This document shows positions 1-64,000 of a DNA stretch of 64,000 nt, in pieces; the stretch's first letter is position 1; the number at the start of each line of letters is the position of its first letter. Source of the stretch: Nocardioidaceae bacterium (lineage in GTDB: Bacteria; Actinomycetota; Actinomycetes; Propionibacteriales; Nocardioidaceae). The DNA is taken from positions 1,847,827 to 1,911,826 of the forward strand of contig CP076053.1 in the NCBI GenBank assembly GCA_018672315.1, read 5' to 3'. Position numbers and translations under genes: made by a program. The notes below the pieces were generated by a model, which was not told where the DNA came from, searched no databases, and worked only from the letters and a program-made list of their open reading frames with translations.

Positions 1-90
1 GCCGAGCTGCGCGCGATGGGCGACGGCATCGGTCGACCCGTGCGGGAGCGCACCACCACCTACGAAGAGCCTCTTGCCCGGGTCTCCTGA
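1..90 (+). CDS. C-terminal end of an unidentified protein (cut by window start)
   Basis: The first 29 codons are open in frame 1 and end at TGA 88-90. The tail is hydrophilic and ends in PLARVS. It is too short to assign to a family. The next gene, cofC, probably begins inside it at TTG 74, which would make the two translationally coupled. A link to F420 metabolism is therefore possible but unproven. Confidence 0.55.
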   Translation, partial: AELRAMGDGIGRPVRERTTTYEEPLARVS

Positions 91-736
91 GCGCCCGGTC
101 GGTGAGCGGCCGCTGTCGCTGGTGATGACGGCGAAGCCGCTGGCGCACGCCAAGAGCCGGCTCGGCGTCGACGAGGCCGGACGGGCCCGGTGGGCGCGCG
201 ACATGCTGGCCCACGTCGTCGACACGGCCCTCGGCGCCGCGTCCGTCGGCGGCGTCGTCGTGGTCACCGCGGACCCCGACCTGGCCGATCTCGTCGCGCA
301 TCGCACGGGCGTGACGGTCCTCCGCACCGCGACCGACCCCGGGCTCCGCCCCAGCCTGGCCACCGGTCGCGACGTGGCACGGCGGCGTACGCCCGGTGCA
401 CCCGTGGGCCTGCTCGTCACGGACCTGCCGCTGCTCCGGGCCGAGGACCTCGACGCCGTCGCGGTCCAGCTGCCCGCAGCGCCCGCGGCGGCCGCCGGGC
501 TCTTCGTCGCCGACCACCTCGGCACGGGCACCACCATGCTGCTGCACCGCGCGGGCGCGGCGTCCCCGATCCTCTTCGGCGACGACTCCGCCGCCGCCCA
601 CGCACGCGCCGGCTACGTGCCCGCGACGGGCGAGCTGACCGGTCTGCGTCAGGACCTCGACGACGCCGAGGACCTGCGCACCGTCGAGTCCGGCCGGGTC
701 CGCGCGGACGGCTCGGGGATCTCGAGGGACGGCTGA
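74..736 (+). CDS. cofC: 2-phospho-L-lactate / phosphoenolpyruvate guanylyltransferase (CofC/FbiD)
   Basis: Predicted to transfer GMP from GTP to 2-phospholactate or phosphoenolpyruvate, giving the activated precursor of the deazaflavin cofactor F420. The N-terminus has the nucleotidyltransferase signature AKPLAHAKSRLG, followed by a Rossmann-like VVVVTADPDL strand, a TDLPLL segment (the family's metal-binding Asp) and GTGTTML near the middle. At 220 residues the length suits the CofC family. TTG 74 overlaps the previous stop by 17 bp; GTG 122 or ATG 125 are alternative starts that still keep the signature. The last third is overlapped on the other strand by an extended MerR reading frame. The family call is strong; the choice of substrate (actinobacterial FbiD uses PEP) is from family knowledge. 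Confidence 0.85.
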   Translation: MPGSPERPVGERPLSLVMTAKPLAHAKSRLGVDEAGRARWARDMLAHVVDTALGAASVGGVVVVTADPDLADLVAHRTGVTVLRTATDPGLRPSLATGRDVARRRTPGAPVGLLVTDLPLLRAEDLDAVAVQLPAAPAAAAGLFVADHLGTGTTMLLHRAGAASPILFGDDSAAAHARAGYVPATGELTGLRQDLDDAEDLRTVESGRVRADGSGISRDG

Positions 737-1415
737 GCCGGAAGACCGGCCAGCCGATCTCCGTACGCCACCGGCCGACGTCGTCGGTGTCGCGCGGCCC
801 GATGAGGTAGGTCTCTCGCACGGGACCTGCCACAGTCAGGGCGTTGTCGGCGATCCAGGCACCCACCTGGCCGTAGGTCACCTCGATGTCGTCGTGCTCA
901 CCGACGTGCGAGGCCACGGCCAACTCCACCGCGGGCAGGTCGACGGCTCCGACCCTCCCCCGTGCAGGAGGGTGGGAGCACGGGCGGTGGACGACGGCGT
1001 GACCCCGGCCCACCTCGAACAGCCTGTTGTCGTAGAGACCGCCCGGCGGCCCGGGCAGGTCCCCGTCGAGCGCGAGCGTCGCGTCGAGCTCGGCCATCGC
1101 GCCGGCGTACCAGCCCACGAGCTCCTCGCGGGTCAGGTCGGCCTCGACGGCAGCCACTCTCGTGGCGGGCACGGAGCGGAGCTCGACGGTGACGGGTGCG
1201 GTCTGGGGGGCCAGGATGCGTCGGACGTCGGGCAGCGGCACGTCGAGCTCGCGGAGCCGTTGGATCACCTGCGCCGTCGGGATCTGCTCGGCCCGGTAGT
1301 ACCGGTAGCCGGAGGAGCGGTCCACGAGGTCCGGGACGAGCAGCCCGGCCTCGTGGTGGCGGCGGAGCGTACGCACGCTCAGGTGCGTCACCCGCGAGAA
1401 CTCCCCGATGCTCAT
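417..1415 (-). CDS. MerR-family regulator with GyrI-like effector domain; reading frame runs on into cofC
   Basis: Residues 1-70 form a MerR winged helix: MSIGEFSRVT start, LSVRTLRRHHEAGLL, SGYRYY and LRELDVPLPDVRRIL. Residues about 75-225 look like a GyrI/AraC-type small-molecule binding domain ending in TEIGWPVF. Proteins of this kind normally stop there. Here no stop codon follows, and the frame continues about 106 Arg/Pro/Gly-rich residues antisense to the second half of cofC, ending at 417. The functional part is therefore about 745-1415. ATG 1413-1415 lies 18 nt after a promoter with the 19-nt spacer typical of MerR-controlled promoters. It probably controls itself and the divergent SnoaL-like gene. 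Either the stop codon was lost or the long tail is genuinely translated. Confidence 0.75.
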   Translation of the reverse strand: MSIGEFSRVTHLSVRTLRRHHEAGLLVPDLVDRSSGYRYYRAEQIPTAQVIQRLRELDVPLPDVRRILAPQTAPVTVELRSVPATRVAAVEADLTREELVGWYAGAMAELDATLALDGDLPGPPGGLYDNRLFEVGRGHAVVHRPCSHPPARGRVGAVDLPAVELAVASHVGEHDDIEVTYGQVGAWIADNALTVAGPVRETYLIGPRDTDDVGRWRTEIGWPVFRLSRPSRSPSRPRGPGRTRRCAGPRRRRGPDADRSARPSRARSRRVRGRRRSRRRRGSGTPRPRGAAAWWCPCRGGRRRRARRPPRALRAAGPRRRRGPRPGAAAGP

Positions 1416-1433
1416 CCGCCCTGACACGGGCCG

Positions 1434-1464
1434 AGTCTGCACCCTCCCGCGGGGGGAGAGTCCA
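1434..1464 (-). promoter_or_regulatory. MerR-type promoter of the regulator gene
   Basis: On the minus strand TGGACT (1464-1459) and CAGACT (1439-1434) are separated by exactly 19 nt. The spacer holds a dyad, CTCCC (1444-1448) and GGGAG (1454-1458). An over-long spacer with internal dyad is the hallmark of promoters twisted by MerR proteins. Inference from sequence; not tested. Confidence 0.5.
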
Positions 1465-1468
1465 GCGC

Positions 1469-1499
1469 TTGACCCTCCGACCGACGGATGCCGCACCCT
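1469..1499 (+). promoter_or_regulatory. Candidate MerR-controlled promoter of the SnoaL-like gene
   Basis: TTGACC (1469-1474) and CACCCT (1494-1499) are also separated by 19 nt, with a small TCCG/CGGA dyad in the spacer. CACCCT lies 7 nt before ATG 1507, which would make the transcript leaderless. The -10 is a weak match, so this is tentative. Confidence 0.35.
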
Positions 1500-1506
1500 G
1501 CCTGGC

Positions 1507-1884
1507 ATGACACATGAGCCCGACACCCAGACCCGGACCCAGCTCGCCGCACTGCCCACGGCGATCCGCACCTTCGTCGCCGCACACACCGCCGGCGACA
1601 CCGATACGGCGCTCGCGACCTTCGACCCCGGGGCCGTCGTGGTCGACCAGGGGGAGAGCTTCGCCGGCACCGACCGGGTGAGGGGCTTCCTCACCACGGC
1701 AGGCAGCGAGTTCAGCTACACCACGACGCTGCTCGGTGCCCGACCCGACGGTGAGGACCGGTGGGTGGTGACCCAGCGCCTGGAGGGTGACTTCCCCGGT
1801 GGGGTCGCGGTGTTGGACTACCGCTTCGCCGTGATCGGGGACCGGATCACCGAGCTGACGATCGTCAGCGCGGAGCGACCATGA
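1507..1884 (+). CDS. SnoaL-like / NTF2-fold protein
   Basis: A 125-residue protein with the usual SnoaL-like layout: an N-terminal helix pair (LPTAIRTFVAAHTAGDTDTAL), the FDPGAVVVDQGESFAGTDRVRGFL block found in ketosteroid-isomerase-fold proteins, and C-terminal strands ending in ITELTIVSAERP. Proteins of this fold bind or isomerise small molecules, but no catalytic residues can be assigned. It starts at ATG 1507, divergent from the MerR gene, and is a likely target of that regulator. Its 3' end overlaps the convergent thioesterase gene by 20 bp. Confidence 0.7.
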   Translation: MTHEPDTQTRTQLAALPTAIRTFVAAHTAGDTDTALATFDPGAVVVDQGESFAGTDRVRGFLTTAGSEFSYTTTLLGARPDGEDRWVVTQRLEGDFPGGVAVLDYRFAVIGDRITELTIVSAERP

Positions 1885-2650
1885 GCGGCTGCAGGATCCG
1901 GGCCACGACGCCGCGGTCGTCCGACGCGGTCCCGGACGCCGTTCCCACCCCGTCCGGCCCGATCGTGCTGCAGGCGTCGAGCAGGACCCACTCCCCGGCC
2001 GGGGCGCGCTCCACGCTCACCATGAGCGTCGGCGGGATCGCCCACCACTCGGCGAGCGGGAGCGTCAGCGACAGGCCGTTGGTGGAGTCCGCGACGACCA
2101 ACAGACGCTCGAGCGGCGAGGTCTCCGTGCCCTCGATCAGCGGGATCCGCAGGCGGGTCCACACCAGCGCCGGACCGGGCTCGTAGCCGCCCTCGACGAA
2201 GCGCCAGTCGATCGCACGGCCGTAACCCCAGGTCGGGCTGACGCCGTCGAAGAACCGCTCGGGCCCCTCCGGCCCGATGTCCGGGACCGCGGTGTCGGGT
2301 CTCCAGTGCTCGGCCGTCGCGCCCGGCGTCGACCTGATCAACCAGGCGCTCGCCGTGACGGCGGGTCGGTCGCCCGCCCACAGCGTCGCCTCGACCAGCT
2401 CGACCCGACGGCCGGGTCGCACCACGGAGGCTTCCACGCGGACGCGCCCCTGGGGGATCCCGCCGAGGAAGTTCGCCGTGAACCGTGCGACCTGCAGGTC
2501 GTCGCTGCTGCGCACCCCCTCGATGGCGTGGGCGAGCAGGGCCGAGGGCGGTCCGCCGTGCTGGAGGCTCTCGTCCCACGGGCTGGCGGTGGCCGGCGTC
2601 GACTCGAAGGTGTCGTCGCCGAGGGGGACGTAGAACGCGGAGGCACTCAC
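1865..2650 (-). CDS. Acyl-CoA thioesterase, double-hotdog TesB-like
   Basis: A 261-residue protein with the double-hotdog pattern of TesB-like thioesterases. The N-terminal half has ASPWDESLQHGGPPSALLA (HGG motif) and VARFTANFLGGIPQGRV; the C-terminal half contains WTRLRIPLIEG and WVLLDACSTIGPDGVG. It would hydrolyse acyl-CoA or related thioesters; the substrate is unknown. GTG 2650 is chosen because TACGTT lies 7 nt upstream, which suits a leaderless message. A TTG three codons earlier (2659) is the alternative. It converges on the SnoaL-like gene with a 20-bp tail overlap. Confidence 0.75.
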   Translation of the reverse strand: MSASAFYVPLGDDTFESTPATASPWDESLQHGGPPSALLAHAIEGVRSSDDLQVARFTANFLGGIPQGRVRVEASVVRPGRRVELVEATLWAGDRPAVTASAWLIRSTPGATAEHWRPDTAVPDIGPEGPERFFDGVSPTWGYGRAIDWRFVEGGYEPGPALVWTRLRIPLIEGTETSPLERLLVVADSTNGLSLTLPLAEWWAIPPTLMVSVERAPAGEWVLLDACSTIGPDGVGTASGTASDDRGVVARILQPLMVAPR

Positions 2651-2657
2651 GCCGCCC

Positions 2658-2663
2658 AACGTA
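2658..2663 (-). promoter_or_regulatory. -10 box of thioesterase gene (leaderless)
   Basis: TACGTT on the minus strand, 7 nt before GTG 2650, with no Shine-Dalgarno sequence between. Confidence 0.45.
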
Positions 2664-2680
2664 CGGCGGCCCCCGGCGGC

Positions 2681-2715
2681 GCCGCGCGCCGCGCGCCGCG
2701 CGCCGCGCGCCGCGC
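2681..2715. repeat. Five perfect tandem copies of a 7-bp GC-only unit
   Basis: GCCGCGC repeated five times without mismatch, in the gap between the divergent thioesterase and FAD-oxidoreductase genes. It ends directly against TTGACG (2716-2721), a possible -35 for the rightward gene. A pure GC heptamer array can slip during replication and could vary promoter spacing between strains. Confidence 0.9.
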
Positions 2716-2796
2716 TTGACGGTGGAGGGCGTGGACCCGGAGCATCCGTCCACCGGGCCGCACGGCCCGGACCGTGCCCGGGAGCAGGAGGTCCAC

Positions 2797-3963
2797 GTGA
2801 GCCCAGCCGAGCGGGGAGCGTGGCCGTCCCGGGCCGACGTGGTCGTCGTCGGCGGCGGCGTCATCGGGGTCAGCAGCGCCTTCCACCTGGCCCGGGCGGG
2901 CGTACGCGTCGTGCTGCTCGAGGCCGGCGCGCTGGGGTCCGGCTCGACGTGCAAGGCCGCTGGTGGCGTCCGCGCCCAGTTCTCCGACGCGGTGAACGTC
3001 GAGCTCGGGCGGCGCAGCCTGCGCACCTTCGAGACCTTCGGCGAGCAGTTCGGGCAGGAGATCGACCTGCACCAGGTCGGCTACCTGATGCTCCTCGACG
3101 ACCCCGACGACGTGGTCGCCTTCGAGGCCGCCGCCGCGCTGCAGCGGTCGATGGGCATCGAGAGCCACGTCATCGACGTCGCCGAGGCGAGACGGCTCTC
3201 ACCGCTCGTGGACACCGACGGGCTCCTCGCCGCCGCCTGGACGCCGCGGGACGGTCACTGCACGCCGGAGTCCGTGGTGCTGGGGTACGCCGGCGCCGCG
3301 CGCCGGGCCGGCGCCACGCTGCTGCGCGGCTGCCGTGCCACGGGGATCGAGCTGGACGGTGGCGACGTGGTCGGCGTGCGCACCGCGGTCGGCACGATCG
3401 CGACCGACACCGTGGTCTGCGCCGCCGGCGCCTGGTCGGGCCAGGTGGCCGCGCAGGTCGGCGTCGACCTGCCGGTCGAGCCCGTACGCCGTCAGATCCT
3501 CACCACCGACGACGTGCCGGGACTCGACCCGGCCACCCCGTTCACGATCGACTTCTCGACCAGCTTCTACTTCCACGGCGAGGGGAGGGGACTGCTGCTC
3601 GGGATGAGCGACCCCGAGGAGACCCCGGGCTTCCGCACGGGACGCTCCGACGCCTGGCTGCCCCGCCTCGCCGAGGTCATCGAGCGCCGGGCCCCGTCCC
3701 TCGCCGACGTGGGCATCGCCGGCGGGTGGGCCGGGCTCTACGAGGTCACGCCCGACCACAACGCGCTGATCGGCGAGGCGACCGAGGTCTCCCGGTTCCT
3801 CTACGCCACCGGCTTCTCCGGGCACGGCTTCCTGATGGGCCCCGCGGTCGGCGAGGTGGTGCGCGACCTGGTGCTCGGGCGTACGCCGTGCGTCGACGTC
3901 AGTGGGCTGTCGGCCGAGCGCTTCGCGGCCCAGGACGTGCGCCTCGAACGCGCCATCGTCTGA
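2797..3963 (+). CDS. FAD-dependent oxidoreductase, sarcosine oxidase beta / DadA-like
   Basis: A 388-residue flavoprotein of the glycine/D-amino-acid oxidase family. DVVVVGGGVIGVSSAFHLARAG at residues 9-30 is the Rossmann FAD-binding motif GxGxxG, followed by E/AG at the end of the second strand. GSGSTCKAAGGVR resembles the SoxB region that binds flavin. The C-terminus has YEVTPDHNALIGE and FSGHGFLMGPAVGE, typical of sarcosine/dimethylglycine oxidases. It would oxidise an N-methyl or D-amino acid; the substrate cannot be read. GTG 2797 is preceded by GGAGCAGGAG at 6 nt. It stands alone between a divergent thioesterase and a convergent usp gene. Confidence 0.8.
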   Translation: MSPAERGAWPSRADVVVVGGGVIGVSSAFHLARAGVRVVLLEAGALGSGSTCKAAGGVRAQFSDAVNVELGRRSLRTFETFGEQFGQEIDLHQVGYLMLLDDPDDVVAFEAAAALQRSMGIESHVIDVAEARRLSPLVDTDGLLAAAWTPRDGHCTPESVVLGYAGAARRAGATLLRGCRATGIELDGGDVVGVRTAVGTIATDTVVCAAGAWSGQVAAQVGVDLPVEPVRRQILTTDDVPGLDPATPFTIDFSTSFYFHGEGRGLLLGMSDPEETPGFRTGRSDAWLPRLAEVIERRAPSLADVGIAGGWAGLYEVTPDHNALIGEATEVSRFLYATGFSGHGFLMGPAVGEVVRDLVLGRTPCVDVSGLSAERFAAQDVRLERAIV

Positions 3964-3986
3964 GGGGGCCGCGGAGCCGGGCCGGA

Positions 3987-4346
3987 TCAGGGCTTCACGG
4001 CCAGCACCGGCATCGTGGCGTCCAGCAGGATCTGCTGCGCGAGCGACCCGAAGAGCAGCTTGCCGGTGGGGCTGCGGTGGCGTACGCCGATGACGATCAC
4101 GGAGGCGTCGTGCCGGGTGGCGGCGTCGAGCAGGGCGCCGGCAGCGTCGGGCTGACGCGGGTCGCGCTGCTCCACGACGACCCGTACGCCGCTCTCCCGC
4201 ACGAGGGACTCACCGGCCGCGCGGCCGGTCCCGTCGCCGAGGTCGAAGACGACGAGGTCCTCCTCACGGCGGCGGGCCTCCTCCGCGCCGGCGTGCAGCG
4301 CGGCGGTGCTCTCCCTGGTCGGGAGGTGGGCGACGAGGACGGTCAT
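3987..4346 (-). CDS. Universal stress protein (UspA family)
   Basis: A single 119-residue Usp domain: TVLVAHLPTRESTAAL at the N-terminus, a central LLDAATRHDASVIVIGVR and the C-terminal SPTGKLLFGSLAQQILLDATMPVLAVKP. That tail is the G2xG9xS/T-type ATP-binding signature region. ATG 4346 has GGAG 6 nt upstream. It lies 74 bp downstream of tctA on the same strand and may be co-transcribed with the tctCBA transporter, an arrangement found in other genomes. Confidence 0.85.
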   Translation of the reverse strand: MTVLVAHLPTRESTAALHAGAEEARRREEDLVVFDLGDGTGRAAGESLVRESGVRVVVEQRDPRQPDAAGALLDAATRHDASVIVIGVRHRSPTGKLLFGSLAQQILLDATMPVLAVKP

Positions 4347-4420
4347 GGTGACTCCGATCGGTTCAGAGGAGTGGTGCAGAGGTGGGGCGGCCGGGGTGGG
4401 CCGGGTGGACCGGGGTGAGG

Positions 4421-5929
4421 TCAGACGTCGACGGACGCGCGGCTGCGGAGGCTCTGGGCGGCCTTGACCAGCACCAGCAGCAGGAGCACGGCGTACAGCA
4501 CGAGCGGGATCGGCCCGCCCACGAAGACGCCGTAGTCGCCGTTGGAGCTCAGCAACGCCTCGCGCATGCTGGACTCGGCCAGCGGGCCGAGCACCATGCC
4601 GATGAGCGCGGGCGCCACCGGCACGTCGTAGCGCCGCATCACGAAGCCGAGCACCCCGAGCACGAGGAACGCGAACAGGTCGAAGGTCGACTGGGCGGTG
4701 GCATAGATGCCGAGGCCGCAGAAGACGACGATCCCGCCGTAGATGTACGGCGCCGGGATCAGCAGCAGCCGCGACCACAGGTGCGCGAACGGCAGGTTGA
4801 TCACCAGTAGCACGACCATCGCGAGGAAGAAGCTGGCCAGCAGCGACCAGACCAGGTCGGCGGAGTTGTCGAAGAGCAGCGGGCCCGGCTGCAGGCCGTA
4901 CTGCCGGAACGCGCCCAGCATGATCGCGGCGGTCGCGGAGACGGGCAGCCCGAGGGCGAGCAGCGCGGCCATCGCCATCCCCGTGGTCGCGTTGCCCGCC
5001 GCCTCCGGGGCGGCCAGGCCGCGCAGGGCGCCGGTGCCGAACTTCGGCGACCCGGACCGGCGGTCCAGGCGGCGCTCCACGTCGTACGCCATGAACGTGG
5101 GGACGTCGGCCCCGCCGACGGGGATGACACCGAAGGGCAGGCCGATCGCGGTGCCGCGGGCGATGGCCGGCGCTGCCTCCTTCACCTCGGCGAGCGAGAG
5201 GTGGGCCCGCTCGCCCTTGGTCCCGAGCTGGGGCGGGCGTGCCTCGCGCGCGAACCGGGTGGCGACCTTCAGCACCTCGCCGAGGGCCAGCAGCGCGACG
5301 GCGACCACGACGAGCGAGACGCCGTCGAAGAGCTGCGGGGAGCCGAAGGTGAACCGGTCCGCCCCGGAGAAGGCGTCGACGCCGACGGTGGCGAAGGACA
5401 GCCCCAGCACGAGGGAGGCAAGCCCCTTGACCACGGACTCCGCGACCACCGAGGAGATGGCGATGAACGCAAGGAGCGAGAGCGCGAAGTACTCAGCCGG
5501 CCCGAACGCGGTCGACCAGTCGGCCAGCGTCGGGGCGAGGAAGACCACCACGACCGAGGCGCTCATGCCTCCGACGAAGGCACCGATGGCGGCGACCGCG
5601 AGGGCCTGGGGTGCCCGTCCGGCCTTGGCCATCGCATGACCCTCGAAGGTCGAGGCGATCGCCGAGGCCTGCCCCGGGGTGTTCATCAGGATGCCCATGG
5701 TCGAGTCGCCGAAGAGGCCGCCGAAGTAGACGCCCGCGAAGAGGATGAAGGCCGCGGTCGGGTCGAGCGCGAAGGTCATCGGCAGCAGCAGCGCCACGGC
5801 CATCGACGAGCCCAGGCCCGGAAGGACGCCGACGGCGGTGCCGATGAGGCACCCGACGACGACCCACAGCAGGTTCATCGGGGTGAAGGCGCCGGCGAAA
5901 CCGCCGAGCAGCAGGTCGAGCTGATCCAT
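4421..5929 (-). CDS. tctA: Tripartite tricarboxylate transporter, large membrane subunit TctA
   Basis: A 502-residue hydrophobic protein of the TctA family (usually about 500 residues, 12 membrane spans). It carries the conserved GTAVGVLPGLG near residue 38, NTPGQASAIASTFEGHAMAKAG, GVIPVGGADVPTFMAYDVERRL, and a second half that repeats the motif pattern. It forms the proton-driven translocation channel for citrate-like di/tricarboxylates with TctB. The ATG at 5929 overlaps the tctB stop in a TGATG, so translation is coupled. The substrate is not predictable from sequence. Confidence 0.92.
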   Translation of the reverse strand: MDQLDLLLGGFAGAFTPMNLLWVVVGCLIGTAVGVLPGLGSSMAVALLLPMTFALDPTAAFILFAGVYFGGLFGDSTMGILMNTPGQASAIASTFEGHAMAKAGRAPQALAVAAIGAFVGGMSASVVVVFLAPTLADWSTAFGPAEYFALSLLAFIAISSVVAESVVKGLASLVLGLSFATVGVDAFSGADRFTFGSPQLFDGVSLVVVAVALLALGEVLKVATRFAREARPPQLGTKGERAHLSLAEVKEAAPAIARGTAIGLPFGVIPVGGADVPTFMAYDVERRLDRRSGSPKFGTGALRGLAAPEAAGNATTGMAMAALLALGLPVSATAAIMLGAFRQYGLQPGPLLFDNSADLVWSLLASFFLAMVVLLVINLPFAHLWSRLLLIPAPYIYGGIVVFCGLGIYATAQSTFDLFAFLVLGVLGFVMRRYDVPVAPALIGMVLGPLAESSMREALLSSNGDYGVFVGGPIPLVLYAVLLLLVLVKAAQSLRSRASVDV

Positions 5930-6459
5930 CACAGACCTCCCAGGATCCCGGACGGCAGGGGCAGGCCGAGGCCCGCTCCGAAGACGAGGTAGACCGCGCT
6001 GGACAGGACCAGGCCGAGCCCGAGGTCGTACGCGGGGCGGACACTGCGGAAGGCGCGGGTGACGCACCAGAAGAGCAGGGCGGCGCCGATGACCCAGCCG
6101 AGCAGGTCGAGCAGCGAGGCGAAGGCCGCGAAGCCGCCGGCGATCCAGGCGAAGGCGGTCCAGTCGCTGTACGTGCGGTGCTCACCGCGGTCGGCCGCGT
6201 CCGGTGCGCGCAGGTAGTGCACGACCAGCAGGGCGCTGAGCACGTAGCCGGCGACGGCGAGGATGGTCGGGAAGAAGCGTGGGCCGGGGAAGTCGGCGTC
6301 CTCGGGCACCTCCATCTGCACCAGGCCGACCACCAGCAGCGTGCTGACCAGCGCCACGATTGCCGGCACGATCAGCGCGCCGTGGCCGCGGGGGAGGGTG
6401 GCGCGCGGGTCCCGGGGGTCCCGGGCGTCGGCCCGGGTGCGCGGGGCGGCTACGTGCAT
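5929..6459 (-). CDS. tctB: Tripartite tricarboxylate transporter, small membrane subunit TctB
   Basis: A 176-residue membrane protein with about four hydrophobic spans (LIVPAIVALVSTLLVVGL, FFPTILAVAGYVLSALLVV, FAWIAGGFAAFASLLDLLGWV, LGLVLSSAVYLVF). The DADFPGPRFFP block after the first span is typical of TctB. It partners TctA. Both ends overlap neighbours by 1 bp in TGATG junctions, so tctC, tctB and tctA form one translationally coupled operon. Confidence 0.88.
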   Translation of the reverse strand: MHVAAPRTRADARDPRDPRATLPRGHGALIVPAIVALVSTLLVVGLVQMEVPEDADFPGPRFFPTILAVAGYVLSALLVVHYLRAPDAADRGEHRTYSDWTAFAWIAGGFAAFASLLDLLGWVIGAALLFWCVTRAFRSVRPAYDLGLGLVLSSAVYLVFGAGLGLPLPSGILGGL

Positions 6460-7478
6460 CACAGTCCCAGCTCCTCGTACAGGTCGGCGACGCGCTGCTG
6501 CTCGTCGCGGGCGAAGCGGCGCAGCTCGGCGCCTTCGAGCCAGACAGTGCTCCACTGGTTGCGGCGCACCGCGTCCTTCCACTCAGGGGTCTCGACGATG
6601 TCGGCGTACACCGCACGGATCTCGCGCACCTGGGCATCGGTGACCCCCGGCGGGGCGTAGACCGCGCGCCAGTTCGACAGGGTCACGTCGTGGCCCTGCT
6701 CGCGCAGCGTCGGGATGTCGACACCGTCGAGCCGGTCCTCGGCCACCAGCCCGAGCGCCCTCAGTCGCCCCGACGCGATCTGGTCGTCGACGTCGGGGAA
6801 GCCCGACGTCGCGGCGGCGGCGGTCCCGGTCACCAGCGACTGGGCGACCTCGCCACCCCCGGACGCGGGGATGTAGTTGACCTCGGTGGGGTCCAGCCCC
6901 GCGGAGATCGCGAGCTCGGCCATCACGAGCTGGTCGAAGCTGCCCCCGCCGGTGAAGGGCACGGCACCGGGCTCGGCGGTCCATGCCTCGATGAGGTCCT
7001 CCAGGGTGCGGAGCGACGAGTCGGCGGGCACGACGACCACGTCGTACTCCTCGACCACCCGGACCACCGGGGTGACGTCGTCCATCGTGACCCCGGTGTC
7101 GAGCTGCTCGACCCCGGCCACCAGGCCCGTGCCGCCGACCATGACGGTGCCGGCCTCGCCGGAGCGGCGCGCGAGGTTCGTGAGCCCGATCGTGCCGGCG
7201 GCGCCGGGCACGTTGAGCACCTGCACGTTGGTGCCGATGCCGTTCTCACGCATGGCGTTCTGGCTCTCACGCATGAAGGTGTCCCAGCCGCCGCCCGCGG
7301 ACGCCGGTGCGATGAGTGTCGCCTTCGTCCGCAGGCCCGTCGAGACGCCGGCGCTCTGGGCCGAGGTGGCGACGGCTGCTGCGACGACGCCTGCGGCGAC
7401 CACCGCGCCGGTGGCGCGGGCGAGGCGGACGCGGCCGCTGCGCGTGCCCGTGGCTCGCTCGCTGGTCGGATCGGTCAT
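6459..7478 (-). CDS. tctC: Tripartite tricarboxylate transporter, periplasmic binding protein TctC
   Basis: A 339-residue extracytoplasmic solute receptor of the TctC/Bug family. A basic N-terminus and hydrophobic segment (VVAAGVVAAAVATSAQSAG) form a probable Sec signal peptide. No lipobox Cys is present, although actinobacteria often anchor such proteins. Family blocks include LIAPASAGGGWDTFMR, NVPGAAGTIGL, VPADSSLRTLEDLI, FTGGGSFDQLVMAEL and YIPASGGGEVAQSLVTG. First gene of the operon, divergent from a CitA-type sensor kinase that is probably its regulator. Confidence 0.9.
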   Translation of the reverse strand: MTDPTSERATGTRSGRVRLARATGAVVAAGVVAAAVATSAQSAGVSTGLRTKATLIAPASAGGGWDTFMRESQNAMRENGIGTNVQVLNVPGAAGTIGLTNLARRSGEAGTVMVGGTGLVAGVEQLDTGVTMDDVTPVVRVVEEYDVVVVPADSSLRTLEDLIEAWTAEPGAVPFTGGGSFDQLVMAELAISAGLDPTEVNYIPASGGGEVAQSLVTGTAAAATSGFPDVDDQIASGRLRALGLVAEDRLDGVDIPTLREQGHDVTLSNWRAVYAPPGVTDAQVREIRAVYADIVETPEWKDAVRRNQWSTVWLEGAELRRFARDEQQRVADLYEELGL

Positions 7479-7517
7479 GGTCCCTCCCGGGTCCGTACGT
7501 CTGTGTCTGCGGCCACA

Positions 7518-7529
7518 TGACGGCCGTCA
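7518..7529. repeat. 12-bp perfect palindrome between tctC and the sensor kinase gene
   Basis: TGACGGCCGTCA, centred 40 bp before the tctC start in the 170-bp divergent gap. Position and symmetry suit an operator for the neighbouring response regulator. Function is inferred from position only. Confidence 0.35.
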
Positions 7530-7636
7530 CATCGCGCTGAACGTACGAACGGGAGCGGTCCGGCGGGAACCTTGCGGTGGTACTGGTCGTAATGGAACTT
7601 GTGGTCACGCCCCACGAGGTGTCCTGTGAGGTCGGG

Positions 7637-7642
7637 CACAAT
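7637..7642 (+). promoter_or_regulatory. Possible -10 box of sensor kinase gene
   Basis: CACAAT lies 6 nt before ATG 7649 and no Shine-Dalgarno sequence is present, so the kinase message may be leaderless. Confidence 0.3.
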
Positions 7643-7648
7643 GGACCG

Positions 7649-9277
7649 ATGCCGCGCAGGGTCCCGCTCCGCACGCAGCTGCTGTGGCTGCAGGTCCTCA
7701 TCGTGACCACGGCGGTCGTCCTGGTCGGGGTCGTCGCGACGATGCTGCAGGCCCAACAGATCCGCGACTCCTACGAGCAGCAGATGGCAGGCGTCGCCCG
7801 CAGCGTCGCGACGTTGCCCTCGGTGGTCGCGGCCTACGACGACGCCGACCCCGCGGCGACGATTCAGCCGATCGCGGAGCTGATCCGGCAGGCCTCCGGC
7901 GTCACCTACGTCGTGCTCACCGACGACCGCGGCATCCGCTACTCCCACCCCGAGCCGGACCGCATCGGCGAGCGCGTCTCCACCGACCCCTCCGCGGTGC
8001 TGGCCGGGGCCACGTTCGTCGGCACCGAGACCGGCACGCTGGGGGAGAGCTGGCGGGTGAAGCTGCCGGTCCGGGACGAGGACGGCGCGGTGATCGGCAC
8101 CGCCTCGGTCGGCATCCTGGAGAGCGAGCTGCAGGCGGCGCTGCTGGAGGACCTGCCCTGGCTGGTGCTGTGGCTCGTCGGCGCAGCCCTGCTCGGGGTG
8201 CTCGGCGCGGCGTGGGTCTCCCGGCTGGTCTGGCGGCGCATCCACCGCCTCGAGCCCGAGCAGATCGCCGCGCTCCTCGAGGTCCGCGAGGCGATGCTGC
8301 ACGGCATCGGCGAGGGGGTCCTCGCGGTCGACGAGCGGGACAGGGTCAGCATGGTCAACGACCAGGCGGCCGACCTGCTGGGTCTCACGTCCGACCCCGA
8401 GGGCCTGGTCGCGCGGCCTGCGGCCGAGGTGCTCGAGCCGAGCCTGCTGGCACTCCTGAACGCGGAGGCGGCCACCAGCGAGCGGATGCTCCTGGTGGGC
8501 GAGCGCGTGCTGCTGGGCCGGCGCACCGAGGCCCGGGTCGACGGGGAGCGTGTCGGCACCGTGCTCGTGCTGCGCGACCGCACCGAGCTGGAGCGCACGA
8601 TGCGTGAGCTCGACGGCGCTCGCGACACCACGCAGGCCCTGCGGGCCCAGGCCCACGAGTTCTCCAACCGCATGCACGTCGTCTCCGGCCTCATCGAGAT
8701 GGGGCGTACGGACGACGCGGTCGACTTCATCGCTCGCGCCGGGCACGGTGGCGCGGTGTCGGGAGGGATGCGGACGCCGGGCATCCTCGCCCCCGACGTC
8801 GCGGCCCTGCTGATGGCGAAGACCGCGAGCAGCGAGGAACGTGGCATCACCCTCGCGGTCGACCCGACCTCCTCCGTCGCCGGTCCCGACGGCGCCGGCG
8901 CCGATGGTGAGGCCGAGGACCTGATCACCGTGCTGGGCAACCTCATCGACAACGCCGTGGACGCCTCGCCGGTCGGCGGCACCGTCACGATCTCGCTCCA
9001 GCAGGACCACGGGGGCATCCGGCTCGTCGTGGAGGACGAGGGTTCCGGCGTACGCCCTCAGGACCGCGAGCGGATCTTCGAGACCGGCTGGAGCACCAAG
9101 GACGACCAGGGGACCCGGGGGATCGGCCTGGCGCTCGCGCGACGGGTCGCCCGCCGCCGCGCCGGCGACGTGACCCTCGGGACGGCAGCCTCCGGCGGGG
9201 CGCGCTTCGAGGCGCACCTGGGGACCACGCAGGTCGCCGTGACCGCCGGCGCACCGACACGGGACGAGCACCGGTGA
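7649..9277 (+). CDS. CitA/DcuS-type sensor histidine kinase
   Basis: A 542-residue membrane kinase. Span 1 (about residues 12-34) and span 2 (about 168-192) flank an extracytoplasmic PDC-like sensor (38-165) with YVVLTDDRGIRYSHP and GERVSTD, hallmarks of citrate/C4-dicarboxylate sensors. A PAS domain (210-310) is followed by the phospho-acceptor His336 in AHEFSNRMHVVSGLI, then N-box NLIDNAVDAS, and G-boxes DEGSGV and GTRGIGLAL. This architecture fits CitA/DcuS/DctB kinases that sense carboxylates. It overlaps the response-regulator gene by 4 bp and is divergent from tctCBA, so it likely senses the transported acid. ATG 7649 is chosen; upstream in-frame starts exist but would add non-conserved residues. 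Confidence 0.88.
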   Translation: MPRRVPLRTQLLWLQVLIVTTAVVLVGVVATMLQAQQIRDSYEQQMAGVARSVATLPSVVAAYDDADPAATIQPIAELIRQASGVTYVVLTDDRGIRYSHPEPDRIGERVSTDPSAVLAGATFVGTETGTLGESWRVKLPVRDEDGAVIGTASVGILESELQAALLEDLPWLVLWLVGAALLGVLGAAWVSRLVWRRIHRLEPEQIAALLEVREAMLHGIGEGVLAVDERDRVSMVNDQAADLLGLTSDPEGLVARPAAEVLEPSLLALLNAEAATSERMLLVGERVLLGRRTEARVDGERVGTVLVLRDRTELERTMRELDGARDTTQALRAQAHEFSNRMHVVSGLIEMGRTDDAVDFIARAGHGGAVSGGMRTPGILAPDVAALLMAKTASSEERGITLAVDPTSSVAGPDGAGADGEAEDLITVLGNLIDNAVDASPVGGTVTISLQQDHGGIRLVVEDEGSGVRPQDRERIFETGWSTKDDQGTRGIGLALARRVARRRAGDVTLGTAASGGARFEAHLGTTQVAVTAGAPTRDEHR

Positions 9278-9978
9278 CGGCGCCGCGGGTGCTGGTGGTC
9301 GACGACGACGTCGCGGTCGCCGGTCTGCACGTCGCGATCGTCGAGGCGCACGGCGGCCTCCGGGTCGTGGGGGTCGCCCACGACGGCGCCACCGCCCTCC
9401 GGCTGACCGAGCAGACCTCACCCGACCTCGTGCTGCTGGACATCCACCTGCCCGACACGACAGGTCTCGAGGTCCTGCGGCGGCTGCGTGACCTCGACGG
9501 CTCCGTGGACGTCATCGCGATCACGGCCGCCCGCGAGCTCGACACCGTCCGCGCGGCCATGGCCGGAGGGGTCCTGCACTACCTCGTCAAGCCCTTCACG
9601 GCCGCTGAGCTGCGCAGCCGCCTGGACGACTACCTCCACCACCGCGCGGAGGTGCAGCGCACCGCGCGCTCGGAGGACGCGGAGCTGGACCAGGTCCAGG
9701 TCGACCGGCTCCTGGACGCGCGGCGTCGGCCCCGTGGGCCCAGGGTCGTCGAGGAGACGCTGCCCAAGGGACTCTCCCAGGTCACGATGCGCGCGGTGCG
9801 GGGCGCCCTGGAGTCCCACGACGGGTCGGCCTCGGCGCTCGAGATCGGTGAGCGGGTGGGCATCTCGCGTGTCAGTGCGCGCCGCTACCTCGAGCACCTG
9901 GTCGTCGAGCAGCTGGCCGAGGTCGCACCGCGCTACGGCGCCGGCCGCCCGGAGAACCGCTACCTCTGGAAGCACTGA
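9274..9978 (+). CDS. CitB/DcuR-type response regulator
   Basis: A 234-residue two-domain regulator. The receiver domain has the acidic pocket VVDDD (residues 9-12), phospho-acceptor Asp56 in LLDIHLPD, and Lys in LVKPF. The C-terminal domain (about 165-234) has the helix-turn-helix LEIGERVGISRVSARRYLEHL seen in the CitB/DcuR class. GTG 9274 overlaps the kinase stop (GTGA). Expected to activate the divergent tctCBA operon when the kinase senses its carboxylate. Confidence 0.88.
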   Translation: MTAPRVLVVDDDVAVAGLHVAIVEAHGGLRVVGVAHDGATALRLTEQTSPDLVLLDIHLPDTTGLEVLRRLRDLDGSVDVIAITAARELDTVRAAMAGGVLHYLVKPFTAAELRSRLDDYLHHRAEVQRTARSEDAELDQVQVDRLLDARRRPRGPRVVEETLPKGLSQVTMRAVRGALESHDGSASALEIGERVGISRVSARRYLEHLVVEQLAEVAPRYGAGRPENRYLWKH

Positions 9979-10012
9979 CCCCCGACGGGAATGACGGCCA
10001 GGTCCGACTGGT

Positions 10013-10024
10013 TCGACCGGTCGA
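10013..10024. repeat. 12-bp perfect palindrome upstream of the DoxX-like gene
   Basis: TCGACCGGTCGA in the 101-bp gap after the response regulator. It could be part of a weak terminator or an operator. Nothing else is recognisable in this gap except the AGGAG ribosome site before ATG 10080. Confidence 0.3.
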
Positions 10025-10079
10025 CCGACGCGCCGGCCACCCTCGGCTCGAGCGCAGGAGCGATCCCCCAGGAGACCCC

Positions 10080-10496
10080 ATGAACACGACCGACATCCCG
10101 CTGCGCCTGGCCACCGGCGCTTTCATCCTCAACAGCGGCCTGAGCAAGCGCGGCCTGCCCGAGGAGGCCGCCGCGGGCATGCAGGGCATGGCCGCCAACG
10201 GCGTCCCCGCCGTGAAGAAGATGAGCCCCTCGACCTTCGGGCGCACCCTGAGCACCGGGGAGATCGCTCTCGGCGCGGCGCTGCTGGCCCCGGTGGTCCC
10301 CTCCACGGTCGCCGGTGCGGCGCTGGCCGCCTTCGGAGGCGGGCTGGTGCGGATGTACCTCAACACCCCCGGCATGACCGAGGAGGGCTCGAGGGTGAAG
10401 CCGAGCCAGGACGGCATCGGCATCGCCAAGGACATCTGGCTCGTCGGGGCCGGGCTCACCCTGGTGGCCTCGGGGCTGAAGGACCGACGGTCCTGA
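10080..10496 (+). CDS. DoxX-like small membrane protein
   Basis: A 138-residue protein with hydrophobic stretches around residues 8-20, 60-75, 77-95 and 118-132, separated by a Gly/Pro/Met-rich loop (EEAAAGMQGMAANGVPAVKKM). The overall pattern is that of DoxX-family proteins, which are linked to redox or thiosulfate metabolism in some bacteria. No catalytic residue can be pointed to. ATG 10080 follows an AGGAG at 6 nt. It converges with the next gene, with 22 bp between stops. Confidence 0.55.
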   Translation: MNTTDIPLRLATGAFILNSGLSKRGLPEEAAAGMQGMAANGVPAVKKMSPSTFGRTLSTGEIALGAALLAPVVPSTVAGAALAAFGGGLVRMYLNTPGMTEEGSRVKPSQDGIGIAKDIWLVGAGLTLVASGLKDRRS

Positions 10497-10518
10497 TCCC
10501 GACCCCCGCCGGGTCGCC

Positions 10519-10944
10519 TCACTCCACAGCGAGGCCGAGCTCGTCGGCGCGGCCGAGGAAGTCGGCCACGTCGGCGACGCCGAGGACCGCTGCGGTGTGA
10601 CGCAGGGGCCACACCAGACCGGTGGGGTCCAGGCAGGGCACCGAGGCGCGGAAGCGTACGCGGACCGCGGCGTCGCCGTTCGGGGTGAAGGCGACGCCGC
10701 GGTCACCGGTGAGGAACCGCGGCGGGCCGGCTGCCCGGGCGAAGGAGAAGTCGCCGGTCAGCGACACGCTCCGCAGGTTCTCCAGCTCCGAGTGCAGGCG
10801 CCAGGGACCGAAGCGCACGTGCAGCCCGTCCGGGTCCAGCCGCACGCCGCTGGTGCGGGCCGTGACGCCGAACGGGAGCGCAGCGACCCGGTAGCGGCGG
10901 GAGAAGGCGAACGCGTACTCCGAGGGGTACGACGAGGTGCTCAC
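10519..10944 (-). CDS. Conserved-looking protein of unknown function
   Basis: A 141-residue soluble protein without a recognisable motif. It has alternating strand-like segments (YRVAALPFGVTARTSGVRL, LHVRFGPWRL, LRSVSLTGDFSF, VRVRFRASVPCLDP) and a C-terminal helical tail (VADVADFLGRADELGLAVE), suggesting a compact beta-rich fold. It starts at GTG 10944 and ends convergently to the DoxX-like gene. It lies 25 bp beyond the stop of the acyl-CoA dehydrogenase on the same strand, so it may be the last gene of that transcript. I do not recognise the family. Confidence 0.6.
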   Translation of the reverse strand: MSTSSYPSEYAFAFSRRYRVAALPFGVTARTSGVRLDPDGLHVRFGPWRLHSELENLRSVSLTGDFSFARAAGPPRFLTGDRGVAFTPNGDAAVRVRFRASVPCLDPTGLVWPLRHTAAVLGVADVADFLGRADELGLAVE

Positions 10945-10969
10945 GCCGGAGGTCCTACCCGCCGCCGCG

Positions 10970-12787
10970 TCAGAGCACGTCCGGGTCCAGGTCGGTGAGC
11001 AGCGTGTCGGGGTCGATGAGGCGGGCCAGCATGACGTCGACCTTGGGCAGCTCGCGGGTGAGGAAGTACGCCGTCGCCGCCCGCTTGCCGTCGTAGAACG
11101 CACCGTCGCGGTCGGCCGCCGCGAGCCACTGCTCGAGCCACACCCACGCCACGACGACGTGGCCGGTCGCCTCCAGGAACGCCGTCGCCTCGGCCAGTGC
11201 GATCCGCGGGTCGGTCTGCGTCCCCACCCGCTCCACGGCGTCGGTGAGCGTGCCGACGGCGCGGAGGAGCGCGGCGGCGTACGCCTCTCCCTCGCCTCCG
11301 GCGGCCGAGGCCCGCTCGGCCGTGCGTGCGACACGTGCGCCCAGCGCCGCAAGGGCGGCGCCGCCGTCACCGAGCACCTTGCGCCCCAGCAGGTCGATGG
11401 CCTGGATGCCGTGGCTGCCCTCGTGGATCGGGTTGAGCCGGTTGTCCCGGTAGAACTGCTCGACCGGGTGGTCCCGGGTGTAGCCGGCGCCGCCCATCAC
11501 CTGGATCGCGAGGTCGTTGGCGGCCAGGCACCACTGGCTGGGCCAGCTCTTCGCGACAGGGGTCAGCAACCCCAGGAGCTGCTCGGCCTCGGCCCGCTCC
11601 CGGTCGTCCGGCAGCGAGGCCGCGTCGTCGACCAGCCGCGAGCACAGCAGCACCAGCGCGAGGCCGCCCTCGGCGTACGCCTTCTGCGCCAGCAGCATCC
11701 GGCGTACGTCCGCGTGCTCGGTCAGCGTCACCTGCGGCTCGGTCGGGGCGGCGCCGACGTGGCGGCCCTGCAGGCGGTCACGTGCGTACGCCAGGGAGGT
11801 GAGGTAGCCCGTGTAGCCCAGCGACGCGGCGCCGAGCCCGACCCCGATGCGGGCCTCGTTCATCATCGCGAACATCACCGGCAGTCCGCGGTGCAGCTCG
11901 CCCACGAGGTGGCCCACGGCACCCGCGCGGCCACCCGGGGTGTGCGCGCCCTCGCCGAGGACCGGCGCGGTGTTGACGGTGCCGCGGAACCCCATCTTGT
12001 GGTTGATGCCCGCCAGCACCACGTCGTTGCGTTCGCCAGGTGCGCCGTCGGCGTCGACCACGAACTTCGGCACGGCGAAGAGCGAGATGCCCTTCGTGCC
12101 CGCGGGTGCGTCCGGGGTGCGCGCCAGCACGAGGTGCACGATGTTGTCGCTGAGCTCGTGGTCGCCGCCGGAGATCCACATCTTGCGCCCGAAGAGCCGG
12201 TACGTGCCGTCGTCGGCCGGCTCGGCGCGGGTGGTGATGTCGGCGAGGTTCGAGCCAGACTGGGGCTCCGACAACGCCATGGTGCCGAAGCACTCCCCGC
12301 GCGTCATCGCCGGCACGAACCGCTGCACCAGCTCCTCGTCGCCGAAGCGCGTCAGCAGGTTGGCTGCGGCGAGGGTCAGCAGGGCGTAGCCGGTCGTGCC
12401 GACGTTGGCGGCGTGGAACCACGCCATGCACGCCGAGTAGACCGACTGCGGCAGCCCGGCGCCGCCGACCCGCTCCGGCAAGGGTGCGGCGAGGAACCCG
12501 GCGTCGGTGAACGCCGCCAGCGCGGGCGCCACCTCGGGCACGAGGTGGACCCGCTCGCCGTCGAAGGTCGGCTCGGTGAGGTCCGCCGCCCGGTTGTGCG
12601 GCGCGAACTTCTCCGTCGCGAGCGTCCCGGCCAGGTCGAGCACCGCGTCGACGGTCTCGAGGTCGTGGTCGTCGTACGCGGACCGCTCCACCAGGCCGGC
12701 CGTGTCGAGCCACTCGTGCAGCAGGAAGTCGAGGTCGCGGCGCGACAGGATGGTGCTCGGGCGGCTGTCGTGACTCTGACCGGCCAT
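10970..12787 (-). CDS. Acyl-CoA dehydrogenase with extra C-terminal domain (FadE, DmdC-like length)
   Basis: A 605-residue flavoenzyme, longer than the classic 380-residue acyl-CoA dehydrogenases and close to the about 600-residue FadE/3-methylmercaptopropionyl-CoA dehydrogenase group. Visible motifs are ALSEPQSGSNLADI (FAD/substrate loop), MWISGGDHEL, INHKMGFRGT, QVMGGAGYTRDHPVEQFYRDNRL, and the catalytic-base region PIHEGSHGIQAIDLLGRK. The last about 130 residues are the helical C-terminal extension of this group. It introduces a trans-2 double bond into an acyl-CoA; chain length is not predictable. ATG 12787 has GGAGG upstream. Divergent from the HAAS-like membrane gene. Confidence 0.9.
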   Translation of the reverse strand: MAGQSHDSRPSTILSRRDLDFLLHEWLDTAGLVERSAYDDHDLETVDAVLDLAGTLATEKFAPHNRAADLTEPTFDGERVHLVPEVAPALAAFTDAGFLAAPLPERVGGAGLPQSVYSACMAWFHAANVGTTGYALLTLAAANLLTRFGDEELVQRFVPAMTRGECFGTMALSEPQSGSNLADITTRAEPADDGTYRLFGRKMWISGGDHELSDNIVHLVLARTPDAPAGTKGISLFAVPKFVVDADGAPGERNDVVLAGINHKMGFRGTVNTAPVLGEGAHTPGGRAGAVGHLVGELHRGLPVMFAMMNEARIGVGLGAASLGYTGYLTSLAYARDRLQGRHVGAAPTEPQVTLTEHADVRRMLLAQKAYAEGGLALVLLCSRLVDDAASLPDDRERAEAEQLLGLLTPVAKSWPSQWCLAANDLAIQVMGGAGYTRDHPVEQFYRDNRLNPIHEGSHGIQAIDLLGRKVLGDGGAALAALGARVARTAERASAAGGEGEAYAAALLRAVGTLTDAVERVGTQTDPRIALAEATAFLEATGHVVVAWVWLEQWLAAADRDGAFYDGKRAATAYFLTRELPKVDVMLARLIDPDTLLTDLDPDVL

Positions 12788-12878
12788 GGGTGCTCCTCCG
12801 ACGCAGGCGGTGCTGGGTGTGTGGGACCGGTGCCGGTGCGAAAGTCGACATCTCGCCGCGCACCGGCGACCCGCCACC

Positions 12879-12884
12879 TATCGT
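12879..12884 (+). promoter_or_regulatory. -10 box of HAAS-like gene (leaderless)
   Basis: TATCGT, 7 nt before GTG 12892; no ribosome-binding sequence between. Confidence 0.45.
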
Positions 12885-12891
12885 GGCAGGT

Positions 12892-13665
12892 GTGTCGACC
12901 GCCGCCGCCCCGCGTGATGCCGCGGTGAGCGCTGCCCCCGAGCCGGGCGCCGGCGACGCCTCGGAGCGCGCACGGGAGTGGCGTCGTCGCTTCGTCGCCG
13001 AGCTGCGTGCCCAGGGCATGCCGGGTGACCAGGTCTCCCGCGCGATCCGGCACGTCGAGCGGCGGTGTGCGGCGACCGGTCGGGCCGAGCCCGAGGAGTT
13101 CGGCGACCCGGTCCGGCACGCCCGCGGCGTCTTCGACCCCGGCCGTCGCTCGACCGGGTGGGCCTGGCTGGGAGGCGCCTTCGGGGCCGCCCTCGGCCTG
13201 GGTCTCACCCTCGTCGTCCGTGGCGTCCAGGCTCTCGTCGGGGGCGGCGAGGCCACTCTCGGGTTGGGCGAGACGCTCGGCGTGGTGCTGCTCGGCGGAG
13301 CCCTCCTCGGCGTCGGACCGGCCCTCTCGGTGATCACGCGTCCCGGTCCGCGGCACGAGCTGCGTCTGCTCGGCGGGGCCGTGGTGCTCGTCGCGGTGCT
13401 GCTCCTGCCGGCGCTGCTCGCGCGACTCCTCGAGGGCGGCATCCTGACCCTCGGCGGCGTCGTCGCCGTGGTCGTCGGGCTCGTGGTGGCAGGAGCCGCC
13501 GGCGTCGGCCTCGTCCGCGAGCTCGCCACCACCTACGACGCGGCCAGGCACCACGACCGCGAGGCGGTCCGCGAGGCCGGCATGGTCCCCGTGCCGCGCT
13601 GGCTCGTGCTGCTCACGATCGGTGCGCCGGTGCTGGCGCTGCTGGTCTACGCCGCCGGTCGCTGA
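12892..13665 (+). CDS. Integral membrane protein with N-terminal HAAS-like segment
   Basis: 257 residues. Residues about 20-75 form a charged helical segment (WRRRFVAELRAQGMPGDQVSRAIRHVERR, then a FGDP motif) resembling the HAAS signalling/permease-prefix domain. Five to six hydrophobic spans follow (WAWLGGAFGAALGLGLTLVV, LGVVLLGGALLGVGPAL, LLGGAVVLVAVLLLPALLARL, LTLGGVVAVVVGLVVAGAA, WLVLLTIGAPVLALLVYA). In other bacteria such proteins pair with PadR regulators, but no PadR gene is visible nearby. GTG 12892 is chosen for its 7-nt spacing from TATCGT. Family call is moderate. Confidence 0.55.
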   Translation: MSTAAAPRDAAVSAAPEPGAGDASERAREWRRRFVAELRAQGMPGDQVSRAIRHVERRCAATGRAEPEEFGDPVRHARGVFDPGRRSTGWAWLGGAFGAALGLGLTLVVRGVQALVGGGEATLGLGETLGVVLLGGALLGVGPALSVITRPGPRHELRLLGGAVVLVAVLLLPALLARLLEGGILTLGGVVAVVVGLVVAGAAGVGLVRELATTYDAARHHDREAVREAGMVPVPRWLVLLTIGAPVLALLVYAAGR

Positions 13666-13702
13666 GCGGCCCCGGACCTGTCGCGAGGCTCCCTGCGATC
13701 GC

Positions 13703-13708
13703 TAGTCT
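13703..13708 (+). promoter_or_regulatory. -10 box of DUF2235 gene (leaderless)
   Basis: TAGTCT, 7 nt before ATG 13716, with no Shine-Dalgarno sequence. One of the clearest leaderless starts in the window. Confidence 0.55.
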
Positions 13709-13715
13709 GCGGTCG

Positions 13716-14762
13716 ATGAAGCGCATCCTCGTGGCCTGCGACGGCACCTGGAACACCGCGCGCCAGGCCGACCGCACCAACGTCGTCCGCACCCACGAGG
13801 CCGTGCTGCCGCGCGGCGAGGACGGCGCACCGCAGCTCGCCCACTACGTGGCGGGCGTGGGCACGAAGCCGTGGGAGCGGGTGCTCGGCGGGGTCTTCGG
13901 CTTCGGGCTCTCCGACAACGTGCGCGACGCCTACCGCTTCGTCGTCGAGCACTTCGAGCCCGGCGACGAGATCTTCCTGATCGGCTTCTCACGCGGCGCC
14001 TACACCGCGCGCAGCACCGCGGGGCTCATCCGCAAGGCCGGGGTGCTGCGTCGCGACCTGCCCGGTGATGGGCGCGGCGACCGGCGTGGTCTCGACGCGC
14101 GGGTGGCGGAGGCGTACGCGCTCTACCGCACCGGCCAGCACCCGGAGGACCCCGACGTCGTCGCCTTCCGCCGCACCCACAGCCACGAGACCCGCATCCG
14201 GTTCGTCGGTGTCTGGGACACCGTCGGGTCCCTCGGCATCCCGCTGAGCGGGGTGGGCCTGGCCGCCCTGGTCAACCGTCGCTGGCAGTTCCACGACACC
14301 GACCTGTCGAGTCGCATCGACACCGCCGTCCACGCCGTGGCGATCGACGAACGGCGCGGTCCGTTCACCCCGGCGATGTGGCGTACGGACGGCACCGCCC
14401 GGCAGGAGGTCGAGCAGGTCTGGTTCGCGGGCGTGCACTCCGACGTCGGGGGCGGGTACGCCGAGCGGGGACTGGCCGACCTGTCCTGGACGTGGCTCGC
14501 CGGTCGCGCGGCGGACTGCGGCCTCACCCTGGACCCCGACGTGCTGGCGGCCGCCCGTCCGGACCCCGACGGCGTGCTCCACGAGTCACGCACCGGCGTC
14601 TACCGGCTGCTGCGACCGGCGGTGCGGGAGCCGGGCGCCGCGGACCCGGACTCCGAGTCCGCCGCAACCAGCGCCCTGCGCCGCCGACCTCGCCGTCCCA
14701 CGTACGCGGAGAACCTGACCGCCTACCGCCGCAGCGAGGCCTTCCGGCGTACGCGTGCTTGA
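13716..14762 (+). CDS. DUF2235 alpha/beta-hydrolase (T6SS phospholipase-effector-like domain)
   Basis: 348 residues. The N-terminus MKRILVACDGTWNTARQ is the family signature, and IGFSRGAYTAR (nucleophile Ser92) is the GxSxG elbow. FVGVWDTVGSLG supplies the probable catalytic Asp, and WFAGVHSDVGGGY the probable His. This domain occurs in type VI phospholipase effectors (Tle1) but is also a common cytoplasmic protein in bacteria without type VI secretion, as here. Substrate unknown; it is presumably a lipid or ester. The next gene encodes a small acidic protein starting 8 bp after the stop. Confidence 0.82.
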   Translation: MKRILVACDGTWNTARQADRTNVVRTHEAVLPRGEDGAPQLAHYVAGVGTKPWERVLGGVFGFGLSDNVRDAYRFVVEHFEPGDEIFLIGFSRGAYTARSTAGLIRKAGVLRRDLPGDGRGDRRGLDARVAEAYALYRTGQHPEDPDVVAFRRTHSHETRIRFVGVWDTVGSLGIPLSGVGLAALVNRRWQFHDTDLSSRIDTAVHAVAIDERRGPFTPAMWRTDGTARQEVEQVWFAGVHSDVGGGYAERGLADLSWTWLAGRAADCGLTLDPDVLAAARPDPDGVLHESRTGVYRLLRPAVREPGAADPDSESAATSALRRRPRRPTYAENLTAYRRSEAFRRTRA

Positions 14763-14770
14763 CTGGCGGC

Positions 14771-15010
14771 ATGGAGCTGGAACGCACCGACGCAGGCGTC
14801 GTGATGCGCCTGTCCGAGGAGGAGGCGGCGTACGTCGCGACCGCCCTCGGCGGGGTCGTCGACCGCACGCCGGGCGAGACACTGGACGCGATCTTCTCGG
14901 AGCTGGTGGTCGCAGGCGTCCTCACCGCCGGCCGGTGGTACGTCGAGGAGAACCCCGACCACGACCCTGACGACGAGGACTCCGAGGGCCACCTCTACGT
15001 CGTGGAGTGA
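14771..15010 (+). CDS. Small acidic protein of unknown function
   Basis: 79 residues. An N-terminal MELERTDAGVVMRLSEEEAAYVATALGG segment is followed by LDAIFSELVVAGVLTAGRWYVEE and a highly acidic tail (HDPDDEDSEGH). No known motif. It starts 8 bp after the DUF2235 gene and ends inside the convergent DUF421 gene (16-bp overlap). A small acidic partner next to a hydrolase could be a binding protein or inhibitor, but this is guesswork from position. Confidence 0.6.
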   Translation: MELERTDAGVVMRLSEEEAAYVATALGGVVDRTPGETLDAIFSELVVAGVLTAGRWYVEENPDHDPDDEDSEGHLYVVE

Positions 15011-15615
15011 CCCTCCAGGCGCGCGCGGATCCCGTTCGCGTCGCGCACCCCCGCCAGCGCGGAGGGGTGGATCGGCTCGCCGGTGCGCAGCACCGAGAAC
15101 CTCCCGTTGACCTCGAGCACGACGAGTGCCACCTCGGCGTACGAGCGGATCCCCGCCTGCCTCAGCACGCTCCACAGCGCGACCTCGGTGACCCGGCGAC
15201 GTCGCAGCTCCTCGTTCACCGGCCGCCCCGCCACGACGAGGGCGACGGCCTTGGCCCGGTCCTTGTCCGCGCGGCCCTCGGCGTGGGAGCGCCGCTCCTC
15301 GGCGTGCCGGCTCCTCAGGGTACGCAGCCGTCCCGAGACCGCCTCGAGGCTGAACAGCGTGGCGATGGCGACCAGCCCGGCTCCCAGTGAGGGCTCGGGA
15401 CCGAGGAGCGACCTGCCGACGACGGCGCCGAGCACCGTGAAGAGGGCGAGCTCCAGGCTCGTGGGCACGGCCAGCAGACGTTGACCGGAGAGCGCCAGCA
15501 CCCCGACGAAGACGAAGTAGAGCACGGTCGTGGAGACCACCACGGTCAGCGCCGTGGTGAGGTCGAAGCCGAAGGAGTAGCCGAGATCCACAGCCCCATC
15601 GTGCACCAGCCCCAT
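14995..15615 (-). CDS. DUF421 (YetF/YcaP-like) membrane protein
   Basis: 206 residues with three N-terminal spans (ALTVVVSTTVLYFVFVGVLALSG, TSLELALFTVLGAVVGRSLLG, LGAGLVAIATLFSLEAVSGRL) followed by a soluble domain. The end of that domain, VNEELRRRRVTEVALWSVLRQAGIRSYAEVALVVLEVNGRFSVL, is the characteristic DUF421 region (LR..G....V..aile.nG..sv). Role unknown in most bacteria; YetF-like proteins contribute to membrane functions in Bacillus spores. Start ATG 15615. Its 3' end overlaps the acidic-protein gene. Confidence 0.8.
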   Translation of the reverse strand: MGLVHDGAVDLGYSFGFDLTTALTVVVSTTVLYFVFVGVLALSGQRLLAVPTSLELALFTVLGAVVGRSLLGPEPSLGAGLVAIATLFSLEAVSGRLRTLRSRHAEERRSHAEGRADKDRAKAVALVVAGRPVNEELRRRRVTEVALWSVLRQAGIRSYAEVALVVLEVNGRFSVLRTGEPIHPSALAGVRDANGIRARLEGHSTT

Positions 15616-15627
15616 CGAGCACCCGGG

Positions 15628-16113
15628 TCACAGGCGGCGGTGCATGACGAGCAGGTCCACCTCGCCCTCAGCGGGGTGCTCGAAGGCGCCCGGCACGCGG
15701 CCGACGACCTCGAAGCCGAGCGTGTGCCAGAGGCGTACGGCCGGCCGGTTCGTGGCCACGACCGCGTTGAACTGCATGGCCCGGAAGCCCAGGGCGCGGG
15801 CGGTGCGCAGGCACTCCTCGGCGAGGGCGCGCCCCGTCCCCTGACCGCGTGCGGCCGCGGAGACGACGAAGCCTGCGTTCGCGACGTGCGCGCCCGGACC
15901 GAAGCGGTTGGGTCCGAGGTGGTAGGTGCCCGCGAGCCCACGCCCCCGCGCGTCCTCGGCCACCCGGACGACGCGATGGTCCAGCCAGCCGCGCAAGGCG
16001 TGGTCGGGACCCGCGTCGGTCGGCTCGCAGTAGGTGTCGCCGGCCGCGTACGCCTCGACCAGCATCGCAGCCACGGCCCGGTGGTCCTCGGGCGCGACGT
16101 CACGGATGAGCAC
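15628..16113 (-). CDS. GNAT-family N-acetyltransferase
   Basis: 161 residues with a complete GNAT fold. IRDVAPEDHRAVAAMLVEAY forms strand 1/helix 1, VVSAAARGQGTGRALAEECL is the acetyl-CoA pyrophosphate-binding motif A, and FNAVVATNRPAVRLWHTLGFEVVGRVPGAF is the motif B block. GTG 16113 is chosen since the family begins with a short strand such as VLIRDV; CACACT lies 6 nt before it. It lies 12 bp upstream of the DUF421 gene on the same strand. Substrate unknown. Confidence 0.82.
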   Translation of the reverse strand: MLIRDVAPEDHRAVAAMLVEAYAAGDTYCEPTDAGPDHALRGWLDHRVVRVAEDARGRGLAGTYHLGPNRFGPGAHVANAGFVVSAAARGQGTGRALAEECLRTARALGFRAMQFNAVVATNRPAVRLWHTLGFEVVGRVPGAFEHPAEGEVDLLVMHRRL

Positions 16114-16244
16114 GAGCCGAGTGTGCCCTCGAGGGCCGGCCACGGTTCCGGCGGCCCGGGTCTGGAAAGAGTCTCCTCGGGCGGCCACCCCGTCGCCCGA
16201 GGAACGGACCAGGCCCCGCCGGTGGCGGGTCGGAGGAGACAGAC

Positions 16245-17270
16245 ATGGCAGACACAGCAGGGACGATGCGGGCAGTGCAGGTCTCGGAGAAGGGCGGCGG
16301 CTTCGAGGTCGTGGAGCGTGACGTGCCGCAGATCGGCCCGGGCGAGGCGCTGGTCAAGGTGGACGCGTGCGGCATCTGCCACTCCGACATGTTCGCGAAG
16401 GAGGGCGTCTACCCCGGCGTCGGCTACCCGGTCATCCCGGGTCACGAGGTCGCCGGGTCGGTGGCCGCGCTCGGTGAGGGCGTCACGGGATGGAGTGAGG
16501 GGCAGCGGGTCGGCGTCGGCTGGTACGGCGGCTCCTGCGGTCAGTGCGGCCCCTGCCGAGCCGGCAAGCTCATCAAGTGCCAGGACATGGGTGTCCCGGG
16601 CGTGACCTTCGACGGCGGGTACGCCGACTACGTCAAGGTCCGCGCGAACGCGCTCGCCGCCATCCCCGAGGAGCTGAGCGCGGCGGAGGCGGCGCCGCTG
16701 ATGTGCGCGGGCGTGACGACGTACAACGCCCTGCGCAAGACCGGGGCGCGCCCCGGCGACCTCGTGGCGATCCTCGGCATCGGCGGGTTGGGTCACCTGG
16801 GTGTGCAGTACGCGAAGAAGATGGGGTTCCGCGTCGTGGCGATGAATCGCGGCACCGAGAAGGCCGACCTCGCGACCGACCTCGGCGCGCACCACTACAT
16901 CGACACGAACGCCAGCGACCCCGCCGAGGAGCTCGGCAAGCTCGGCGGCGCGCGCGTGGTGCTCTCGACGATCACCAGCGGCGAGGCCGCCTCGGCCTGC
17001 CTCGGGGGGCTCGGCCCGGACGGCGAGCTGGTCGTCGCGGGCGCGGCCGAGGACCCGCTGAGCGTCCCTGCCTTCGCGCTCATCGGTGGCGAGGCGTCGG
17101 TGACCGGTCACGCCTCGGGCACCGCGGCCGACTCCGAGGACACGATGAACTTCTCGGCACTCACCGACGTGCGCGCCTCCATCGAGACCGCCCCGCTGGA
17201 GGAGGCGGCGGCAGCGTACGAGGCCATGATGGACGGCAGGGCCCGGTTCCGGATGGTCCTGACGACCTGA
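16245..17270 (+). CDS. Zinc-dependent alcohol dehydrogenase (medium-chain)
   Basis: 341 residues, AdhP/AdhT-like. Catalytic zinc ligands are in CGICHSD and PGHEVAG. The structural zinc lobe CGQCGPCRAGKLIKC has four cysteines with correct spacing. The Rossmann motif is GIGGLGHLG near residue 180. It oxidises primary alcohols or reduces aldehydes with NAD(H). ATG 16245 follows GGAGGAGA at 5 nt, a strong ribosome site. Downstream lie an inverted repeat and the OsmC gene on the same strand. Confidence 0.88.
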   Translation: MADTAGTMRAVQVSEKGGGFEVVERDVPQIGPGEALVKVDACGICHSDMFAKEGVYPGVGYPVIPGHEVAGSVAALGEGVTGWSEGQRVGVGWYGGSCGQCGPCRAGKLIKCQDMGVPGVTFDGGYADYVKVRANALAAIPEELSAAEAAPLMCAGVTTYNALRKTGARPGDLVAILGIGGLGHLGVQYAKKMGFRVVAMNRGTEKADLATDLGAHHYIDTNASDPAEELGKLGGARVVLSTITSGEAASACLGGLGPDGELVVAGAAEDPLSVPAFALIGGEASVTGHASGTAADSEDTMNFSALTDVRASIETAPLEEAAAAYEAMMDGRARFRMVLTT

Positions 17271-17284
17271 TTCGCTGTCGTCCC

Positions 17285-17316
17285 ACCCGGTTCGGTTGTC
17301 CGCAATGGAACCGGGT
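17285..17316 (+). terminator. Perfect 9-bp inverted repeat after the alcohol dehydrogenase
   Basis: ACCCGGTTC (17285-17293) and GAACCGGGT (17308-17316) with a 14-nt loop, 14 bp after the stop. There is no T-run, as is usual in actinobacteria. It may instead be an operator of the osmC-like gene, whose start is 57 bp further on. Confidence 0.5.
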
Positions 17317-17373
17317 AGGGGACAGGTGACCCGAGGCGTCCAGCACAGGGGCGCCGCGCTGAGAGGAGCAAAG

Positions 17374-17817
17374 ATGCCCGCACGCACTGCCCGCACCGCC
17401 TGGAACGGCGGACTGGAAGACGGTTCCGGTCAGGTCGAGCTCACGAGCTCCGGCGTCGGCACCTACGACGTGTCGTTCCCCAAGCGTGCCGCCGACGACG
17501 CCGGCGGCACCACGAGCCCCGAGGAGCTGATCGCGGCGTCGCACTCGGCGTGCTACGCCATGCAGCTCTCCGCCTTCATCGCCGAGGCCGGCGGCACGAC
17601 CCAGTCCCTCGACGTGACAGCCGAGGTGTCTCTCGGCCCCGACAGGGACCAGGGCGGCTTCAAGCTCACCGGCATCACGCTCACGGTCCGGGGCGAGGTC
17701 GAGGGCCTCGACGCCGACGGTTTCGCCAAGGCCGCGCAGGACGCGAAGCAGGGTTGCCCGATCAGCAAGGCGCTCACCGGCGTCGACATCACGCTGGACG
17801 CAGCCCTGGAGTCCTGA
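17374..17817 (+). CDS. OsmC-family peroxiredoxin
   Basis: 147 residues of the OsmC/Ohr fold. The two redox cysteines are Cys60 in SHSACYAMQLS and Cys128 in KQGCPISKAL, at the spacing of OsmC proteins. SPEELIAASHSAC is the typical active-site helix. It detoxifies organic hydroperoxides, usually with lipoyl-type or dithiol donors. ATG 17374 has GAGAGGAG upstream. It is probably stress regulated; a 9-bp inverted repeat lies in its upstream region. Confidence 0.88.
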   Translation: MPARTARTAWNGGLEDGSGQVELTSSGVGTYDVSFPKRAADDAGGTTSPEELIAASHSACYAMQLSAFIAEAGGTTQSLDVTAEVSLGPDRDQGGFKLTGITLTVRGEVEGLDADGFAKAAQDAKQGCPISKALTGVDITLDAALES

Positions 17818-17951
17818 GCGCCCCGGGCACGGAGTCGCCTCGCTCGCACCCCGATGTCCGGTTTCTGCCTCGGCACAGGCCTTTTGTCCTACAGTGGAGG
17901 GGATGATCGGCATGTCGCCGACGACCCGACGTGCACCAGGGGAGGCAGCTG

Positions 17952-18290
17952 ATGGATCAGGAACGCGCGCCAGGCGATCGCGTACCCACGGCGCGGCTGG
18001 CTCAGGACGGTGCCGGCGACGAGGTGCCTCCGCCGCTGTCGGACCCTCTGCTGGTCGAGATCATGACCATGGCCGCACAGCTCCCGCGCGAGGCGCTGTC
18101 GGTGTGCCGGGATCTGCTCGGGGTGCTGGTGACCTGCGACCACGAGGAGCTCGCCGAGGTGCGGCAGATGCTGACAGCCGTCCGTCAGCTGCCCGGCACG
18201 CCCCCCGGCGCCAAGGCCGTCATGCGCGGTGGCGCCGACCTCGTCCGCGCCCTGGACCGGGCTCTCGTCGAGAGTGACCGCCGCAGCTGA
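17952..18290 (+). CDS. Hypothetical helical protein
   Basis: 112 residues: a charged, disordered N-terminus (to about residue 28) followed by four amphipathic helices (DPLLVEIMTMAAQLPREALSV, RDLLGVLVTCDHEELAEVRQML, a GTPPGAKAVMRG turn, ADLVRALDRALVES). The family is not recognised. ATG 17952 is chosen since GGGGAGG lies 6 nt upstream; an in-frame GTG at 17931 would add seven residues. It stands alone and is followed by a strong hairpin. Confidence 0.55.
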   Translation: MDQERAPGDRVPTARLAQDGAGDEVPPPLSDPLLVEIMTMAAQLPREALSVCRDLLGVLVTCDHEELAEVRQMLTAVRQLPGTPPGAKAVMRGGADLVRALDRALVESDRRS

Positions 18291-18300
18291 CCCGCCGTCG

Positions 18301-18323
18301 CGGCCCGGACCGCGGCCGGGCCG
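18301..18323 (+). terminator. GC hairpin, likely terminator
   Basis: CGGCCCGG (18301-18308) pairs with CCGGGCCG (18316-18323), loop 7 nt, 10 bp after the hypothetical gene's stop. No U-tract. Confidence 0.5.
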
Positions 18324-18354
18324 GACGACGGATCCGGCGCGGAAGTCTCGGCGA

Positions 18355-18381
18355 GTTCACGACATCCGTTCAGGCGTGAAC
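18355..18381. repeat. 7-bp inverted repeat upstream of the DUF2231 gene
   Basis: GTTCACG (18355-18361) and CGTGAAC (18375-18381), 13-nt spacer, about 85 bp before the start codon. The size and spacing suit a dimeric repressor operator. Function unproven. Confidence 0.3.
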
Positions 18382-18466
18382 GTCCGGCATGGGGCACCAT
18401 CTCCCCAGCGGTGACGGGTGCGGGCTGCGATCGGAGCAGTCCCCGTCGACCGAAGAAGGAGTGCTC

Positions 18467-18922
18467 GTGTTCGACCTGGTCAACGGACTGCCCGTCCACG
18501 TGCTCGTGATCCACGCCGTGGTGGTGCTGGTGCCGCTCAGCGCGCTGGGCGCCGTCGCGATCGCCCTCAAGTCGTCGTGGCGGCGCACCTACGGCCCTCT
18601 GCTGACCGGCATCGCGCTGGTCGCGACCGTGCTGTGCCCCGTCGCCACCTCCAGCGGCGAGGCGCTCCAGGAGCGCGTGGGCGACCCCGGACAGCACGCC
18701 GAGCTCGGCGAGCTCCTCATCTGGTTCATGATCCCGCTGACGCTCCTGATCGCGGCCATGACCTGGTACGCCCGCCGCGACTCCGGCCGACTCTCGGGCG
18801 GTCTCGGCACGGCCGTCGCCGCGCTCACCGTGGTGCTCGCCGTCGCCACGATCGGGATGGTCGTGTGGATCGGCGACACCGGCGCGCAGGCCGCCTGGAG
18901 CGGCCGGATCCAGGCGGGATGA
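18467..18922 (+). CDS. DUF2231 four-span membrane protein
   Basis: 151 residues with four hydrophobic spans (about residues 8-33, 43-62, 80-98, 113-136). It has the family's LPVHVLVIHAVVVLVPLSALG (conserved His pair in span 1) and GDTGAQAAWSG near the end, where the family shows a G..Ga...w motif. The conserved histidines suggest heme or metal binding, but the role is not established. GTG 18467 is chosen since AAGGAG lies 5 nt upstream; GTG 18461 abuts the ribosome site. It overlaps the next gene by 4 bp. Confidence 0.72.
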   Translation: MFDLVNGLPVHVLVIHAVVVLVPLSALGAVAIALKSSWRRTYGPLLTGIALVATVLCPVATSSGEALQERVGDPGQHAELGELLIWFMIPLTLLIAAMTWYARRDSGRLSGGLGTAVAALTVVLAVATIGMVVWIGDTGAQAAWSGRIQAG

Positions 18923-19875
18923 CGCCGATGACGTCGCGACCCCTGCCCTCCGTCGCGCCCACCGGTCTCCCGCGACGCGGACGCAGCCCGCAGGCGCTGG
19001 CCGTCGCTGCCTTCCTGACCGCGACCCGCCGCCGGCGCAGCCTCGGCGAGCGGGTGGCCGGCGTACGACTGCCCACCAGCGCCCCGCCGGCGGCGAGGGT
19101 GCGCGACGTCGCCGCGGTGACCTCCTACCCGCTCGACGGGCACACGGTGTGGCGGCTGCAGCCTCTCGCGCCCCCCGCCACCGGGGGCGCAGTCCCGCTC
19201 GTGGTCTACCTGCACGGCGGCGCGTTCCTCAACGGCATCGACCCGTTCCACTGGCGCTTCGTCGCCGGCCTGATCGCCCGTACCGGCGCTGAGGTGCTGG
19301 TACCGGAGTATCCCCTCACCCCGCCCGCGACGGTGGAGCAGACGCTGCCGTGGAGCGTCGCTGCGTACGCGGAGCCGGCGGCCTCCGCGCGGGCCCAGGG
19401 GCGCCGGGTCGTTCTCATGGGCGACTCCGCCGGCGCCAACCTCGCCCTCACCACGGCCGTCGCCGCGCGTGACGCGGGGCTCACGGTGCCCGACGAGGTC
19501 GCGCTGCTCTCGCCGTGGCTCGACGTCGCCGGACTCTCGCCGGGCGGTATCGCCCTGGACCGCCACGACCCGATGCTCGACCGGGTCGCCGGTCTCGAGG
19601 CCGGTCGCATGTACGCGGGCGCGCCCGGGGTCGCCGACCCTCGCGTGAGCCCCGTGCACGCCGACCTCGCCGGGCTGCGCATCACCTCGTGGTGCGGTGA
19701 CCGCGACCAGGTCGTGGCCGACCAGCGCGAGCTCGCGCGCCGGGCCGCCGCGGCCGGGTGGGACGTCGCCACCCGCGAGGTGCCCGGCATGGTGCACTGC
19801 TTCATGCTGATCGACCTGCTGCCCGAGGCGCGGGCCACGGCGGCCGAGATCGCCGCGGTGGTCTCCGGTGGGTGA
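18919..19875 (+). CDS. Alpha/beta-hydrolase, hormone-sensitive-lipase (HSL/family IV) type esterase
   Basis: 318 residues. The oxyanion-hole motif HGGAF is at residues 99-103. The nucleophile elbow GDSAG is at 168-172 (Ser170), followed by WCGDRDQVV with the catalytic Asp and PGMVHCFM with the catalytic His. It hydrolyses short-chain esters; the natural substrate is unknown. ATG 18919 overlaps the DUF2231 stop (ATGA), so the two genes are coupled. It is followed by the TPP riboswitch of thiBPQ. Confidence 0.87.
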   Translation: MTPMTSRPLPSVAPTGLPRRGRSPQALAVAAFLTATRRRRSLGERVAGVRLPTSAPPAARVRDVAAVTSYPLDGHTVWRLQPLAPPATGGAVPLVVYLHGGAFLNGIDPFHWRFVAGLIARTGAEVLVPEYPLTPPATVEQTLPWSVAAYAEPAASARAQGRRVVLMGDSAGANLALTTAVAARDAGLTVPDEVALLSPWLDVAGLSPGGIALDRHDPMLDRVAGLEAGRMYAGAPGVADPRVSPVHADLAGLRITSWCGDRDQVVADQRELARRAAAAGWDVATREVPGMVHCFMLIDLLPEARATAAEIAAVVSGG

Positions 19876-19882
19876 CGCCCGG

Positions 19883-19888
19883 TAGCCT
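19883..19888 (+). promoter_or_regulatory. -10 box of the thiBPQ transcript
   Basis: TAGCCT, eight bases before the 5' end of the TPP riboswitch, which places the transcript start just at the aptamer. Confidence 0.4.
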
Positions 19889-19895
19889 TCGGGAC

Positions 19896-19986
19896 ACGAC
19901 AGGGGAGCGCCACCAGGGCGCTGAGAGTGTGGCCTCGCCGCAGACCCTCGAACCTGCTCCGGTTAGCACCGGCGAAGGAAGTCGAG
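19896..19986 (+). ncRNA. TPP riboswitch (THI element)
   Basis: The conserved aptamer parts are in order: AGGGGAGCGCC (P2 5' side), GGGCGCTGAGAG with the invariant CUGAGA, then ACCCTCGAACCTG, CCGGTTAGCACCGG and GCGAAGGAAG. The last three match the consensus pyrophosphate-sensing arm ACC..UGAACCUGAUCUGGUUAAUACCAGCGUAGGGA. It binds thiamine pyrophosphate and represses the thiamine transporter downstream. The mechanism is not clear: the 45 nt between aptamer and thiB include GGGAG of the ribosome site, so translational control is likely. Confidence 0.95.
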
Positions 19987-20031
19987 TCTCGACCGTGCGA
20001 GCGGTCCCCTCCCACCCACCGGGAGACACGT

Positions 20032-21159
20032 ATGCGTTCCAGCACCACCTCACGTCCCGCACCCACCACGGTGCGCCTCGCCGTCGCCGGAGTGCTGGGT
20101 CTCGCCCTGGCCGGGTGCTCCCTCGGCGCGGGCTCGGAGCCCCCCGCCGACGGCGGGGCCGGCGGGTCCGGCGGGTCGCCGTCGGCCGCGGAGTCGGGCG
20201 GCACCGTGGTGCTGCGTACGCACGACTCGTTCGCCGTGCCCGAGCAGACGCTGGCGGCCTTCACCGAGGAGACCGGCTACACCGTCGACGTGCAGTCGGC
20301 CGGTGACGCCGGACAGCTGGTGAACACCCTGGCCCTGACCGCGGGTGACACCGACGCCGACGTCGTCTTCGGCATCGACAACACCTTCGCCTCCCGCGCC
20401 GTGGACGCCGGGGTGCTGGCCGCGTACGCCCCGGCCGGTCAGCCGGACTCCGCCGGGACCTACGAGCTGCCCGGGTCTGCCGGGGAGGACCTCACCCCCG
20501 TCGACGTGGGGGACGTGTGCGTCAACATCGACGACACCTGGTTCGCCGAGCGCGGCATCCGGCCGCCAGAGACCTTCGAGGACCTCGTCGACCCGACGTA
20601 CGCCGATCTCTTCGTCACGCCCGGCGCGGCGACCTCCTCGCCGGGGCTGGCGTTCCTGCTGGCCACCGTCGCGGAGTACGGCGAGGACGGCTGGGCCGAG
20701 TACTGGCAGCAGCTCGAGGACAACGGGGCGCAGCTGACCTCGGGCTGGTCGGACGCCTACTACGTCGACTTCACCGCCGGTGGCGGTGACGGCGACCGTC
20801 CGATCGTGCTCTCCTACGCCTCCTCGCCCCCCTTCACGATCGACGAGGAGTCGGGCGAGGCGACGACCTCGGCGCTGCTGGACACCTGCTACCGGCAGGT
20901 CGAGTACGCCGGCGTGCTCGCCGACACCGAGAACCCCGAGGGGGCCCGGGCGCTGGTCGACTTCATGGTCTCCCCGGCCTTCCAGCAGACGCTGCCGGAG
21001 AGCATGTACGTGTTCCCCGTCGACGACGAGGTGTCGCTCCCGCAGGACTGGCAGCGCTTCGCCGAGCTCGCCGACGACCCGCTGCAGCTCGACCCGGAGC
21101 AGGTCAGCCAGAACCGCGAGACCTGGCTACGCGAGTGGGAGGACGTGGTCGGCGGGTGA
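20032..21159 (+). CDS. thiB: Thiamine ABC transporter, substrate-binding lipoprotein ThiB
   Basis: A 375-residue lipoprotein. The signal peptide ends in LALAGC (lipobox, Cys near residue 29), followed by a Gly/Ser/Pro linker. The mature part starts VVLRTHDSFAVPEQTLAAFTEETGY, the typical ThiB/TbpA beginning, and contains DADVVFGIDNTF and SWDAYYVDF-like substrate-site aromatics (GWSDAYYVDF). It captures thiamine or TPP outside the membrane. ATG 20032 has GGGAG upstream. First gene of an operon under the TPP riboswitch; it overlaps thiP by 4 bp. Confidence 0.93.
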   Translation: MRSSTTSRPAPTTVRLAVAGVLGLALAGCSLGAGSEPPADGGAGGSGGSPSAAESGGTVVLRTHDSFAVPEQTLAAFTEETGYTVDVQSAGDAGQLVNTLALTAGDTDADVVFGIDNTFASRAVDAGVLAAYAPAGQPDSAGTYELPGSAGEDLTPVDVGDVCVNIDDTWFAERGIRPPETFEDLVDPTYADLFVTPGAATSSPGLAFLLATVAEYGEDGWAEYWQQLEDNGAQLTSGWSDAYYVDFTAGGGDGDRPIVLSYASSPPFTIDEESGEATTSALLDTCYRQVEYAGVLADTENPEGARALVDFMVSPAFQQTLPESMYVFPVDDEVSLPQDWQRFAELADDPLQLDPEQVSQNRETWLREWEDVVGG

Positions 21160-22892
21160 GCAGCGCTCGGTCGCGTCCGCCCGGCCCGGTGCGGCTTCTC
21201 GGATCGCTCGGCTGGGGAGCCGCGGTGCTGCTGCCCGCGGCGTTCCTCGTCGTGTTCTTCGGCCTGCCGCTGATCGCGATGCTCCGCCTCGGGCTGCTCG
21301 GCGACGCCGGCGGCCTCGACGTCGGTGGCGTGGTCGAGGCGCTGGCACGGCCCCGCATCGCCGAGGTCGTCTGGTTCACGCTGTGGTCGGCGACGCTCGG
21401 CACGGTGGGCTCCCTGCTGCTCGGCGTCCCGCTGGCCCACCTGCTCTTCCGGCGACGCTTCCCCGGCCGGACCCTGCTGCGCGGCATCGTGGTCGCCCCG
21501 TTCGTGCTGCCGACGGTGGTGGTGGGCATCGCCTTCCGGCGCCTGTTCACCGGCCCGTTGGACTGGACGGGGCTCGACGGCTCCGCCGTCGGCATCGTGC
21601 TCGCGCTGGTCTTCTTCAACGTCGCGGTCGTCGTACGCACCGTCGGGTCGTTCTGGGAGGGGCTGGACCCGCGTCCGGCTCAGGCCGCCGCCTCGCTCGG
21701 GGCGTCGCCGTGGCGGGTCGCACGCACCGTGACCCTCCCGGCGCTGATGCCGGTGCTGATCTCGGCGGCGTCGGTGGTGTTCCTCTTCTGCGCCACCGCC
21801 TTCGGAGTCGTGCTGACCCTCGGCGGCCTGCAGTACGCCAACGTGGAGACGCAGATCTACCTGCTCACGACCCAGTTCCTCGACCTGCAGGGGGCTGCTG
21901 CCCTGTCGCTTCTCCAGGTGGCGGTGGTCGCGCTGCTGCTGGGTCTCACCAGGGTGGGCCGGCGGCGTACGGAGACGGGGCTGGCCCGCGGTGCCGGCGG
22001 GCCGGCGCCACGGCTGGGGCGTACGGATGCGCCCGTGCTCGCCCTCGCGGCCGTCGTGCTCGTCCTCGTGCTGGCTCCGGTCGCGGCCCTGATGCTGGGG
22101 TCGGTGCGGTCGGGCGGTGAGTGGACGCTCGCCGGATGGGAGCGGCTGCTCGGCCTCGGCGCCGCGGCCGACGCGGCCTCAGGCACCGTCGTGCCGGGCA
22201 GCGGGGGGTCGGCGTACGAGGCGGTGGGCCTCTCGCTGCGGGTCGCGGTGGACGCGACCCTCCTCGCGCTCACGCTGGGCGTCCTCGTCTCCTGGCTCGT
22301 GGCGCGGGGTCCGGGGGCCGCGGGCCCCGGGGCGGCCGGCTCGGCGACGTCGGGCGGCGTACGTCGTCGTGTCGTGAAGGCGCTCGACGGTCTCGTGATG
22401 CTGCCGTTGGGCGTCTCGGCGGTGACGATCGGCTTCGGCTTCCTCGTCACGATGGGGCGTCCGCCCCTGGACCTGCGCGACTCCCTCGTGCTCGTGCCGA
22501 TCGCGCAGGCGCTGGTGGCGCTGCCGCTGGTGGTGCGCACGCTGGTGCCGGTGCTGCGCTCGGTCGAGACCCGCCAGCGCGAGGCCGCGGCGAGCCTCGG
22601 GGCGCCGCCGTGGCGGGTGGCGATGACGGTCGACCTGCCGCTGGCCTGGCGCGGTCTGCTGGCCTCTGCAGGCTTCGCCTTCGCGGTCTCCCTGGGCGAG
22701 TTCGGAGCCACGGCCTTCCTCGCGGGGTCCGACCGGCCCACGCTGCCCGTCCTCGTCTACCGGCTGCTTGGACGCCCCGGTGAGGACAACCTGACCACCG
22801 CGCTCGCGGGGTCGGTGCTGCTCGCGGTGCTGTGCGCGGGGACGATGCTGCTCGTGGAGCGGTGGCAGGTGCGGTCGGTGGGGGCGCTGTGA
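21156..22892 (+). CDS. thiP: Thiamine ABC transporter permease ThiP
   Basis: A 578-residue permease with two MetI-like domains fused, as in ThiP. Each half has an EAA loop: AQAAASLGASPWRVARTVTLPAL in the first half and EAAASLGAPPWRVAMTVDLPLAW in the second. About twelve hydrophobic spans are visible. A linker of charged and Gly-rich sequence separates the halves around residue 265-290. GTG 21156 overlaps the thiB stop. It forms the membrane channel for thiamine with ThiQ. Confidence 0.92.
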   Translation: MSSARSRPPGPVRLLGSLGWGAAVLLPAAFLVVFFGLPLIAMLRLGLLGDAGGLDVGGVVEALARPRIAEVVWFTLWSATLGTVGSLLLGVPLAHLLFRRRFPGRTLLRGIVVAPFVLPTVVVGIAFRRLFTGPLDWTGLDGSAVGIVLALVFFNVAVVVRTVGSFWEGLDPRPAQAAASLGASPWRVARTVTLPALMPVLISAASVVFLFCATAFGVVLTLGGLQYANVETQIYLLTTQFLDLQGAAALSLLQVAVVALLLGLTRVGRRRTETGLARGAGGPAPRLGRTDAPVLALAAVVLVLVLAPVAALMLGSVRSGGEWTLAGWERLLGLGAAADAASGTVVPGSGGSAYEAVGLSLRVAVDATLLALTLGVLVSWLVARGPGAAGPGAAGSATSGGVRRRVVKALDGLVMLPLGVSAVTIGFGFLVTMGRPPLDLRDSLVLVPIAQALVALPLVVRTLVPVLRSVETRQREAAASLGAPPWRVAMTVDLPLAWRGLLASAGFAFAVSLGEFGATAFLAGSDRPTLPVLVYRLLGRPGEDNLTTALAGSVLLAVLCAGTMLLVERWQVRSVGAL

Positions 22893-23884
22893 GCGGTCTC
22901 GCGGTCGAGGGCGTGACCGTGCGCCTGGACGACACGCTCGCCCTCGACGACGTCGACGTGCGACTCGAGCCCGGTCGGGTGCTGGCGGTGCTGGGCCCGT
23001 CCGGGTCGGGCAAGTCGACCCTGCTGCGGGCCGTCGCCGGCCTTCAGCCGACCGAGGCCGGGCGGGTGCGGTGGGACGGGCAGGACCTCGCCGGGGTGCC
23101 CGTGCACCGGCGGGGGTTCGCGCTGATGTTCCAGGACGGCCAGCTCTTCGCGCACCGCACGGTCGGCGACAACGTGGCGTACGCCCTGCCGCGGCGCGAC
23201 CGCGGCTCGGCCAGCGGCCGTACGCGGGTCGGGGAGCTCCTGGAGCTGGTGGGCCTGCCGGGGTACGCCGCGCGTCGCCCGGCGACGCTCTCGGGCGGGG
23301 AGCAGCAGCGGGTCGCGCTCGCTCGTGCCCTGGCCGCCCGACCGCGGCTCCTGCTGCTCGACGAGCCGCTCTCCAGCCTCGACGCCGCGCTGCGGACGCG
23401 TCTGGCGGTCGACCTGCGCCGCATCCTCACCGATGCGGCCGCGACCGCGGTGGCCGTCACCCACGACCACGCCGAGGCGTTCGCGCTGGCCGACGAGGTC
23501 GCGCTGCTGCGCGACGGCGCGGTCGCCCAGCGTGGCGAGCCTGCGGAGGTCTGGCGCGCTCCGGTCTCGGTGGAGGTGGCGCGCTTCCTGGGGTTCGACC
23601 GCGTGCTGGAGGGCGCGGCCGCGACCGGGGTGCGAGCGGCCGGTGCCGGCCCGGCCGACGAGCGCCCGCTCGCCGTGCGCCCGGGCGTGCTGGCACTCGA
23701 CCCGGCCGGCGAGGTGCGAGGACGTGTCGTCGGCGTCCGTCCGGCGCCCGAGCAGGTCGTGGTCGAGCTCGAGGTGGAGGGGTGGGGGCGCCTGGGGGCG
23801 TACGCGGACACGGCCCCGCAGATCGGTGAGACCGTGACCTCGCGGGTGGACCTGAGCCGCACCGCGCCCGTCGGTCCACGCTGA
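22889..23884 (+). CDS. thiQ: Thiamine ABC transporter ATPase ThiQ
   Basis: 331 residues. Walker A GPSGSGKST, signature LSGGEQQRVALARA, Walker B LLLLDEPLSSLD and switch His in VTHDHAEAF are all intact. The C-terminal about 100 residues form an extra regulatory (TOBE/MalK-like) domain, making it longer than the about 230-residue enterobacterial ThiQ. GTG 22889 overlaps the thiP stop by 4 bp. It powers thiamine uptake; the operon is controlled by the upstream TPP riboswitch. Confidence 0.9.
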   Translation: MSGLAVEGVTVRLDDTLALDDVDVRLEPGRVLAVLGPSGSGKSTLLRAVAGLQPTEAGRVRWDGQDLAGVPVHRRGFALMFQDGQLFAHRTVGDNVAYALPRRDRGSASGRTRVGELLELVGLPGYAARRPATLSGGEQQRVALARALAARPRLLLLDEPLSSLDAALRTRLAVDLRRILTDAAATAVAVTHDHAEAFALADEVALLRDGAVAQRGEPAEVWRAPVSVEVARFLGFDRVLEGAAATGVRAAGAGPADERPLAVRPGVLALDPAGEVRGRVVGVRPAPEQVVVELEVEGWGRLGAYADTAPQIGETVTSRVDLSRTAPVGPR

Positions 23885-23967
23885 GCCGCGGCGTGTCGAT
23901 CACGAAAAGGTGACGGCGCCGCCGCCCGTGTTTCCCGTGGGGCTGGGGTGCCCTACGTTCTCATCCG

Positions 23968-24002
23968 GCGCCCTGAGACGAAGGGGAAGCGACTCAGGGC
24001 GC
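23968..24002. repeat. Perfect 10-bp inverted repeat upstream of the acyl-CoA oxidase
   Basis: GCGCCCTGAG (23968-23977) and CTCAGGGCGC (23993-24002), 15-nt loop, in the 207-bp gap after thiQ. It could terminate thiBPQ or act as an operator. The right arm continues as GCGCCCTCTCC, sharing ten bases with the 21-bp repeat described at 26127, possibly by chance. Confidence 0.5.
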
Positions 24003-24091
24003 CCTCTCCTCCGTGTGCTCGGGGCGGCTTTTCGCGTGTGAGGTGGATCGACGCGGGTGAGTGCACGCCTGTGACGGGGTACCTCCCTGGC

Positions 24092-26122
24092 ATGACCAGC
24101 ACGCTGCCCCGCACGTCCGAGTCCGTCTCCGTCGACGTCGCCCGCATGCGGCACCTGCTCGACGGCGAGTACGCCGAGATGCGCGACGTCGTGCGCGGCA
24201 AGCTCCGCGAGCACGCGGACATGGTCCAGAACGCCATCCACTTCGACACCCCGACGTACCGCCGGAAGGTGCTCGAGATGGTGCAGCAGATGGCCGGTGA
24301 GGGCCTGTGCTCCATGGGCTTCCCCGAGGAGTACGGCGGCCAGGGCGACGTCGGCGCGAACGTCGCGGCGTTCGAGACCCTCGCCTTCGGCGACCTGTCG
24401 GTGCTGGTGAAGTTCGGCGTGCAGTTCGGACTGTTCGGCGGGGCGCTGATCCAGCTGGGCACCGAGAAGCACCACGAGCGATACCTGAAGCCCACGATGG
24501 ACGGTGAGCTGCTCGGCTGCTTCGCGATGAGCGAGACCGGTCACGGCTCCAACGTGCAGCACATCGACACCACCGCGACCTACGACCTCGAGGCGCGCGA
24601 GTTCGTGCTGAACATGCCGCACGAGTACGCCGGCAAGGACTACATCGGCAACGCCGCCGAGCACGCCACGATCGCGGTCGTCTTCGCGCAGCTCGAGGTC
24701 GGCGGCGAGGGCCGCGGCGTGCACGCCTTCGTCGTGCCGATCCGCGACGAGGAGGGCGAGCCGCTGCCCGGCGTACGCATCGCCGACGACGGCCCCAAGA
24801 TCGGCCTCAACGGCGTCGACAACGGCCGCATCTGGCTCGACCACGTGCGCGTGCCGCGGGAGAACCTGCTCGACCGCTACGGCCAGGTCTCCGAGACCGG
24901 CGTGTACTCCTCGCCCATCGACAACCCCGACCGCCGCTTCTTCACGATGCTCGGCACGCTCGTGCAGGGCCGCATCTGCGTCGGCGGCGGCGGCATCTAC
25001 GCCTCCAAGGTCGCCCTGGCGATCGCGGTGGAGTACGCCCACCTGAGGCGCCAGTTCGCCACCAGCGACGACCAGCCCGAGCAGCTGCTCATCGACTACG
25101 GGCTGCACCAGCGGCGGCTGTTCCCGCTGATCGCCCGCACGTACGCCATGCACTTCGCCCAGGACCGCCTGCGCGAGGACTTCAAGAGCCTGTTCCGCTT
25201 CGACGCCGACGGCTCACGTGACGACGACGCCGAGGAGGAGCAGCGGGCGCTAGAGGCCCGCGCCGCCGGCACGAAGGCCTTCGGCACCTGGCACGCCAGC
25301 CACGTCATCCAGGAGTGCCGCGAGGCCTGCGGAGGTGCCGGCTACCTCTCGGCCAACAGGCTCGGCTCGCTGCGCGCCGACACCGACGTCTTCACCACCT
25401 TCGAGGGCGACAACCACATCCTGCTGCAGCTGGTCGCCAAGGGTCTGCTGACGAACTACTCGACGAACTTCGGTGAGCTCGACCAGATCGGCATGGCGCT
25501 GTTCGTCGGCGGCATGGCCGTCGACACCGTCATCGAGCGCACCGCGCTGCAGAAGGTCGTCGAGGGCGTCCGCGACATGCTCACCGGCGGCCCTACCGAC
25601 CACGACGTGGACTTCGACGAGGACTCGGGCGTGTACGACACCGCCTGGCACGTCAACCTGTTCCGCTACCGCGCCGATCACACCCTCGTCGGGGCGGCGC
25701 GACGGCTCAAGGCCGGCATCGACGCGGGAGAGGACCCCGGTGCGGTCTTCAGCCGCTGCCAGGACCACGTCATCAACGCGGCCCGCGCCCACGTCGAGAA
25801 GCTCATCATCGAGGACTTCGCGGCCAAGCTGCGCGAGACCGAGGGCACCCCCGAGCACGAGGCGCTGCAGCTGATGTGCGACCTGTACGCCCTGAAGGTG
25901 ATCGAGGAGCAGCGCGCGTGGTTCATGGAGCACGGCCGGCTCTCCTCGCAGCGATCGAAGGCCGTCACGAAGGCGGTCGACGTGCTGTGCCAGCGCACCC
26001 GCCCGGTCGCCCAGCAGCTGGTCGACGCCTTCGGGGTGCCCCCGGAGATGCGCGACGCCGAGATGCTCCGCCAGGCCTCCGAGGCGGAGAACCTACCCCG
26101 CCCCTCGACCTACACCGCCTGA
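24092..26122 (+). CDS. Acyl-CoA oxidase (ACOX-type acyl-CoA dehydrogenase superfamily)
   Basis: 676 residues, the length of acyl-CoA oxidases. Motifs: FAMSETGHGSNVQHIDTTATYD (ACOX-type substrate/FAD loop), IGLNGVDNGRIWLDHVRVPRENLL, CGGAGYLSANRLG and the catalytic region VFTTFEGDNHILLQLVAKGLL. The C-terminal ACOX domain extends to the end (ALKVIEEQRAWFMEHGRLSS). It oxidises acyl-CoA to trans-2-enoyl-CoA with O2 or another acceptor. ATG 24092 has TACCTC 6 nt upstream and no Shine-Dalgarno sequence, so it may be leaderless. Its TGA is followed after 4 bp by an array of 21-bp repeats. Confidence 0.87.
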   Translation: MTSTLPRTSESVSVDVARMRHLLDGEYAEMRDVVRGKLREHADMVQNAIHFDTPTYRRKVLEMVQQMAGEGLCSMGFPEEYGGQGDVGANVAAFETLAFGDLSVLVKFGVQFGLFGGALIQLGTEKHHERYLKPTMDGELLGCFAMSETGHGSNVQHIDTTATYDLEAREFVLNMPHEYAGKDYIGNAAEHATIAVVFAQLEVGGEGRGVHAFVVPIRDEEGEPLPGVRIADDGPKIGLNGVDNGRIWLDHVRVPRENLLDRYGQVSETGVYSSPIDNPDRRFFTMLGTLVQGRICVGGGGIYASKVALAIAVEYAHLRRQFATSDDQPEQLLIDYGLHQRRLFPLIARTYAMHFAQDRLREDFKSLFRFDADGSRDDDAEEEQRALEARAAGTKAFGTWHASHVIQECREACGGAGYLSANRLGSLRADTDVFTTFEGDNHILLQLVAKGLLTNYSTNFGELDQIGMALFVGGMAVDTVIERTALQKVVEGVRDMLTGGPTDHDVDFDEDSGVYDTAWHVNLFRYRADHTLVGAARRLKAGIDAGEDPGAVFSRCQDHVINAARAHVEKLIIEDFAAKLRETEGTPEHEALQLMCDLYALKVIEEQRAWFMEHGRLSSQRSKAVTKAVDVLCQRTRPVAQQLVDAFGVPPEMRDAEMLRQASEAENLPRPSTYTA

Positions 26123-26126
26123 CCCG

Positions 26127-26210
26127 CCGAGAGGGCACCACTTCAGGCCGAGAGGGCACCACTTCAGGCTCAGAGGGCACCACTTCAGGCCGAGAGGGCA
26201 TCACCTCGGG
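26127..26210 (+). repeat. Left array: four tandem 21-bp units
   Basis: Four head-to-tail units with exact 21-bp period at 26127-26147, 26148-26168, 26169-26189 and 26190-26210. Core: GAGAGGGCACCACTTC. Units 1 and 2 are identical; unit 3 has two changes at its start; unit 4 has GGCATCACCTC. No spacers, so not CRISPR. It begins 4 bp after the acyl-CoA oxidase stop and is mirrored by an inverted array at 27267-27350. Confidence 0.95.
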
Positions 26211-26315
26211 CGTCCGTCGGGCCGGTTGCTGTCCCGGCAGCGCGCGTCCGGGGCTTATCCCCCGATGCGTCCCGCTCCACTGGTCGAGGAGTCGCAGCGG
26301 CATCACGGTTTGGGC

Positions 26316-27260
26316 ATGTCCGAACTCACTGCCTCTGTCCCACCATGCACGCCTCTCCCCGCAGACCGTCCATGGACCACAGCCGAAGCACACGATCACG
26401 GTCTCTCACGTCACCACCTCGACGCGCTCATAGGTGCTGGGGCGGTCAGGCCGATGTTCAAAGGGGTGTACGTCGACGCGTCGGCCGCCGACACGCAAGC
26501 CCTCCGGCTGCAGGCGCTGAAACTCGTGGTCAAGGAGTCCTCGATCGTCGTCGACGGCACGGCCACGTGGTTCTTCGCCGGCGATCGCGCCCTGGCGCCG
26601 GGTGAGCACCGAGAGCTGCTGCCCCCGCGGGTCTTCGACGACCGGCGAGGGTGCCGCATGCGCCGCCGAGGAGTCGACAGCGGTACGCGGGACATGCGCG
26701 ACGAGGACGTGATCGAGATCGACGGTCTCCGCGTCACGACGGCTCTGCGCACCGCCACAGACGTCGCCCGTCTACAGCGCCCGCAGCGGGCCCTGGCCTC
26801 GCTCGACAGTCTGCTGGCCGCCGGAGCCGTGGACCAGCAGGAGCTGATCGAGACGCTCGAACGGTTCCGGGGCTTCCGGCACGTGGTGCGCGCGCGTTCG
26901 CTCGTACGCTGGGCAGATGGCCGGTCGGAGTCCTACGGCGAGTCGGCAGTCAGGTACGTCTGGCGGATGATCCCGGGCCTGCCGACCCCGCAGCTGCAGG
27001 TGGAGGTCCGGGTCGGTGGTCACGTCTTCCGCCTCGACCTCGCCGATGAGGACCTCAAGCTCGCATTTGAGTACGACGGCCGCGAGTTCCACGGCCCGGA
27101 CCGAGCTGAGCACGACATGTGGAGACGTGGTCTCGTCGCCGGCGAGGACTGGGCCGTCAACGTGCTGCGTGACGAGAACGTCTTCGGGCGGCAGGCGAAC
27201 GTGGAGGGCGTCCTGTCCCGAGCGTTCCGCGAGAGGCGCCGAGAGCGCCGAGGGGTGTGA
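26316..27260 (+). CDS. AbiEi-like HTH plus DUF559/Vsr-like PD-(D/E)XK nuclease-domain protein
   Basis: 314 residues. N-terminal part (about 18-60): WTTAEAHDHGLSRHHLDALIGAGAVRPMFKGVYV, the AbiEi-type winged helix found in many actinobacterial proteins. The middle resembles their second domain (IDGLRVTTALRTATDVARL). The C-terminal DUF559 nuclease fold has Glu209 in YGESAVRY, Asp241 in FRLDLAD, Glu252/Asp254 in AFEYDGREFHG, then DMWRRGLVAGEDWAVNVLR. The acidic residues fit an active PD-(D/E)XK site. ATG 26316 is chosen at the start of the conserved part; the frame is open from 26226. Base composition is visibly less GC-rich than the neighbours at its 5' end. It is the only gene between two inverted four-unit repeat arrays. 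Target unknown. Confidence 0.78.
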   Translation: MSELTASVPPCTPLPADRPWTTAEAHDHGLSRHHLDALIGAGAVRPMFKGVYVDASAADTQALRLQALKLVVKESSIVVDGTATWFFAGDRALAPGEHRELLPPRVFDDRRGCRMRRRGVDSGTRDMRDEDVIEIDGLRVTTALRTATDVARLQRPQRALASLDSLLAAGAVDQQELIETLERFRGFRHVVRARSLVRWADGRSESYGESAVRYVWRMIPGLPTPQLQVEVRVGGHVFRLDLADEDLKLAFEYDGREFHGPDRAEHDMWRRGLVAGEDWAVNVLRDENVFGRQANVEGVLSRAFRERRRERRGV

Positions 27261-27266
27261 GCAGGA

Positions 27267-27350
27267 CTCGAGGTGCTGCCCCGTCGGCCTGAAGTAGCGC
27301 CCTCTCGGCCTGAGGTGGTGCCCTCTCGGCCCGAGGTGATGCCCTCTCGG
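27267..27350 (-). repeat. Right array: four tandem 21-bp units, inverted
   Basis: Units at 27267-27287 (degenerate), 27288-27308, 27309-27329 and 27330-27350, same 21-bp period as the left array but on the opposite strand. The outermost unit (27330-27350) is the exact reverse complement of left unit 26190-26210. It ends 2 bp from the stop of the convergent ppa gene. Together with 26127-26210 it brackets the nuclease gene in an inverted arrangement. Confidence 0.95.
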
Positions 27351-27352
27351 GG

Positions 27353-27844
27353 TCAGTAGCCGCCGTTGTCCTCGTACCGCTTGAAGGAGGCGCGGACCTC
27401 CTCCTCGGCGGCGAGCCGCCCGACCCACTCGGCGCCCTCGACGGACTTGTTCGGCTCGAGGTCCTTGTAGACCTCGAAGAAGTGCTGGATCTCGAGCCGG
27501 TCGAACTTCGAGACGTGGGAGATGTCGCGCAGGTGCTGCTGGCGCGGGTCGGCCGCGGGCACGCACAACACCTTGTCGTCGCCGCCGGCCTCGTCGGTCA
27601 TGCGGAACATGCCGATCGCGCGGCAGCGGATCAGGCAGCCGGGGAACGTCGGCTCCGGCAGGATCACCAGCGCGTCCAGCGGGTCGCCGTCGAGGCCGAG
27701 GGTCTCCTCGATGAAGCCGTAGTCGGCCGGGTACTGCGTGGCGGTGAACAGGGTGCGGTCCAGACGCATGCGGTGCGTCTTGTGGTCGAGCTCGTACTTG
27801 TTGCGGTTCCCCTTGGGGATCTCCACCAGGACGTCGAACTCCAC
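27353..27844 (-). CDS. ppa: Inorganic pyrophosphatase
   Basis: 163 residues, the usual family I size. Start block [20 protein letters not shown] has the substrate-binding Glu/Lys/Arg. [22 protein letters not shown] contains the PROSITE pattern DGDPLD with metal-binding Asp residues. [13 protein letters not shown] follows, and then [13 protein letters not shown] near the C-terminus with its conserved Tyr-Lys. It hydrolyses PPi to phosphate, driving biosynthesis. GTG 27844 is chosen because the family begins at this point. Convergent with the nuclease gene; the stop codon sits 2 bp from the inverted repeat array. Confidence 0.95.
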
Positions 27845-27990
27845 CTGATCTACCCTTCTCCTACGTCGAACGCTCAGAAGCGGGCGTGCCTCACGTCGGC
27901 TCGCCGGTGCACAGTGTTGCCTATCCGTCGACCACGGGCCACCCAGGCCCCTGAACACCCCCCACCGCTGCGACCGGGTCAGGAGGCGTC

Positions 27991-29496
27991 ATGGCTCGGC
28001 CCGACCCGCCCCGTCGCACCCGTCACGGCCGACCGCTGTGGACCATCCTGATCAGCGCCGCGGTCGCCGGCTTCCTCGGCGCCGCGCTGCTGACGATCAT
28101 CGGAGGCACGCCCGACACCACCCCACCGCCGGACCCCGACGTGCTCGCGCGGCAGCAGCCCGCCGCGCTGCCGCCGCCGAGCGGGCTGGACCTCCCGCCG
28201 CTCGGTGTCGAGGCGCCGGTCGCGCAGCCGCTGTCGCCCTCGACGGCGGATCCGGTCGACGTCGCCGAGGTCGTACGCCCCCTCGCCGGTCGCCGCGGCA
28301 CCCTGGGGCCCCGCGTGCACCTGGTGGTCGCGGGCACCGACGGCGACCCGCTCGTCACGGTCGGCTCGGGCACCTTCATCCCCGCGTCTCTGACCAAGCT
28401 CATGACCGCGGCCGCCGTCACCGAGGGCCTGCCCCGGGACCGGCGCTTCGCGACCGAGGCGCGGCTGGAGCCGGGCACGGGCGCGCGACCCCTGCTCCAT
28501 CTGGTCGGCGGCGGCGACCCGCTGCTCGCCTCCGCCCGCGACGAGGGGCCGGGCGACGTGCCTGTGGCCGACCTCGCCACGCTGGCACGCACCAGCGCCC
28601 GCAACCTCACCGCCGTCGGGGTCGACACCGTGCGGCTGCGCTACGACGCGACTCTCTTCTCGGGCGACGGGCGCAACGCCGCCTGGCCGGCGGACTACTA
28701 CGCCGACGTGGTCGCTCCGATCACCGCGCTGATGGTCGACCAGGGACGCAGCGGCACGGGGTTCGGGATGGTCGCCGACCCCTCCGTCGCGGCAGCCGAG
28801 GTGTACGCGACCGCGCTCGAGGCCGCCGGCATCACGGTGCGGGGCCGCCCGCAGCCGGCCACCGCGCCGGCGGCGGACGGTCCGGGCACCGACGGTGCCC
28901 CCGTGAGCGTGGGTGTCGTACGCAGCGCCCCGCTGGACCTGATGGTGCGGCACATGCTGGAGGTCAGCGACAACGTCGTGGCAGAGACGCTCGCGCACCA
29001 CCTGGCGATCGCGCAGGGGCGTACGCCGGACTTCACCGGTGCCGCCGATGCCAGCCGCGAGGTGCTCCGGAGCCTGGGTGTCCCCCTCGAGGGCCTCGTC
29101 CTCCGCGACGCCTCGGGGCTCTCCCGGCGCAACCGTGTCGCGCCGGCGACGATCATCGGGGTGCTGCACGAGGCGGCCTCGGCCGATCGTCCGGCCCTGC
29201 GGCCCGTGCTCACGGGTCTGCCCGTCGCGGGCTTCACGGGCAGCCTCGCGGGCCGGTACGCCGACGCGCCCGCCGCGGGGCTCGGCACCGTACGCGCCAA
29301 GACGGGCACGCTCACCGGCGTCCACGGCCTGGCCGGCACCGTCGTCGACCGCGACGGCACCGAGATGCTGTTCGTCGCGGTGGCGGACCGCGTACGCCTC
29401 GACCAGACGCTCGCCGCCCGGGACCTGCTGGCCCGTCTCACTGCCCGTCTCGCGGCCTGTCGCTGCGGCGACGGCCGCGCTAACCCGGTCGGCTAG
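27991..29496 (+). CDS. dacB: D-alanyl-D-alanine carboxypeptidase/endopeptidase, PBP4 family (peptidase S13)
   Basis: 501 residues. An N-terminal membrane anchor or signal segment (about residues 17-38) is followed by a Pro-rich linker. The penicillin-binding motifs are SLTK (Ser133-Lys136), SDN near residue 330 and KTG in RAKTGTLTG near residue 437. The FIPASLTKLMTAAAV and LRDASGLSRRN blocks are typical of DacB. It trims or cleaves peptide crosslinks in peptidoglycan outside the membrane. ATG 27991 has AGGAGG upstream. Divergent from ppa. Confidence 0.92.
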   Translation: MARPDPPRRTRHGRPLWTILISAAVAGFLGAALLTIIGGTPDTTPPPDPDVLARQQPAALPPPSGLDLPPLGVEAPVAQPLSPSTADPVDVAEVVRPLAGRRGTLGPRVHLVVAGTDGDPLVTVGSGTFIPASLTKLMTAAAVTEGLPRDRRFATEARLEPGTGARPLLHLVGGGDPLLASARDEGPGDVPVADLATLARTSARNLTAVGVDTVRLRYDATLFSGDGRNAAWPADYYADVVAPITALMVDQGRSGTGFGMVADPSVAAAEVYATALEAAGITVRGRPQPATAPAADGPGTDGAPVSVGVVRSAPLDLMVRHMLEVSDNVVAETLAHHLAIAQGRTPDFTGAADASREVLRSLGVPLEGLVLRDASGLSRRNRVAPATIIGVLHEAASADRPALRPVLTGLPVAGFTGSLAGRYADAPAAGLGTVRAKTGTLTGVHGLAGTVVDRDGTEMLFVAVADRVRLDQTLAARDLLARLTARLAACRCGDGRANPVG

Positions 29497-29540
29497 GGCC
29501 CGTCGCTGCTCCGACCGGACGGTCCGCTCGGGGTCCGGCC

Positions 29541-29546
29541 TAGGGT
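29541..29546 (+). promoter_or_regulatory. -10 box upstream of leader ORF
   Basis: TAGGGT, 6 nt before ATG 29553, fitting a leaderless transcript that begins at the short leader ORF. Confidence 0.4.
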
Positions 29547-29552
29547 CGGGGC

Positions 29553-29573
29553 ATGGACAGGCGCTGGTCATGA
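29553..29573 (+). CDS. Putative six-codon leaderless leader ORF
   Basis: ATG 29553 opens a six-codon frame (MDRRWS) whose TGA (29571-29573) overlaps the ATG (29570) of the DUF2342 protease in an ATGA junction. TAGGGT lies 6 nt before it, so it would be the first codon of a leaderless mRNA. The protease has no convincing Shine-Dalgarno site, so coupling from this tiny ORF may provide its initiation. Translation is unproven. Confidence 0.35.
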   Translation: MDRRWS

Positions 29574-30658
29574 GCGGGGCGGAGGAGCACGGCCCGCTGC
29601 CGGGCTCGGCGATGATCGACTGGGACGTGGCCGTCTCGTTGGGCTCCCGCCTCGCGGGCGACGGTCCGCAGGTCAGCGGTGTCGGCGCGCGGCGTGCGGT
29701 CTCCGAGCTCCGCCGTGGCGCGAAGCGCTCGACGGACCTCGTGCGCGACTTCACCGGGCTTGACGCCCCGCCCGACACCGCGCCGCTGCTGGTCGTCGAC
29801 CGGCGCGGCTGGGTGCAGGCCAACGTCGACGCCTTCGCCTCGGTCATCGGCCCCGTCACCGACCGGCTGGTGGACCAGAAGGGGGCGCCCCCGGCGCTCG
29901 CCCGCGCGATCGGGTCCCGCATCACCGGAGCCGAGATCGGTGGTCTGCTCGGGTTCCTCGCCGGCAAGGTGCTCGGTCAGTTCGACCCGTTCCACGACCC
30001 CCACGGTCGGCTGATGCTCGTGGCGCCGAACATCGTCGCGACCGAGCAGGCCCTCGGGGCCAAGCCCTCGGACTTCCGGCTGTGGGTGTGCCTGCACGAG
30101 GAGACCCACCGGGTGCAGTTCACGGCGAACCCCTGGCTGCGCGACCATCTCTCCGCACAGGTCCGGGCGCTCACCGACAGCATGGAGACCGACACGGCCG
30201 CCCTGCTCGCCGACGGCGCGAAGCGTGTCGTCGCCGCGGTGCGTGCCGGCCGGGACGAGCGCGAGGAGGCCGGCCCCGTCGGCCTGATGGAGATCTTCGC
30301 GAGCGAGGAGCAGCGCGCGGTCATCGACCGCGTGACCGGTGTGATGAGCCTGTTGGAGGGCCACGCCGATGTCGTGATGGACGGTGTCGGCCCCGAGGTC
30401 ATCCCCACGGTGGACTCGATTCGGGCCTCCTTCGAGGAGCGTCGCGACGGCCTGGGGGTCCTCGACAAGCTGCTGCGGCGCCTGCTGGGGCTGGACCAGA
30501 AGATGGCGCAGTACCGCGACGGCGCGGTCTTCGTACGCCACTGCGTCGACCGGGTCGGGATGGACGGCTTCAACGCGGTGTGGACCGGTCCGGAGACGCT
30601 CCCGAGCAAGGCCGAGATCCACGACCCGGCCGCCTGGGTGCGCCGGGTGCACGGCTGA
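29570..30658 (+). CDS. Zinc-dependent metalloprotease, DUF2342 (F420-associated family)
   Basis: 362 residues. IDWDVAVSLGSRL at the start is the usual beginning of the family. HEETH at residues 176-180 in WVCLHEETHRVQF is the HExxH zinc site, and the downstream LLEGHADVVMDGVG supplies a third ligand (Glu/His). The family is annotated as coenzyme-F420-biosynthesis associated because of its species distribution, not because of a known reaction; cofC at the start of the window is consistent with an F420 producer. It lies 8 bp before tilS, the typical actinobacterial order DUF2342-tilS-hpt-ftsH. Confidence 0.85.
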   Translation: MSGAEEHGPLPGSAMIDWDVAVSLGSRLAGDGPQVSGVGARRAVSELRRGAKRSTDLVRDFTGLDAPPDTAPLLVVDRRGWVQANVDAFASVIGPVTDRLVDQKGAPPALARAIGSRITGAEIGGLLGFLAGKVLGQFDPFHDPHGRLMLVAPNIVATEQALGAKPSDFRLWVCLHEETHRVQFTANPWLRDHLSAQVRALTDSMETDTAALLADGAKRVVAAVRAGRDEREEAGPVGLMEIFASEEQRAVIDRVTGVMSLLEGHADVVMDGVGPEVIPTVDSIRASFEERRDGLGVLDKLLRRLLGLDQKMAQYRDGAVFVRHCVDRVGMDGFNAVWTGPETLPSKAEIHDPAAWVRRVHG

Positions 30659-30666
30659 GGCCGGCG

Positions 30667-31692
30667 GTGGCAGGCCCGCACCCCGCCGTCGCGGCGACGA
30701 GGCTGGGCGTACGCCGTGTGCTCGACGCCGACCTCCCGGCGCCCGGCCTCCCGGCCCTCGACGGGGAGCCGGGCAGCCTCCCCACGGTGGTGGTCGCCTG
30801 CTCGGGAGGCCCCGACTCGACCGCTCTGCTGGCGGCGACCGTGCACGAGGCGTCGCGGCGGGGCGTACGCCGGGCGCGCGTCGTCGCCGCCACCGTCGAC
30901 CACGGGCTGCAGGCCGACTCCGCAGAGGTCACCGCCACGACGGTCGCGCGCGCCGCGGAGATCGGCGCCGACGAGACCCTCTCCTCGCGCGTGGTCGTCG
31001 ACGCGCCCGGCGTGGGCCCCGAGGCCGCCGCGCGGCAGGCCCGGTACGCCGTGCTCGAGCAGGTCGCCGACCACGTCGGCGCGCGCCTCGTGCTGCTCGG
31101 CCACACGCTCGACGACCAGGCCGAGACCGTGCTGCTCGGGCTGACGCACGGGGCCGGGGCACGCGCGCTCGCCGGCATGAGACCGGGGTTCGACCGGTTC
31201 CGTCGGCCTCTGCTAGGCATCACCCGCGAGCAGACCGTGACCGCGTGCGCGGCCCTGGACCTCACGGTCTGGCACGACCCGCACAACCACGACCCGGGCT
31301 TCACCCGCGTCAGCGTCCGCGACCGGGTGCTGCCGGTGCTCGAGCGCGAGCTGGGGCCGGGCATCGCCGCGACGCTGGCCCGCACGGCAGCCATGCTGCG
31401 CGACGACGTCGCCTACCTGGAGGACGCCGCGGACGACGCCGCCGCCCGGCTCCTCCGCCCCGACGGCGGCGTGGACGTCGCGGCAGCCGACCTGCCGCCG
31501 GCGCTGCGACGCCGCGTGCTGCACCGCGCCGCCCTCGAGGCGGGGAGCCCGGCCGCGGAGCTCACCCACGAGCACGTGCTCGGCATCGACGCGCTGCTGG
31601 TCGCCTGGCGCGGCCAGGCCGGTGTGGACCTGCCCGGCCGACGGCGCGCGGTGCGCGACGGCGATCTGCTGCGCTTCGTACGACCCGGCTGA
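30667..31692 (+). CDS. tilS: tRNA(Ile)-lysidine synthetase
   Basis: 341 residues, the length of actinobacterial TilS. The PP-loop motif VVACSGGPDSTALLAA is near residue 40, and ATVDHGLQADSAEV, LGHTLDDQAETVLLGLTHGAG and RPLLGITREQT are further N-type ATPase blocks. HDPHNHDPGFTRVSVRDRVLPVL is the conserved tRNA-binding part. It converts cytidine 34 of the AUA-reading tRNA-Ile to lysidine. GTG 30667 lies 8 bp after the protease stop. Confidence 0.93.
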   Translation: MAGPHPAVAATRLGVRRVLDADLPAPGLPALDGEPGSLPTVVVACSGGPDSTALLAATVHEASRRGVRRARVVAATVDHGLQADSAEVTATTVARAAEIGADETLSSRVVVDAPGVGPEAAARQARYAVLEQVADHVGARLVLLGHTLDDQAETVLLGLTHGAGARALAGMRPGFDRFRRPLLGITREQTVTACAALDLTVWHDPHNHDPGFTRVSVRDRVLPVLERELGPGIAATLARTAAMLRDDVAYLEDAADDAAARLLRPDGGVDVAAADLPPALRRRVLHRAALEAGSPAAELTHEHVLGIDALLVAWRGQAGVDLPGRRRAVRDGDLLRFVRPG

Positions 31693-31748
31693 GGCTGTCA
31701 GGAGGCACCGGGCTGCGCCGATTCGGCGCGCAGCGATGGCCGGTCGAC

Positions 31749-31754
31749 TACGGT
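31749..31754 (+). promoter_or_regulatory. -10 box of BioF2-like gene (leaderless)
   Basis: TACGGT, 7 nt before ATG 31762, no Shine-Dalgarno sequence. Confidence 0.5.
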
Positions 31755-31761
31755 CTGCGTG

Positions 31762-32907
31762 ATGACGGACGTCCGCGTGAGGCTGATGGAACCCGCTGAC
31801 GTCGACGAGGCCTTCGTGGCCCGCTGGGACGGCCTCGCCGCCCGGGCCCTGGAACCCAACCCCTACTTCGAGCCGCCGATGCTCGGGGCGGCCCTGGCAC
31901 ACCTCGCGGACGACCCGTCGATCCGGCTCGTCGTGGCCGAGGCCGCCGACGAGCTGCGGTTCCTCGCACCGGTGCACCGCACGTCTCGCTACCGACGCGT
32001 GCCCGTCCGTACGCTCCGCACCTGGTCCCACGCCCACAACTTCCTCGGCGCCCCCCTGGTCGCGCCGACCTCGCCGGTCTCGACGTGGTCCGCGGTCCTG
32101 CACTTCCTGCGCGACGCCGCGTCGGCCGCGTGGTTCTGCCTCGAGGAGGTCCGTGCGGAGGGTCCGGTGGTCCGTGCGCTGCAGGAGGCCTGCGGCAGGC
32201 ACGGCACCACGCTGACGACCCTGGCCTCGACCTCGCGGGCGACGCTCGACCGGGAGCTGCCGGCCGACTACGTCGCCACGCGCCTCAGCGCGTCGCGGCG
32301 CAAGACCCTGCGCCGCCACCGGCGCCGGCTCTCCGACGCGCTCGGGGCGCCGGTCGAGGTCGACGACCTCGCCCTCGCCTCGGAGACCGAGCTGCTCGCC
32401 GCCGTGGAGCACTTCCTCGAGCTCGAGGCGGCCGGCTGGAAGGGCGAGGACGGGGGCGCGATGGACGTCCGCCCGGGGCACGCCGCGTTCTTCCGCGCCT
32501 TCTGCCGCGAGGCCGCACGCCGCGGGCGGCTGGAGATGCTGCGACTCGGCGCGAACGGCACCGCGGTGGCCTACACCTGCAACGTCACCGCGCAGGACCA
32601 CGGCTTCGGGTTCAAGGTCGCCTACGACCCGGCGTACGCACGCCACTCCCCGGGGCTGCTGCTGCAGGTCGAGGAGCTCCAGTCGATGGTCGACAGGGGT
32701 GATCGCGTGCGGTTCGACGCGTGCGCCAGTCCGGACGGCGACCTGCCCAACATGCTCTTCGCGGACCGTCTGGCGCTGGCGACCCTGGCCGTCCCGCTGA
32801 ACCGCCTGAGTGGTCCGCTCGCCGCGCGCGTGGTGCCGGCGCTGCTGACGGCGCGGGAGAGGGTGCGGGACCGGCGGCCGACGAGAACCGCCGGCGGCGC
32901 GTCGTGA
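31762..32907 (+). CDS. GNAT-superfamily protein, BioF2-like/FemAB-like acetyltransferase
   Basis: 381 residues with two weakly similar GNAT halves, as in BioF2/cellulose-biosynthesis CelD-like proteins. The first half has LRFLAPVHRTSRYRRVPVRTLRTWSHAHNFLGAPLV. The second has RLSASRRKTLRRHRRRL, FLELEAAGWKGEDGGA, GRLEMLRLGANGTAVAYTCN, then FKVAYDPAYARHSPGLLLQVEELQ, which is the family signature. The exact acyl donor and acceptor are unknown. ATG 31762 is chosen by its 7-nt distance from TACGGT; GTG 31759 is the alternative. It overlaps the phosphotransferase gene by 4 bp. Confidence 0.75.
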   Translation: MTDVRVRLMEPADVDEAFVARWDGLAARALEPNPYFEPPMLGAALAHLADDPSIRLVVAEAADELRFLAPVHRTSRYRRVPVRTLRTWSHAHNFLGAPLVAPTSPVSTWSAVLHFLRDAASAAWFCLEEVRAEGPVVRALQEACGRHGTTLTTLASTSRATLDRELPADYVATRLSASRRKTLRRHRRRLSDALGAPVEVDDLALASETELLAAVEHFLELEAAGWKGEDGGAMDVRPGHAAFFRAFCREAARRGRLEMLRLGANGTAVAYTCNVTAQDHGFGFKVAYDPAYARHSPGLLLQVEELQSMVDRGDRVRFDACASPDGDLPNMLFADRLALATLAVPLNRLSGPLAARVVPALLTARERVRDRRPTRTAGGAS

Positions 32908-33827
32908 GAACGACCCGGAGCGCGCAGCACCGCGACCTGCTCCTGCGGTGCGTGGCGCAGCACGACGGGCTTCGAGAGGTGCTTCTCGACCTCTCCGTCG
33001 ATCCCGGCGCCCCCGGAGCCCTGGAAGCCCTGGAGGCCCTCACCACCTCCCGCCGCCCCTCGGTGGTGCGGTGGCGGCACCGGTCCGCCGCGGGGACCGG
33101 TCACCCCGATCTGCTGGTGGAGCTCGCCGTACGCCGTGCGGGGAACCGGTCTCTGCGTAACGAGGTCGCCGGCCGGCGATGGGCCGCCACCGCAGGTGTG
33201 AACACCCCGCGCGTCCTCGCGCACGACACGGCGGGGGAGTGGATGGTCGGGGAGGCGGCGACGCCGGTGGAGCCCGACCCGGCGTACGTCGACACGGTGG
33301 TCGCCCAGGCGCGCCTGATCGCGGCGGCACCGGCGCCACCGCCCGGGGAGGACAGCCGGTCGTGGCAGGCGCCGCCCGTCGCTCGGCTGCTCAACGCCGG
33401 GCTGGCCACCACGCACGGCCTGCCGGTCCCGCTCTTCCTGCGTGCTCGCGAGGCCTACCGGAGCCTCCCGCACGACCAGCCGGTGCACGGCGACTTCTAC
33501 TACCTCAACGTGCCCGTGGACGCCGCCGGTCGGCCCGCGGTCGTCGACTGGGAGTTCCGCGGTCAGGGCCCGGAGTTCAGCGACGTGCTGCGGATGTGGG
33601 TCTCGCTCCCCGAGCGGTCGCTGCGCGACCAGCTGCTCGAGAGCCTCCTCGGCTCCGCGAGCGCGGAGCAGCGAGGACGCATCGGTGTGGTCGCGCGGTG
33701 GATGGCCGTGCGACAGCTCGCGGAGAACCTGACGTTCGTCGTCCGCACCTCGCAGGTCAGTCTCGACCACGCCCGCGAGGTGCTGCCGGAGGCCGTCGCC
33801 GTGGCCGAGGCGCTCGGCGCGCCCTGA
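32904..33827 (+). CDS. APH-family phosphotransferase (kinase-like fold)
   Basis: 307 residues with an aminoglycoside phosphotransferase/choline-kinase type C-lobe: the catalytic loop PVHGDFYYLNVPV (HGDxxxxN) and metal-binding AVVDWEFRGQGPEFSDV (DxE/D). The N-lobe is divergent (LLVELAVRRAGNRSLRNEVAGRRW). These proteins phosphorylate small hydroxylated molecules; there is no reason to call it an antibiotic resistance gene. GTG 32904 overlaps the BioF2-like gene by 4 bp. The pair looks like a small biosynthetic unit for a sugar or cell-envelope compound. Confidence 0.75.
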   Translation: MRTTRSAQHRDLLLRCVAQHDGLREVLLDLSVDPGAPGALEALEALTTSRRPSVVRWRHRSAAGTGHPDLLVELAVRRAGNRSLRNEVAGRRWAATAGVNTPRVLAHDTAGEWMVGEAATPVEPDPAYVDTVVAQARLIAAAPAPPPGEDSRSWQAPPVARLLNAGLATTHGLPVPLFLRAREAYRSLPHDQPVHGDFYYLNVPVDAAGRPAVVDWEFRGQGPEFSDVLRMWVSLPERSLRDQLLESLLGSASAEQRGRIGVVARWMAVRQLAENLTFVVRTSQVSLDHAREVLPEAVAVAEALGAP

Positions 33828-33892
33828 CCGGGCACACGGCCCTCCGGCCCCCGGCCGGTGTGTCGTGGCCGGACCTGTGCGAAGGTCTGCGC

Positions 33893-34444
33893 ATGGACGC
33901 CCAGCACGTCGAGGGAGACCTCGTCGAGGTCCTCTTCTCCGAGGACCAGATCCAGGCCCGGCTCGCCGAGCTCGCTGCCGACATCGAGCGCGACTACGAG
34001 GGCGAGGAGCTGCTCCTCGTCGGCGTGCTCCGGGGCGCGCTCATGGTGATGGCGGACCTCTCGCGCCACCTCGGCCGGCACGTGGAGACCGACTGGATGG
34101 CGGTGAGCTCCTACGGGTCGGGCACGAAGTCCTCGGGCGTCGTCCGCATCCTCAAGGACCTCGACACCGACATCGCAGGCCGGCACGTGCTGATCGTCGA
34201 CGAGGTCATCGACTCGGGGCTGACGCTGAAGTGGCTGGTCTCCAACCTCGCCTCGCGCAACCCGGCGTCGATCAAGATCGTCACGTTGCTGCGCAAGCCC
34301 GCGGCCCACGCGATGGACGTGGACGTCGAGTACGTCGGCTGGGACATCGGCGACGAGTTCGTCGTCGGCTACGGCCTGGACTACGCCGAGAAGTACCGCA
34401 ACCTGCGCCAGATCGGCACGCTCGCGCCGCACGTCTACCGCTGA
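33893..34444 (+). CDS. hpt: Hypoxanthine phosphoribosyltransferase
   Basis: 183 residues. The PRPP loop is HVLIVDEVIDSGLTLKWL; in most HPRTs it starts Glu-Asp, here Asp-Glu. Other blocks are LLVGVLRGALMVMADL, MAVSSYGSGTKSSGVVRILKDLD and VGWDIGDEFVVGYGLDYAEKYRNL, the last including the purine-binding Trp-Asp-Ile region. It salvages hypoxanthine and guanine to IMP and GMP. ATG 33893 lacks a good Shine-Dalgarno site. Located between tilS and ftsH, as in most actinobacteria, though here seven extra genes (31762-33827 and 34468-39349) interrupt the cluster. Confidence 0.94.
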   Translation: MDAQHVEGDLVEVLFSEDQIQARLAELAADIERDYEGEELLLVGVLRGALMVMADLSRHLGRHVETDWMAVSSYGSGTKSSGVVRILKDLDTDIAGRHVLIVDEVIDSGLTLKWLVSNLASRNPASIKIVTLLRKPAAHAMDVDVEYVGWDIGDEFVVGYGLDYAEKYRNLRQIGTLAPHVYR

Positions 34445-34467
34445 CGCGGCGCGCCACGGGCACGTCG

Positions 34468-35703
34468 ATGTCGCCGCCGGAGGAGCCCGGGCGCGTGCGG
34501 TGGCAGCCTGCGCCGCCCCCGCCACGACGCCTGCTGCTGGTCGATGGGCTGATCGCCGCCGCGATCGGCGCCGTCGCCTTGGTGTTCTCCACGGCCTCGT
34601 TCGACGGCCCGCCGGCGCTGGGGCACGTCGCCCTGCTGGTGCTCGCGGTGACGCTGCGGCGCGCAGCCCCGTGGGTCGCCATGGGTCTGGGGGTGACGGC
34701 CGGCGTCGTCCAGGCCGCCTCGCTGGTCATCGCCGTGCCGGCCGACCTGGCGTACGCGCCCCTGTGCCTGGCGCTCGGCGCCAGTGCGTCGGCGACGGTG
34801 CGGCGGGTGGGCCTCGTGTGCTCCCTCGCAGCGACGGTGACCGCGGGAGCGGTGACGGCGGTCCTGACCGGGGCCGGGGGACTGCGGGAGAACGCCCTGA
34901 CGGTCGTCCTGGTGAGCGCGACCACCGCACTGCTCACGGTCGGACCCTGGACGGTCGGCCAGCTCCAGCGCACCCGACGGGAGAACCTGCGCATCGCCGT
35001 GCAGAGCGAGGTCGACGCGGTCGAGCGTCGCCGGCTCGCCGAGGCGTACGAGCAGCAGGCCGAACGCTCCCGCATCGCCGCCGACATGCACGACCTCGTG
35101 GCCCACTCCTGGGCCGTGGTGGCCGCCCAGGCCACGGGCGCCCGGTACGCGAGCTCGCCCGCGACCACCGAGCAGGCCCTCGACGTCATCGCCGACACCG
35201 CGCGCACCGCCATGGCCGACCTCAACACGATCGTCCGCCGGCTCCGGCGCACCGAGACCGACGACCCCGACGACCCCGCGACCGGGACACTCCTCGCGGA
35301 GGGGGCGTACGGGTCCGCGCACGACGACGAGCAGGACGCCCGCCTGCTGGACCGGATGCGCGCCTCGGGCATGCAGCTGGAGGTCCACGACGACGGCGAC
35401 CCGCCGGACTCACCGCTGTTGCGCCAGACCGAGCACCACCTGCTCCGCGAGGCCCTGACCAACGCGTTGAAGCACGCCGACCTGGCTCGACCGGTCACGC
35501 TCACCCGCCGGCGGGGCGCCGACGTGACGATGGAGGTCCGCTCGAGCCTCCACCGGGACCGCCCACCCGCCGCGGGCACGGGGCACGGCCTGGTGGGCAT
35601 GCGTGAGCGTGCCGCGGCCGTGGGCGGGCACCTGAGCGCGGGTCCCGAGGGCGACACCTGGGCGGTCCGGGCCCGGCTGCCCCGACGTGAGGGGTCCGCA
35701 TGA
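34468..35703 (+). CDS. NarL-type (HisKA_3) sensor histidine kinase
   Basis: 411 residues. Four or five membrane spans occupy residues about 25-165, with no large sensor loop. A coiled stretch (RIAVQSEVDAVERRRLAEAYEQQAER) leads into the HisKA_3 dimerisation box RSRIAADMHDLVAHSWAVV with phospho-acceptor His208. The ATPase domain has the N-box LLREALTNALKHA and G-box GTGHGLVGMRERAAAVGG. Start ATG 34468, 23 bp after hpt. It overlaps the response regulator by 4 bp and precedes an ABC exporter, which is probably its target. Confidence 0.88.
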   Translation: MSPPEEPGRVRWQPAPPPPRRLLLVDGLIAAAIGAVALVFSTASFDGPPALGHVALLVLAVTLRRAAPWVAMGLGVTAGVVQAASLVIAVPADLAYAPLCLALGASASATVRRVGLVCSLAATVTAGAVTAVLTGAGGLRENALTVVLVSATTALLTVGPWTVGQLQRTRRENLRIAVQSEVDAVERRRLAEAYEQQAERSRIAADMHDLVAHSWAVVAAQATGARYASSPATTEQALDVIADTARTAMADLNTIVRRLRRTETDDPDDPATGTLLAEGAYGSAHDDEQDARLLDRMRASGMQLEVHDDGDPPDSPLLRQTEHHLLREALTNALKHADLARPVTLTRRRGADVTMEVRSSLHRDRPPAAGTGHGLVGMRERAAAVGGHLSAGPEGDTWAVRARLPRREGSA

Positions 35704-36353
35704 CCGCGGTCGTACGCTGCCTGCTGGTCGACGACCAGGCGCTGTTCAGGGCCGGCATCGCCATGGTGCTGGACAGCCAGCCCGACCTGGAGGTCGTCGG
35801 GCAGGCCGGCGACGGCGACGAGGTGCTCGACCTGGTCGTCTCGACCGGGCCGGACGTCGTGCTGATGGACGTCCGGATGCCTCGGCTGGACGGCGTCGCC
35901 GCCACCCGTCGGCTCCTCGAGCGGCTGGGGGACGAGGCCCCGAAGGTGCTGGTGCTGACCACGATCGAGGGTGACGACTCGGTGGTGGACGCGATCGACG
36001 CCGGCGCCAGCGGGTTCCTGCTCAAGCAGGCCGAGCCGGAGCTGCTCCTCGCGACCGTCCGCGCGGTCGCGGCGGGCAACCACGTGGTGGCGGCCGGTGC
36101 CACCCGCACCCTCTTCGAGACCGTCCGCGGGCGGAGACCGACCTCGCCCGGCCCCGAGTACGACAGCCTCACCGCCCGCGAGCGCGAGATCCTGCTGCTG
36201 ACCGCCCGCGGGCTCTCGAACGCCGAGATCGCCGCGGCCGAGCACCTCACCGAGGGCACCGTGAAGACCCACGTCTCGGCCGTCCTGACCAAGCTCGGGC
36301 TGCGCGACCGCGTCCAGGTCGTGGTGTACGCCTACGAGCACGGTCTGACCTGA
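35700..36353 (+). CDS. NarL/FixJ-type response regulator
   Basis: 217 residues. Receiver: CLLVDDQALFRAG, phospho-acceptor Asp57 in VLMDVRMPRLDG, and Lys in GFLLKQAEP. The C-terminal LuxR-type helix-turn-helix has SLTAREREILLLTARGLSNAEIAAAEHLTEGTVKTHVSAVLTKLGLRDR. It overlaps its kinase by an ATGA junction and probably activates the ABC operon that starts 99 bp downstream. Confidence 0.92.
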   Translation: MTAVVRCLLVDDQALFRAGIAMVLDSQPDLEVVGQAGDGDEVLDLVVSTGPDVVLMDVRMPRLDGVAATRRLLERLGDEAPKVLVLTTIEGDDSVVDAIDAGASGFLLKQAEPELLLATVRAVAAGNHVVAAGATRTLFETVRGRRPTSPGPEYDSLTAREREILLLTARGLSNAEIAAAEHLTEGTVKTHVSAVLTKLGLRDRVQVVVYAYEHGLT

Positions 36354-36451
36354 GTCGCGGGTCCGGTCCGACGGATCTCCCACTCGCGGCAGAGGCAGGT
36401 TCCCTCTCGCGACCGATGTGCGCAGGGCGTACGCCGCGAAGACTCGTGCCC

Positions 36452-37303
36452 ATGAGCACACCACGCGCCGGCACCCCCGCCACAGCCGCCACAGCCGCCA
36501 CCGAGCACATTTCCGGCCGGGGACGCACCGGCCACCACCCCGACCAGACCGTCGTCGAGCTGCGGCACGTCATGCGGCACTACGGCTCGAGCGACTCGGG
36601 GCCCGTCGTCCGCGCCCTCGACGACCTCAGCCTGTCCATCGCCCGCGGCGCGTTCACCGCGGTGATGGGTGCCTCCGGATCGGGAAAGTCGACCCTGATG
36701 AACGTCGCCGCGGGCCTCGACGACGTCACCGGCGGTGAGGTCCTCCTCGCGGGCAACCCGCTGCACCTGCTCGACGCGCGGCGTCGCACCGAGCTGCGCC
36801 GGGAGCACGTCGGCTTCGTCTTCCAGGCCTTCAACCTGGTGCCGGCGCTGACGGTGGAGGAGAACATCCGGCTCCCGTTCGAGCTCGCGGGTCGCGGCAC
36901 CGGGGGTGGGACCGAGGCGTGGATCGACCACCTCGTGACGGTCCTCGGTCTGGGTGAGCGCCGCGGTCACCGACCGGCCGAGCTGTCCGGCGGTCAGCAG
37001 CAGCGCGTCGCGATCGCGCGCGCCCTGGCGCCCCGGCCCGACGTCGTCTTCGCCGACGAGCCCACCGGTAACCTCGACGCCCGGTCCTCGCGCGAGGTGC
37101 TCGCCCTGCTGCGCACCGCGGCGGCGGAGTACGGGCAGAGCATCGTGATGGTCAGCCACGACCCGGTGGCCGCGTCCTACGCGGACCGTGTCGTGGTGCT
37201 GGCCGACGGCCGGGTCGTCTCGGACTCCCCGGCCCGGTCGGCCCAGCAGATCGCCTCGCTGCTGGTCGCGGTGGAGACCGGCGAGACGGGTGAGGAGCGA
37301 TGA
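36452..37303 (+). CDS. ABC transporter ATPase, MacB/LolD type
   Basis: 283 residues. A 45-residue Thr/Ala/His-rich N-terminal extension precedes the ATPase. Walker [11 protein letters not shown]-loop [17 protein letters not shown], signature [15 protein letters not shown], Walker [14 protein letters not shown] and switch His in [10 protein letters not shown] are intact. DEPTGNLD is typical of the MacB/LolD/FtsE export group. It pairs with the FtsX-like permease, whose ATG overlaps its stop. ATG 36452; likely regulated by the upstream two-component system. Confidence 0.9.
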
Positions 37304-38745
37304 GCGCGATCAGCCCGACGACGCCGGCGGGGCGGGGGCTCAGCCCGGAGGTGGTGCTCGGTGAGCGCGGCGAGCTGACCACCACCCGGCTGATCGCCGG
37401 TCTGTCGGGGGCGTACGGCGCGGTGATGATCGTGTCGGCGGCGGGTCTGTCGGCCCTGGTGACCGGGGAGAGGAGCGGGCTGGTCCTCCCGGCCGTGGCG
37501 TCCGTGTTCGTCGCGATCGCGCTGTACGTCGCGACGCTGACGATGACCAATGCGGTGGCCACCGTGATGGCCGGCCGTCGACGCGATGTCGCGCTGCTGC
37601 GCATGATCGGCGCCGATGAGCGCGAGCTGCGCAGCGTCGTCGTGGGCACCGTCGCTCGGGCGGCCACCGCCGCCGCAGCCGTCGGAGCGGCGGTCGGGGT
37701 CGCCGTCGGACACGGGGGGCGGTCCCTGCTCGTGATGACCGGAGCACTCCCGGACGAGGCGTACCCGTGGGTGTCGGTGGCCATGGCCGCCCAGGTGCTG
37801 GCGCTGGTCGTCGTGGTCGGCACCGTCGGCGGCCTCGCGGGTCGTGCGGGCTCACGCCAGGTGCTGCGGCTTCCCCCGGCGCAGGCGATGAGCGCGGCGG
37901 AGCAGGCCCGCACCCCTTCGGCGCCCCGGCGCCTGCGCCTGCTGCGCCGGCTCGCCACGGCCGGCCTCCTCGGGGGCGGCGCGCTGCTGCTGGTCGCGGG
38001 GATGGTGCTCGGCGAGAGCCTCACGCAGAGCGGTCTCGCGGTCATGACGGCCTTCGCCGGCGCGGTCGCGCTCGGCACCGGCGTGGTGACGGGCGGCCGT
38101 ACGGTGCTGCCCCGGGTCGTCGCGGTCTGCGGTCGGGCCCTGGGGACCTCTCCGTCGGCGCGGATCGCGCGACGCAACGCGGTCGACGACCCCGACCGCA
38201 CCACCCGCTCGTTGCTGGGTCTGGTCGTCGGCGTCGGGCTCGTCACGACGTTCGCCACCGGATCCGCCTCGCTCGCCGCCGCCCTGCCCCGGATGGGCTT
38301 CACCGGGGAGGACCAGGTGCTGGCGGAGCGGTTCCTCTCGATCGCCTCGGCGATCATGATCGGCATCGTCGTGATCTCGGCCGTGCTCTCGGCGGTCGGG
38401 TTCGTGGCCACGATGTCGACCACGGTACTGCAGCGTCGCCGCGAGATGGGCCTGCTGCAGGCGCTGGGCTTCACCCCCTCCCAGGTGCGCGCCATGGTGA
38501 CCGGCGAGGCCGTCGCCATGACCGGGTCGGCGATCGTGCTCGGGCTCGCGCTCGGAGTGCTGTTCGGAGTCGTGGGCGCCCAGTCGCTCGTCGGCAGTCT
38601 CGGCACCGGGCTGGCAGTCGGCGTGCCGTGGGCGTCCCTCGCGCTGATCGCCGCCGGTGCGACGGTGCTGGTCGTGCTGTCCTCCCGCGCGCCGGCCGAG
38701 CAGGCGCTGCGGCTCACCCCGATCGAGGCGCTGCGGGTCACCTGA
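37300..38745 (+). CDS. FtsX-like ABC permease
   Basis: 481 residues with two FtsX-type halves. Each half has the characteristic cytoplasmic motif RRRDVALLRMIGADERELRSVV (first) and RRREMGLLQALGFTPSQVRAMV (second), followed by two or three spans. The ends LRLPPAQAM and LRLTPIEALRVT are the PxxALR box of the family. Such transporters export peptides, antibiotics or lipoproteins, or extract membrane substrates. It overlaps its ATPase gene by 4 bp and the convergent GNAT gene by 8 bp. Confidence 0.88.
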   Translation: MSAISPTTPAGRGLSPEVVLGERGELTTTRLIAGLSGAYGAVMIVSAAGLSALVTGERSGLVLPAVASVFVAIALYVATLTMTNAVATVMAGRRRDVALLRMIGADERELRSVVVGTVARAATAAAAVGAAVGVAVGHGGRSLLVMTGALPDEAYPWVSVAMAAQVLALVVVVGTVGGLAGRAGSRQVLRLPPAQAMSAAEQARTPSAPRRLRLLRRLATAGLLGGGALLLVAGMVLGESLTQSGLAVMTAFAGAVALGTGVVTGGRTVLPRVVAVCGRALGTSPSARIARRNAVDDPDRTTRSLLGLVVGVGLVTTFATGSASLAAALPRMGFTGEDQVLAERFLSIASAIMIGIVVISAVLSAVGFVATMSTTVLQRRREMGLLQALGFTPSQVRAMVTGEAVAMTGSAIVLGLALGVLFGVVGAQSLVGSLGTGLAVGVPWASLALIAAGATVLVVLSSRAPAEQALRLTPIEALRVT

Positions 38746-39349
38746 CCGGGACGCCCGCGGGGTCGAGGACCTCGTCCGGCCAGCCGTCGCCGTCGCGCAG
38801 CGGCTCGCCGGCGAGGACCGTGGCGGCCCAGCAGTCGTGGCGTACGCCCCGCTGCTCGAAGCCCTCGCGTATCCGGCCCTCGTACGCGAACCCCACCGCC
38901 CGCGCGACGTGCGCCGAGGCGGCGTTGCCGACCCGGGCCCGCCACTCCACCGAGGTCAGACGCATCGGTCCGAGGCCCCACCGCAGGATGGTGCGCACGG
39001 CGTCGGTGGTCAGCCCGCGCCCACGCGCGTCGGGGTGGGTCAGGAAGCCGATCGCCGCGCGGCCCGCGCCCGTCGAGTGCAGGTCGATCCCGCCCGCGTA
39101 CGTCCCCGGGGTCGCCGTGTCCTCCAGGCAGAAGACCCAGTGCGTGTTCTCCGCCCAGCCGCGTCGGACGTACGCCAGGTACTGCTCCGCCTCGCGCGCG
39201 CCGTAGGGCGTGGGCACCGTCGTCGCCCACGTGGAGTCGGTGTCGGTGACGGCCTGCACCAGCCGCGGCAGGTCCTGCTCGGTGAGGGCGCGCAGCACGA
39301 CCCGCTCACCGCGCAGCCGGGGCGGGGGAGGGCCGGGATCGGGAGCCAC
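38738..39349 (-). CDS. GNAT N-acetyltransferase, RimJ/RimL-like
   Basis: 203 residues. GERVVLRALTEQDLPRLVQAVTD is the usual RimJ/RimL start. IGFLTHPDARGRGLTTDAVRTILRW is the acetyl-CoA loop, and RVGNAASAHVARAVGFAYEGRIREGF the following block. GTG 39349 is chosen (GAGCCT 6 nt before it); an in-frame GTG 39382 adds 11 residues. It may acetylate protein N-termini or small molecules. Its end overlaps the permease gene by 8 bp. Confidence 0.8.
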   Translation of the reverse strand: MAPDPGPPPPRLRGERVVLRALTEQDLPRLVQAVTDTDSTWATTVPTPYGAREAEQYLAYVRRGWAENTHWVFCLEDTATPGTYAGGIDLHSTGAGRAAIGFLTHPDARGRGLTTDAVRTILRWGLGPMRLTSVEWRARVGNAASAHVARAVGFAYEGRIREGFEQRGVRHDCWAATVLAGEPLRDGDGWPDEVLDPAGVPVR

Positions 39350-39561
39350 GCGACCAGGCTCGCACGGCGTGAGGCGCAGCACGGTGACGCCGGCGCGGGA
39401 ACGTGTCCGCCGCCCGAGCCGTTGTGCCTGGCAGGAGCAGGTCCCGGCCTCCGGGGCCCCGTGTAACGTCTGAGAGTCTCCGGCGTCCGCCCCACTCCGC
39501 CCCCACCAGGGCAGCGGGACGCCCAGAAACCCACGAGGAGGCGGGGCCAGGCCCCGAGCGC

Positions 39562-41664
39562 ATGGACTTCAAGAAGATCTTCCGCGGCCCCGTCGTGTGG
39601 ATCGTCATCGTGGCGGTCGGCGTGCTGGTCGCCTTCTCCTTCCTCGCCCCCAACGGGGGGTACGAGGAGGTCGAGACCTCCGAGATGATCTCCCAGATCG
39701 AGTCGGGCAACGTCGACGAGATCACCTTCATCGACGGCGACCAGGAGGTCCAGGCGACGCTCGACGCCCCCGAGAGCGACGACCCCGACCAGGAGGTGCC
39801 CGGCCGCAAGATCTCCACGCACTGGGTCACCGGCCAGCAGGAGGGCATGGTCGCGGAGGCCCAGCGTCAGGTCGAGGCGGGCAACATCTCCTTCTCCGAC
39901 TCCGAGAACCCGCAGCCGTCCTTCCTGGGTGGGCTGCTCAGCTTCCTGCTGCCCTTCATCATCATCATCGCGATCTTCCTGTTCCTGCTGAACAACGTGC
40001 AGGGCGGCGGCGGCCGGGTCATGCAGTTCGCCAAGTCCAAGGCGAAGATGATCACCAAGGACATGCCGCAGACGACCTTCTCCGACGTCGCCGGCTGCGA
40101 GGAGGCCATCGAGGAGCTCGGCGAGATCAAGGAGTTCCTGCAGGACCCGCCGAAGTTCCAGGCCGTCGGGGCCCGCATCCCCAAGGGCGTGCTTCTCTAC
40201 GGCTCCCCGGGCACCGGCAAGACCCTGCTCGCCCGCGCGGTCGCGGGTGAGGCGGGCGTGCCGTTCTACTCGATCTCGGGCTCGGACTTCGTCGAGATGT
40301 TCGTCGGCGTGGGCGCCTCCCGGGTCCGCGACCTGTTCGAGCAGGCCAAGGAGAACGCCCCGGCCATCGTCTTCATCGACGAGATCGACGCGGTGGGTCG
40401 CCACCGCGGCGCCGGCATGGGCGGCGGCCACGACGAGCGTGAGCAGACGCTGAACCAGCTGCTGGTGGAGATGGACGGCTTCGACGTGCGCGGCGGCGTC
40501 ATCCTGATCGCCGCGACCAACCGCCCCGACATCCTCGACCCCGCCCTGCTGCGACCCGGTCGCTTCGACCGGCAGATCGGCGTGGAGCCGCCCGACCTCG
40601 CGGGTCGGCACGAGATCCTGAAGGTGCACGCGCGCGGCAAGCCGCTCGCCGAGCACATCGACCTGCTGGGCATCGCACGGCGTACGCCCGGGTTCTCCGG
40701 CGCCGACCTGTCCAACGTGCTCAACGAGGCCGCGCTGCTGACCGCCCGCAACGGCAAGCAGCTGATCGGCCCTGAGGAGCTCGACGAGGCCATCGACCGT
40801 GTCATCGGCGGTCCGCAGAAGCGCACGCGTCTGATGGGCGAGAAGGAGAAGCTCATCACCGCCTACCACGAGGGCGGCCACGCGCTGGTCGCGGCGGCGC
40901 TGCCGGGCACCGACCCCGTGCACAAGGTGACGATCCTCCCGCGTGGCCGCGCGCTGGGCTACACGATGGTGCTGCCCGACGAGGACAAGTACAGCCAGTC
41001 GCGCTCGGAGATGCTCGACAAGCTGGCGTACATGCTCGGCGGCCGGGCCGCGGAGGAGCTGATCTTCCACGACCCCACGACCGGGGCCGGCAACGACATC
41101 GAGAAGGCCACCAACCTGGCCCGGGCCATGGTCACCGAGTACGGCATGACCGAGCGGCTCGGCGCGATCAAGCTCGGGGAGTCCGGCGGCGAGCCGTTCC
41201 TCGGTCGCGACATGGGCCACCAGCGCACCTACTCCGAGGACATCGCGGCCGTCGTGGACGCCGAGACCCGGTCGCTGCTGATGACCGCGCACCAGGAGGC
41301 CTTCGACATCCTCGAGGAGAACCGCGACGTGCTCGACGCGCTGGTGCTCTCGCTGATGGAGAAGGAGACCCTCGACAAGGCCGAGATCGCCGCGATCTTC
41401 GAGCCGCTGCGGCGCCGCCCCGTACGCCCCGCGTGGACCGGGTCGGACTCCCGGGTGCCGTCCACCGTCCCCCCGGTCGACGTGCCGCGCTCGGCGCGCG
41501 AGAAGGCCGCGATGGCGAACGGCACGAAGCCCGAGGAGCCGACCGACGCGGTCGTTCTCACCCCGCCCGGCCCCGACGGCGACGTCCACGGTGACCCGCT
41601 CGTCGAGGGTGGCGGCAACGACCGCCCGAGCCCGCCCGAGCCGGGCGCCCCGGGTCCGAGCTGA
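39562..41664 (+). CDS. ftsH: ATP-dependent zinc metalloprotease FtsH
   Basis: 700 residues. Span 1 is at residues about 10-30 and span 2 about 113-138 ([19 protein letters not shown]), with a periplasmic loop between. AAA domain: Walker A GSPGTGKT (214-221), Walker [16 protein letters not shown] region [20 protein letters not shown], and pore loop [17 protein letters not shown]. The zinc site is HEGGH (436-440). The tail is Pro/Asp-rich and disordered. It degrades unassembled membrane proteins and regulators. ATG 39562 lies about 20 nt after GAGGAGG, with a GGGG/CCCC hairpin between. Typical order ftsH-folE-folP-folB-folK follows. Confidence 0.97.
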
Positions 41665-41675
41665 AGGAGTCCCGC

Positions 41676-42305
41676 GTGAGCGTGGAACAGAGCGAGAACA
41701 TCACGGCCCTGCGCACCGAGACCTCGAGGGTCGCACCGCCGGCCTTCGACGCGCCGCGCGCCGAGGCGGCCGTCCGGGAGCTGCTGCTCGCCGTGGGTGA
41801 GGACCCCGACCGGGAGGGTCTGCAGGAGACGCCGGCCCGTGTGGCCCGCGCGTACGCCGAGCTGCTCGCGGGCATGCGGCAGGACCCCGCCGAGGTGCTG
41901 GCGACCACCTTCGACGTCGGGCACGACGAGATGGTGCTGGTGCGCGACATCGAGCTGTGGAGCCTGTGCGAGCACCACCTGGTGCCGTTCTCGGGCGTCG
42001 CGCACGTCGGCTACATCCCCGGGGAGGGAGGCCGGGTCACCGGCCTGAGCAAGCTGGCCCGCCTGGTCGACCTGTACGCACGCCGCCCGCAGGTGCAGGA
42101 GCGCCTGACCACCCAGGTGGTCGATGCGCTCATGGAGATCCTCGAGGCACGCGGCGCGATCGTCGTCATCGAGGCCGAGCACCTGTGCATGGCCATGCGT
42201 GGCGTACGCAAGCCCGGTGCCCGCACGATCACCTCCGCGGTGCGCGGTTGCATGAAGGACGCCGCGACGCGGGCCGAGGCCATGAGCCTGATCGTGGGCC
42301 GCTGA
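41676..42305 (+). CDS. folE: GTP cyclohydrolase I
   Basis: 209 residues. [28 protein letters not shown] at the N-terminus, the zinc/catalytic block [44 protein letters not shown] and the second zinc Cys in [17 protein letters not shown] identify a zinc-dependent type IA enzyme. It converts GTP to dihydroneopterin triphosphate, the first step of folate synthesis. GTG 41676 is 11 bp after ftsH and 7 bp before folP. Confidence 0.96.
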
Positions 42306-42312
42306 GGCGGTC

Positions 42313-43197
42313 GTGACGCCCCCGCGTCTGCCGGGCCTCGGAGGTGAGCCGCCCGCGGGCCGCTGCCTGGTCCTGGGCGTCCTGAACGTCACCCCCGACT
42401 CCTTCTCCGACGGTGGCCGCTGGTCGACCCGTGCCGCTGCGGTCGAGCGCGGCACGGCGCTGGTCGCGGCGGGGGCCGACATCGTCGACGTGGGCGGGGA
42501 ATCGACGCGTCCGGGTGCCGCTCGGGTCCCCGCCGAGAAGGAGCTGGCCCGCGTGGTGCCGGTGGTGGAGCAGCTGGCCGCCGCCGGCGTGCCGGTCAGC
42601 GTCGACACCACCCGCGCCGAGGTCGCGGTCGCGTGCGTCGAGGCCGGCGCGGTGCTCGTCAACGACGTCTCGGGTGGACTGGCCGACCCGGCGATGCACG
42701 GCTGCGTCGCCGAGCTGGGCACGGCGTACGTCGCGATGCACTGGCGGGCCCACAGCGACCGCATGGACGACTTCGCCAGCTACCCGGCGGGTGTCGGCGC
42801 GGAGGTGGTGGACGAGCTGGCCGCGCGCCGCGACGCCGCGCTCGCCGCCGGGATCCTCCGTGACCGCCTGGTGCTCGACCCGGGCGTCGGGTTCGCGAAG
42901 ACGGCCACCCAGAACTGGGAGGTGCTGGCAGCGCTGCCCCGGCTCGCCCGGCTCGGTCAGCCGCTCCTGGTGGGCGCGTCCCGCAAGAGGTTCCTCGGGG
43001 CCCTGCCACCGCACGGCTCGCCGGGGGAGCCTCGCCCGGTCGAGCGGCGGGAGGCCGCCGGGGTGGCGGTGACCGTCCTGGCCGCGAGCCGCGGGGTCTG
43101 GGCGGTGCGGGTCCACGAGCCGGAGGCGCACCGTGACGCGATCGCGGTCCTCGGGGCGTGGGAGGCTGCCACCGGCGGCCCGACCGACGGGCCGTGA
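42313..43197 (+). CDS. folP: Dihydropteroate synthase
   Basis: 294 residues. LGVLNVTPDSFSDGG is the pterin/phosphate loop 1, and GADIVDVGGESTRPGAARV is loop 2. LVNDVSGGLADPAM, LVLDPGVGFAKT and LLVGASRKRFLG follow, the last with the essential Lys/Arg. It joins p-aminobenzoate to dihydropterin pyrophosphate and is the sulfonamide target. GTG 42313, 7 bp after folE. Confidence 0.96.
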   Translation: MTPPRLPGLGGEPPAGRCLVLGVLNVTPDSFSDGGRWSTRAAAVERGTALVAAGADIVDVGGESTRPGAARVPAEKELARVVPVVEQLAAAGVPVSVDTTRAEVAVACVEAGAVLVNDVSGGLADPAMHGCVAELGTAYVAMHWRAHSDRMDDFASYPAGVGAEVVDELAARRDAALAAGILRDRLVLDPGVGFAKTATQNWEVLAALPRLARLGQPLLVGASRKRFLGALPPHGSPGEPRPVERREAAGVAVTVLAASRGVWAVRVHEPEAHRDAIAVLGAWEAATGGPTDGP

Positions 43198-43212
43198 CGT
43201 GAGAGGAGTCCC

Positions 43213-43596
43213 GTGCGCGACCCGCAGACCGACCTCGACGAGCTCACCGTGCGTGGCATCGAGGTCTTCGCCCACCACGGCGTGCTCGAGTCCGAGCGCC
43301 GCGAGGGGCAGACGTTCCGCGTCGACCTGACGCTCGGACTCGGCACGAGCCTGGCGGCCCAGACCGACCGCCTGGAGGACACCGTGGACTACGGCGCCCT
43401 GGTCGGGGAGGTCGTGGCGGCGGTGGAGCGCGACCCGGTCGACCTGATCGAGACGGTCGCCCAGCGTGTTGCCGAGGTCTGCTTGACTGACCCACGCGTG
43501 CAGCGTGTGGTGGTCTCCCTCCACAAACCCCACGCACCGATCGATGCGACGTTCGACGACGTCGTCCTCACCATCACCCGGAGCCGCAGTGACTGA
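43213..43596 (+). CDS. folB: Dihydroneopterin aldolase
   Basis: 127 residues. VRGIEVFAHHGVLESERREGQTFRVDLTL carries the conserved Glu and the tunnel-fold start. DTVDYGALVGEVVAAVE and LIETVAQRVAEVCL are the family blocks, and VSLHKPHAPIDATFDDV contains the catalytic Lys. It cleaves dihydroneopterin to 6-hydroxymethyldihydropterin. GTG 43213 follows GAGAGGAG. It overlaps folK by 8 bp. Confidence 0.94.
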   Translation: MRDPQTDLDELTVRGIEVFAHHGVLESERREGQTFRVDLTLGLGTSLAAQTDRLEDTVDYGALVGEVVAAVERDPVDLIETVAQRVAEVCLTDPRVQRVVVSLHKPHAPIDATFDDVVLTITRSRSD

Positions 43597-44161
43597 GACC
43601 CCGAACCCGAACATCGTGGACGCCGACACCCTCACCGGTGAGATGCACCCGATCCGCCGGGTGGTCCTGAGCGTCGGCTCGAACCTCGGGGACCGGCTGC
43701 AGAACCTGCAGGGTGCGGTGAACTCCTTCGCCGACACCCCCGAGTGCTGGGTCACCGGTGTCTCCTCGGTGTACGAGACGGACCCGGTCGACGCCCCCGA
43801 GGGCTCCGAGGACTTCCTCAACGCGATCGTCCTCATCGACACGACGCTGTCGGCGCACCGTCTGCTCGACCGCGCGCAGGCCGTCGAGGAGGCGTACGGA
43901 CGCGAGCGGTCCGGCGAGGCCAACGAGCCCCGACCCCTCGACGTCGACATCATCGTGGTCGGGCGTCGCACGGCCGACGACGAGCACCTCACCCTGCCCC
44001 ACCCGCGGGCGAAGGACCGTGCGTTCGTGCTGGTGCCGTGGCACGAGCTGGAGCCGGACGCCGAGATCCCGGGCGTCGGTGCGATCGCGGACCTCGTCGA
44101 GCAGGTGGACGTCTCCACGGTGCGGCTGCGCGAGGACCTCGCCCTGGACCGTTCCCCCTGA
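43589..44161 (+). CDS. folK: 6-hydroxymethyl-7,8-dihydropterin pyrophosphokinase
   Basis: 190 residues. A 24-residue N-terminal lead precedes RRVVLSVGSNLGDRLQNLQGAV. SVYETDPVDAPEGSEDFLNAIVLIDT, EANEPRPLDVDIIVVG (magnesium-binding Asp pair) and LPHPRAKDRAFVLVPWHEL complete the HPPK signature. It transfers pyrophosphate from ATP to the pterin. GTG 43589 lies 8 bp inside folB and gives the only start near the conserved part besides ATG 43641. Confidence 0.94.
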   Translation: MTETPNPNIVDADTLTGEMHPIRRVVLSVGSNLGDRLQNLQGAVNSFADTPECWVTGVSSVYETDPVDAPEGSEDFLNAIVLIDTTLSAHRLLDRAQAVEEAYGRERSGEANEPRPLDVDIIVVGRRTADDEHLTLPHPRAKDRAFVLVPWHELEPDAEIPGVGAIADLVEQVDVSTVRLREDLALDRSP

Positions 44162-44188
44162 TGTCCTGACCGGCCGGGGCGTGGTGGT

Positions 44189-44755
44189 GTGAGCGGTCTG
44201 CGGACGACGTCGGTGTCGGCCCTGGTCGTCACCGCGGCCGTGTCCGCCCCGGCGGGGGCCGCGATCGGTCCGCTGGTGCAGTGGACCGGCGGTGCGGTGC
44301 CTCGCGTGCCGTGGTCGACCGTCGCGAGCCCGTGGTTCCTCGCCCTGGTGGTGGGCCTCGCGGCCTGGCAGACCTGGCGTCTCGTCGGCGGGGAGCCGCC
44401 GTGGCGTCGCACTCCCGACCGTCCGCCGCGCCCGCGCGAGGACGAGTCGCGCGAGGACGGGCGGCCTCGCGCGTCCCGACCCGGCCAGGTGGGTGTGGGT
44501 CGGCGGCTGGCGCCGCACCAGGCCGTGAACCGTCTGGTGCTCGGCAAGGCGGCGGCCCTGGCCGGAGCGGTGTGCGCGGGCGCGTACGTCGGGTTCGCGG
44601 TGGCCGCCCTGGGCGGCGTCGAACGTCAGCTGGACGGCGAGCGCGTGCTGCACTCCCTGGTCGCTGCCGCCGGTGGTCTGGCGCTGCTCGTGGCCGGGGT
44701 GCTGCTGGAGCGGGCGTGTCGCACGCAGGACCCCGGTGAGCCCGACCTAGCCTGA
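44189..44755 (+). CDS. DUF3180 membrane protein
   Basis: 188 residues with four spans: SALVVTAAVSAPAGAAIGPLV, ASPWFLALVVGLAAWQTWRL, AAALAGAVCAGAYVGFAVAAL and LVAAAGGLALLVAGVLLERAC. A basic/acidic Arg-rich loop separates the pairs. The block RLAPHQAVNRLVLGKAAALAGA is the DUF3180 signature. It follows folK in most actinobacteria; function unknown. GTG 44189, 27 bp after folK. Its stop overlaps the -10 box of the next gene. Confidence 0.82.
   Translation: MSGLRTTSVSALVVTAAVSAPAGAAIGPLVQWTGGAVPRVPWSTVASPWFLALVVGLAAWQTWRLVGGEPPWRRTPDRPPRPREDESREDGRPRASRPGQVGVGRRLAPHQAVNRLVLGKAAALAGAVCAGAYVGFAVAALGGVERQLDGERVLHSLVAAAGGLALLVAGVLLERACRTQDPGEPDLA
44748..44753 (+). promoter_or_regulatory. -10 box of 44761 gene (leaderless)
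   Basis: TAGCCT, 7 nt before ATG 44761, overlapping the TGA of the DUF3180 gene by one base. This allows the downstream gene to be transcribed independently of the fol operon. Confidence 0.55.
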
Positions 44756-44760
44756 CGGAC

Positions 44761-45321
44761 ATGTCGGACAGCACCGGTCCCTCGCGCGCACGTCATCGGC
44801 TGCGCAGCACGCGCGCGGTCCTGGCCGGCGCCTCAGTCCTCCTCGGCGCCGGGCTGGTGCTCGCGGCGACGCTTCGCGGTGAGGCCGCGTGGCTCTCGGG
44901 CGCGGCCGCGGCCTCGGTGCTGCTGGGCGCCCTCGCGGCGCGCCTGGTCTGGTACGAGGTGAGGGCGACGCGTCAGGCGGCTGCGTACGACCGGGCCCGG
45001 CAGGCCGAGCGATTCTCGGCCGAGAGCCTCGCGCGCAGCGCGGAGCACACCGTCGTCGTGGCTGCGCTGAGCCGTCGTCTGGACCACGGCCGCCGCGAGC
45101 TGGGGGCGGCGTACGCCGAGGCCGCGGGGGCGCGACGCCTGGCGGGCTCCTACCGGCGTCAGGCGGACGGGCTCCGCGAGCAGGTGAGGTCACTCGAGGA
45201 GGCGCTGGTCGCGCAGCAGACGGCCGCCGCGCAGCTGGCCGAGCAAGGACAGGAGATCACGCCCGAGGGCGTCGTACGACTGTCCGCGTGGGCCGCCGGG
45301 GGTGGTCGCCGCCCCGCCTGA
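44761..45321 (+). CDS. Membrane-anchored coiled-coil protein of unknown function
   Basis: 186 residues. Two N-terminal spans (about residues 18-38 and 43-62) are followed by a long Ala/Arg/Glu/Gln-rich helical stretch, about 70-165, with heptad-like repeats (ARQAERFSAESLARSAEHTVV, LREQVRSLEEALVAQQTAAAQLAEQG). It probably sits in the membrane with a cytoplasmic coiled coil. The family is not recognised. Leaderless start by TAGCCT 7 nt upstream. Confidence 0.65.
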   Translation: MSDSTGPSRARHRLRSTRAVLAGASVLLGAGLVLAATLRGEAAWLSGAAAASVLLGALAARLVWYEVRATRQAAAYDRARQAERFSAESLARSAEHTVVVAALSRRLDHGRRELGAAYAEAAGARRLAGSYRRQADGLREQVRSLEEALVAQQTAAAQLAEQGQEITPEGVVRLSAWAAGGGRRPA

Positions 45322-45345
45322 GCGGGCGTGCGCGATCATGGTGGC

Positions 45346-46494
45346 GTGACAGCCGCTGACGAGCACCCGGCGTACGAGGTCGACCCCGAGGCGACCGTGC
45401 CGAAGGAGAGCCGTTTCGAGACCGATCCGGACGTGGCCCTGGCGGGGGTGTCGCACGACCTGCCCGCGGGGTGGGGGTGGCGCCGCGCCGAGCCGGACGA
45501 CGGGCCGGAGGTGCTCGCGTTGCTGCGAGCCCACGAGGAGGCGGGCCGAGGTCACGCCTCGGCCGGTCCCGAGGACGTCGAGGTGGAGCTCTCGCGGCGT
45601 GGCCTGCGGATGCGCGAGAACGTCCTGGTGGTCGACGCCGAGGGGCGGGCCCGCGGCTGGGGCAGCGTGCACGACCGCTCGATCGGTCGCATGCTGCTGG
45701 TCGTGGTGCCGGACCGGACGCTGGAGCCCGGACCACGCCGCGCGGTGTGCGCGGTGCTGTTCGCGTGGGCGCGCGCCCAGGCCCGCGAGCTCGGTCACGG
45801 TCGAGGGCTGGAGGTGCAGCAGATCGACACCGGGGCGTTCGCGGCGGACGAGGAGTTCCGCGCCGAGCTGCGCGCGGGCGGGTTCGAGCACGTCCGCACG
45901 TGGTGGCAGATGTCGCGGCCGGTGACGGCGGAGGACGCCGGTCTCGTGCCGGACCCGACGGGCTGGAGCATCGATGCCGGCGCGCGCATCCGGCAGCTGG
46001 AGCGCGGACCGGACGGTATGCCGCCCGAGGAGGACCTGCGCGGGATGCACGACGTGCTCGAGTCGGCGTTCCTCGACCACTTCAACTCCACCCCGGAGTC
46101 CTTCGCCGAGTGGCTCCACCGGCTCCGCGAGGACCCGGGCCACCGGTGGGACCACTGGTGGCTGGCCGAGCTCGCCGAGGACGGCGACAGCGGCGTGTGG
46201 CAGCCGGTGGGTGGCCTGGCCGGAACGCTCTCCGAGGGTGAGGGGGACGAGCCGGACGGGTCGTACGTCTCCTACATCGGCGTCACCGAGGCCGCCCGCG
46301 GCCGCGGCGTCGCGAAGGGCCTGCTCCACACGATCATCGCCGACGCGGCGGTCTCGGGTCGCAACCGCGTGGGCCTGGAGGTGGACGCGGACTCACCGAC
46401 GGGAGCGGACCGCCTCTACCGGGGCCTGGGCTGGGAGACGAGCTACGAGACCGAGTCGTGGCACACGTTCACTGGGCTCGGCGAGGACGGGTGA
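45346..46494 (+). CDS. Protein with two tandem GNAT domains
   Basis: 382 residues. The first domain (about 35-190) is degenerate, without a clear acetyl-CoA loop. The second (about 205-375) is complete: YVSYIGVTEAARGRGVAKGLLHTII followed by VGLEVDADSPTGADRLYRGLGWE. The two-domain layout resembles mycothiol synthase MshD and similar actinobacterial proteins, but I cannot assign that function. GTG 45346 is chosen (GATCAT 6 nt upstream); ATG 45337 is out of frame. It converges on the metallopeptidase gene over a 151-bp gap with strong inverted repeats. Confidence 0.75.
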   Translation: MTAADEHPAYEVDPEATVPKESRFETDPDVALAGVSHDLPAGWGWRRAEPDDGPEVLALLRAHEEAGRGHASAGPEDVEVELSRRGLRMRENVLVVDAEGRARGWGSVHDRSIGRMLLVVVPDRTLEPGPRRAVCAVLFAWARAQARELGHGRGLEVQQIDTGAFAADEEFRAELRAGGFEHVRTWWQMSRPVTAEDAGLVPDPTGWSIDAGARIRQLERGPDGMPPEEDLRGMHDVLESAFLDHFNSTPESFAEWLHRLREDPGHRWDHWWLAELAEDGDSGVWQPVGGLAGTLSEGEGDEPDGSYVSYIGVTEAARGRGVAKGLLHTIIADAAVSGRNRVGLEVDADSPTGADRLYRGLGWETSYETESWHTFTGLGEDG

Positions 46495-46497
46495 GCG

Positions 46498-46572
46498 CCG
46501 TCGTCTGGACTGACGAGCACGGACGTCCGCGAGGAACGAGCGGACGTCCGCGCGCAGGAGGGAAGACGACGG
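46498..46572. terminator. Nested inverted and direct repeats between convergent genes
   Basis: CCGTCGTC (46498-46505) pairs with GACGACGG (46565-46572). Between them lie two copies of CGGACGTCCGCG (46520-46531 and 46541-46552), each holding a palindrome CGGACGTCCG. A cruciform or bidirectional terminator is likely. The remaining 73 bp to the metallopeptidase stop show nothing recognisable. Confidence 0.5.
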
Positions 46573-46645
46573 TCTGAGCGAACCCGCCGCAGCCCGTGGG
46601 CACGCCGGTCTCAGCGCGTCAGCCGCAGCCCATCAATACAGCCCA

Positions 46646-47704
46646 TCAGTACTGCGGGTCGTTCGTCTCCGCCCCACCTGCGATGTCCTGGGACGCGCCC
46701 GCCGTCATCCCGCTCGTGACCGCCTCGATCTCCTCCGCCCGGCGCCGTTCGCCCTCCTCGGCGATGAGCGTGTGGACCCGGTCGAGCTTGTCGATCACCG
46801 CGGGCGGCAGCACGAAGGGGTACAGGTCGCCCTGTCCGAGTGACCGGTTGATCTGGTTGAAGGCAGTGCTCATCGGCAGCCAGGTGCCGACGACGACGTC
46901 GGCGAAGCGTCGTACGGAGACGTTGGGGTCGACGGCGAGGCCGAAGTGGTGGGCGGTGTCGAGGGCGTCGCGGATGTGGAGCACGTGGGCGAAGGTCTCG
47001 GCCCAGTCCTCCCAGGGGTGCATGGTGGCGTACTCGGAGACATAGTTCTCGGCCCAGTCCGCGGGCGGTCCTTCGCTGTAGTGCCGGTCGATCTCGGCCT
47101 GGTAGTCGGCGCGTTCGTCGCCGAACATGGCGCGGAAGGCGTCCTCGTCGCGGCCTTCGACGAGGACGGTCCAGTAGTAGTGCCCGATCTCGTGGCGGAA
47201 GTGGCCGAGCAGGGTCCGGTAGGCCTCGCCGAGCTGGAGGCGCACCTGCTCGCGGTGCAGGGTGTCGCCCTCGGCGAGGTCGAGAGTGATGACGCCGTCG
47301 GCGTGGCCGGTGATGACGTTCTCCTCGACGCTGGAGAGGAGGTCGAAGATGACGCCGGGGCCGTCGTCGCTGTCCTTGCGCTGCACGGGCAGCCCGAGGC
47401 CGTCGAGCTCGTGGAGGAGGCGTCGTTTGGCCTGTTCCGCGCGGTAGTACTGGGGGAGGCCCTCGAGGTCGGAGTCGGCGGGTCGGGTGCGGGTCAGCGA
47501 GCACGCGAAGCAGGGGGTGTCGGCGATCTCGGGCAGCCAGTTGCAGCCGTTGAGGTCGAGGTTGACGCACGGGGTCAGCCCGTCGGTGAGGGCGACGAAG
47601 GCGCGGTCGGCGCGGGCGTACGCGACGGGGCTCTGGCAGGTGACGCAGACGGAGTTCTCGAAGTAGAGGGTCGCGTCGCAGACGGGACAGGTGAAGGGCT
47701 GCAC
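46646..47704 (-). CDS. Zinc-ribbon putative zinc metallopeptidase (DUF2248/peptidase_Mx)
   Basis: 352 residues. N-terminal zinc ribbon: CPVCD at 6-10 and CVTC at 20-23, with another Cys pair CFAC near 65-68. The peptidase site is HEIGH (171-175) in LGHFRHEIGHYYW, with further conserved YVSEYATMHPWEDWAETFAHVLHI downstream providing a possible third ligand. This family often lies next to DUF2126/ATP-grasp/transglutaminase genes, as here, so it may process the product of that system. ATG 47704; 89 bp after the transglutaminase stop on the same strand. Confidence 0.8.
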   Translation of the reverse strand: MQPFTCPVCDATLYFENSVCVTCQSPVAYARADRAFVALTDGLTPCVNLDLNGCNWLPEIADTPCFACSLTRTRPADSDLEGLPQYYRAEQAKRRLLHELDGLGLPVQRKDSDDGPGVIFDLLSSVEENVITGHADGVITLDLAEGDTLHREQVRLQLGEAYRTLLGHFRHEIGHYYWTVLVEGRDEDAFRAMFGDERADYQAEIDRHYSEGPPADWAENYVSEYATMHPWEDWAETFAHVLHIRDALDTAHHFGLAVDPNVSVRRFADVVVGTWLPMSTAFNQINRSLGQGDLYPFVLPPAVIDKLDRVHTLIAEEGERRRAEEIEAVTSGMTAGASQDIAGGAETNDPQY

Positions 47705-47793
47705 CTGCTGTTCCTGCGTCTGCGGGGGGCGCGGTAAACGTCGGGTCGGCGTGGCTTATGCGTGATTCGTCTGATTCGGCCGAGGGGTGCGGG

Positions 47794-48717
47794 TCAGCCG
47801 GCCGACGGCTCGGGTGCCGGTGCGGTGACGGGCTCGACGTCGACGGTGACGGTGATCGTCGAGGTGGTCGCCTCGGTGAAGATGACGCCCTTGACGGGCG
47901 GCACGTCGGCGTAGTCGCGTCCCCAGCCCACGGTGACGTGGCGGTCGCCGACGACGCAGTCGTTGGTGGGGTCCACGGCGATCCACCCGCGCGCGGGGAG
48001 CCAGACCGCGAGCCAGGCGTGGGTGGCGTCGGCCCCGACGACCCGTTCGCGACCGGGGGGCGGGTCGGTGGAGAGGTACCCGGAGACGTACCGCGCGGCG
48101 AGACCGTGCCCGCGCAGCCCGGCGATCATCAGGTGCGCGAAGTCCTGGCACACGCCGCTGCGCTGGGCGAGCACGTCGGGGACGCGGGTCGAGACGTCGG
48201 TCGAGCCGGGCAGGTACTCGAAGTCGGCGTGCACGCGGCTGGTCAGCTCGACGACCGCGTCGAGCAAGGGGCGACCCGGGCCCAGCGACTCCGCCGCGTA
48301 CGCCGTGGCGCCGTCGGCGATCTCCACGAGCGGTGAAGGCACGGCGTGCTCCCCGGCGAGGGCGGCGTCCGGCAGGTCCAGGCGGGTCGCAGGACGGGCC
48401 TCCTCCCACGAGGTGGCGTCGTCGGGCAGGGGCTGCGCCGTCACCGCGACGAGGCTGCGGGCGGCGACCACGAGCCGGCGGTGCCGGGCGGTCACGTGGA
48501 AGTAGGACCCGGTGTTGCCCTCGGAGTCGGAGTGCTCGTGCCGGTCGCTGGCGGCGGGGGTGAGGAGGAGCTCGTGCTCGTGCACCTGCTGCCCGGTCAT
48601 GTCCCGGGGGCGGGCCGCGACCATGCCGTAGGAGTCGACGACGTCGTCGTCGTAGTCGTAGACGGTGTCGTGGCTGATGCGGTACCAGCGGGCCGGGCCG
48701 GGCCTGGTCCCGCTCAC
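47794..48717 (-). CDS. Transglutaminase-like cysteine peptidase-fold protein
   Basis: 307 residues. N-terminal beta domain: RWYRISHDTVYDYDDDVVDSYGMVAARPRD, as in bacterial transglutaminase N-domains. Core triad: Cys in RSGVCQDFAHLMIAGLRGHGLAARYVSGYL, His in ATHAWLAVWLPARGW, Asp in IAVDPTND. It could hydrolyse or form amide bonds. GTG 48717 overlaps the stop of the ATP-grasp/alpha-E gene (GTGA), so the two are coupled. Third gene of the predicted amidoligase cluster. Confidence 0.87.
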   Translation of the reverse strand: MSGTRPGPARWYRISHDTVYDYDDDVVDSYGMVAARPRDMTGQQVHEHELLLTPAASDRHEHSDSEGNTGSYFHVTARHRRLVVAARSLVAVTAQPLPDDATSWEEARPATRLDLPDAALAGEHAVPSPLVEIADGATAYAAESLGPGRPLLDAVVELTSRVHADFEYLPGSTDVSTRVPDVLAQRSGVCQDFAHLMIAGLRGHGLAARYVSGYLSTDPPPGRERVVGADATHAWLAVWLPARGWIAVDPTNDCVVGDRHVTVGWGRDYADVPPVKGVIFTEATTSTITVTVDVEPVTAPAPEPSAG

Positions 48718-51521
48718 GGCGTACGCCCCAGCCGCCCGGCCTCCCACGGTGCCTGCGGCGACAGCCCCGACCCCAGGCGGCGCGGCGGGCCGGCATGGCG
48801 GAAGTACGCCCCGGCGAGGTCCGCGGCGAGCCGCTCGAGGCAGTCGCCGACGATCTCGCCGACGGCCAGCAGGTCGACGCGTGCGGGCGCCGAGACGACA
48901 CCGTCCTCGTCCGGCTCGGAGACCGTCACCGCGGCGAGGGTCTCGGGTCCGCGGGCCCCCAGCACCCCCACGGCGTCGGTGACCTCGTTGATCATGCGCG
49001 TGGTCGTGGTGGTGCGCGGCAGGGCCTCGATCGCGGCCCGCAGGCGACGCAGCTGGAAGGCGACGGACCGGGGGTTGCCGACGTCCAGCAGCAGCAGCTC
49101 GACCAGTGAGGCCAGGTCGCCCCGGCCCGGGTAGCGCCGTCGGTGCGTCACGACGGACTCGGAGGTGAGCAGCACTGCGCGCACGAGGGCCGGCTCCACC
49201 TCGGGCGCCGAGGGCTCGCCGAACGCGCGCCGCACCAGGCGCAGCGTCGTGATGGACCGTTCCAGCGCCCGTCCCGCGTCGAGCAACTGCCAGCCGGTGT
49301 CGCGGATCATGTTCTCCGCGGTGATGCCGGTCAGCGCCAGCGTGCCGACGAGGGTCGCCGAGGCGGTCTCGCGCACCTGGACGCCGAGGGCGCGACGCGA
49401 CCCACGCGCGGACGGCCCGCCCCTGGCGCCCGGGTCGCCCGGGTCGCCCGGGTCGCCCGGGTCGGCGGGCTCGGCGAGGCGCGGCGTGCCGATCTCCTCG
49501 AGCTCGGTGCAGGCTCGCTCGACGTCGCCGAGCACGGCGAAGACGTCGCCGGAGAGCTGGTCGCGCACCGCGCCGGCGCACTGCAGCAGGTCGTCCAACG
49601 TCGCGGTCAGCGACCCGTCCCGGCCGTGGTCGACCATCAGGTCGCGCAGGCGGGCGTCCGTACGCCCCGGGGAGAACGGCAGCACCGGCCGGGTGTGCTC
49701 GGGCTCGGCGGCCGGCCCCGTCCAGGGGACCTCGTCGAAGAGCTGCTCGAGGGCGAGCAGGAGGTCCTCGATGGCGGTCTGACCGCTGGCGGAGCCGCCG
49801 TAGGAGTTCTCGTCGACCAGCGCCGAGATCGCCAGCACCAGGCGGGCGTGGGACTCCGCGCGCTCGGCGTACCGGCCGAACCAGTAGAGGTGCTCCAGCG
49901 CCCGTGGCACCACCGGCAGGTTGACCGCTCGCAGCAGCGCGCGCTCCGGCCGGGGCGGCACCACGGGGGCGGGGGTGCCGGCGGCGGCGGGCACCCAGAT
50001 GTCCTTGCTGACGGCGACGCGGTCGCGGCGTCGCGTCGTGGGGTCCAGGACGTCGGGCACGACCCGGCCGAGCCCGCCGGGCATGACGGCGTACGACCCC
50101 TCGCGCGCGACGGCGAAGAGCCGCATCGTGACCCGACGCGGTTCCAGGGCGAGGCGCGCGGCGGTCGGAGCCGTGGACAGCGGCAGCTGCTCCTGGCCGA
50201 CCCAGGCGCCGGGCTCGTCGGCCAGCCGGGCGTCCCACTCCTCTCGCCCGCCCCGGGTCAGGGAGGACCCGACGACGACCTCTCCGTGGGAGGGGTCGAC
50301 CGGGCGCAGCACCATCGAGGAGAGGTGGGCGCGTACGTGCGAGAGGTTGCGCGGCTCCCCGCACCACCACGCCGGCGCGGAGGTCAGCTGCAGGGGCTCG
50401 TCGAGGAGCGCCTCGGCCAGGTCGCCGAGCAGGGCGGTGACCGCAGGGGACTCCGCCAGCCCCGAACCCAGCGCGTTGGCCATCACCACGCTGCCGCGCC
50501 GGCAGGCCGACAGCAGACCGGGCACTCCGAGGCGGGAGTCCGGCCGCAGCTCCAACGGGTCGCACCACTCCTCCTCGATGCGGCGCACCACGACGTCGAC
50601 CTCGGTGTCGCCGGCGACGTCGCGGCTCCACAGGCGGCCGCGGTCGACCTTCAGGTCGTCGCCGGTGACCAGCGGGAGACCGAGCAGGTTGGCCAGGTGC
50701 GCCTGGTCGAAGCTGTTGTCGCCCGCGGCCCCGGGGGTGAGCACGACGACACGGGGGTCCTCGGTGCCGGCCGGTGCCAGGTCGGACAGCGCCGCGCGGA
50801 TGCGGTCGAAGAAGCCGGAGAGCCGACGCACCTCCGTGCCGCGGAACGCCTCGGGCAGCACCCGTGCGGTGACCCTGCGGTTCTCGGCGGCGAAGCCCAG
50901 GCCCCGTGGGCTCTGCGTACGGTCGGCGATGACCTGCCAGGTGCCCTCGGCCCCGCGGCCGACGTCGTGCCCGGTGAGCACCAGCCGTGGTCGACCTGCC
51001 GGCTGGGCCCCCCAGACCGGACGCAGCCGCCCCGACCAGCGCCACAGCAGCTCGGGCGGGACGAGGCCGGAGGTCAGGGTGCGACGCGCGCCGTACAGGT
51101 CGTCGAGGACGAGCTCGAGCAGCTTCGCCCGCTGCTGCAGGCCGCGCTCGAGCCAGGCCCACTCGTCGGTCTCCACGACCAGGGGGACGGGGTCCAGCCG
51201 CCAGGGGGTGAGCCGGACCGCCGAGGTCGGCGCGTTCGGGATGACTCCACCGGAGCCGAGGGGGCTCGACAGGGACAGCGGGGAGAGCGGGGCGTGGAAG
51301 ACGCCGTCGTCCTCCAGCAGGCGCGCGGCGGTGTCGCGGAAGCGGCGCAGGTCCTCACCGGACCACGTCGCCATCCCCACACGTGCCCAGGTCTCGGCGG
51401 CGTTGCCGGAGGCCCGGTCGAGCTCGTCGTACGCCTGCCCCTGCTCCTGCCCCAGCGCACGGTCACCCCGCCCCGCCGCCTCGGCGCGGGTCAGCGCGTG
51501 ACGGTAGGCCTCCTCGAGCAC
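48714..51521 (-). CDS. Circularly permuted ATP-grasp ligase fused to alpha-E domain (PF14403-DUF403)
   Basis: 935 residues. Residues about 60-500 form the circularly permuted type 2 ATP-grasp: RLTPWRLDPVPLVVETDEWAWLERGLQQRAKLLELVLDDLYG, VVVLTPGAAGDNSFDQAHLANLLGLPLVTGDDL, VDVVVRRIEEEWCDPLELRPDSRLG, GSVVMANALGSGLAESPAV. Residues about 550-930 form the alpha-E helical domain beginning LPVVPRALEHLYWFGRYAERAESHARL. In many bacteria these are two separate genes; here they are fused. GTG 51521 is chosen, 1 bp beyond the preceding TGA; an upstream GTG 51587 would run inside the previous gene with no conserved residues. A 9-bp tandem repeat (49432-49467) encodes a PGD linker in the alpha-E part. Predicted peptide or amino-acid ligase. 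Confidence 0.85.
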   Translation of the reverse strand: MLEEAYRHALTRAEAAGRGDRALGQEQGQAYDELDRASGNAAETWARVGMATWSGEDLRRFRDTAARLLEDDGVFHAPLSPLSLSSPLGSGGVIPNAPTSAVRLTPWRLDPVPLVVETDEWAWLERGLQQRAKLLELVLDDLYGARRTLTSGLVPPELLWRWSGRLRPVWGAQPAGRPRLVLTGHDVGRGAEGTWQVIADRTQSPRGLGFAAENRRVTARVLPEAFRGTEVRRLSGFFDRIRAALSDLAPAGTEDPRVVVLTPGAAGDNSFDQAHLANLLGLPLVTGDDLKVDRGRLWSRDVAGDTEVDVVVRRIEEEWCDPLELRPDSRLGVPGLLSACRRGSVVMANALGSGLAESPAVTALLGDLAEALLDEPLQLTSAPAWWCGEPRNLSHVRAHLSSMVLRPVDPSHGEVVVGSSLTRGGREEWDARLADEPGAWVGQEQLPLSTAPTAARLALEPRRVTMRLFAVAREGSYAVMPGGLGRVVPDVLDPTTRRRDRVAVSKDIWVPAAAGTPAPVVPPRPERALLRAVNLPVVPRALEHLYWFGRYAERAESHARLVLAISALVDENSYGGSASGQTAIEDLLLALEQLFDEVPWTGPAAEPEHTRPVLPFSPGRTDARLRDLMVDHGRDGSLTATLDDLLQCAGAVRDQLSGDVFAVLGDVERACTELEEIGTPRLAEPADPGDPGDPGDPGARGGPSARGSRRALGVQVRETASATLVGTLALTGITAENMIRDTGWQLLDAGRALERSITTLRLVRRAFGEPSAPEVEPALVRAVLLTSESVVTHRRRYPGRGDLASLVELLLLDVGNPRSVAFQLRRLRAAIEALPRTTTTTRMINEVTDAVGVLGARGPETLAAVTVSEPDEDGVVSAPARVDLLAVGEIVGDCLERLAADLAGAYFRHAGPPRRLGSGLSPQAPWEAGRLGRTP
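49432..49467 (-). repeat. In-frame 9-bp tandem repeat encoding a Pro-Gly-Asp linker
   Basis: GGGTCGCCC at 49432-49440, 49441-49449 and 49450-49458, followed by a partial fourth copy. It lies inside the alpha-E domain and encodes PGDPGDPGDPG. In-frame slippage here would only change loop length. Confidence 0.85.
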
Positions 51522-51522
51522 C

Positions 51523-54500
51523 TCAGCCGCCCCAGCGTCGAGGCGTACGCCGTCGCAGGTCCAGCGTGAAGGGGTACTCCGGAGCACGCGTCGTCCGGGC
51601 CAGCTCGGTCAGGGCGGCGACGTCGATCTCGCCGGGTGTGTGGCCGAGGTGCTCGAAGCGCGCCGCGCGCCGCGACTCGGCCTCGGCGGCGTTGACCGGC
51701 GGAGTGTCGTACGAGCGTCCGCCGGGGTGTGTCACGTGGTACCGGCACCCGCCGAGGCTGCGCCGCTGCGCGAGGTCGACCACCTCGAAGGTCAGCGGGG
51801 CCTGCACCTCGATCGTGGGGTGCAGCGCCGAGGGCGGCTGCCAGGCGCGGTAGCGCACCCCCGCGACCAGCTGGCCCGTACGTCCCGAGGGCACCAGCGG
51901 CACGGGCACGCCGTTGCAGGTGACGACGTGACGTCCCTCCAGCGCACCGTCGACGGTCACCTGGATCCGCTCGACGCTGGAGTCCACGAAGCGGCTCGTG
52001 CCGCCGACCGCGGACTCCTCCCCGAGCACCATCCACGGCTCGACGGCCTGACGCAGCTCCAGTACCGGTCCGCCGAGACCGCCGAGCTGCGTGGTGCCGA
52101 TGCGCGGGAACCGGAACTCCAGGAACGGCGCGTACCAGGCGTCGTCGAGCTCGAACCCGTGAGCCCGCAGGTCTCGCAGCACCGCAGCGAGGTCGCTCTC
52201 CGCCCCCCACGGCAGCAGGAACCGTTCGTGGAGCTCGGTGCCCCAGCGCACCAGCGGCGCGGTGTACGGCTCCTCGGCGAACCGTGCCACCAGGGCACGG
52301 ACCAGCAGCGCCTGCGCCAGCCCCATCCGCGGGTGCGGGGGCATCTCGAAGCCGCGCAGCTCCAGCAGCCCGAGGCGGCCCCGGGAGGAGTCGGGGGAGT
52401 AGAGCTTGTCGATGCAGAACTCGGCGCGGTGCGTGTTGCCGGTCAGGTCGGTCAGCAGGTGGCGCAGTGCCCGGTCGACGATCCACGGCGGGCAGGTGCC
52501 GTCCTCGCGGACCTGGTCCTCGATCTCGGCGAAGCTGATCTCCAGCTCGTAGAGCTGCTCGGGACGACCCTCGTCGACCCGGGGCGCCTGCGAGGTCGGA
52601 CCCACGAACCGTCCGGAGAACAGGTACGACAGCGACGGGTGGTGCTGCCACCACGTCAGCAGGCTGACCAGCAGGTCGGGACGCGTGAGCATCGGGCTCA
52701 CCTCCGGGGTGGCGCCCCCGAGGGTCAGGTGGTTGCCGCCCCCGGTGCCGGTGTGCAGGCCGTCGAGGTCGAACTTCTCCGTGCCGAGGCGGCACTGCCG
52801 CGCCTCCTCGTAGAGCGTCTCCGTCACCGCGACCAGCTCCTCCCACGAGGACGTCGGCTGCAGGTTCACCTCGATCACGCCCGGGTCGGGGGTGACCATG
52901 AGGTTCGTGACCCGCGGGTCCGGCGGCGGTCCGTACCCCTCGACCACCACGCGGGCGTCGATCTCGGTCACGAGTCGGTCCAGCATCTCCACCAGTCCGG
53001 TGAAGTCCTCCAGCCGGTCCGTCGGCGGCAGGAACACGTGGACGAACCCCTCCCGGGGCTCGACGGCCACGGCGTACAGGGGTGCGTCCTCGACGGGGAC
53101 CGGCACCGCCGCGACCGGGGCGCCCTCCAACGGTGCGGGGGTGTGGAACCACGACGGCTCCGGAGTGGGCTCCGGGGGCTCCCAGGCGACGGCCGAGAGG
53201 GGTAGGCGGAGGCCCGCGGGGGAGGTGCCGGGCAACAGCACGAGGCGGCCGCGGCGGAAGCGCCAGGTGGGCGACCCCCAATTAATCCGCTGTGCTGATG
53301 GCTTCGGAGCTCGGTCGCTCGGACCGACGTCTTCGGTCCTGCGCGCGGAGCCCGCCTCGGCTGGCGCCTCGTCCGGCTCCGTGCTCGGCCCTGCAGACGC
53401 CGGCGCTCCCTCGTCCTCAGCTGCGACCTCGAGGGGGTGCAGGGGGAGCACCCAGGCCACCGGGTCCTCGCCCTCGTCCATCGCCGCCACGTCGTCGGCC
53501 CGCGGCTCGCCGTCGGGCGCCTCACCGTCCGGCAGCCGCAGCGCGGCTGCCACCCGCTCCAAGGGGTCCTCGTACGCCGGGTGCAGCTGCTCGGGCGGCA
53601 ACCCCAGCGCCTCGGTGAGACGACGCGCCAGACGCTCGGCCACCGCGGGTGCGTCCTCGTCGGGCTCCTCGCCCCACGGGTCGGCCAGCCGGGACGGGTC
53701 GCGCCACAGCGCGATGCCGTCCGTACGCCACAGCAGGCCGATCTGCCAGCGCGGCAACGGCTCCCCGGGATACCACTTGCCCTGCCCGCGCTGCACCAGC
53801 GCGCCGCGACCGAACGCCACGCGGAGCCGCTCGGCCAGCCGGCCCGCCAGCTCGCGCTTCTCCTCCCCGTCGGCCGTGGTGTTCCACTGCGCGGAGGTCA
53901 TGTCGTCGATGGAGACGAAGGTCGGCTCGCCCCCCATCGTCAGCGGCACGTCGGCCGCGGCGAGCCGGTCGTCGACGTGCGCACCGACCTCGCGCACCCT
54001 GGCCCACTGCTCGTCGGTGTACGGCAGGGTCACCCGCGGGTCCTCGTGGAACCGGGTGACGACGTTGGCGAAGTCCAGGCTGACCTCGCACGGCTCGAGC
54101 GCTCCGCTGATCGGGGCCGCCGAGGACGGGTGCGGCGTCGCCGAGAGCGGGATGTGCCCCTCGCCGGCGAACAGCGAGCTCGTCGGGTCCAACCCGATCC
54201 AGCCGGCACCGGGCACGAACGCCTCGGTCCAGGCGTGCAGGTCGGTGAAGTCGGCCGCCGGCCCGTCGGGACCGTCGAGGCTCGCCTGGTCGCTGGTCAG
54301 CTGCACCAGGTAGCCGGAGACGAAGCGCGCGGCGACGCCGAGCTGCCGCAGCACCGAGACCAGGAGCCATGCGGAGTCGCGGCAGGACCCGATGCCCTTC
54401 TCCAGCGTCTCGTCCGGGCTCTGCACACCCGGCTCGAGCCGGATCGTGTACGCCACCGCCTCGTGCACCGCCTGGTTCACCCGGACCAGGAAGTCGACGA

Positions 54501-54957
54501 TCGCCTGCCCCTCCAGTCCCTCGATGCCGGCCGTGAAGGCCGTCGCCAGCGGTCCCGGTCCCGACGACGAGGACGCCGCGGCGCCCGGTTCGGCGACCGG
54601 TCGCAGGTACGGCTCCAGGTCGCCGGCCAGCTGCCCCGGGTAGGTGAACGGGTGGTGCTCGGCGTACTCCTCGACGAAGAAGTCGAACGGGTTCACGACC
54701 TGCAGGTCCGCGACCAGGCCGACGGTCACCTCGAGGTGGTCGGTCCTCTCCGGGAACACCAGACGAGCGAGGTGGTTGCCGTACGGGTCCTGCTGCCAGT
54801 TCAGGAAGTGCTCGCCCGGGCTGACGTCGAGCGTGTACGCCTCGATCGCCGTGCGCGTGTGGGGCGCCGGTCGTAGTCGCACGGTGTGCGGGTGCAGCTG
54901 CACGCGCCGGTCGAAGGTGTACGTCGTGCGGTGCTCGAGCGCCACCTTGATCGCCAT
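51523..54957 (-). CDS. Transglutaminase-DUF2126 protein
   Basis: 1144 residues. Transglutaminase N-domain (ALEHRTTYTFDRRVQLHPHTVRLRPAPHTRT) and core (about 160-290): Cys in IGSCRDSAWLLVSVLRQLGVAARFVSGYL, His in TDLHAWTEAFVPGAGW, Asp in IGLDPTSS. The large DUF2126 part follows (about 340-1130): LTMGGEPTFVSIDDMTSAQWNT, LVQRGQGKWYPGEPLPRWQIGLLWRTDG, and later FDLDGLHTGTGGGNHLTLGG and HRAEFCIDKLYSPDSSRGRLGLLELRGFEMPPH. DUF2126 is a glutamine-synthetase-like amidoligase (COOH-NH2 ligase). A 55-residue low-complexity insert near residues 520-575 interrupts it. ATG 54957 has TACAGT 6 nt upstream. First gene of the cluster. Confidence 0.9.
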   Translation of the reverse strand: MAIKVALEHRTTYTFDRRVQLHPHTVRLRPAPHTRTAIEAYTLDVSPGEHFLNWQQDPYGNHLARLVFPERTDHLEVTVGLVADLQVVNPFDFFVEEYAEHHPFTYPGQLAGDLEPYLRPVAEPGAAASSSSGPGPLATAFTAGIEGLEGQAIVDFLVRVNQAVHEAVAYTIRLEPGVQSPDETLEKGIGSCRDSAWLLVSVLRQLGVAARFVSGYLVQLTSDQASLDGPDGPAADFTDLHAWTEAFVPGAGWIGLDPTSSLFAGEGHIPLSATPHPSSAAPISGALEPCEVSLDFANVVTRFHEDPRVTLPYTDEQWARVREVGAHVDDRLAAADVPLTMGGEPTFVSIDDMTSAQWNTTADGEEKRELAGRLAERLRVAFGRGALVQRGQGKWYPGEPLPRWQIGLLWRTDGIALWRDPSRLADPWGEEPDEDAPAVAERLARRLTEALGLPPEQLHPAYEDPLERVAAALRLPDGEAPDGEPRADDVAAMDEGEDPVAWVLPLHPLEVAAEDEGAPASAGPSTEPDEAPAEAGSARRTEDVGPSDRAPKPSAQRINWGSPTWRFRRGRLVLLPGTSPAGLRLPLSAVAWEPPEPTPEPSWFHTPAPLEGAPVAAVPVPVEDAPLYAVAVEPREGFVHVFLPPTDRLEDFTGLVEMLDRLVTEIDARVVVEGYGPPPDPRVTNLMVTPDPGVIEVNLQPTSSWEELVAVTETLYEEARQCRLGTEKFDLDGLHTGTGGGNHLTLGGATPEVSPMLTRPDLLVSLLTWWQHHPSLSYLFSGRFVGPTSQAPRVDEGRPEQLYELEISFAEIEDQVREDGTCPPWIVDRALRHLLTDLTGNTHRAEFCIDKLYSPDSSRGRLGLLELRGFEMPPHPRMGLAQALLVRALVARFAEEPYTAPLVRWGTELHERFLLPWGAESDLAAVLRDLRAHGFELDDAWYAPFLEFRFPRIGTTQLGGLGGPVLELRQAVEPWMVLGEESAVGGTSRFVDSSVERIQVTVDGALEGRHVVTCNGVPVPLVPSGRTGQLVAGVRYRAWQPPSALHPTIEVQAPLTFEVVDLAQRRSLGGCRYHVTHPGGRSYDTPPVNAAEAESRRAARFEHLGHTPGEIDVAALTELARTTRAPEYPFTLDLRRRTPRRWGG

Positions 54958-54963
54958 GGCACG

Positions 54964-54969
54964 ACTGTA
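54964..54969 (-). promoter_or_regulatory. -10 box of transglutaminase-DUF2126 gene (leaderless)
   Basis: TACAGT on the minus strand, 6 nt before ATG 54957, without a ribosome-binding site. Probable promoter of the whole four-gene cluster. Confidence 0.5.
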
Positions 54970-54991
54970 GAGACCGGGACGGACGGAACCG

Positions 54992-55564
54992 ATGGTGACC
55001 GTCACACGTCCGAGCAGCATGAGGACCTCGACCCCGCCGTACGCGCGCATTCTGCTCGCCGCCCTGGCCGCACCCCTGCTGTTCATCCCGCTCGGCTGTT
55101 CCGGTGACGTGCCGGAGCCGGATTCAGAAGGGGACACGGGAGGAGGGCCGAGCGGCGGATCCGCGAGCATCGACCCCACGCCGACCGCACCGGGCAGCAC
55201 ACCCAGCGAGCCATCGGCTACCGGTGCCGTCGCGACCTGGCGGGTCGCCCGCGGCACGATGATCGATACCGACATGGACGCCTTCACCGCCGAGGTCACG
55301 CGGCTCGACTGCAACAGTGGCGTGACGGGCGAGGTCTTCGCGCCCACGGTGGTCGAGACCGACGATCGGGTGGTGGTGACGTTCGCGGTCGCCCCGTCCG
55401 CCCGCCTGCCGGTGACCTGCCAAGGCAACGCCCTGGTGCCGGCCGACGTACGACTCGAGGCTCCGATCGGCGACCGCGTGCTCGTCGACGGCGCGTGCGA
55501 GCCCGGCGGCGGAGCCGAGAGCACAGGATTCTGCAACCGCGACGGTGTCCGTTTCCGCGGGTGA
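54992..55564 (+). CDS. Putative lipoprotein of unknown function
   Basis: 190 residues. Signal peptide with span AALAAPLLFIP and lipobox PLGC (Cys about residue 36), a Gly/Ser/Pro/Thr-rich linker to about residue 78, then a small domain with three cysteines (DCNSGVTGE, TCQGN, ACEPGGG/FCNRDG). It has FAPTVVETDDRVVVTFAVAP, a beta-sandwich-like pattern. ATG 55019 is an equally good start. It lies upstream of the osmoprotectant permeases but has its own direction and gap (26 bp). Function not recognised. Confidence 0.6.
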   Translation: MVTVTRPSSMRTSTPPYARILLAALAAPLLFIPLGCSGDVPEPDSEGDTGGGPSGGSASIDPTPTAPGSTPSEPSATGAVATWRVARGTMIDTDMDAFTAEVTRLDCNSGVTGEVFAPTVVETDDRVVVTFAVAPSARLPVTCQGNALVPADVRLEAPIGDRVLVDGACEPGGGAESTGFCNRDGVRFRG

Positions 55565-55578
55565 TGCGCGAACGCGGC

Positions 55579-55584
55579 TAAGGT
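55579..55584 (+). promoter_or_regulatory. -10 box of OpuB-type operon (leaderless)
   Basis: TAAGGT, 6 nt before GTG 55591. Confidence 0.5.
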
Positions 55585-55590
55585 GCCCGT

Positions 55591-56304
55591 GTGTCCCCGT
55601 CGACAGCGGTGCTGCCGCCGGTTGCCGCCGATCCGTCCTGCTACGCCCGCACCGTCAACGACTGGATCTGCCCCGCCTACCTCACCGACCGCAGCGGCGA
55701 GCTCGTCGACGCGACGGTCGAGCACCTCCTGATCACCGGGTCGGCGGTGGTGCTGGGTCTGCTGGTCGCCTTCCCGATGGCGCTGCTGGCACAGCGGTCG
55801 CGGCGTACGCAGTCCGGGGTGCTCGGTCTCTCGACGGCGCTGTACACGGTGCCGTCGCTGGCGCTGTTCCCGCTGCTGGTGCCCTTCACCGGTCTCACCG
55901 CCACGACCGTGGTGGTCGGGCTGGCGCTCTACAGCCTCACGATCCTGGTGCGCGCGATGATCGACGGGCTCGGGAGCGTCGACCAGGGCGCCCTGGACGC
56001 GGCGACGGGCATGGGCCTCGGGCCCGTGGCGCGGCTGTGGCGCGTACGGGTGCCGCTGGCCCTGCCGACGATGATCGCGGGGCTGCGGGTGGCGACGGTC
56101 TCCACCGTCGCGCTGACGACGGTGGGAGCGCTGGTCTCCTACGGTGGTCTGGGCAACCTGCTCTACAACGGCGTGCAGACCGACTTCAAGGCCCAGGTGC
56201 TGGCCGCGAGCGTGCTGTGCCTGGTCATCGCCTTCGTGCTGGACGCCCTGATCCTCGTGCTCGGACGTCTCGCGGCGCCGTGGAGCCGGTCGGTGGTGGC
56301 CTGA
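55591..56304 (+). CDS. Osmoprotectant ABC transporter permease (OpuB/OpuC type)
   Basis: 237 residues with five or six spans and the EAA-loop DQGALDAATGMGLGPVARLWRVRVPLALPTMIAGLRVATVSTVALTTVGALVSYGGLG typical of ProW/OpuCB permeases. The N-terminus (NDWICPAYLTDRSGELVDATVEHLLITGSAVVLGLLVAFPMALL) includes the hydrophobic start of this class. It imports betaine, choline or related solutes. GTG 55591 leaderless. It overlaps the second permease by 1 bp (TGATG). Confidence 0.88.
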   Translation: MSPSTAVLPPVAADPSCYARTVNDWICPAYLTDRSGELVDATVEHLLITGSAVVLGLLVAFPMALLAQRSRRTQSGVLGLSTALYTVPSLALFPLLVPFTGLTATTVVVGLALYSLTILVRAMIDGLGSVDQGALDAATGMGLGPVARLWRVRVPLALPTMIAGLRVATVSTVALTTVGALVSYGGLGNLLYNGVQTDFKAQVLAASVLCLVIAFVLDALILVLGRLAAPWSRSVVA

Positions 56305-56996
56305 TGCTCGTCTTCTCCGACATGTGGGCCTACCTGACCGACCCCACCTCCTGGACCGGGCAGGGCGGCATGCTGCAGCTGCTCGTCGAGCAGCTCCTGC
56401 TGACCGTCACCGCGATGGGCATCGCCTGCGTCACGGCGCTGCCGATCGCCCTGTGGCTCGGTCATCGACGACAGTTCGGGTTCCTCGCGGTCAACATCTC
56501 CAACATCGGCCGCGCCGTCCCGACCTTCGCCGTGCTCGTGCTGCTGGCGCTCGGGCCGATCGGCAACGCGACCTTCGGTCCGTACGGTCGGGCGGGGCTC
56601 GCCACCCTCGTGGCTCTCACGCTCTTCGCGCTGCCGCCGATCGTGACCAACGCGTACGTCGCGGTCTCCGAGGTGCCCGAGCCGGTGCGCGACGCGGCCC
56701 GCGGCATGGGCATGGGCGAGAGGGAGATCTTCCGGCGGGTCGAGCTGCCCCAGGCGCTGCCCCTGATCGTCTCCGGTCTCCGGCTGGCGCTGGTGCAGGT
56801 CTGGGCCACGGCCACGATCGCGGCGCTCGTCGCCGGCCCCGGTCTCGGCCGGGTGATCACCGACGGCTTCTTCAACACCCAGTACGGCAAGGGGCTCGCG
56901 GGCGCGCTGGTCGTCGCGCTGGTGGCCCTGGCGCTGGAGCTGCTGGCGGCCCGGGGGCAGCGCCTCGCGACGCCGTCCGGGATGCGCAGCGCCTGA
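56304..56996 (+). CDS. Osmoprotectant ABC transporter permease, second subunit
   Basis: 230 residues. The same family as the preceding gene: LLVEQLLLTVTAMGIACVTALPIALWLGHRRQ, NISNIGRAVPTFAVLVLLAL (the N..R..Ps.a.l.l signature of OpuC permeases) and EPVRDAARGMGMGEREIFRRVELPQALPLIVSGLRLALVQVWATATIAALV (EAA loop). It forms a heterodimer with the first permease. No ATPase gene is adjacent. A pair of hairpins follows before the binding-protein gene. Confidence 0.88.
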   Translation: MLVFSDMWAYLTDPTSWTGQGGMLQLLVEQLLLTVTAMGIACVTALPIALWLGHRRQFGFLAVNISNIGRAVPTFAVLVLLALGPIGNATFGPYGRAGLATLVALTLFALPPIVTNAYVAVSEVPEPVRDAARGMGMGEREIFRRVELPQALPLIVSGLRLALVQVWATATIAALVAGPGLGRVITDGFFNTQYGKGLAGALVVALVALALELLAARGQRLATPSGMRSA

Positions 56997-57050
56997 GACG
57001 TACGCCGCACCTGCGCGAGATCGGTCGCCGGTGATGATTGGGTTGGACGC

Positions 57051-57098
57051 CGTGGGGCACCTGGACCCCCACGACCTGACGTCGGGGACTGCCCGACG
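57051..57098 (+). repeat. Two tandem hairpins between permease and binding-protein genes
   Basis: CGTGGGG (57051-57057) with CCCCACG (57067-57073), 9-nt loop. CGTCGGG (57080-57086) with CCCGACG (57092-57098), 5-nt loop. The second ends 22 nt before ATG 57121. They may protect or separate the binding-protein mRNA, which is usually made in excess. Confidence 0.6.
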
Positions 57099-57120
57099 CA
57101 CGACTGCGAGGATCCCTGTC

Positions 57121-58110
57121 ATGGCGCTCACGCTGCTCCGCCCTTCGTCCCTGGCCGCCCTCGCCGCGGCCGCCGTCCTCACCCTGGGTGGGTGCGCCGC
57201 TGACGACCTCGGCTCCGGCTCGGGCGGGTCCGGCGGTTCTGGCGGCGGCTCGGAGGACTCCTCCCAGCCCGGTGAGGGCGTGACCGTGAACCTCTCGGGT
57301 CAGGCCTTCGACGAGGCCGCGCTCGTCGCGGCGATGTACACCGACCTGCTCGAGGACGCCGGGTTCACCGTCGAGGCGAACCTCGTGCAGAGCCGTGACG
57401 TCTACATGGCCGACTTCCCGGGACGCATCGACGTCGTGCCGGAGTACTCGGGCGGCATCGCCAACTTCCTGAACGCCCGGGAGAACGGCGACGACGCCGA
57501 GCCGATCACCGACTCCGAGACCCAGGCGATGATCGCCGAGCTGGGTCCGCTCGCCCAGCAGGCGGGCCTGAGCGTGCTCGACCCCAGCGACGCCGCCGAC
57601 ACGAACGCGTACTTCGTGACCGAGGAGTACGCGAACCAGAACGACCTGCGGACCCTGTCCGACCTGGCCGACGTCGACGGGCCCATCACGCTCGCCGCGG
57701 CGCCCGACTGCGAGGGCCGCGCCGACTGCGAGGGCGGCCTGTCCGACACGTACGGCATCGAGATCGACCAGGTGCTGCCGCTGGGCTTCGCGAGCCAGCA
57801 GACCTACGAGGCCGTGTCCTCCGGTGAGGCCGAGCTCGGGCAGACCGCGACCACGGACGGCTCGCTGGACGCGCAGGGCTTCGTGCTGCTCGAGGACGAC
57901 CAGGGCATCCAGCCCGCGCAGAACCTCGTGCCGATCGTGTCCACGGAGTTCCTGGAGGCCAACCCGGCCATCGAGGAGATCCTGAACCCCCTCATGGCCG
58001 CGCTCACGACCGACAAGCTCGCCGAGCTCAACAACCGTGTCTCCGTCGACCGTGAGACCCCCGAGGCCGTCTCCGAGGACTTCCTGCAGTCCGAGGGCCT
58101 CCTCGACTGA
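57121..58110 (+). CDS. Osmoprotectant substrate-binding lipoprotein (OpuBC/ProX-like)
   Basis: 329 residues. The signal peptide ends in LTLGGC (lipobox, Cys about 25), followed by a Gly/Ser linker. The mature part starts VTVNLSGQAFDEAALVAAMYTDLLEDAGFTVEANLVQSRDVYMADFPGRIDVVPEYSGGIANFL, matching the OpuC-type glycine betaine/choline-binding fold. Aromatic residues YMADF and PEYSGG fit the ligand cage region. Ligand unknown. The TGA stop abuts a 21-bp repeat hairpin. Confidence 0.88.
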   Translation: MALTLLRPSSLAALAAAAVLTLGGCAADDLGSGSGGSGGSGGGSEDSSQPGEGVTVNLSGQAFDEAALVAAMYTDLLEDAGFTVEANLVQSRDVYMADFPGRIDVVPEYSGGIANFLNARENGDDAEPITDSETQAMIAELGPLAQQAGLSVLDPSDAADTNAYFVTEEYANQNDLRTLSDLADVDGPITLAAAPDCEGRADCEGGLSDTYGIEIDQVLPLGFASQQTYEAVSSGEAELGQTATTDGSLDAQGFVLLEDDQGIQPAQNLVPIVSTEFLEANPAIEEILNPLMAALTTDKLAELNNRVSVDRETPEAVSEDFLQSEGLLD

Positions 58111-58151
58111 CGAGAGGGCACACAGTTGCGCCTGATCGGGTGCCCTCTCGG
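58111..58151. repeat. 21-bp repeat pair, head-to-head hairpin
   Basis: CGAGAGGGCAC (58111-58121) pairs perfectly with GTGCCCTCTCG (58140-58150), 18-nt loop. The right half (58131-58151) is a full 21-bp unit of the family at 27267-27350 with a few changes; the left half is a diverged forward unit. It starts at the base after the binding-protein stop, so it is a likely terminator. Confidence 0.85.
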
Positions 58152-58174
58152 CCTCACGGTCTGACCTCCCGCCG

Positions 58175-58180
58175 TAGGTT
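58175..58180 (+). promoter_or_regulatory. -10 box of SpoIIM-like gene (leaderless)
   Basis: TAGGTT, 6 nt before GTG 58187. Confidence 0.5.
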
Positions 58181-58186
58181 GGGGGC

Positions 58187-59182
58187 GTGGACCTCGACGC
58201 GTACGTCTCCGCACGCCAGCCCGACTGGCAGCGGCTCGAGCAGCTCACCGCCCGCCGTCGCCCGAGCGGCGCGGAGGCCGACGAGCTGATCGACCTCACC
58301 CGCCGGGTGGGCACCGACCTGTCGCTCATTCGGTCGCGTACGCCGGACGCCACGCTGGTCTCCTACCTCTCGGGCATCCTGTCCCGCGCGCGTCTCCGCG
58401 CGGTCGGCACGTCCTCGGTGCGTACGGCCGATGTCGCCTCGTTCTTCTGGCGGCGGTTCCCCGCGGCCCTGTACCGGCTGCGGTGGTGGTGGCTGACGGC
58501 GATGGGTCTGTCCTACGCCCTCACCGCACTCATGGTCTGGTGGCTGCTGTCCAACCCCGTCGTCGAGACGAGCTTCTTCGACCCCGCACAGGTGAACCAG
58601 CTGGTCAACAGCGACTTCGCGAACTACTACTCCGAGTCGGCTCCCAGCGAGTTCGCCGCCCAGGTGTGGACGAACAACGTGTGGGTCGCAGCGCTGTGCC
58701 TCGGGGCGGGCATCCTCGGTCTGCCGGTGGTCTACGTGCTCTGGCAGAACATGAGCAACCTCGCGATCGTCGCGTCGCTGATGATCGGCAACGACCGCGG
58801 TGACGTGTTCTTCGGGCTCATCCTCCCGCACGGTCTGCTCGAGCTGACGGCCGTGTTCGTCGCCGCCGGCGTGGGACTGCGGGTGTTCTGGGCGCTGGTC
58901 GCGCCGGGCCCCCTGCCCCGTGGGCGGGCCGTGGCCGTCGAGGGCCGGACGGCCGCTGGCGTGGCCCTGGGCCTGGTCCTCGTGCTCGGCGTCAGCGGCC
59001 TCGTGGAGGGCTTCGTGACGCCCTCGGGCCTGCCCACCTGGGCGCGCATCGCGATCGGGGTCGGTGTCCAGGTGGCGTTCCTGGCCTGGGTGTTCGTCAT
59101 CGGCAGGCGCGCCCACCGGGCGGGGCACGGCGGCGACATCGAGGCCGACCGGCTCGAGGACACCGTCGCCGTCGCCGCCTGA
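58187..59182 (+). CDS. SpoIIM-like (DUF95) membrane protein
   Basis: 331 residues. N-terminal cytoplasmic helix region VSARQPDWQRLEQLTARRR, then five or six spans. SEFAAQVWTNNVWVAALCLGAGILGLPVVYVLWQNMSNLA and GLILPHGLLELTAVFVAAGVGLRV (the ilPHGilEl motif) are the SpoIIM/DUF95 signature. In actinobacteria it accompanies the RDD/DUF58/MoxR/DUF4129 group, as here, though role outside sporulation is unknown. Divergent orientation from the DUF58 gene is convergent at 59183-59215. GTG 58187 is leaderless. Confidence 0.87.
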   Translation: MDLDAYVSARQPDWQRLEQLTARRRPSGAEADELIDLTRRVGTDLSLIRSRTPDATLVSYLSGILSRARLRAVGTSSVRTADVASFFWRRFPAALYRLRWWWLTAMGLSYALTALMVWWLLSNPVVETSFFDPAQVNQLVNSDFANYYSESAPSEFAAQVWTNNVWVAALCLGAGILGLPVVYVLWQNMSNLAIVASLMIGNDRGDVFFGLILPHGLLELTAVFVAAGVGLRVFWALVAPGPLPRGRAVAVEGRTAAGVALGLVLVLGVSGLVEGFVTPSGLPTWARIAIGVGVQVAFLAWVFVIGRRAHRAGHGGDIEADRLEDTVAVAA

Positions 59183-59215
59183 GTCGGGCGACCGGGGGCA
59201 GCGGCGGGCCGTCGG

Positions 59216-60514
59216 TCAGAGCCGCCCGGCGGCCTTCAACGCCAGGTAGTGGTCCACCAGGGCCGCGGGCAGCGCATCGGCATCGACGTCGAGCACCTCC
59301 ACCCCGAGCGACCCCAGCAACCTCGCCACCTCGCGGCGCCGCGCCAGATCACGCTCGGCGGCGGCCGCGGCGTACACCGCCTGGGCGTCCTCGCGCCGCC
59401 GGGCGACCTCCTCGAGCTCGGGGTCGCGGACCGACGCGAGCACCACCTGGTGGCGCGCGGTCAGCTGCGGCAGGCGGGGGAGCAGGCCGCTGAGCACGGC
59501 CTCGGGCTCCAGCGGTGTCAGGAGCACCACGAGCGCCCGGTCGCGTCCCAGCGTGCTCACACCGGCGGCCAGCCGGTCCCAGTCGGCCTCGACCAGGCGG
59601 GGCTCGAGGTCGGCGAGCGCGTCCTCCACCTCGCGGACGACGGTGCGGCGGGACCCGGTGGCGCCCCGCACCCGGCGCCGCACCTCGGTGTCGCCGGCGA
59701 CGAGGTCGACGCGGTCACCGGCGCGTGAGGCCAGCGCGGTGAGGAGCAGCGCGGCCTCCATGGCGGCGTCGAGACGTGGGACGCCGGCGACACGGCCCGC
59801 CGACGTGCGAGCGGTGTCGAGCACGAGGACGACCCGGCGGTCACGCTCGGGCTGCCAGGTGCGGACGACGGTGGTGCGGCTGCGCGCCGAGGCCCGCCAG
59901 TCGATCGAGCGCGTGTCGTCGCCGCGCACGTACTCGCGCAGCGAGTCGAACTCCGTGCCCGCTCCGCGCACCTGCACCGCGGTGCGTCCGTCGAGCTCGC
60001 GGAGGCGCGCGAGTCGGCTGGGCAGCAGTCGGCGGGACCAGAACGGCGGCACGACACGCACCGAGCCGGCGACCTCGCGGGCGCGCTGCCGCGCGGCGAG
60101 CCCGAGGGGGCCGTGCGTACGGATCGTCACCCGGTCGGCTCGCCGCACCCCTCGCCGGGTGGGCACCAGGCGCGTCACGAGCGTGGCGGACTCCTGCGCG
60201 GCCAGCACGACGCGGTGCCGTTCGCCGATCGTGCCGGCCGACGGCTGCCACGCGTCCCGCAGCAGCACGCGTGCCCGGCGCCGACCGGTGTGGCGTAGGT
60301 GCAGCTGCGTCTGGGACTCCTCGTGCTGCCTGACCCGGGTGGGCGCGGACCGCCCGAGCTCGAGGAGGCGAGTGGAGGGTGCGAGCGCGAGGTCGAGGCC
60401 GACCGCGGCCACGACGACGAGCGCCCAGAGCCACGCGGTCGAGAGCTCCGGACGCAGCAGCACCGGCACCGCTCCGAGCAGCAGCAGCACCGCGACGCGA
60501 CCGGTCAGTGCCAT
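59216..60514 (-). CDS. DUF58 protein (vWA-like)
   Basis: 432 residues. Two N-terminal spans (VAVLLLLGAVPVLL, LWALVVVAAVGLDLALA), then a beta domain and the DUF58 core GAGTEFDSLREYVRGDDTRSIDWRASARSRTTVVRTWQPERDRRVVLVLDTART, whose DTART may form part of a MIDAS-like site. DUF58 proteins act with MoxR ATPases as chaperone-like assemblers of metal or protein complexes. It follows the moxR gene, with 34 bp between them, on the same strand. Confidence 0.87.
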   Translation of the reverse strand: MALTGRVAVLLLLGAVPVLLRPELSTAWLWALVVVAAVGLDLALAPSTRLLELGRSAPTRVRQHEESQTQLHLRHTGRRRARVLLRDAWQPSAGTIGERHRVVLAAQESATLVTRLVPTRRGVRRADRVTIRTHGPLGLAARQRAREVAGSVRVVPPFWSRRLLPSRLARLRELDGRTAVQVRGAGTEFDSLREYVRGDDTRSIDWRASARSRTTVVRTWQPERDRRVVLVLDTARTSAGRVAGVPRLDAAMEAALLLTALASRAGDRVDLVAGDTEVRRRVRGATGSRRTVVREVEDALADLEPRLVEADWDRLAAGVSTLGRDRALVVLLTPLEPEAVLSGLLPRLPQLTARHQVVLASVRDPELEEVARRREDAQAVYAAAAAERDLARRREVARLLGSLGVEVLDVDADALPAALVDHYLALKAAGRL

Positions 60515-60548
60515 GCAGGCCTCCGGATCACCGCGCGACCGACGGGGT

Positions 60549-61577
60549 TCACCGGGGGACGGGCACGGAGTCGATGGCCCCGGCGAGCACCTGCCGTGCC
60601 TCGACGCCCTCGGCCTCTGCCTCGGGACGCAGGCCGAGGCGGTGCGCCCAGGTCGGGGGAGCGAGCACCTTCACGTCGTCGGGTGTGACGTAGTCGCGCT
60701 CGCTGAGCCAGGCCCACGCCCGCGCGGACCGCAGCAGGGCCGTGGTGCCGCGCGGACTGATCCCCAGACGCAGCGACGGCGACTGCCGCGTGGCGCGGGC
60801 GAGGTCGACGACGTAGCCGGCCACCTCGTCCGAGACGCGCACCCGTGCCGCTCCCGCGACGGCCGCGGCGATGTGCTCGGGCCGCGCGACCGACCGCACC
60901 CCGGCCCCGGCGAGGTCACGCGGGTCGAAGCCGCGGGCGTGACGCTGCAGGATCGACACCTCGTCGTCGCGGGCGGGCAGGCCCAGCTGCAGCTTGAGCA
61001 GGAAGCGGTCGAGCTGCGCCTCGGGCAGCGGGTACGTGCCCTCGTACTCCACCGGGTTCTGCGTGGCGGCCACCAGGAAGGGGCTGGGCAGGGGCCGCGT
61101 CTGCCCGTCGACGGAGACCTGCCCCTCCTCCATCGCCTCCAGCAGCGCCGACTGGGTCTTCGGCGGGGTGCGGTTGATCTCGTCGGCCAGCAGCAGCTGG
61201 GTGAAGACCGGGCCCTCGCGGAAGACGAGGTGACCGTCCTCGAGCACGAGCGAACCGGTGATGTCGCCCGGCATGAGGTCGGTGGTGAACTGTACGCGCC
61301 GTGTGCCGACGTCCAGCGCCGCGGCGAGGGTGCGCACCAGCAGCGTCTTGGCGACGCCGGGCACCCCCTCGAGCAGCACGTGCCCCCGGCACAGCAGGGC
61401 GACGAGGAGGCCGGAGACGGCGGCGTCCTGACCGACGACCGCCTTGCCCACCTCGCGGCGTACGGCGTGCAGCGCCTCCCGGGCCTCGGTCTCGCTCACC
61501 GCCCCACCCAGCGGGGCGTCCTGCGGGGTGTCCCGTCGAGCGTCCTGGGGCCGGTCGTCGTGCTGGCTCTCGGTCAC
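60549..61577 (-). CDS. MoxR-family AAA ATPase
   Basis: 342 residues. Walker A LEGVPGVAKTLLVR, Walker B LLLADEINRTPPKTQSALLEAMEEGQVSVDG, sensor 1 ATQNPVEYEGTYPLPEAQLDRF and sensor 2 RLGISPRGTTALLR are intact. It couples ATP hydrolysis to remodelling of targets with the DUF58 and DUF4129 partners. GTG 61577 overlaps the DUF4350 stop by 4 bp. Confidence 0.92.
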   Translation of the reverse strand: MTESQHDDRPQDARRDTPQDAPLGGAVSETEAREALHAVRREVGKAVVGQDAAVSGLLVALLCRGHVLLEGVPGVAKTLLVRTLAAALDVGTRRVQFTTDLMPGDITGSLVLEDGHLVFREGPVFTQLLLADEINRTPPKTQSALLEAMEEGQVSVDGQTRPLPSPFLVAATQNPVEYEGTYPLPEAQLDRFLLKLQLGLPARDDEVSILQRHARGFDPRDLAGAGVRSVARPEHIAAAVAGAARVRVSDEVAGYVVDLARATRQSPSLRLGISPRGTTALLRSARAWAWLSERDYVTPDDVKVLAPPTWAHRLGLRPEAEAEGVEARQVLAGAIDSVPVPR

Positions 61578-62743
61578 GTGCGTGCCACCTCGTCCTCGAG
61601 TCGGGTCAGGTCTGTCGCCAGCTGCACCAGCTGACGGTCGTCGTTCACGGGGGCGTGCTCGAGCAGGGCCCGGGCCCGGCCCTCATCCTGCCCGTGCTCA
61701 CCGAGCCGCCCGATCAGGGCGTCCAGGTCGGCCCGCGGTCCGAGCCCGGTGCGGGACGCGAGCCGCGCACGGCTCCCCGCCCGCAGCGCCTCCGCGGCGT
61801 GACCGCGGTCGCGTGCCGCGGCGTAGAGGCGGCCCCGCGCCATCGTGCTCTCGGCCGATCGCACGCGCACGGGCACGGGCTCCTCGACCAACGGCCCCAG
61901 ACGCCGCCCCCGCCACAGCAGGAACGCCAGGAAGGCGAGGACCCCGAGCAGCACCATCCCGCCGGTCCAGGGCGGCAGCAGCGTACGCAGGGACACCCCG
62001 TCGGTCGGCCGGGTGTCGGCCGGGTCCGGCACGTACCACACGAGCCGGTCCTCCGCCCCGAGCAGACGGAGCGCGACGGCGGCGTTGTCGGCGCGCAGCA
62101 CCTCGTCGTTGCGGAGGGCCGACCCCGCGCTGAAGCGGGTCGACGCGGCGTCGGACACCAGCAGCGGCCCCGAGAAGGTCTCGAAGCACGCGTCCGCACC
62201 GGCCGGCACGGCGGCGGTCGCGACCACGGGGGCGGTCGTGGCGGTGGCGAGGGTGAGCCCCGCGTACGCCGGGTCCTCGCACTGTGCGGAGACCCTCCCG
62301 GTGACCGTGTCGGGGGCGCCGGAGAGCAGCGGCAGCTGCGGGTTCAGACCGATCAGGAGCAGCCGCGAGGCCGGTGCGTCGGCGACGCTGCGGCGCAGAC
62401 CGGCGAGCGTGCTCCTGCCCAGCCGTGAGGGGTCGGTCACGACCACCTGGGCGCCGCTCAGGTCGGCCGCCTCGAGCGCCGCGGCATCACGGACGACCTC
62501 CACCACGACACCCTCGTCGGCCAGCACGCGCGCGAGGGCCTGGGCGCCCTGGTCCCCGGGGTTGTCGGGGTCGAGGTAGCCGTCGCGGTCGGCTCGGTCG
62601 GCAGTGAGGAGCGAGACGATCACCAGCACCGCGAGTACGGCCGCGACCAGCCCGACCAGGCGGGCTCGGGTGCCCGGGCGCGGACGTCCTGCGCGGTCTG
62701 CGGCCCCCGCCGTCGCCGAAGCCGCCGCGGTCCCCGGGCTCAC
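61574..62743 (-). CDS. DUF4350 membrane protein
   Basis: 389 residues. Span 1 about 29-47 (LVGLVAAVLAVLVIVSLL), an external domain with YLDPDNPGDQGAQALARVLADEGVVVEVVRD (the DUF4350 region) and RRTLVVTDPSRL-like strands, a second span near 265-282 (GGMVLLGVLAFLAFLLW), then a cytoplasmic helical tail. It is the usual partner of MoxR and DUF4129. GTG 62743 overlaps the DUF4129 stop by 4 bp. Confidence 0.82.
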   Translation of the reverse strand: MSPGTAAASATAGAADRAGRPRPGTRARLVGLVAAVLAVLVIVSLLTADRADRDGYLDPDNPGDQGAQALARVLADEGVVVEVVRDAAALEAADLSGAQVVVTDPSRLGRSTLAGLRRSVADAPASRLLLIGLNPQLPLLSGAPDTVTGRVSAQCEDPAYAGLTLATATTAPVVATAAVPAGADACFETFSGPLLVSDAASTRFSAGSALRNDEVLRADNAAVALRLLGAEDRLVWYVPDPADTRPTDGVSLRTLLPPWTGGMVLLGVLAFLAFLLWRGRRLGPLVEEPVPVRVRSAESTMARGRLYAAARDRGHAAEALRAGSRARLASRTGLGPRADLDALIGRLGEHGQDEGRARALLEHAPVNDDRQLVQLATDLTRLEDEVART

Positions 62744-63396
62744 TGCGGCACCGCCGCCACCGACGCGCCCTCGCCCGGGCGCGGCTGCTGCTCGGCCAGC
62801 GTCTCGCCGGTGCGCAGGGCCCGCTCGGCCTCCTCGGGCGTCGCACGCCGGTCGCCGTAGACGACGTCCTCGAAGGACCGGACGGCTGCGTCGATGTCGC
62901 CGGCGCGGTCGGGGAACCAGCGCGTCGCCTGCGCCCCGACCTCGCGGGCGGTCGACCCGGGTCGCACGTCGCTCGAGCCGGGTCGCTGCTCGAGGTCGCG
63001 GGCCAGGCCCCGCAGCGCCTCGCGCACGGCGTCGTCGAAGCGCCCCTGGTCGTACGCCGCCCGCGCCCGGTCACGGTGCTCGGCTGCCGTCGCCGTGGAG
63101 TCGCCGAGGACGGCGGGGACGGCACGGGCCCGTGTCTCCGGGCGCAGTCGCGAGAGCAGCCACAGCAGCACGACGGCCAGGGCGACGGCCGCCACCGTGA
63201 GCGTCAGGAGGTTGAACGCGCCGGCCTCGGCGACCGCCTGCTGCGCGTCCTCGATCAGGCCGAAGACGAAGTCACGGGCCTGCTCCAGGAGCGTGGGACG
63301 GTACTCGCTGCCGCTGAGCTCCCGGCGCAACAGGTCCCGCGCCGGCCCGGGGTCGGGCAGCAGCGCCCCCGGCGCCGTCACGGTCGCGGCGAGCAT
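62740..63396 (-). CDS. DUF4129 membrane protein
   Basis: 218 residues. An external N-part (PDPGPARDLLRRELSGSEYRP) is followed by a span at about 62-84 (LLTLTVAAVALAVVLLWLLSRL) and the DUF4129 domain HRDRARAAYDQGRFDDAVREALRGLARDLEQR...AREVGAQATRWFP. The start ATG 63396 overlaps the previous stop in TGATG. Part of the five-gene minus-strand operon with DUF4350, moxR and DUF58. Confidence 0.82.
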   Translation of the reverse strand: MLAATVTAPGALLPDPGPARDLLRRELSGSEYRPTLLEQARDFVFGLIEDAQQAVAEAGAFNLLTLTVAAVALAVVLLWLLSRLRPETRARAVPAVLGDSTATAAEHRDRARAAYDQGRFDDAVREALRGLARDLEQRPGSSDVRPGSTAREVGAQATRWFPDRAGDIDAAVRSFEDVVYGDRRATPEEAERALRTGETLAEQQPRPGEGASVAAVPQ

Positions 63397-64000
63397 CAGC
63401 GCGGGCTGTCCTGGCCGCCCTGGCCGCCCTCGCCGCCCTGGCCGCCCTGGGCTCGCCGGGCGGCCTGCTGCCGCAGACGTACGTCGAGTCCTTCGCGACG
63501 GATCCGCACGTCGATGTACTGCAGGGCGACCACGGCACCGACGAAGGGCGTGGCCAACGCGCCGGAGACCACCGCGGAGAGGTTGTCGGAGACCAGCACG
63601 AGCACGGTGCCCCACGTGTCGTCGCCGAGGAGGAACAGGCTGGCCACACCGATCAGGCTCAGCGGGATCGAGACGATGGAGGCCACGAGGTACGCCGTCA
63701 CGCTGATCAGCAGGTAGATGCCGAGCAGACGCCAGAAGCTGCCACGACTCAGGGTGCGGCTGCGGCGCGCCGACGCGACCACGCCGGAGCCCTCCAGCAC
63801 CAGGACGCAGGGGGCGAGCAGGAAGAAGCGCGTCCAGAACCACACGACGGCGACGAACGCACCGACCCCGAGCACGACCCCGGTCAGCGCCCCCACCACG
63901 GTGCCGGCGGCCGCGGTGACGGCGACGGCGACGCCGACCACGACAGCCGTCGCCACCAGGGGGAGGAGACCCGAGACGATCGTGAGGCCGAGCAGGCGCC
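63396..64000 (-). CDS. Multi-span membrane protein, truncated at window end
   Basis: The frame is open to the window edge, giving 200 C-terminal residues. Spans include TAVVVGVAVAVTAAAGTVVGALTG, VLGVGAFVAVVWFWTRFFLLAPCVLVLEG, LLGIYLLISVTAYLVASIVSIPLSLIG and LSAVVSGALATPFVGAVVALQYIDVRIRREGLDV. The end YIDVRIRREGLD is typical of membrane proteins related to the glycerophosphodiesterase membrane domain that precede DUF4129 genes. It ends with a Gly/Gln repeat encoded by 9-bp units (63411-63446). The start lies beyond 64000. Confidence 0.75.
   Translation of the reverse strand, partial: RLLGLTIVSGLLPLVATAVVVGVAVAVTAAAGTVVGALTGVVLGVGAFVAVVWFWTRFFLLAPCVLVLEGSGVVASARRSRTLSRGSFWRLLGIYLLISVTAYLVASIVSIPLSLIGVASLFLLGDDTWGTVLVLVSDNLSAVVSGALATPFVGAVVALQYIDVRIRREGLDVRLRQQAARRAQGGQGGEGGQGGQDSPR
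63411..63446 (-). repeat. In-frame 9-bp tandem repeat (Gly-Gly-Gln/Glu tail)
   Basis: Four 9-bp units: CTGGCCGCC at 63411, 63420 and 63438, and CTCGCCGCC at 63429. They encode the GGQGGEGGQGGQ tail of the membrane protein. Confidence 0.85.

Follow-up and report, generated by a model that had tools for sequence, protein, structure and literature searches.

How did the gene for a small nuclease come to have mirror-image arrays of a short repeat on its two sides, and do the gene and the repeat belong together? The question is raised by a stretch of soil actinobacterial DNA of 64,000 nucleotides (hereafter, the window). Here the gene for an acyl-CoA oxidase (24092-26122 on the + strand from its called start, with an open frame from 23948) converges on the gene for inorganic pyrophosphatase, ppa (27353-27958 on the - strand), and the stop codon of each abuts an array. 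An earlier note, made from the sequence of the window alone, proposed that the arrays and the enclosed gene are a mobile or domesticated cassette, comparable to REP-associated transposases, or else that the arrays are the terminators of the flanking genes. We compared this locus with its homologs in the same genome, in related genera, and across the class.

The gene and its two arrays

The left array consists of four 21-bp units (26127-26210, + strand; core CCGAGAGGGCAC) and begins 4 nt past the stop codon of the oxidase gene (26120-26122). The right array consists of four inverted units (27267-27350, - strand) and begins 2 nt past the ppa stop codon (27353-27355). The left units are CCGAGAGGGCACCACTTCAGG (twice), CTCAGAGGGCACCACTTCAGG, and CCGAGAGGGCATCACCTCGGG; the right units, read on the - strand, are CCGAGAGGGCATCACCTCGGG, CCGAGAGGGCACCACCTCAGG, CCGAGAGGGCGCTACTTCAGG, and CCGACGGGGCAGCACCTCGAG. 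So the four plus four units of the earlier note are real in their exact spacing and inverted arrangement, but they are not all identical. Tandem Repeats Finder assigns a period of 21 to both arrays, with 4.1 copies, 89% matches, and a score of 137 at 26126-26211 and with 3.9 copies, 81% matches, and a score of 106 at 27270-27350; these are the top two scores among its 16 rows for the window. Between the two arms (26127-26208 and 27269-27350), complementarity is 87% over 82 nt. As had been claimed, the left unit at 26190-26210 is the reverse complement of the outermost right unit: 26190-26211 and 27329-27350 are 100% complementary over 22 nt.

The motif SAGAGGGCA occurs 8 times in the window, versus a mean of 1.45 in 100 shuffled sequences (largest, 6). 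A lone inverted pair of one unit each (GAGAGGGCA; 58112-58149, with the + unit at 58112-58120 and the - unit at 58141-58149) is a minimal dispersed copy of the window's 21-bp repeat, and one of its units lies directly past a stop codon. When we looked for a target-site duplication outside the two arms, we found the stop-codon context of two different genes. A tRNA or tmRNA as the target can be rejected, as none was found in the window.

The 1,056 bp between the arrays do hold only one gene (ORF 26226-27260, + strand). Its open frame extends back to a TTG at 26226, and given the aligned relatives, the ATG at 26316 is the more likely start, which gives a protein of 314 amino acids (26316-27260, + strand). 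The 5' end is lower in GC content, as the earlier note had it: 0.643 for 26316-26500 versus 0.703 for 26501-27257 and 0.736 for the window.

The AlphaFold model of the protein has a pLDDT of 93. The first half (residues 7-201; 26334-26918, + strand) is the predicted DNA-binding part and is like an AbiEi antitoxin: VIA-align matches it to the AbiEi chain 6y8q_A (Z 10.4, rmsd 8.8, 181 aligned), Foldseek gives E 3.8e-5, and a PADLOC model for AbiEi matches at E 9.3e-11. The second half (residues 206-309; 26931-27242, + strand) is predicted to have the fold of the EDxHD homing endonuclease I-Bth0305I (3r3p_A, a chain of 97 residues; Z 12.8, rmsd 2.1, 95 aligned) and of Vsr (1cw0_A; Z 10.3). (The VIA-align list is a re-scoring of Foldseek's own matches, so that other folds are missing from it carries no weight.) S206, E209, E252, D254, H259, D267, R270, and R271 are invariant in 24 aligned homologs, and D241 is nearly so. 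Sequence matches to I-Bth0305I and Vsr-like chains in the PDB are weak (E 0.058-0.9), and our description of the nuclease half as Vsr/I-Bth0305I-like is based on the predicted fold. The earlier label of AbiEi plus DUF559/Vsr-like is upheld by this fold and by the relatives, rather than by Pfam on the window protein, which gives AbiEi_4 only (E 0.008, under the cut-off) and no match to PF18741 or PF04480 at E <= 0.01. At that threshold, 17 of the 24 aligned homologs match REase_MTES_1575 (PF18741) and 7 of 24 match DUF559 (PF04480). The Pfam matches of the window protein and the aligned homologs include no HUH model, and NCBIfam gave no useful name for five homologs.

Two known kinds of protein are therefore worth comparing. 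Homing endonucleases, including the EDxHD family, are described as making their own reading frames mobile (PMC3943268). Unlike I-Bth0305I and Vsr, the window protein has an AbiEi-like half attached, is encoded between two genes instead of within one, and goes with a family of dispersed repeats. The predicted two-domain fold of its first half is like that of the AbiEi antitoxins of type IV toxin-antitoxin systems; unlike these, it has no toxin partner alongside, it has an additional nuclease half, and its sites are spread over the genome. Could it be an anti-phage or toxin-antitoxin gene that lies among terminator repeats by chance? The match to the PADLOC models would fit, but the neighbors are the oxidase and ppa genes, with no AbiEii toxin beside the window nuclease, and the link to the repeat would be left unexplained. 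We give this idea almost no credence.

Homologs bracketed by their own repeats

The bracketing pattern recurs at homologs of the nuclease, and the sequence of the repeat is different each time. The window's genome encodes 8 members of the family, counting the window protein. When the two flanks of each were compared, 4 of the 8 scored 49-113 and a fifth scored 36, versus at most 30 for all 56 mismatched pairs of flanks. In related genera, the bracketing score is at least 40 at 25 of 28 loci. We also took the best 80 of 110 relatives as a set of named loci, of which 77 are testable (L148, L159, and L165 had too little flank), and 63 of the 77 are bracketed in inverted orientation. The controls for these 77 loci gave 3 of 790 for other positions (not restricted to genes between convergent neighbors), 20 of 924 for mismatched pairs, and 3 of 77 for the direct orientation.

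For more distant single-gene homologs from across the class, we hand-picked 40 single-gene-sized matches from about 80, going down the E-value order with gaps, and dropped one that lies at a contig end (L351). Of the other 39, 29 are bracketed in either orientation (20 inverted and 26 direct), versus 2 of 1,300 mismatched pairs between families. Six homologs whose loci were already available were added later; 3 of the 6 are bracketed (L324 has a 5' flank of just 103 nt), for a total of 32 of 45. Among all mismatched pairs of the class-wide set, 22 of 1,482 reach 40 in inverted orientation. The mismatched pairs of the related-genus, named, and class-wide sets contain close relatives, so the tails of their scores are inflated (maxima of 367, 410, and 435).

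There was no bracketing at the threshold for 14 of the 77 named, 3 of the 28 related-genus, and 13 of the 45 class-wide loci, and these include 4 of the 6 Kribbella-clade rows and both Actinomadura loci. Taking the window's genome, the related genera, and the named and class-wide loci together, the link between nuclease and inverted arrays that had been proposed from one locus is systematic and sequence-specific.

The arrays also have characteristic periods. Among 93 arms above the 99% null, the period is 21-22 bp in 61, 31-33 bp in 20, and 42-45 bp in 10, and none has a period of 23-30 bp. The period clusters on the tree of the enzymes, with 9 changes versus 21.0 when shuffled, and none of 200 shuffles was as low. 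In the 31-bp unit of N. pini, about 23 positions are conserved and 8 vary. The repeat of a paralog in the window's genome has a period of 17 bp, which does not correspond to an integral number of helical turns. At the window and at the Nocardioidaceae and Williamsia loci that we displayed, the units are tandem direct repeats and not hairpin palindromes. Palindromic units do occur beside more distant homologs (L058, L060, and several of L329-L368).

The two arms of a locus are more similar to each other (mean of 0.63) than orthologous arms are on average between species (0.27 and 0.31), and this holds at 10 of 10 loci; at 4 of these 10, an arm is at least as similar to its counterpart in the best-matching single species as to its partner at the same locus. 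Recombination between inverted repeats, which involves no nuclease, could also make the two arms alike.

Dispersed copies, gene ends, and empty sites

How far the window's repeat is dispersed across its genome is invisible from the window alone. SAGAGGGCA occurs at 113 sites in the genome, versus 48 for the reversed control, which together with the arrays past the stops of other genes rules out a repeat that is private to the window's cassette. We then searched for five repeats, taken from nuclease loci, in 15 genomes (probably 14 distinct ones, as G006 and G044 look like one). Each repeat has 72-117 sites where the nuclease carries that repeat and is much rarer elsewhere, although one of the contrasts is soft. 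The N. pini repeat has 81 sites in N. pini and 0-6 in other genomes; the Williamsia repeat has 117 and 72 sites in the two genomes with nucleases that carry it (L163 was placed in the same genome as L168, G042, by a common record prefix) and 0-2 elsewhere; and the 17-bp repeat of the paralog has 89 sites at home and 0-4 elsewhere. The 21-bp core has 103 sites at home and 7-31 elsewhere, except for 68 in G004, where 55 of the 68 read GCCGAGAGGTCAC, which is the repeat of that genome's own nuclease (L082). The soft contrast is for N. daejeonensis, whose repeat has 104 sites at home and 11-36 elsewhere, while the reversed pattern has 53 sites at home (3 mismatches). Some copies of the repeats sit within coding genes.

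Many of the arrays lie at the ends of genes. In the window's genome, 24 of 31 arrays follow a gene on the same strand, all 24 at -1 to 7 bp from it. Among the matches listed, 21 of 24 arrays in N. pini (of which 12 lie exactly 3 bp away) and 18 of 27 in N. daejeonensis do so; these are chosen pattern matches that show where copies lie and not how many there are. The exceptions are 7 of the 31 arrays in the window's genome and 9 of the 27 in N. daejeonensis. Genes were called with a caller trained on the codon use of 33 window ORFs, and the call that L026 is within a gene is probably a gene-caller error. The nuclease genes tend to have convergent neighbors as well: 47 of 53 loci (the 80 without 23 that lack a gene call and 4 at an edge) versus 66 of 429 among other genes 700-1200 bp in length. 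It does not follow that two arrays of the same family always mark the gene between them as a mobile cassette. At L252, L257, and L241, the arrays enclose ordinary frames (lytic transglycosylase-like, cobalamin-type, and regulator/SRPBCC-like, as named by eye from the translations) and look like gene-end arrays.

The alternative that the arrays are the terminators of the flanking genes is partly right. The window's arrays follow both flanking stops, and other arrays in the genome follow the stops of other genes likewise, so the window's two arrays are not private to the nuclease; but the nuclease and the repeat do belong together. That these are just the usual terminators, which would bracket any gene between convergent genes, is disfavored by two results: the 3 of 790 for the positional control, and the dispersal of each repeat with its own enzyme.

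A more elaborate version is that the AbiEi-like half represses its own gene via the left array, the dispersed copies end convergent genes, and nothing has moved. According to one report, AbiEi antitoxins bind 23-bp repeats with cognate specificity, and AbiEi and Rv2827c repress their own operons through 23-bp repeats (PMC7319586). The left array lies about 100-190 bp upstream of the start of the matched nuclease gene at the 11 loci displayed, which would suit an operator, and the dispersed arrays lie mostly directly past stops and often face each other between convergent genes, which would suit terminators. But an operator has no need of an inverted array downstream of the gene in addition to the first, of about 100 further copies in the genome, or of copies within genes, and selection for terminators would not couple one repeat sequence with one nuclease gene. 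We consider this quite unlikely.

The earlier note suggested looking for an empty site in relatives, and four related genera do have the oxidase-ppa junction with neither the nuclease nor the arrays. (We found ppa in 36 other genomes and examined 29 loci, and at 25 of the 29 there was no oxidase within the available stretch.) The same note had thought that a genome-wide spread of the repeats would count against its proposal if it came with neither empty sites nor any link to DUF559 genes: the repeats are spread genome-wide, but the link and the empty sites are both present. Ten nucleases of the Nocardioides group share one site, flanked by the ends of the same two genes, which means that the gene does not hop freely at this site, and its movement in these ten looks rare.

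The empty sites bear on whether the nuclease is a lodger, that is, a homing-type gene that lands in inverted pairs of arrays and recognizes them, while the repeats spread by other means. Besides the two nuclease loci, there are 19 array loci in the window's genome, and 9 of these have two facing arrays of at least two units each with no large gene between them. Insertion into such a pair would yield the bracketing that we see, and the oxidase-ppa site is gene free in the four genera. However, the empty sites lack arrays of this kind, so they do not support the arrays having come first. Furthermore, the abundant repeat of each genome is the one beside its own nuclease (five repeats, 15 genomes), and the period tracks the enzyme tree, whereas pure lodgers should have a single widespread repeat in common. 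We think that a lodger is unlikely.

The pair might instead be domesticated and useful to the host, with the nuclease keeping the arrays uniform, for example against colliding transcription or for organization of the nucleoid. A single nuclease site has been kept in the ten Nocardioides-group genomes, residues are conserved across homologs, and the distance to stop codons is tight. On the other hand, the repeats differ between close species and are missing from orthologous junctions elsewhere, and the copies within genes look like tolerated damage. We see this as very improbable.

How an enzyme and its repeat might spread

The explanation that we favor, and think fairly probable, is an enzyme-repeat pair that resembles REP/RAYT but has an unrelated enzyme: the AbiEi-like half would bind the units, and the nuclease half would promote their spread and homogenization. 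The observed basis for this is the bracketing, the locus-specific sequence, the matched dispersal, the placement at stops, the period, the likeness of the arms, and the empty sites; that the nuclease binds, cuts, and spreads the repeats is what we infer. The AbiEi-like half might bind one unit per protein, and with units two or three helical turns apart, several copies of the protein could work from the same face of the DNA. Cutting by the nuclease half would then follow, within or close to the array. If the break were repaired with another array as the template, the repeat would spread, lengthen, and become homogeneous, and the gene would sometimes be carried along. Inserts would persist where they do the least harm, which is directly past stop codons and often between convergent genes.

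We would give even chances to a broader proposal, which is that these are "homing repeats," a selfish or domesticated class widely distributed in the Actinomycetes, in which a nuclease of the Vsr/homing type, guided by its AbiEi-like half, cuts its own units and repair copies them. Such a class would have tandem arrays with units two or three helical turns apart, copies that are kept alike within each genome, and an enzyme and a unit that change together. It would be the double-strand-break counterpart of REP/RAYT.

The parallel to REP-associated transposases that the earlier note drew fits the anatomy. In two reports, the gene for the enzyme (RAYT or TnpA-REP) is flanked by inverted copies of a dispersed short repeat, with enzyme and repeat matched, and REP copies lie mostly between convergent or unidirectional genes, near stop codons, and sometimes in genes (PMC3733652, PMC8266576). 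As in REPtrons and TIRtrons, inverted copies of a repeat lie on both sides of the window nuclease, and further copies are dispersed across the same genome. Also, arrays lie near stops (24 of 31, 21 of 24, and 18 of 27 in the three genomes above) and favor convergent pairs, and there are copies within genes, as described for REPs (PMC3733652). There are two differences. RAYTs belong to the HUH tyrosine enzymes and process their repeats in single-stranded form, while the enzyme here is AbiEi-like and Vsr-like by its predicted fold. And unlike REPs, which are single short palindromes with a GTAG-type tag, the Nocardioidaceae and Williamsia loci that we displayed carry oriented tandem arrays.

In a survey of titles and the openings of abstracts, with most subscription papers outside its scope, we found no link of single-gene nucleases of the DUF559, AbiEi, or Vsr type to flanking or dispersed repeats. 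For MTES_1575 itself, the description is of a large conflict protein with multiple domains, among which it is the Vsr-type one, and the available part of that paper does not mention repeats (PMC3710099). The combination of a nuclease, mirror-image arrays, and dispersed copies suggests an undescribed way of spreading repeated DNA. How extragenic repeats spread without an ordinary transposase is a long-standing question, and if we are right, a single protein and a single oligonucleotide per species would suffice to test it. Natural pairs of enzyme and unit, of which there are many, would also be a data set for how AbiEi-type domains recognize DNA. Finally, actinobacterial genomes often carry genes of the DUF559, AbiEi, or MTES_1575 type: 57 of 118 sampled genomes of the class, including the window's genome and counting large multi-domain proteins, have a match to PF18741 at E <= 1e-6. 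Should the single-gene forms prove to be the enzymes behind dispersed repeats, these genes would gain a job and the repeats an origin.

The element and its site

The two arrays that the earlier note had placed around the nuclease gene are borne out: TRF reports a period of 21 bp at 26126-26211 and at 27270-27350, and these are its top-scoring rows in the window. Over 82 nt, the two arms of the element (26127-27350) are 87% complementary; one stretch of 22 nt reaches 100%. In the whole window we counted 8 occurrences of the core 9-mer, versus 1.45 expected. The sole gene between the arrays is the nuclease (ORF 26226-27260, probably starting at the ATG at 26316). The left array begins 4 nt past the stop codon that ends an acyl-CoA oxidase gene, and the right array begins 2 nt past that of the convergent ppa gene. 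Elsewhere in the window, two single units in inverted orientation form a minimal pair immediately 3' of a stop codon (58112-58149), and TRF reports short tandem repeats with a period of 9 bp (27 bp) at 36477-36501, 49427-49464, and 63402-63467.

The earlier note had looked to close relatives for an oxidase-ppa junction without the cassette. The oxidase adjoins ppa in 4 of the 29 other ppa loci that we examined, none of the 29 has a match to the nuclease, and on reading the four gaps (65, 93, 104, and 110 bp) we saw no such tandem array. These four junctions are empty sites, albeit in other genera. One of them holds a different inverted repeat, of the GGTTTCACTnGGTACCTAGTGAAACC type (locus L274, ~1384-1500), which is perhaps an unrelated REP-like element.

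In ten loci from the Nocardioides group, the nuclease lies between the same two gene ends and the units differ. The mean likeness of left and right arms within a locus is 0.63, as compared to 0.27 (left-left) and 0.31 (right-right) between species. Likeness within the locus exceeds the mean of the other species in all ten, but in 4 of the 10 at least one other species equals or exceeds it, which makes this a trend across the set. More broadly, 47 of 53 called nuclease loci have convergent neighbours, compared with 66 of the 429 other genes that are similar in size.

Nucleases and the repeats that bracket them

We scored bracketing by comparing each 5' flank to the reverse complement of the 3' flank. 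The genome has eight homologues, including the window's nuclease. Five of them score 113 (the window's nuclease), 102, 111, 49, and 36 and the other three score 29, 26, and 18, while none of 56 mismatched pairs of flanks from this genome exceeds 30. No two of the five share a repeat. For example, a sister nuclease that is 59% identical to the window's is bracketed by inverted arrays (L032, ~1196-1315 and ~2365-2450; genome ~1357700-1358950) of a 17-bp unit that contains CGAGGGGTCACTTC. Three more distant homologues (L058, L059, and L060) have flanks with inverted repeats of three further sequences, and at L058 and L060 each flank is a palindromic pair in its own right.

The earlier note asked whether, in related genomes, copies of the 21-bp unit cluster around DUF559 genes. 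Homologues at E = 1e-20 or better are present in 19 of 38 related genomes, and 25 of their 28 loci score at least 40; for comparison, 756 mismatched pairs have their 99th percentile at 41.5. Here too, the units are specific to the locus. In a collection of named loci (80 kept of 110 found) from Nocardioides, Marmoricola, Aeromicrobium, Kribbella, Williamsia, Gordonia, Thermobifida, Actinomadura, and others, 63 of the 77 with enough flank score at least 40, versus 3/790 for random positions in the same loci, 20/924 for mismatched pairs, and 3/77 in direct orientation. The nuclease is tied to its repeat. Beside this tie, it is scarcely credible that the nuclease is a defence gene; that the pair is useful to the host seems quite improbable to us.

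Across the class, among hand-picked single-gene-sized matches to PF18741 (REase_MTES_1575), 29 of 39 are bracketed in either orientation (inverted 20/39, direct 26/39), versus 2/1300 for mismatched pairs drawn from different families, and 11 of 13 other families have at least one positive locus. Six loci that were added later gave 3 positives, for a total of 32/45. These flanks often hold palindromic units, which are nearer to classical REPs. In family f23 (L339, L345, L347, L350, L353, and L357), the flanking palindromes GATCATGG...CCATGATC are alike across genomes, and L356 (f31) and L366 (f33), from other families, have units GTGATCATGCA.

Dispersed copies of the repeats

We searched the genome from which the window comes (a single contig of 3.6 Mb). 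Querying it with the entire element gave further matches at 73-88% identity among the 40 of 231 candidates that were scored, and the paralogue's place matches at 69%. SAGAGGGCA has 113 sites versus 48 for the reversed pattern. Thus, the repeat is not private to the element. In the 37 places that we read, the core recurs mostly within tandem arrays of 21-bp units, in which GCCGAGAGGGCAC is shared and the remainder varies more, although several single matches among the 20 places of the second batch are plain chance, within genes. The arrays are usually immediately 3' of stops and face each other between convergent genes. Using a home-made gene caller, we found a same-strand gene before 24 of 31 arrays of at least two units, always with -1 to 7 bp between its stop and the array; of the others, 3 were called in-gene and 4 were other. 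Similarly, arrays lie behind stops in N. pini (21 of 24, of which 12 are exactly 3 bp away) and in N. daejeonensis (18 of 27). So the alternative in the earlier note, in which the arrays belong to the flanking genes, is right as a description of where the arrays lie, but the nuclease is tied to its repeat.

The repeat can also enter coding sequence. Two units lie in frame within one ORF, between squalene/phytoene synthase and NUDIX domains (L029:625-2211, ~2749060); a gene with a SWIM domain contains two 21-bp units (L025); and in a 2-oxoacid dehydrogenase acyltransferase, the linker that separates the E3-binding domain from the catalytic one contains in-frame units of the 17-bp family (L040:824-2203, ~1197960). 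L029 looks as if a stop-free array had joined two genes or lay in the linker of a fusion. These units count against a purely terminator role, and we consider it rather improbable that the arrays are an operator plus terminators.

We searched for five repeats in 15 genomes, which are probably 14 distinct ones (G006 and G044 are identical in counts and places). The N. pini repeat has 81 sites in its own species' genome and 0-6 elsewhere. The Williamsia repeat has 117 and 72 sites in the two genomes in which it flanks a nuclease (L162 and L163, the latter placed in the genome of L168 by record prefix) and 0-2 elsewhere. The 17-bp repeat has 89 sites in the window's genome and 0-4 in the 14 others. 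The 21-bp core has 103 sites there, 68 in G004, and 7-31 in the remaining genomes; 55 of the 68 read GCCGAGAGGTCAC, the unit that flanks the nuclease of G004 itself (L082). The N. daejeonensis repeat, allowing 3 mismatches, has 104 sites versus 11-36 elsewhere. The contrast is softer here, since the reversed control yields 53 sites in the same genome; of the sites listed, 12 match exactly and 24 differ at one position. Set against these counts, it is unlikely that the nuclease is just a lodger in repeats that were already there.

The enzyme and how it might work

The AlphaFold model of the nuclease (pLDDT 93.1, pTM 0.89) places its second half in the Vsr/I-Bth0305I fold group and its first half with AbiEi. 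For residues 206-309, the structural matches are I-Bth0305I, a homing endonuclease (Z 12.8, rmsd 2.1, 95 aligned), and Vsr (Z 10.3). For residues 7-201, the match is AbiEi (Z 10.4, 181 aligned) with an rmsd of 8.8, so the two AbiEi-like domains are probably at another angle. S206, E209, E252, D254, H259, D267, R270, and R271 are invariant across 24 homologues, and D241 nearly so; in a second set of 46, S206, E209, H259, D267, and R270 are invariant and D241 and E252 nearly so. We infer that these residues form the active site. EDxHD, as a family name, is taken from PMC3943268.

The simplest model that covers all of the observations is that the nuclease would read its own repeat unit and then cut, and that repair would spread, lengthen, and even out the arrays. 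The closest system in its way of working is the REP/RAYT REPtron, whose overall logic is alike (PMC3733652; PMC8266576). However, the window's nuclease lacks the HUH fold that defines the REPtron enzyme and, in the Nocardioidaceae and Williamsia loci displayed, the units are not palindromes as REPs are. In the titles and abstract openings listed by our literature searches, which excluded most subscription papers, we found no description of such a nuclease paired with dispersed repeats. The pairing matches no known kind that we found.

Among 93 arms whose period exceeds the 99% null, it is 21-22 bp in 61, 31-33 bp in 20, and 42-45 bp in 10 (these are doubles), with one arm at 10 bp, one at 19, and none at 23-30. 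The main periods are about two or three turns of DNA, with the 17-bp paralogue as an exception. Periods cluster on the enzyme tree (9 changes versus a shuffled mean of 21.0; 0 of 200 shuffles were as low), and near-copies add to this clustering. In the 31-bp unit of N. pini, roughly 23 positions are conserved and 8 vary. According to PMC7319586, the repeats bound by AbiEi antitoxins are 23 bp long, and neither of the two studied bound the other's sites.
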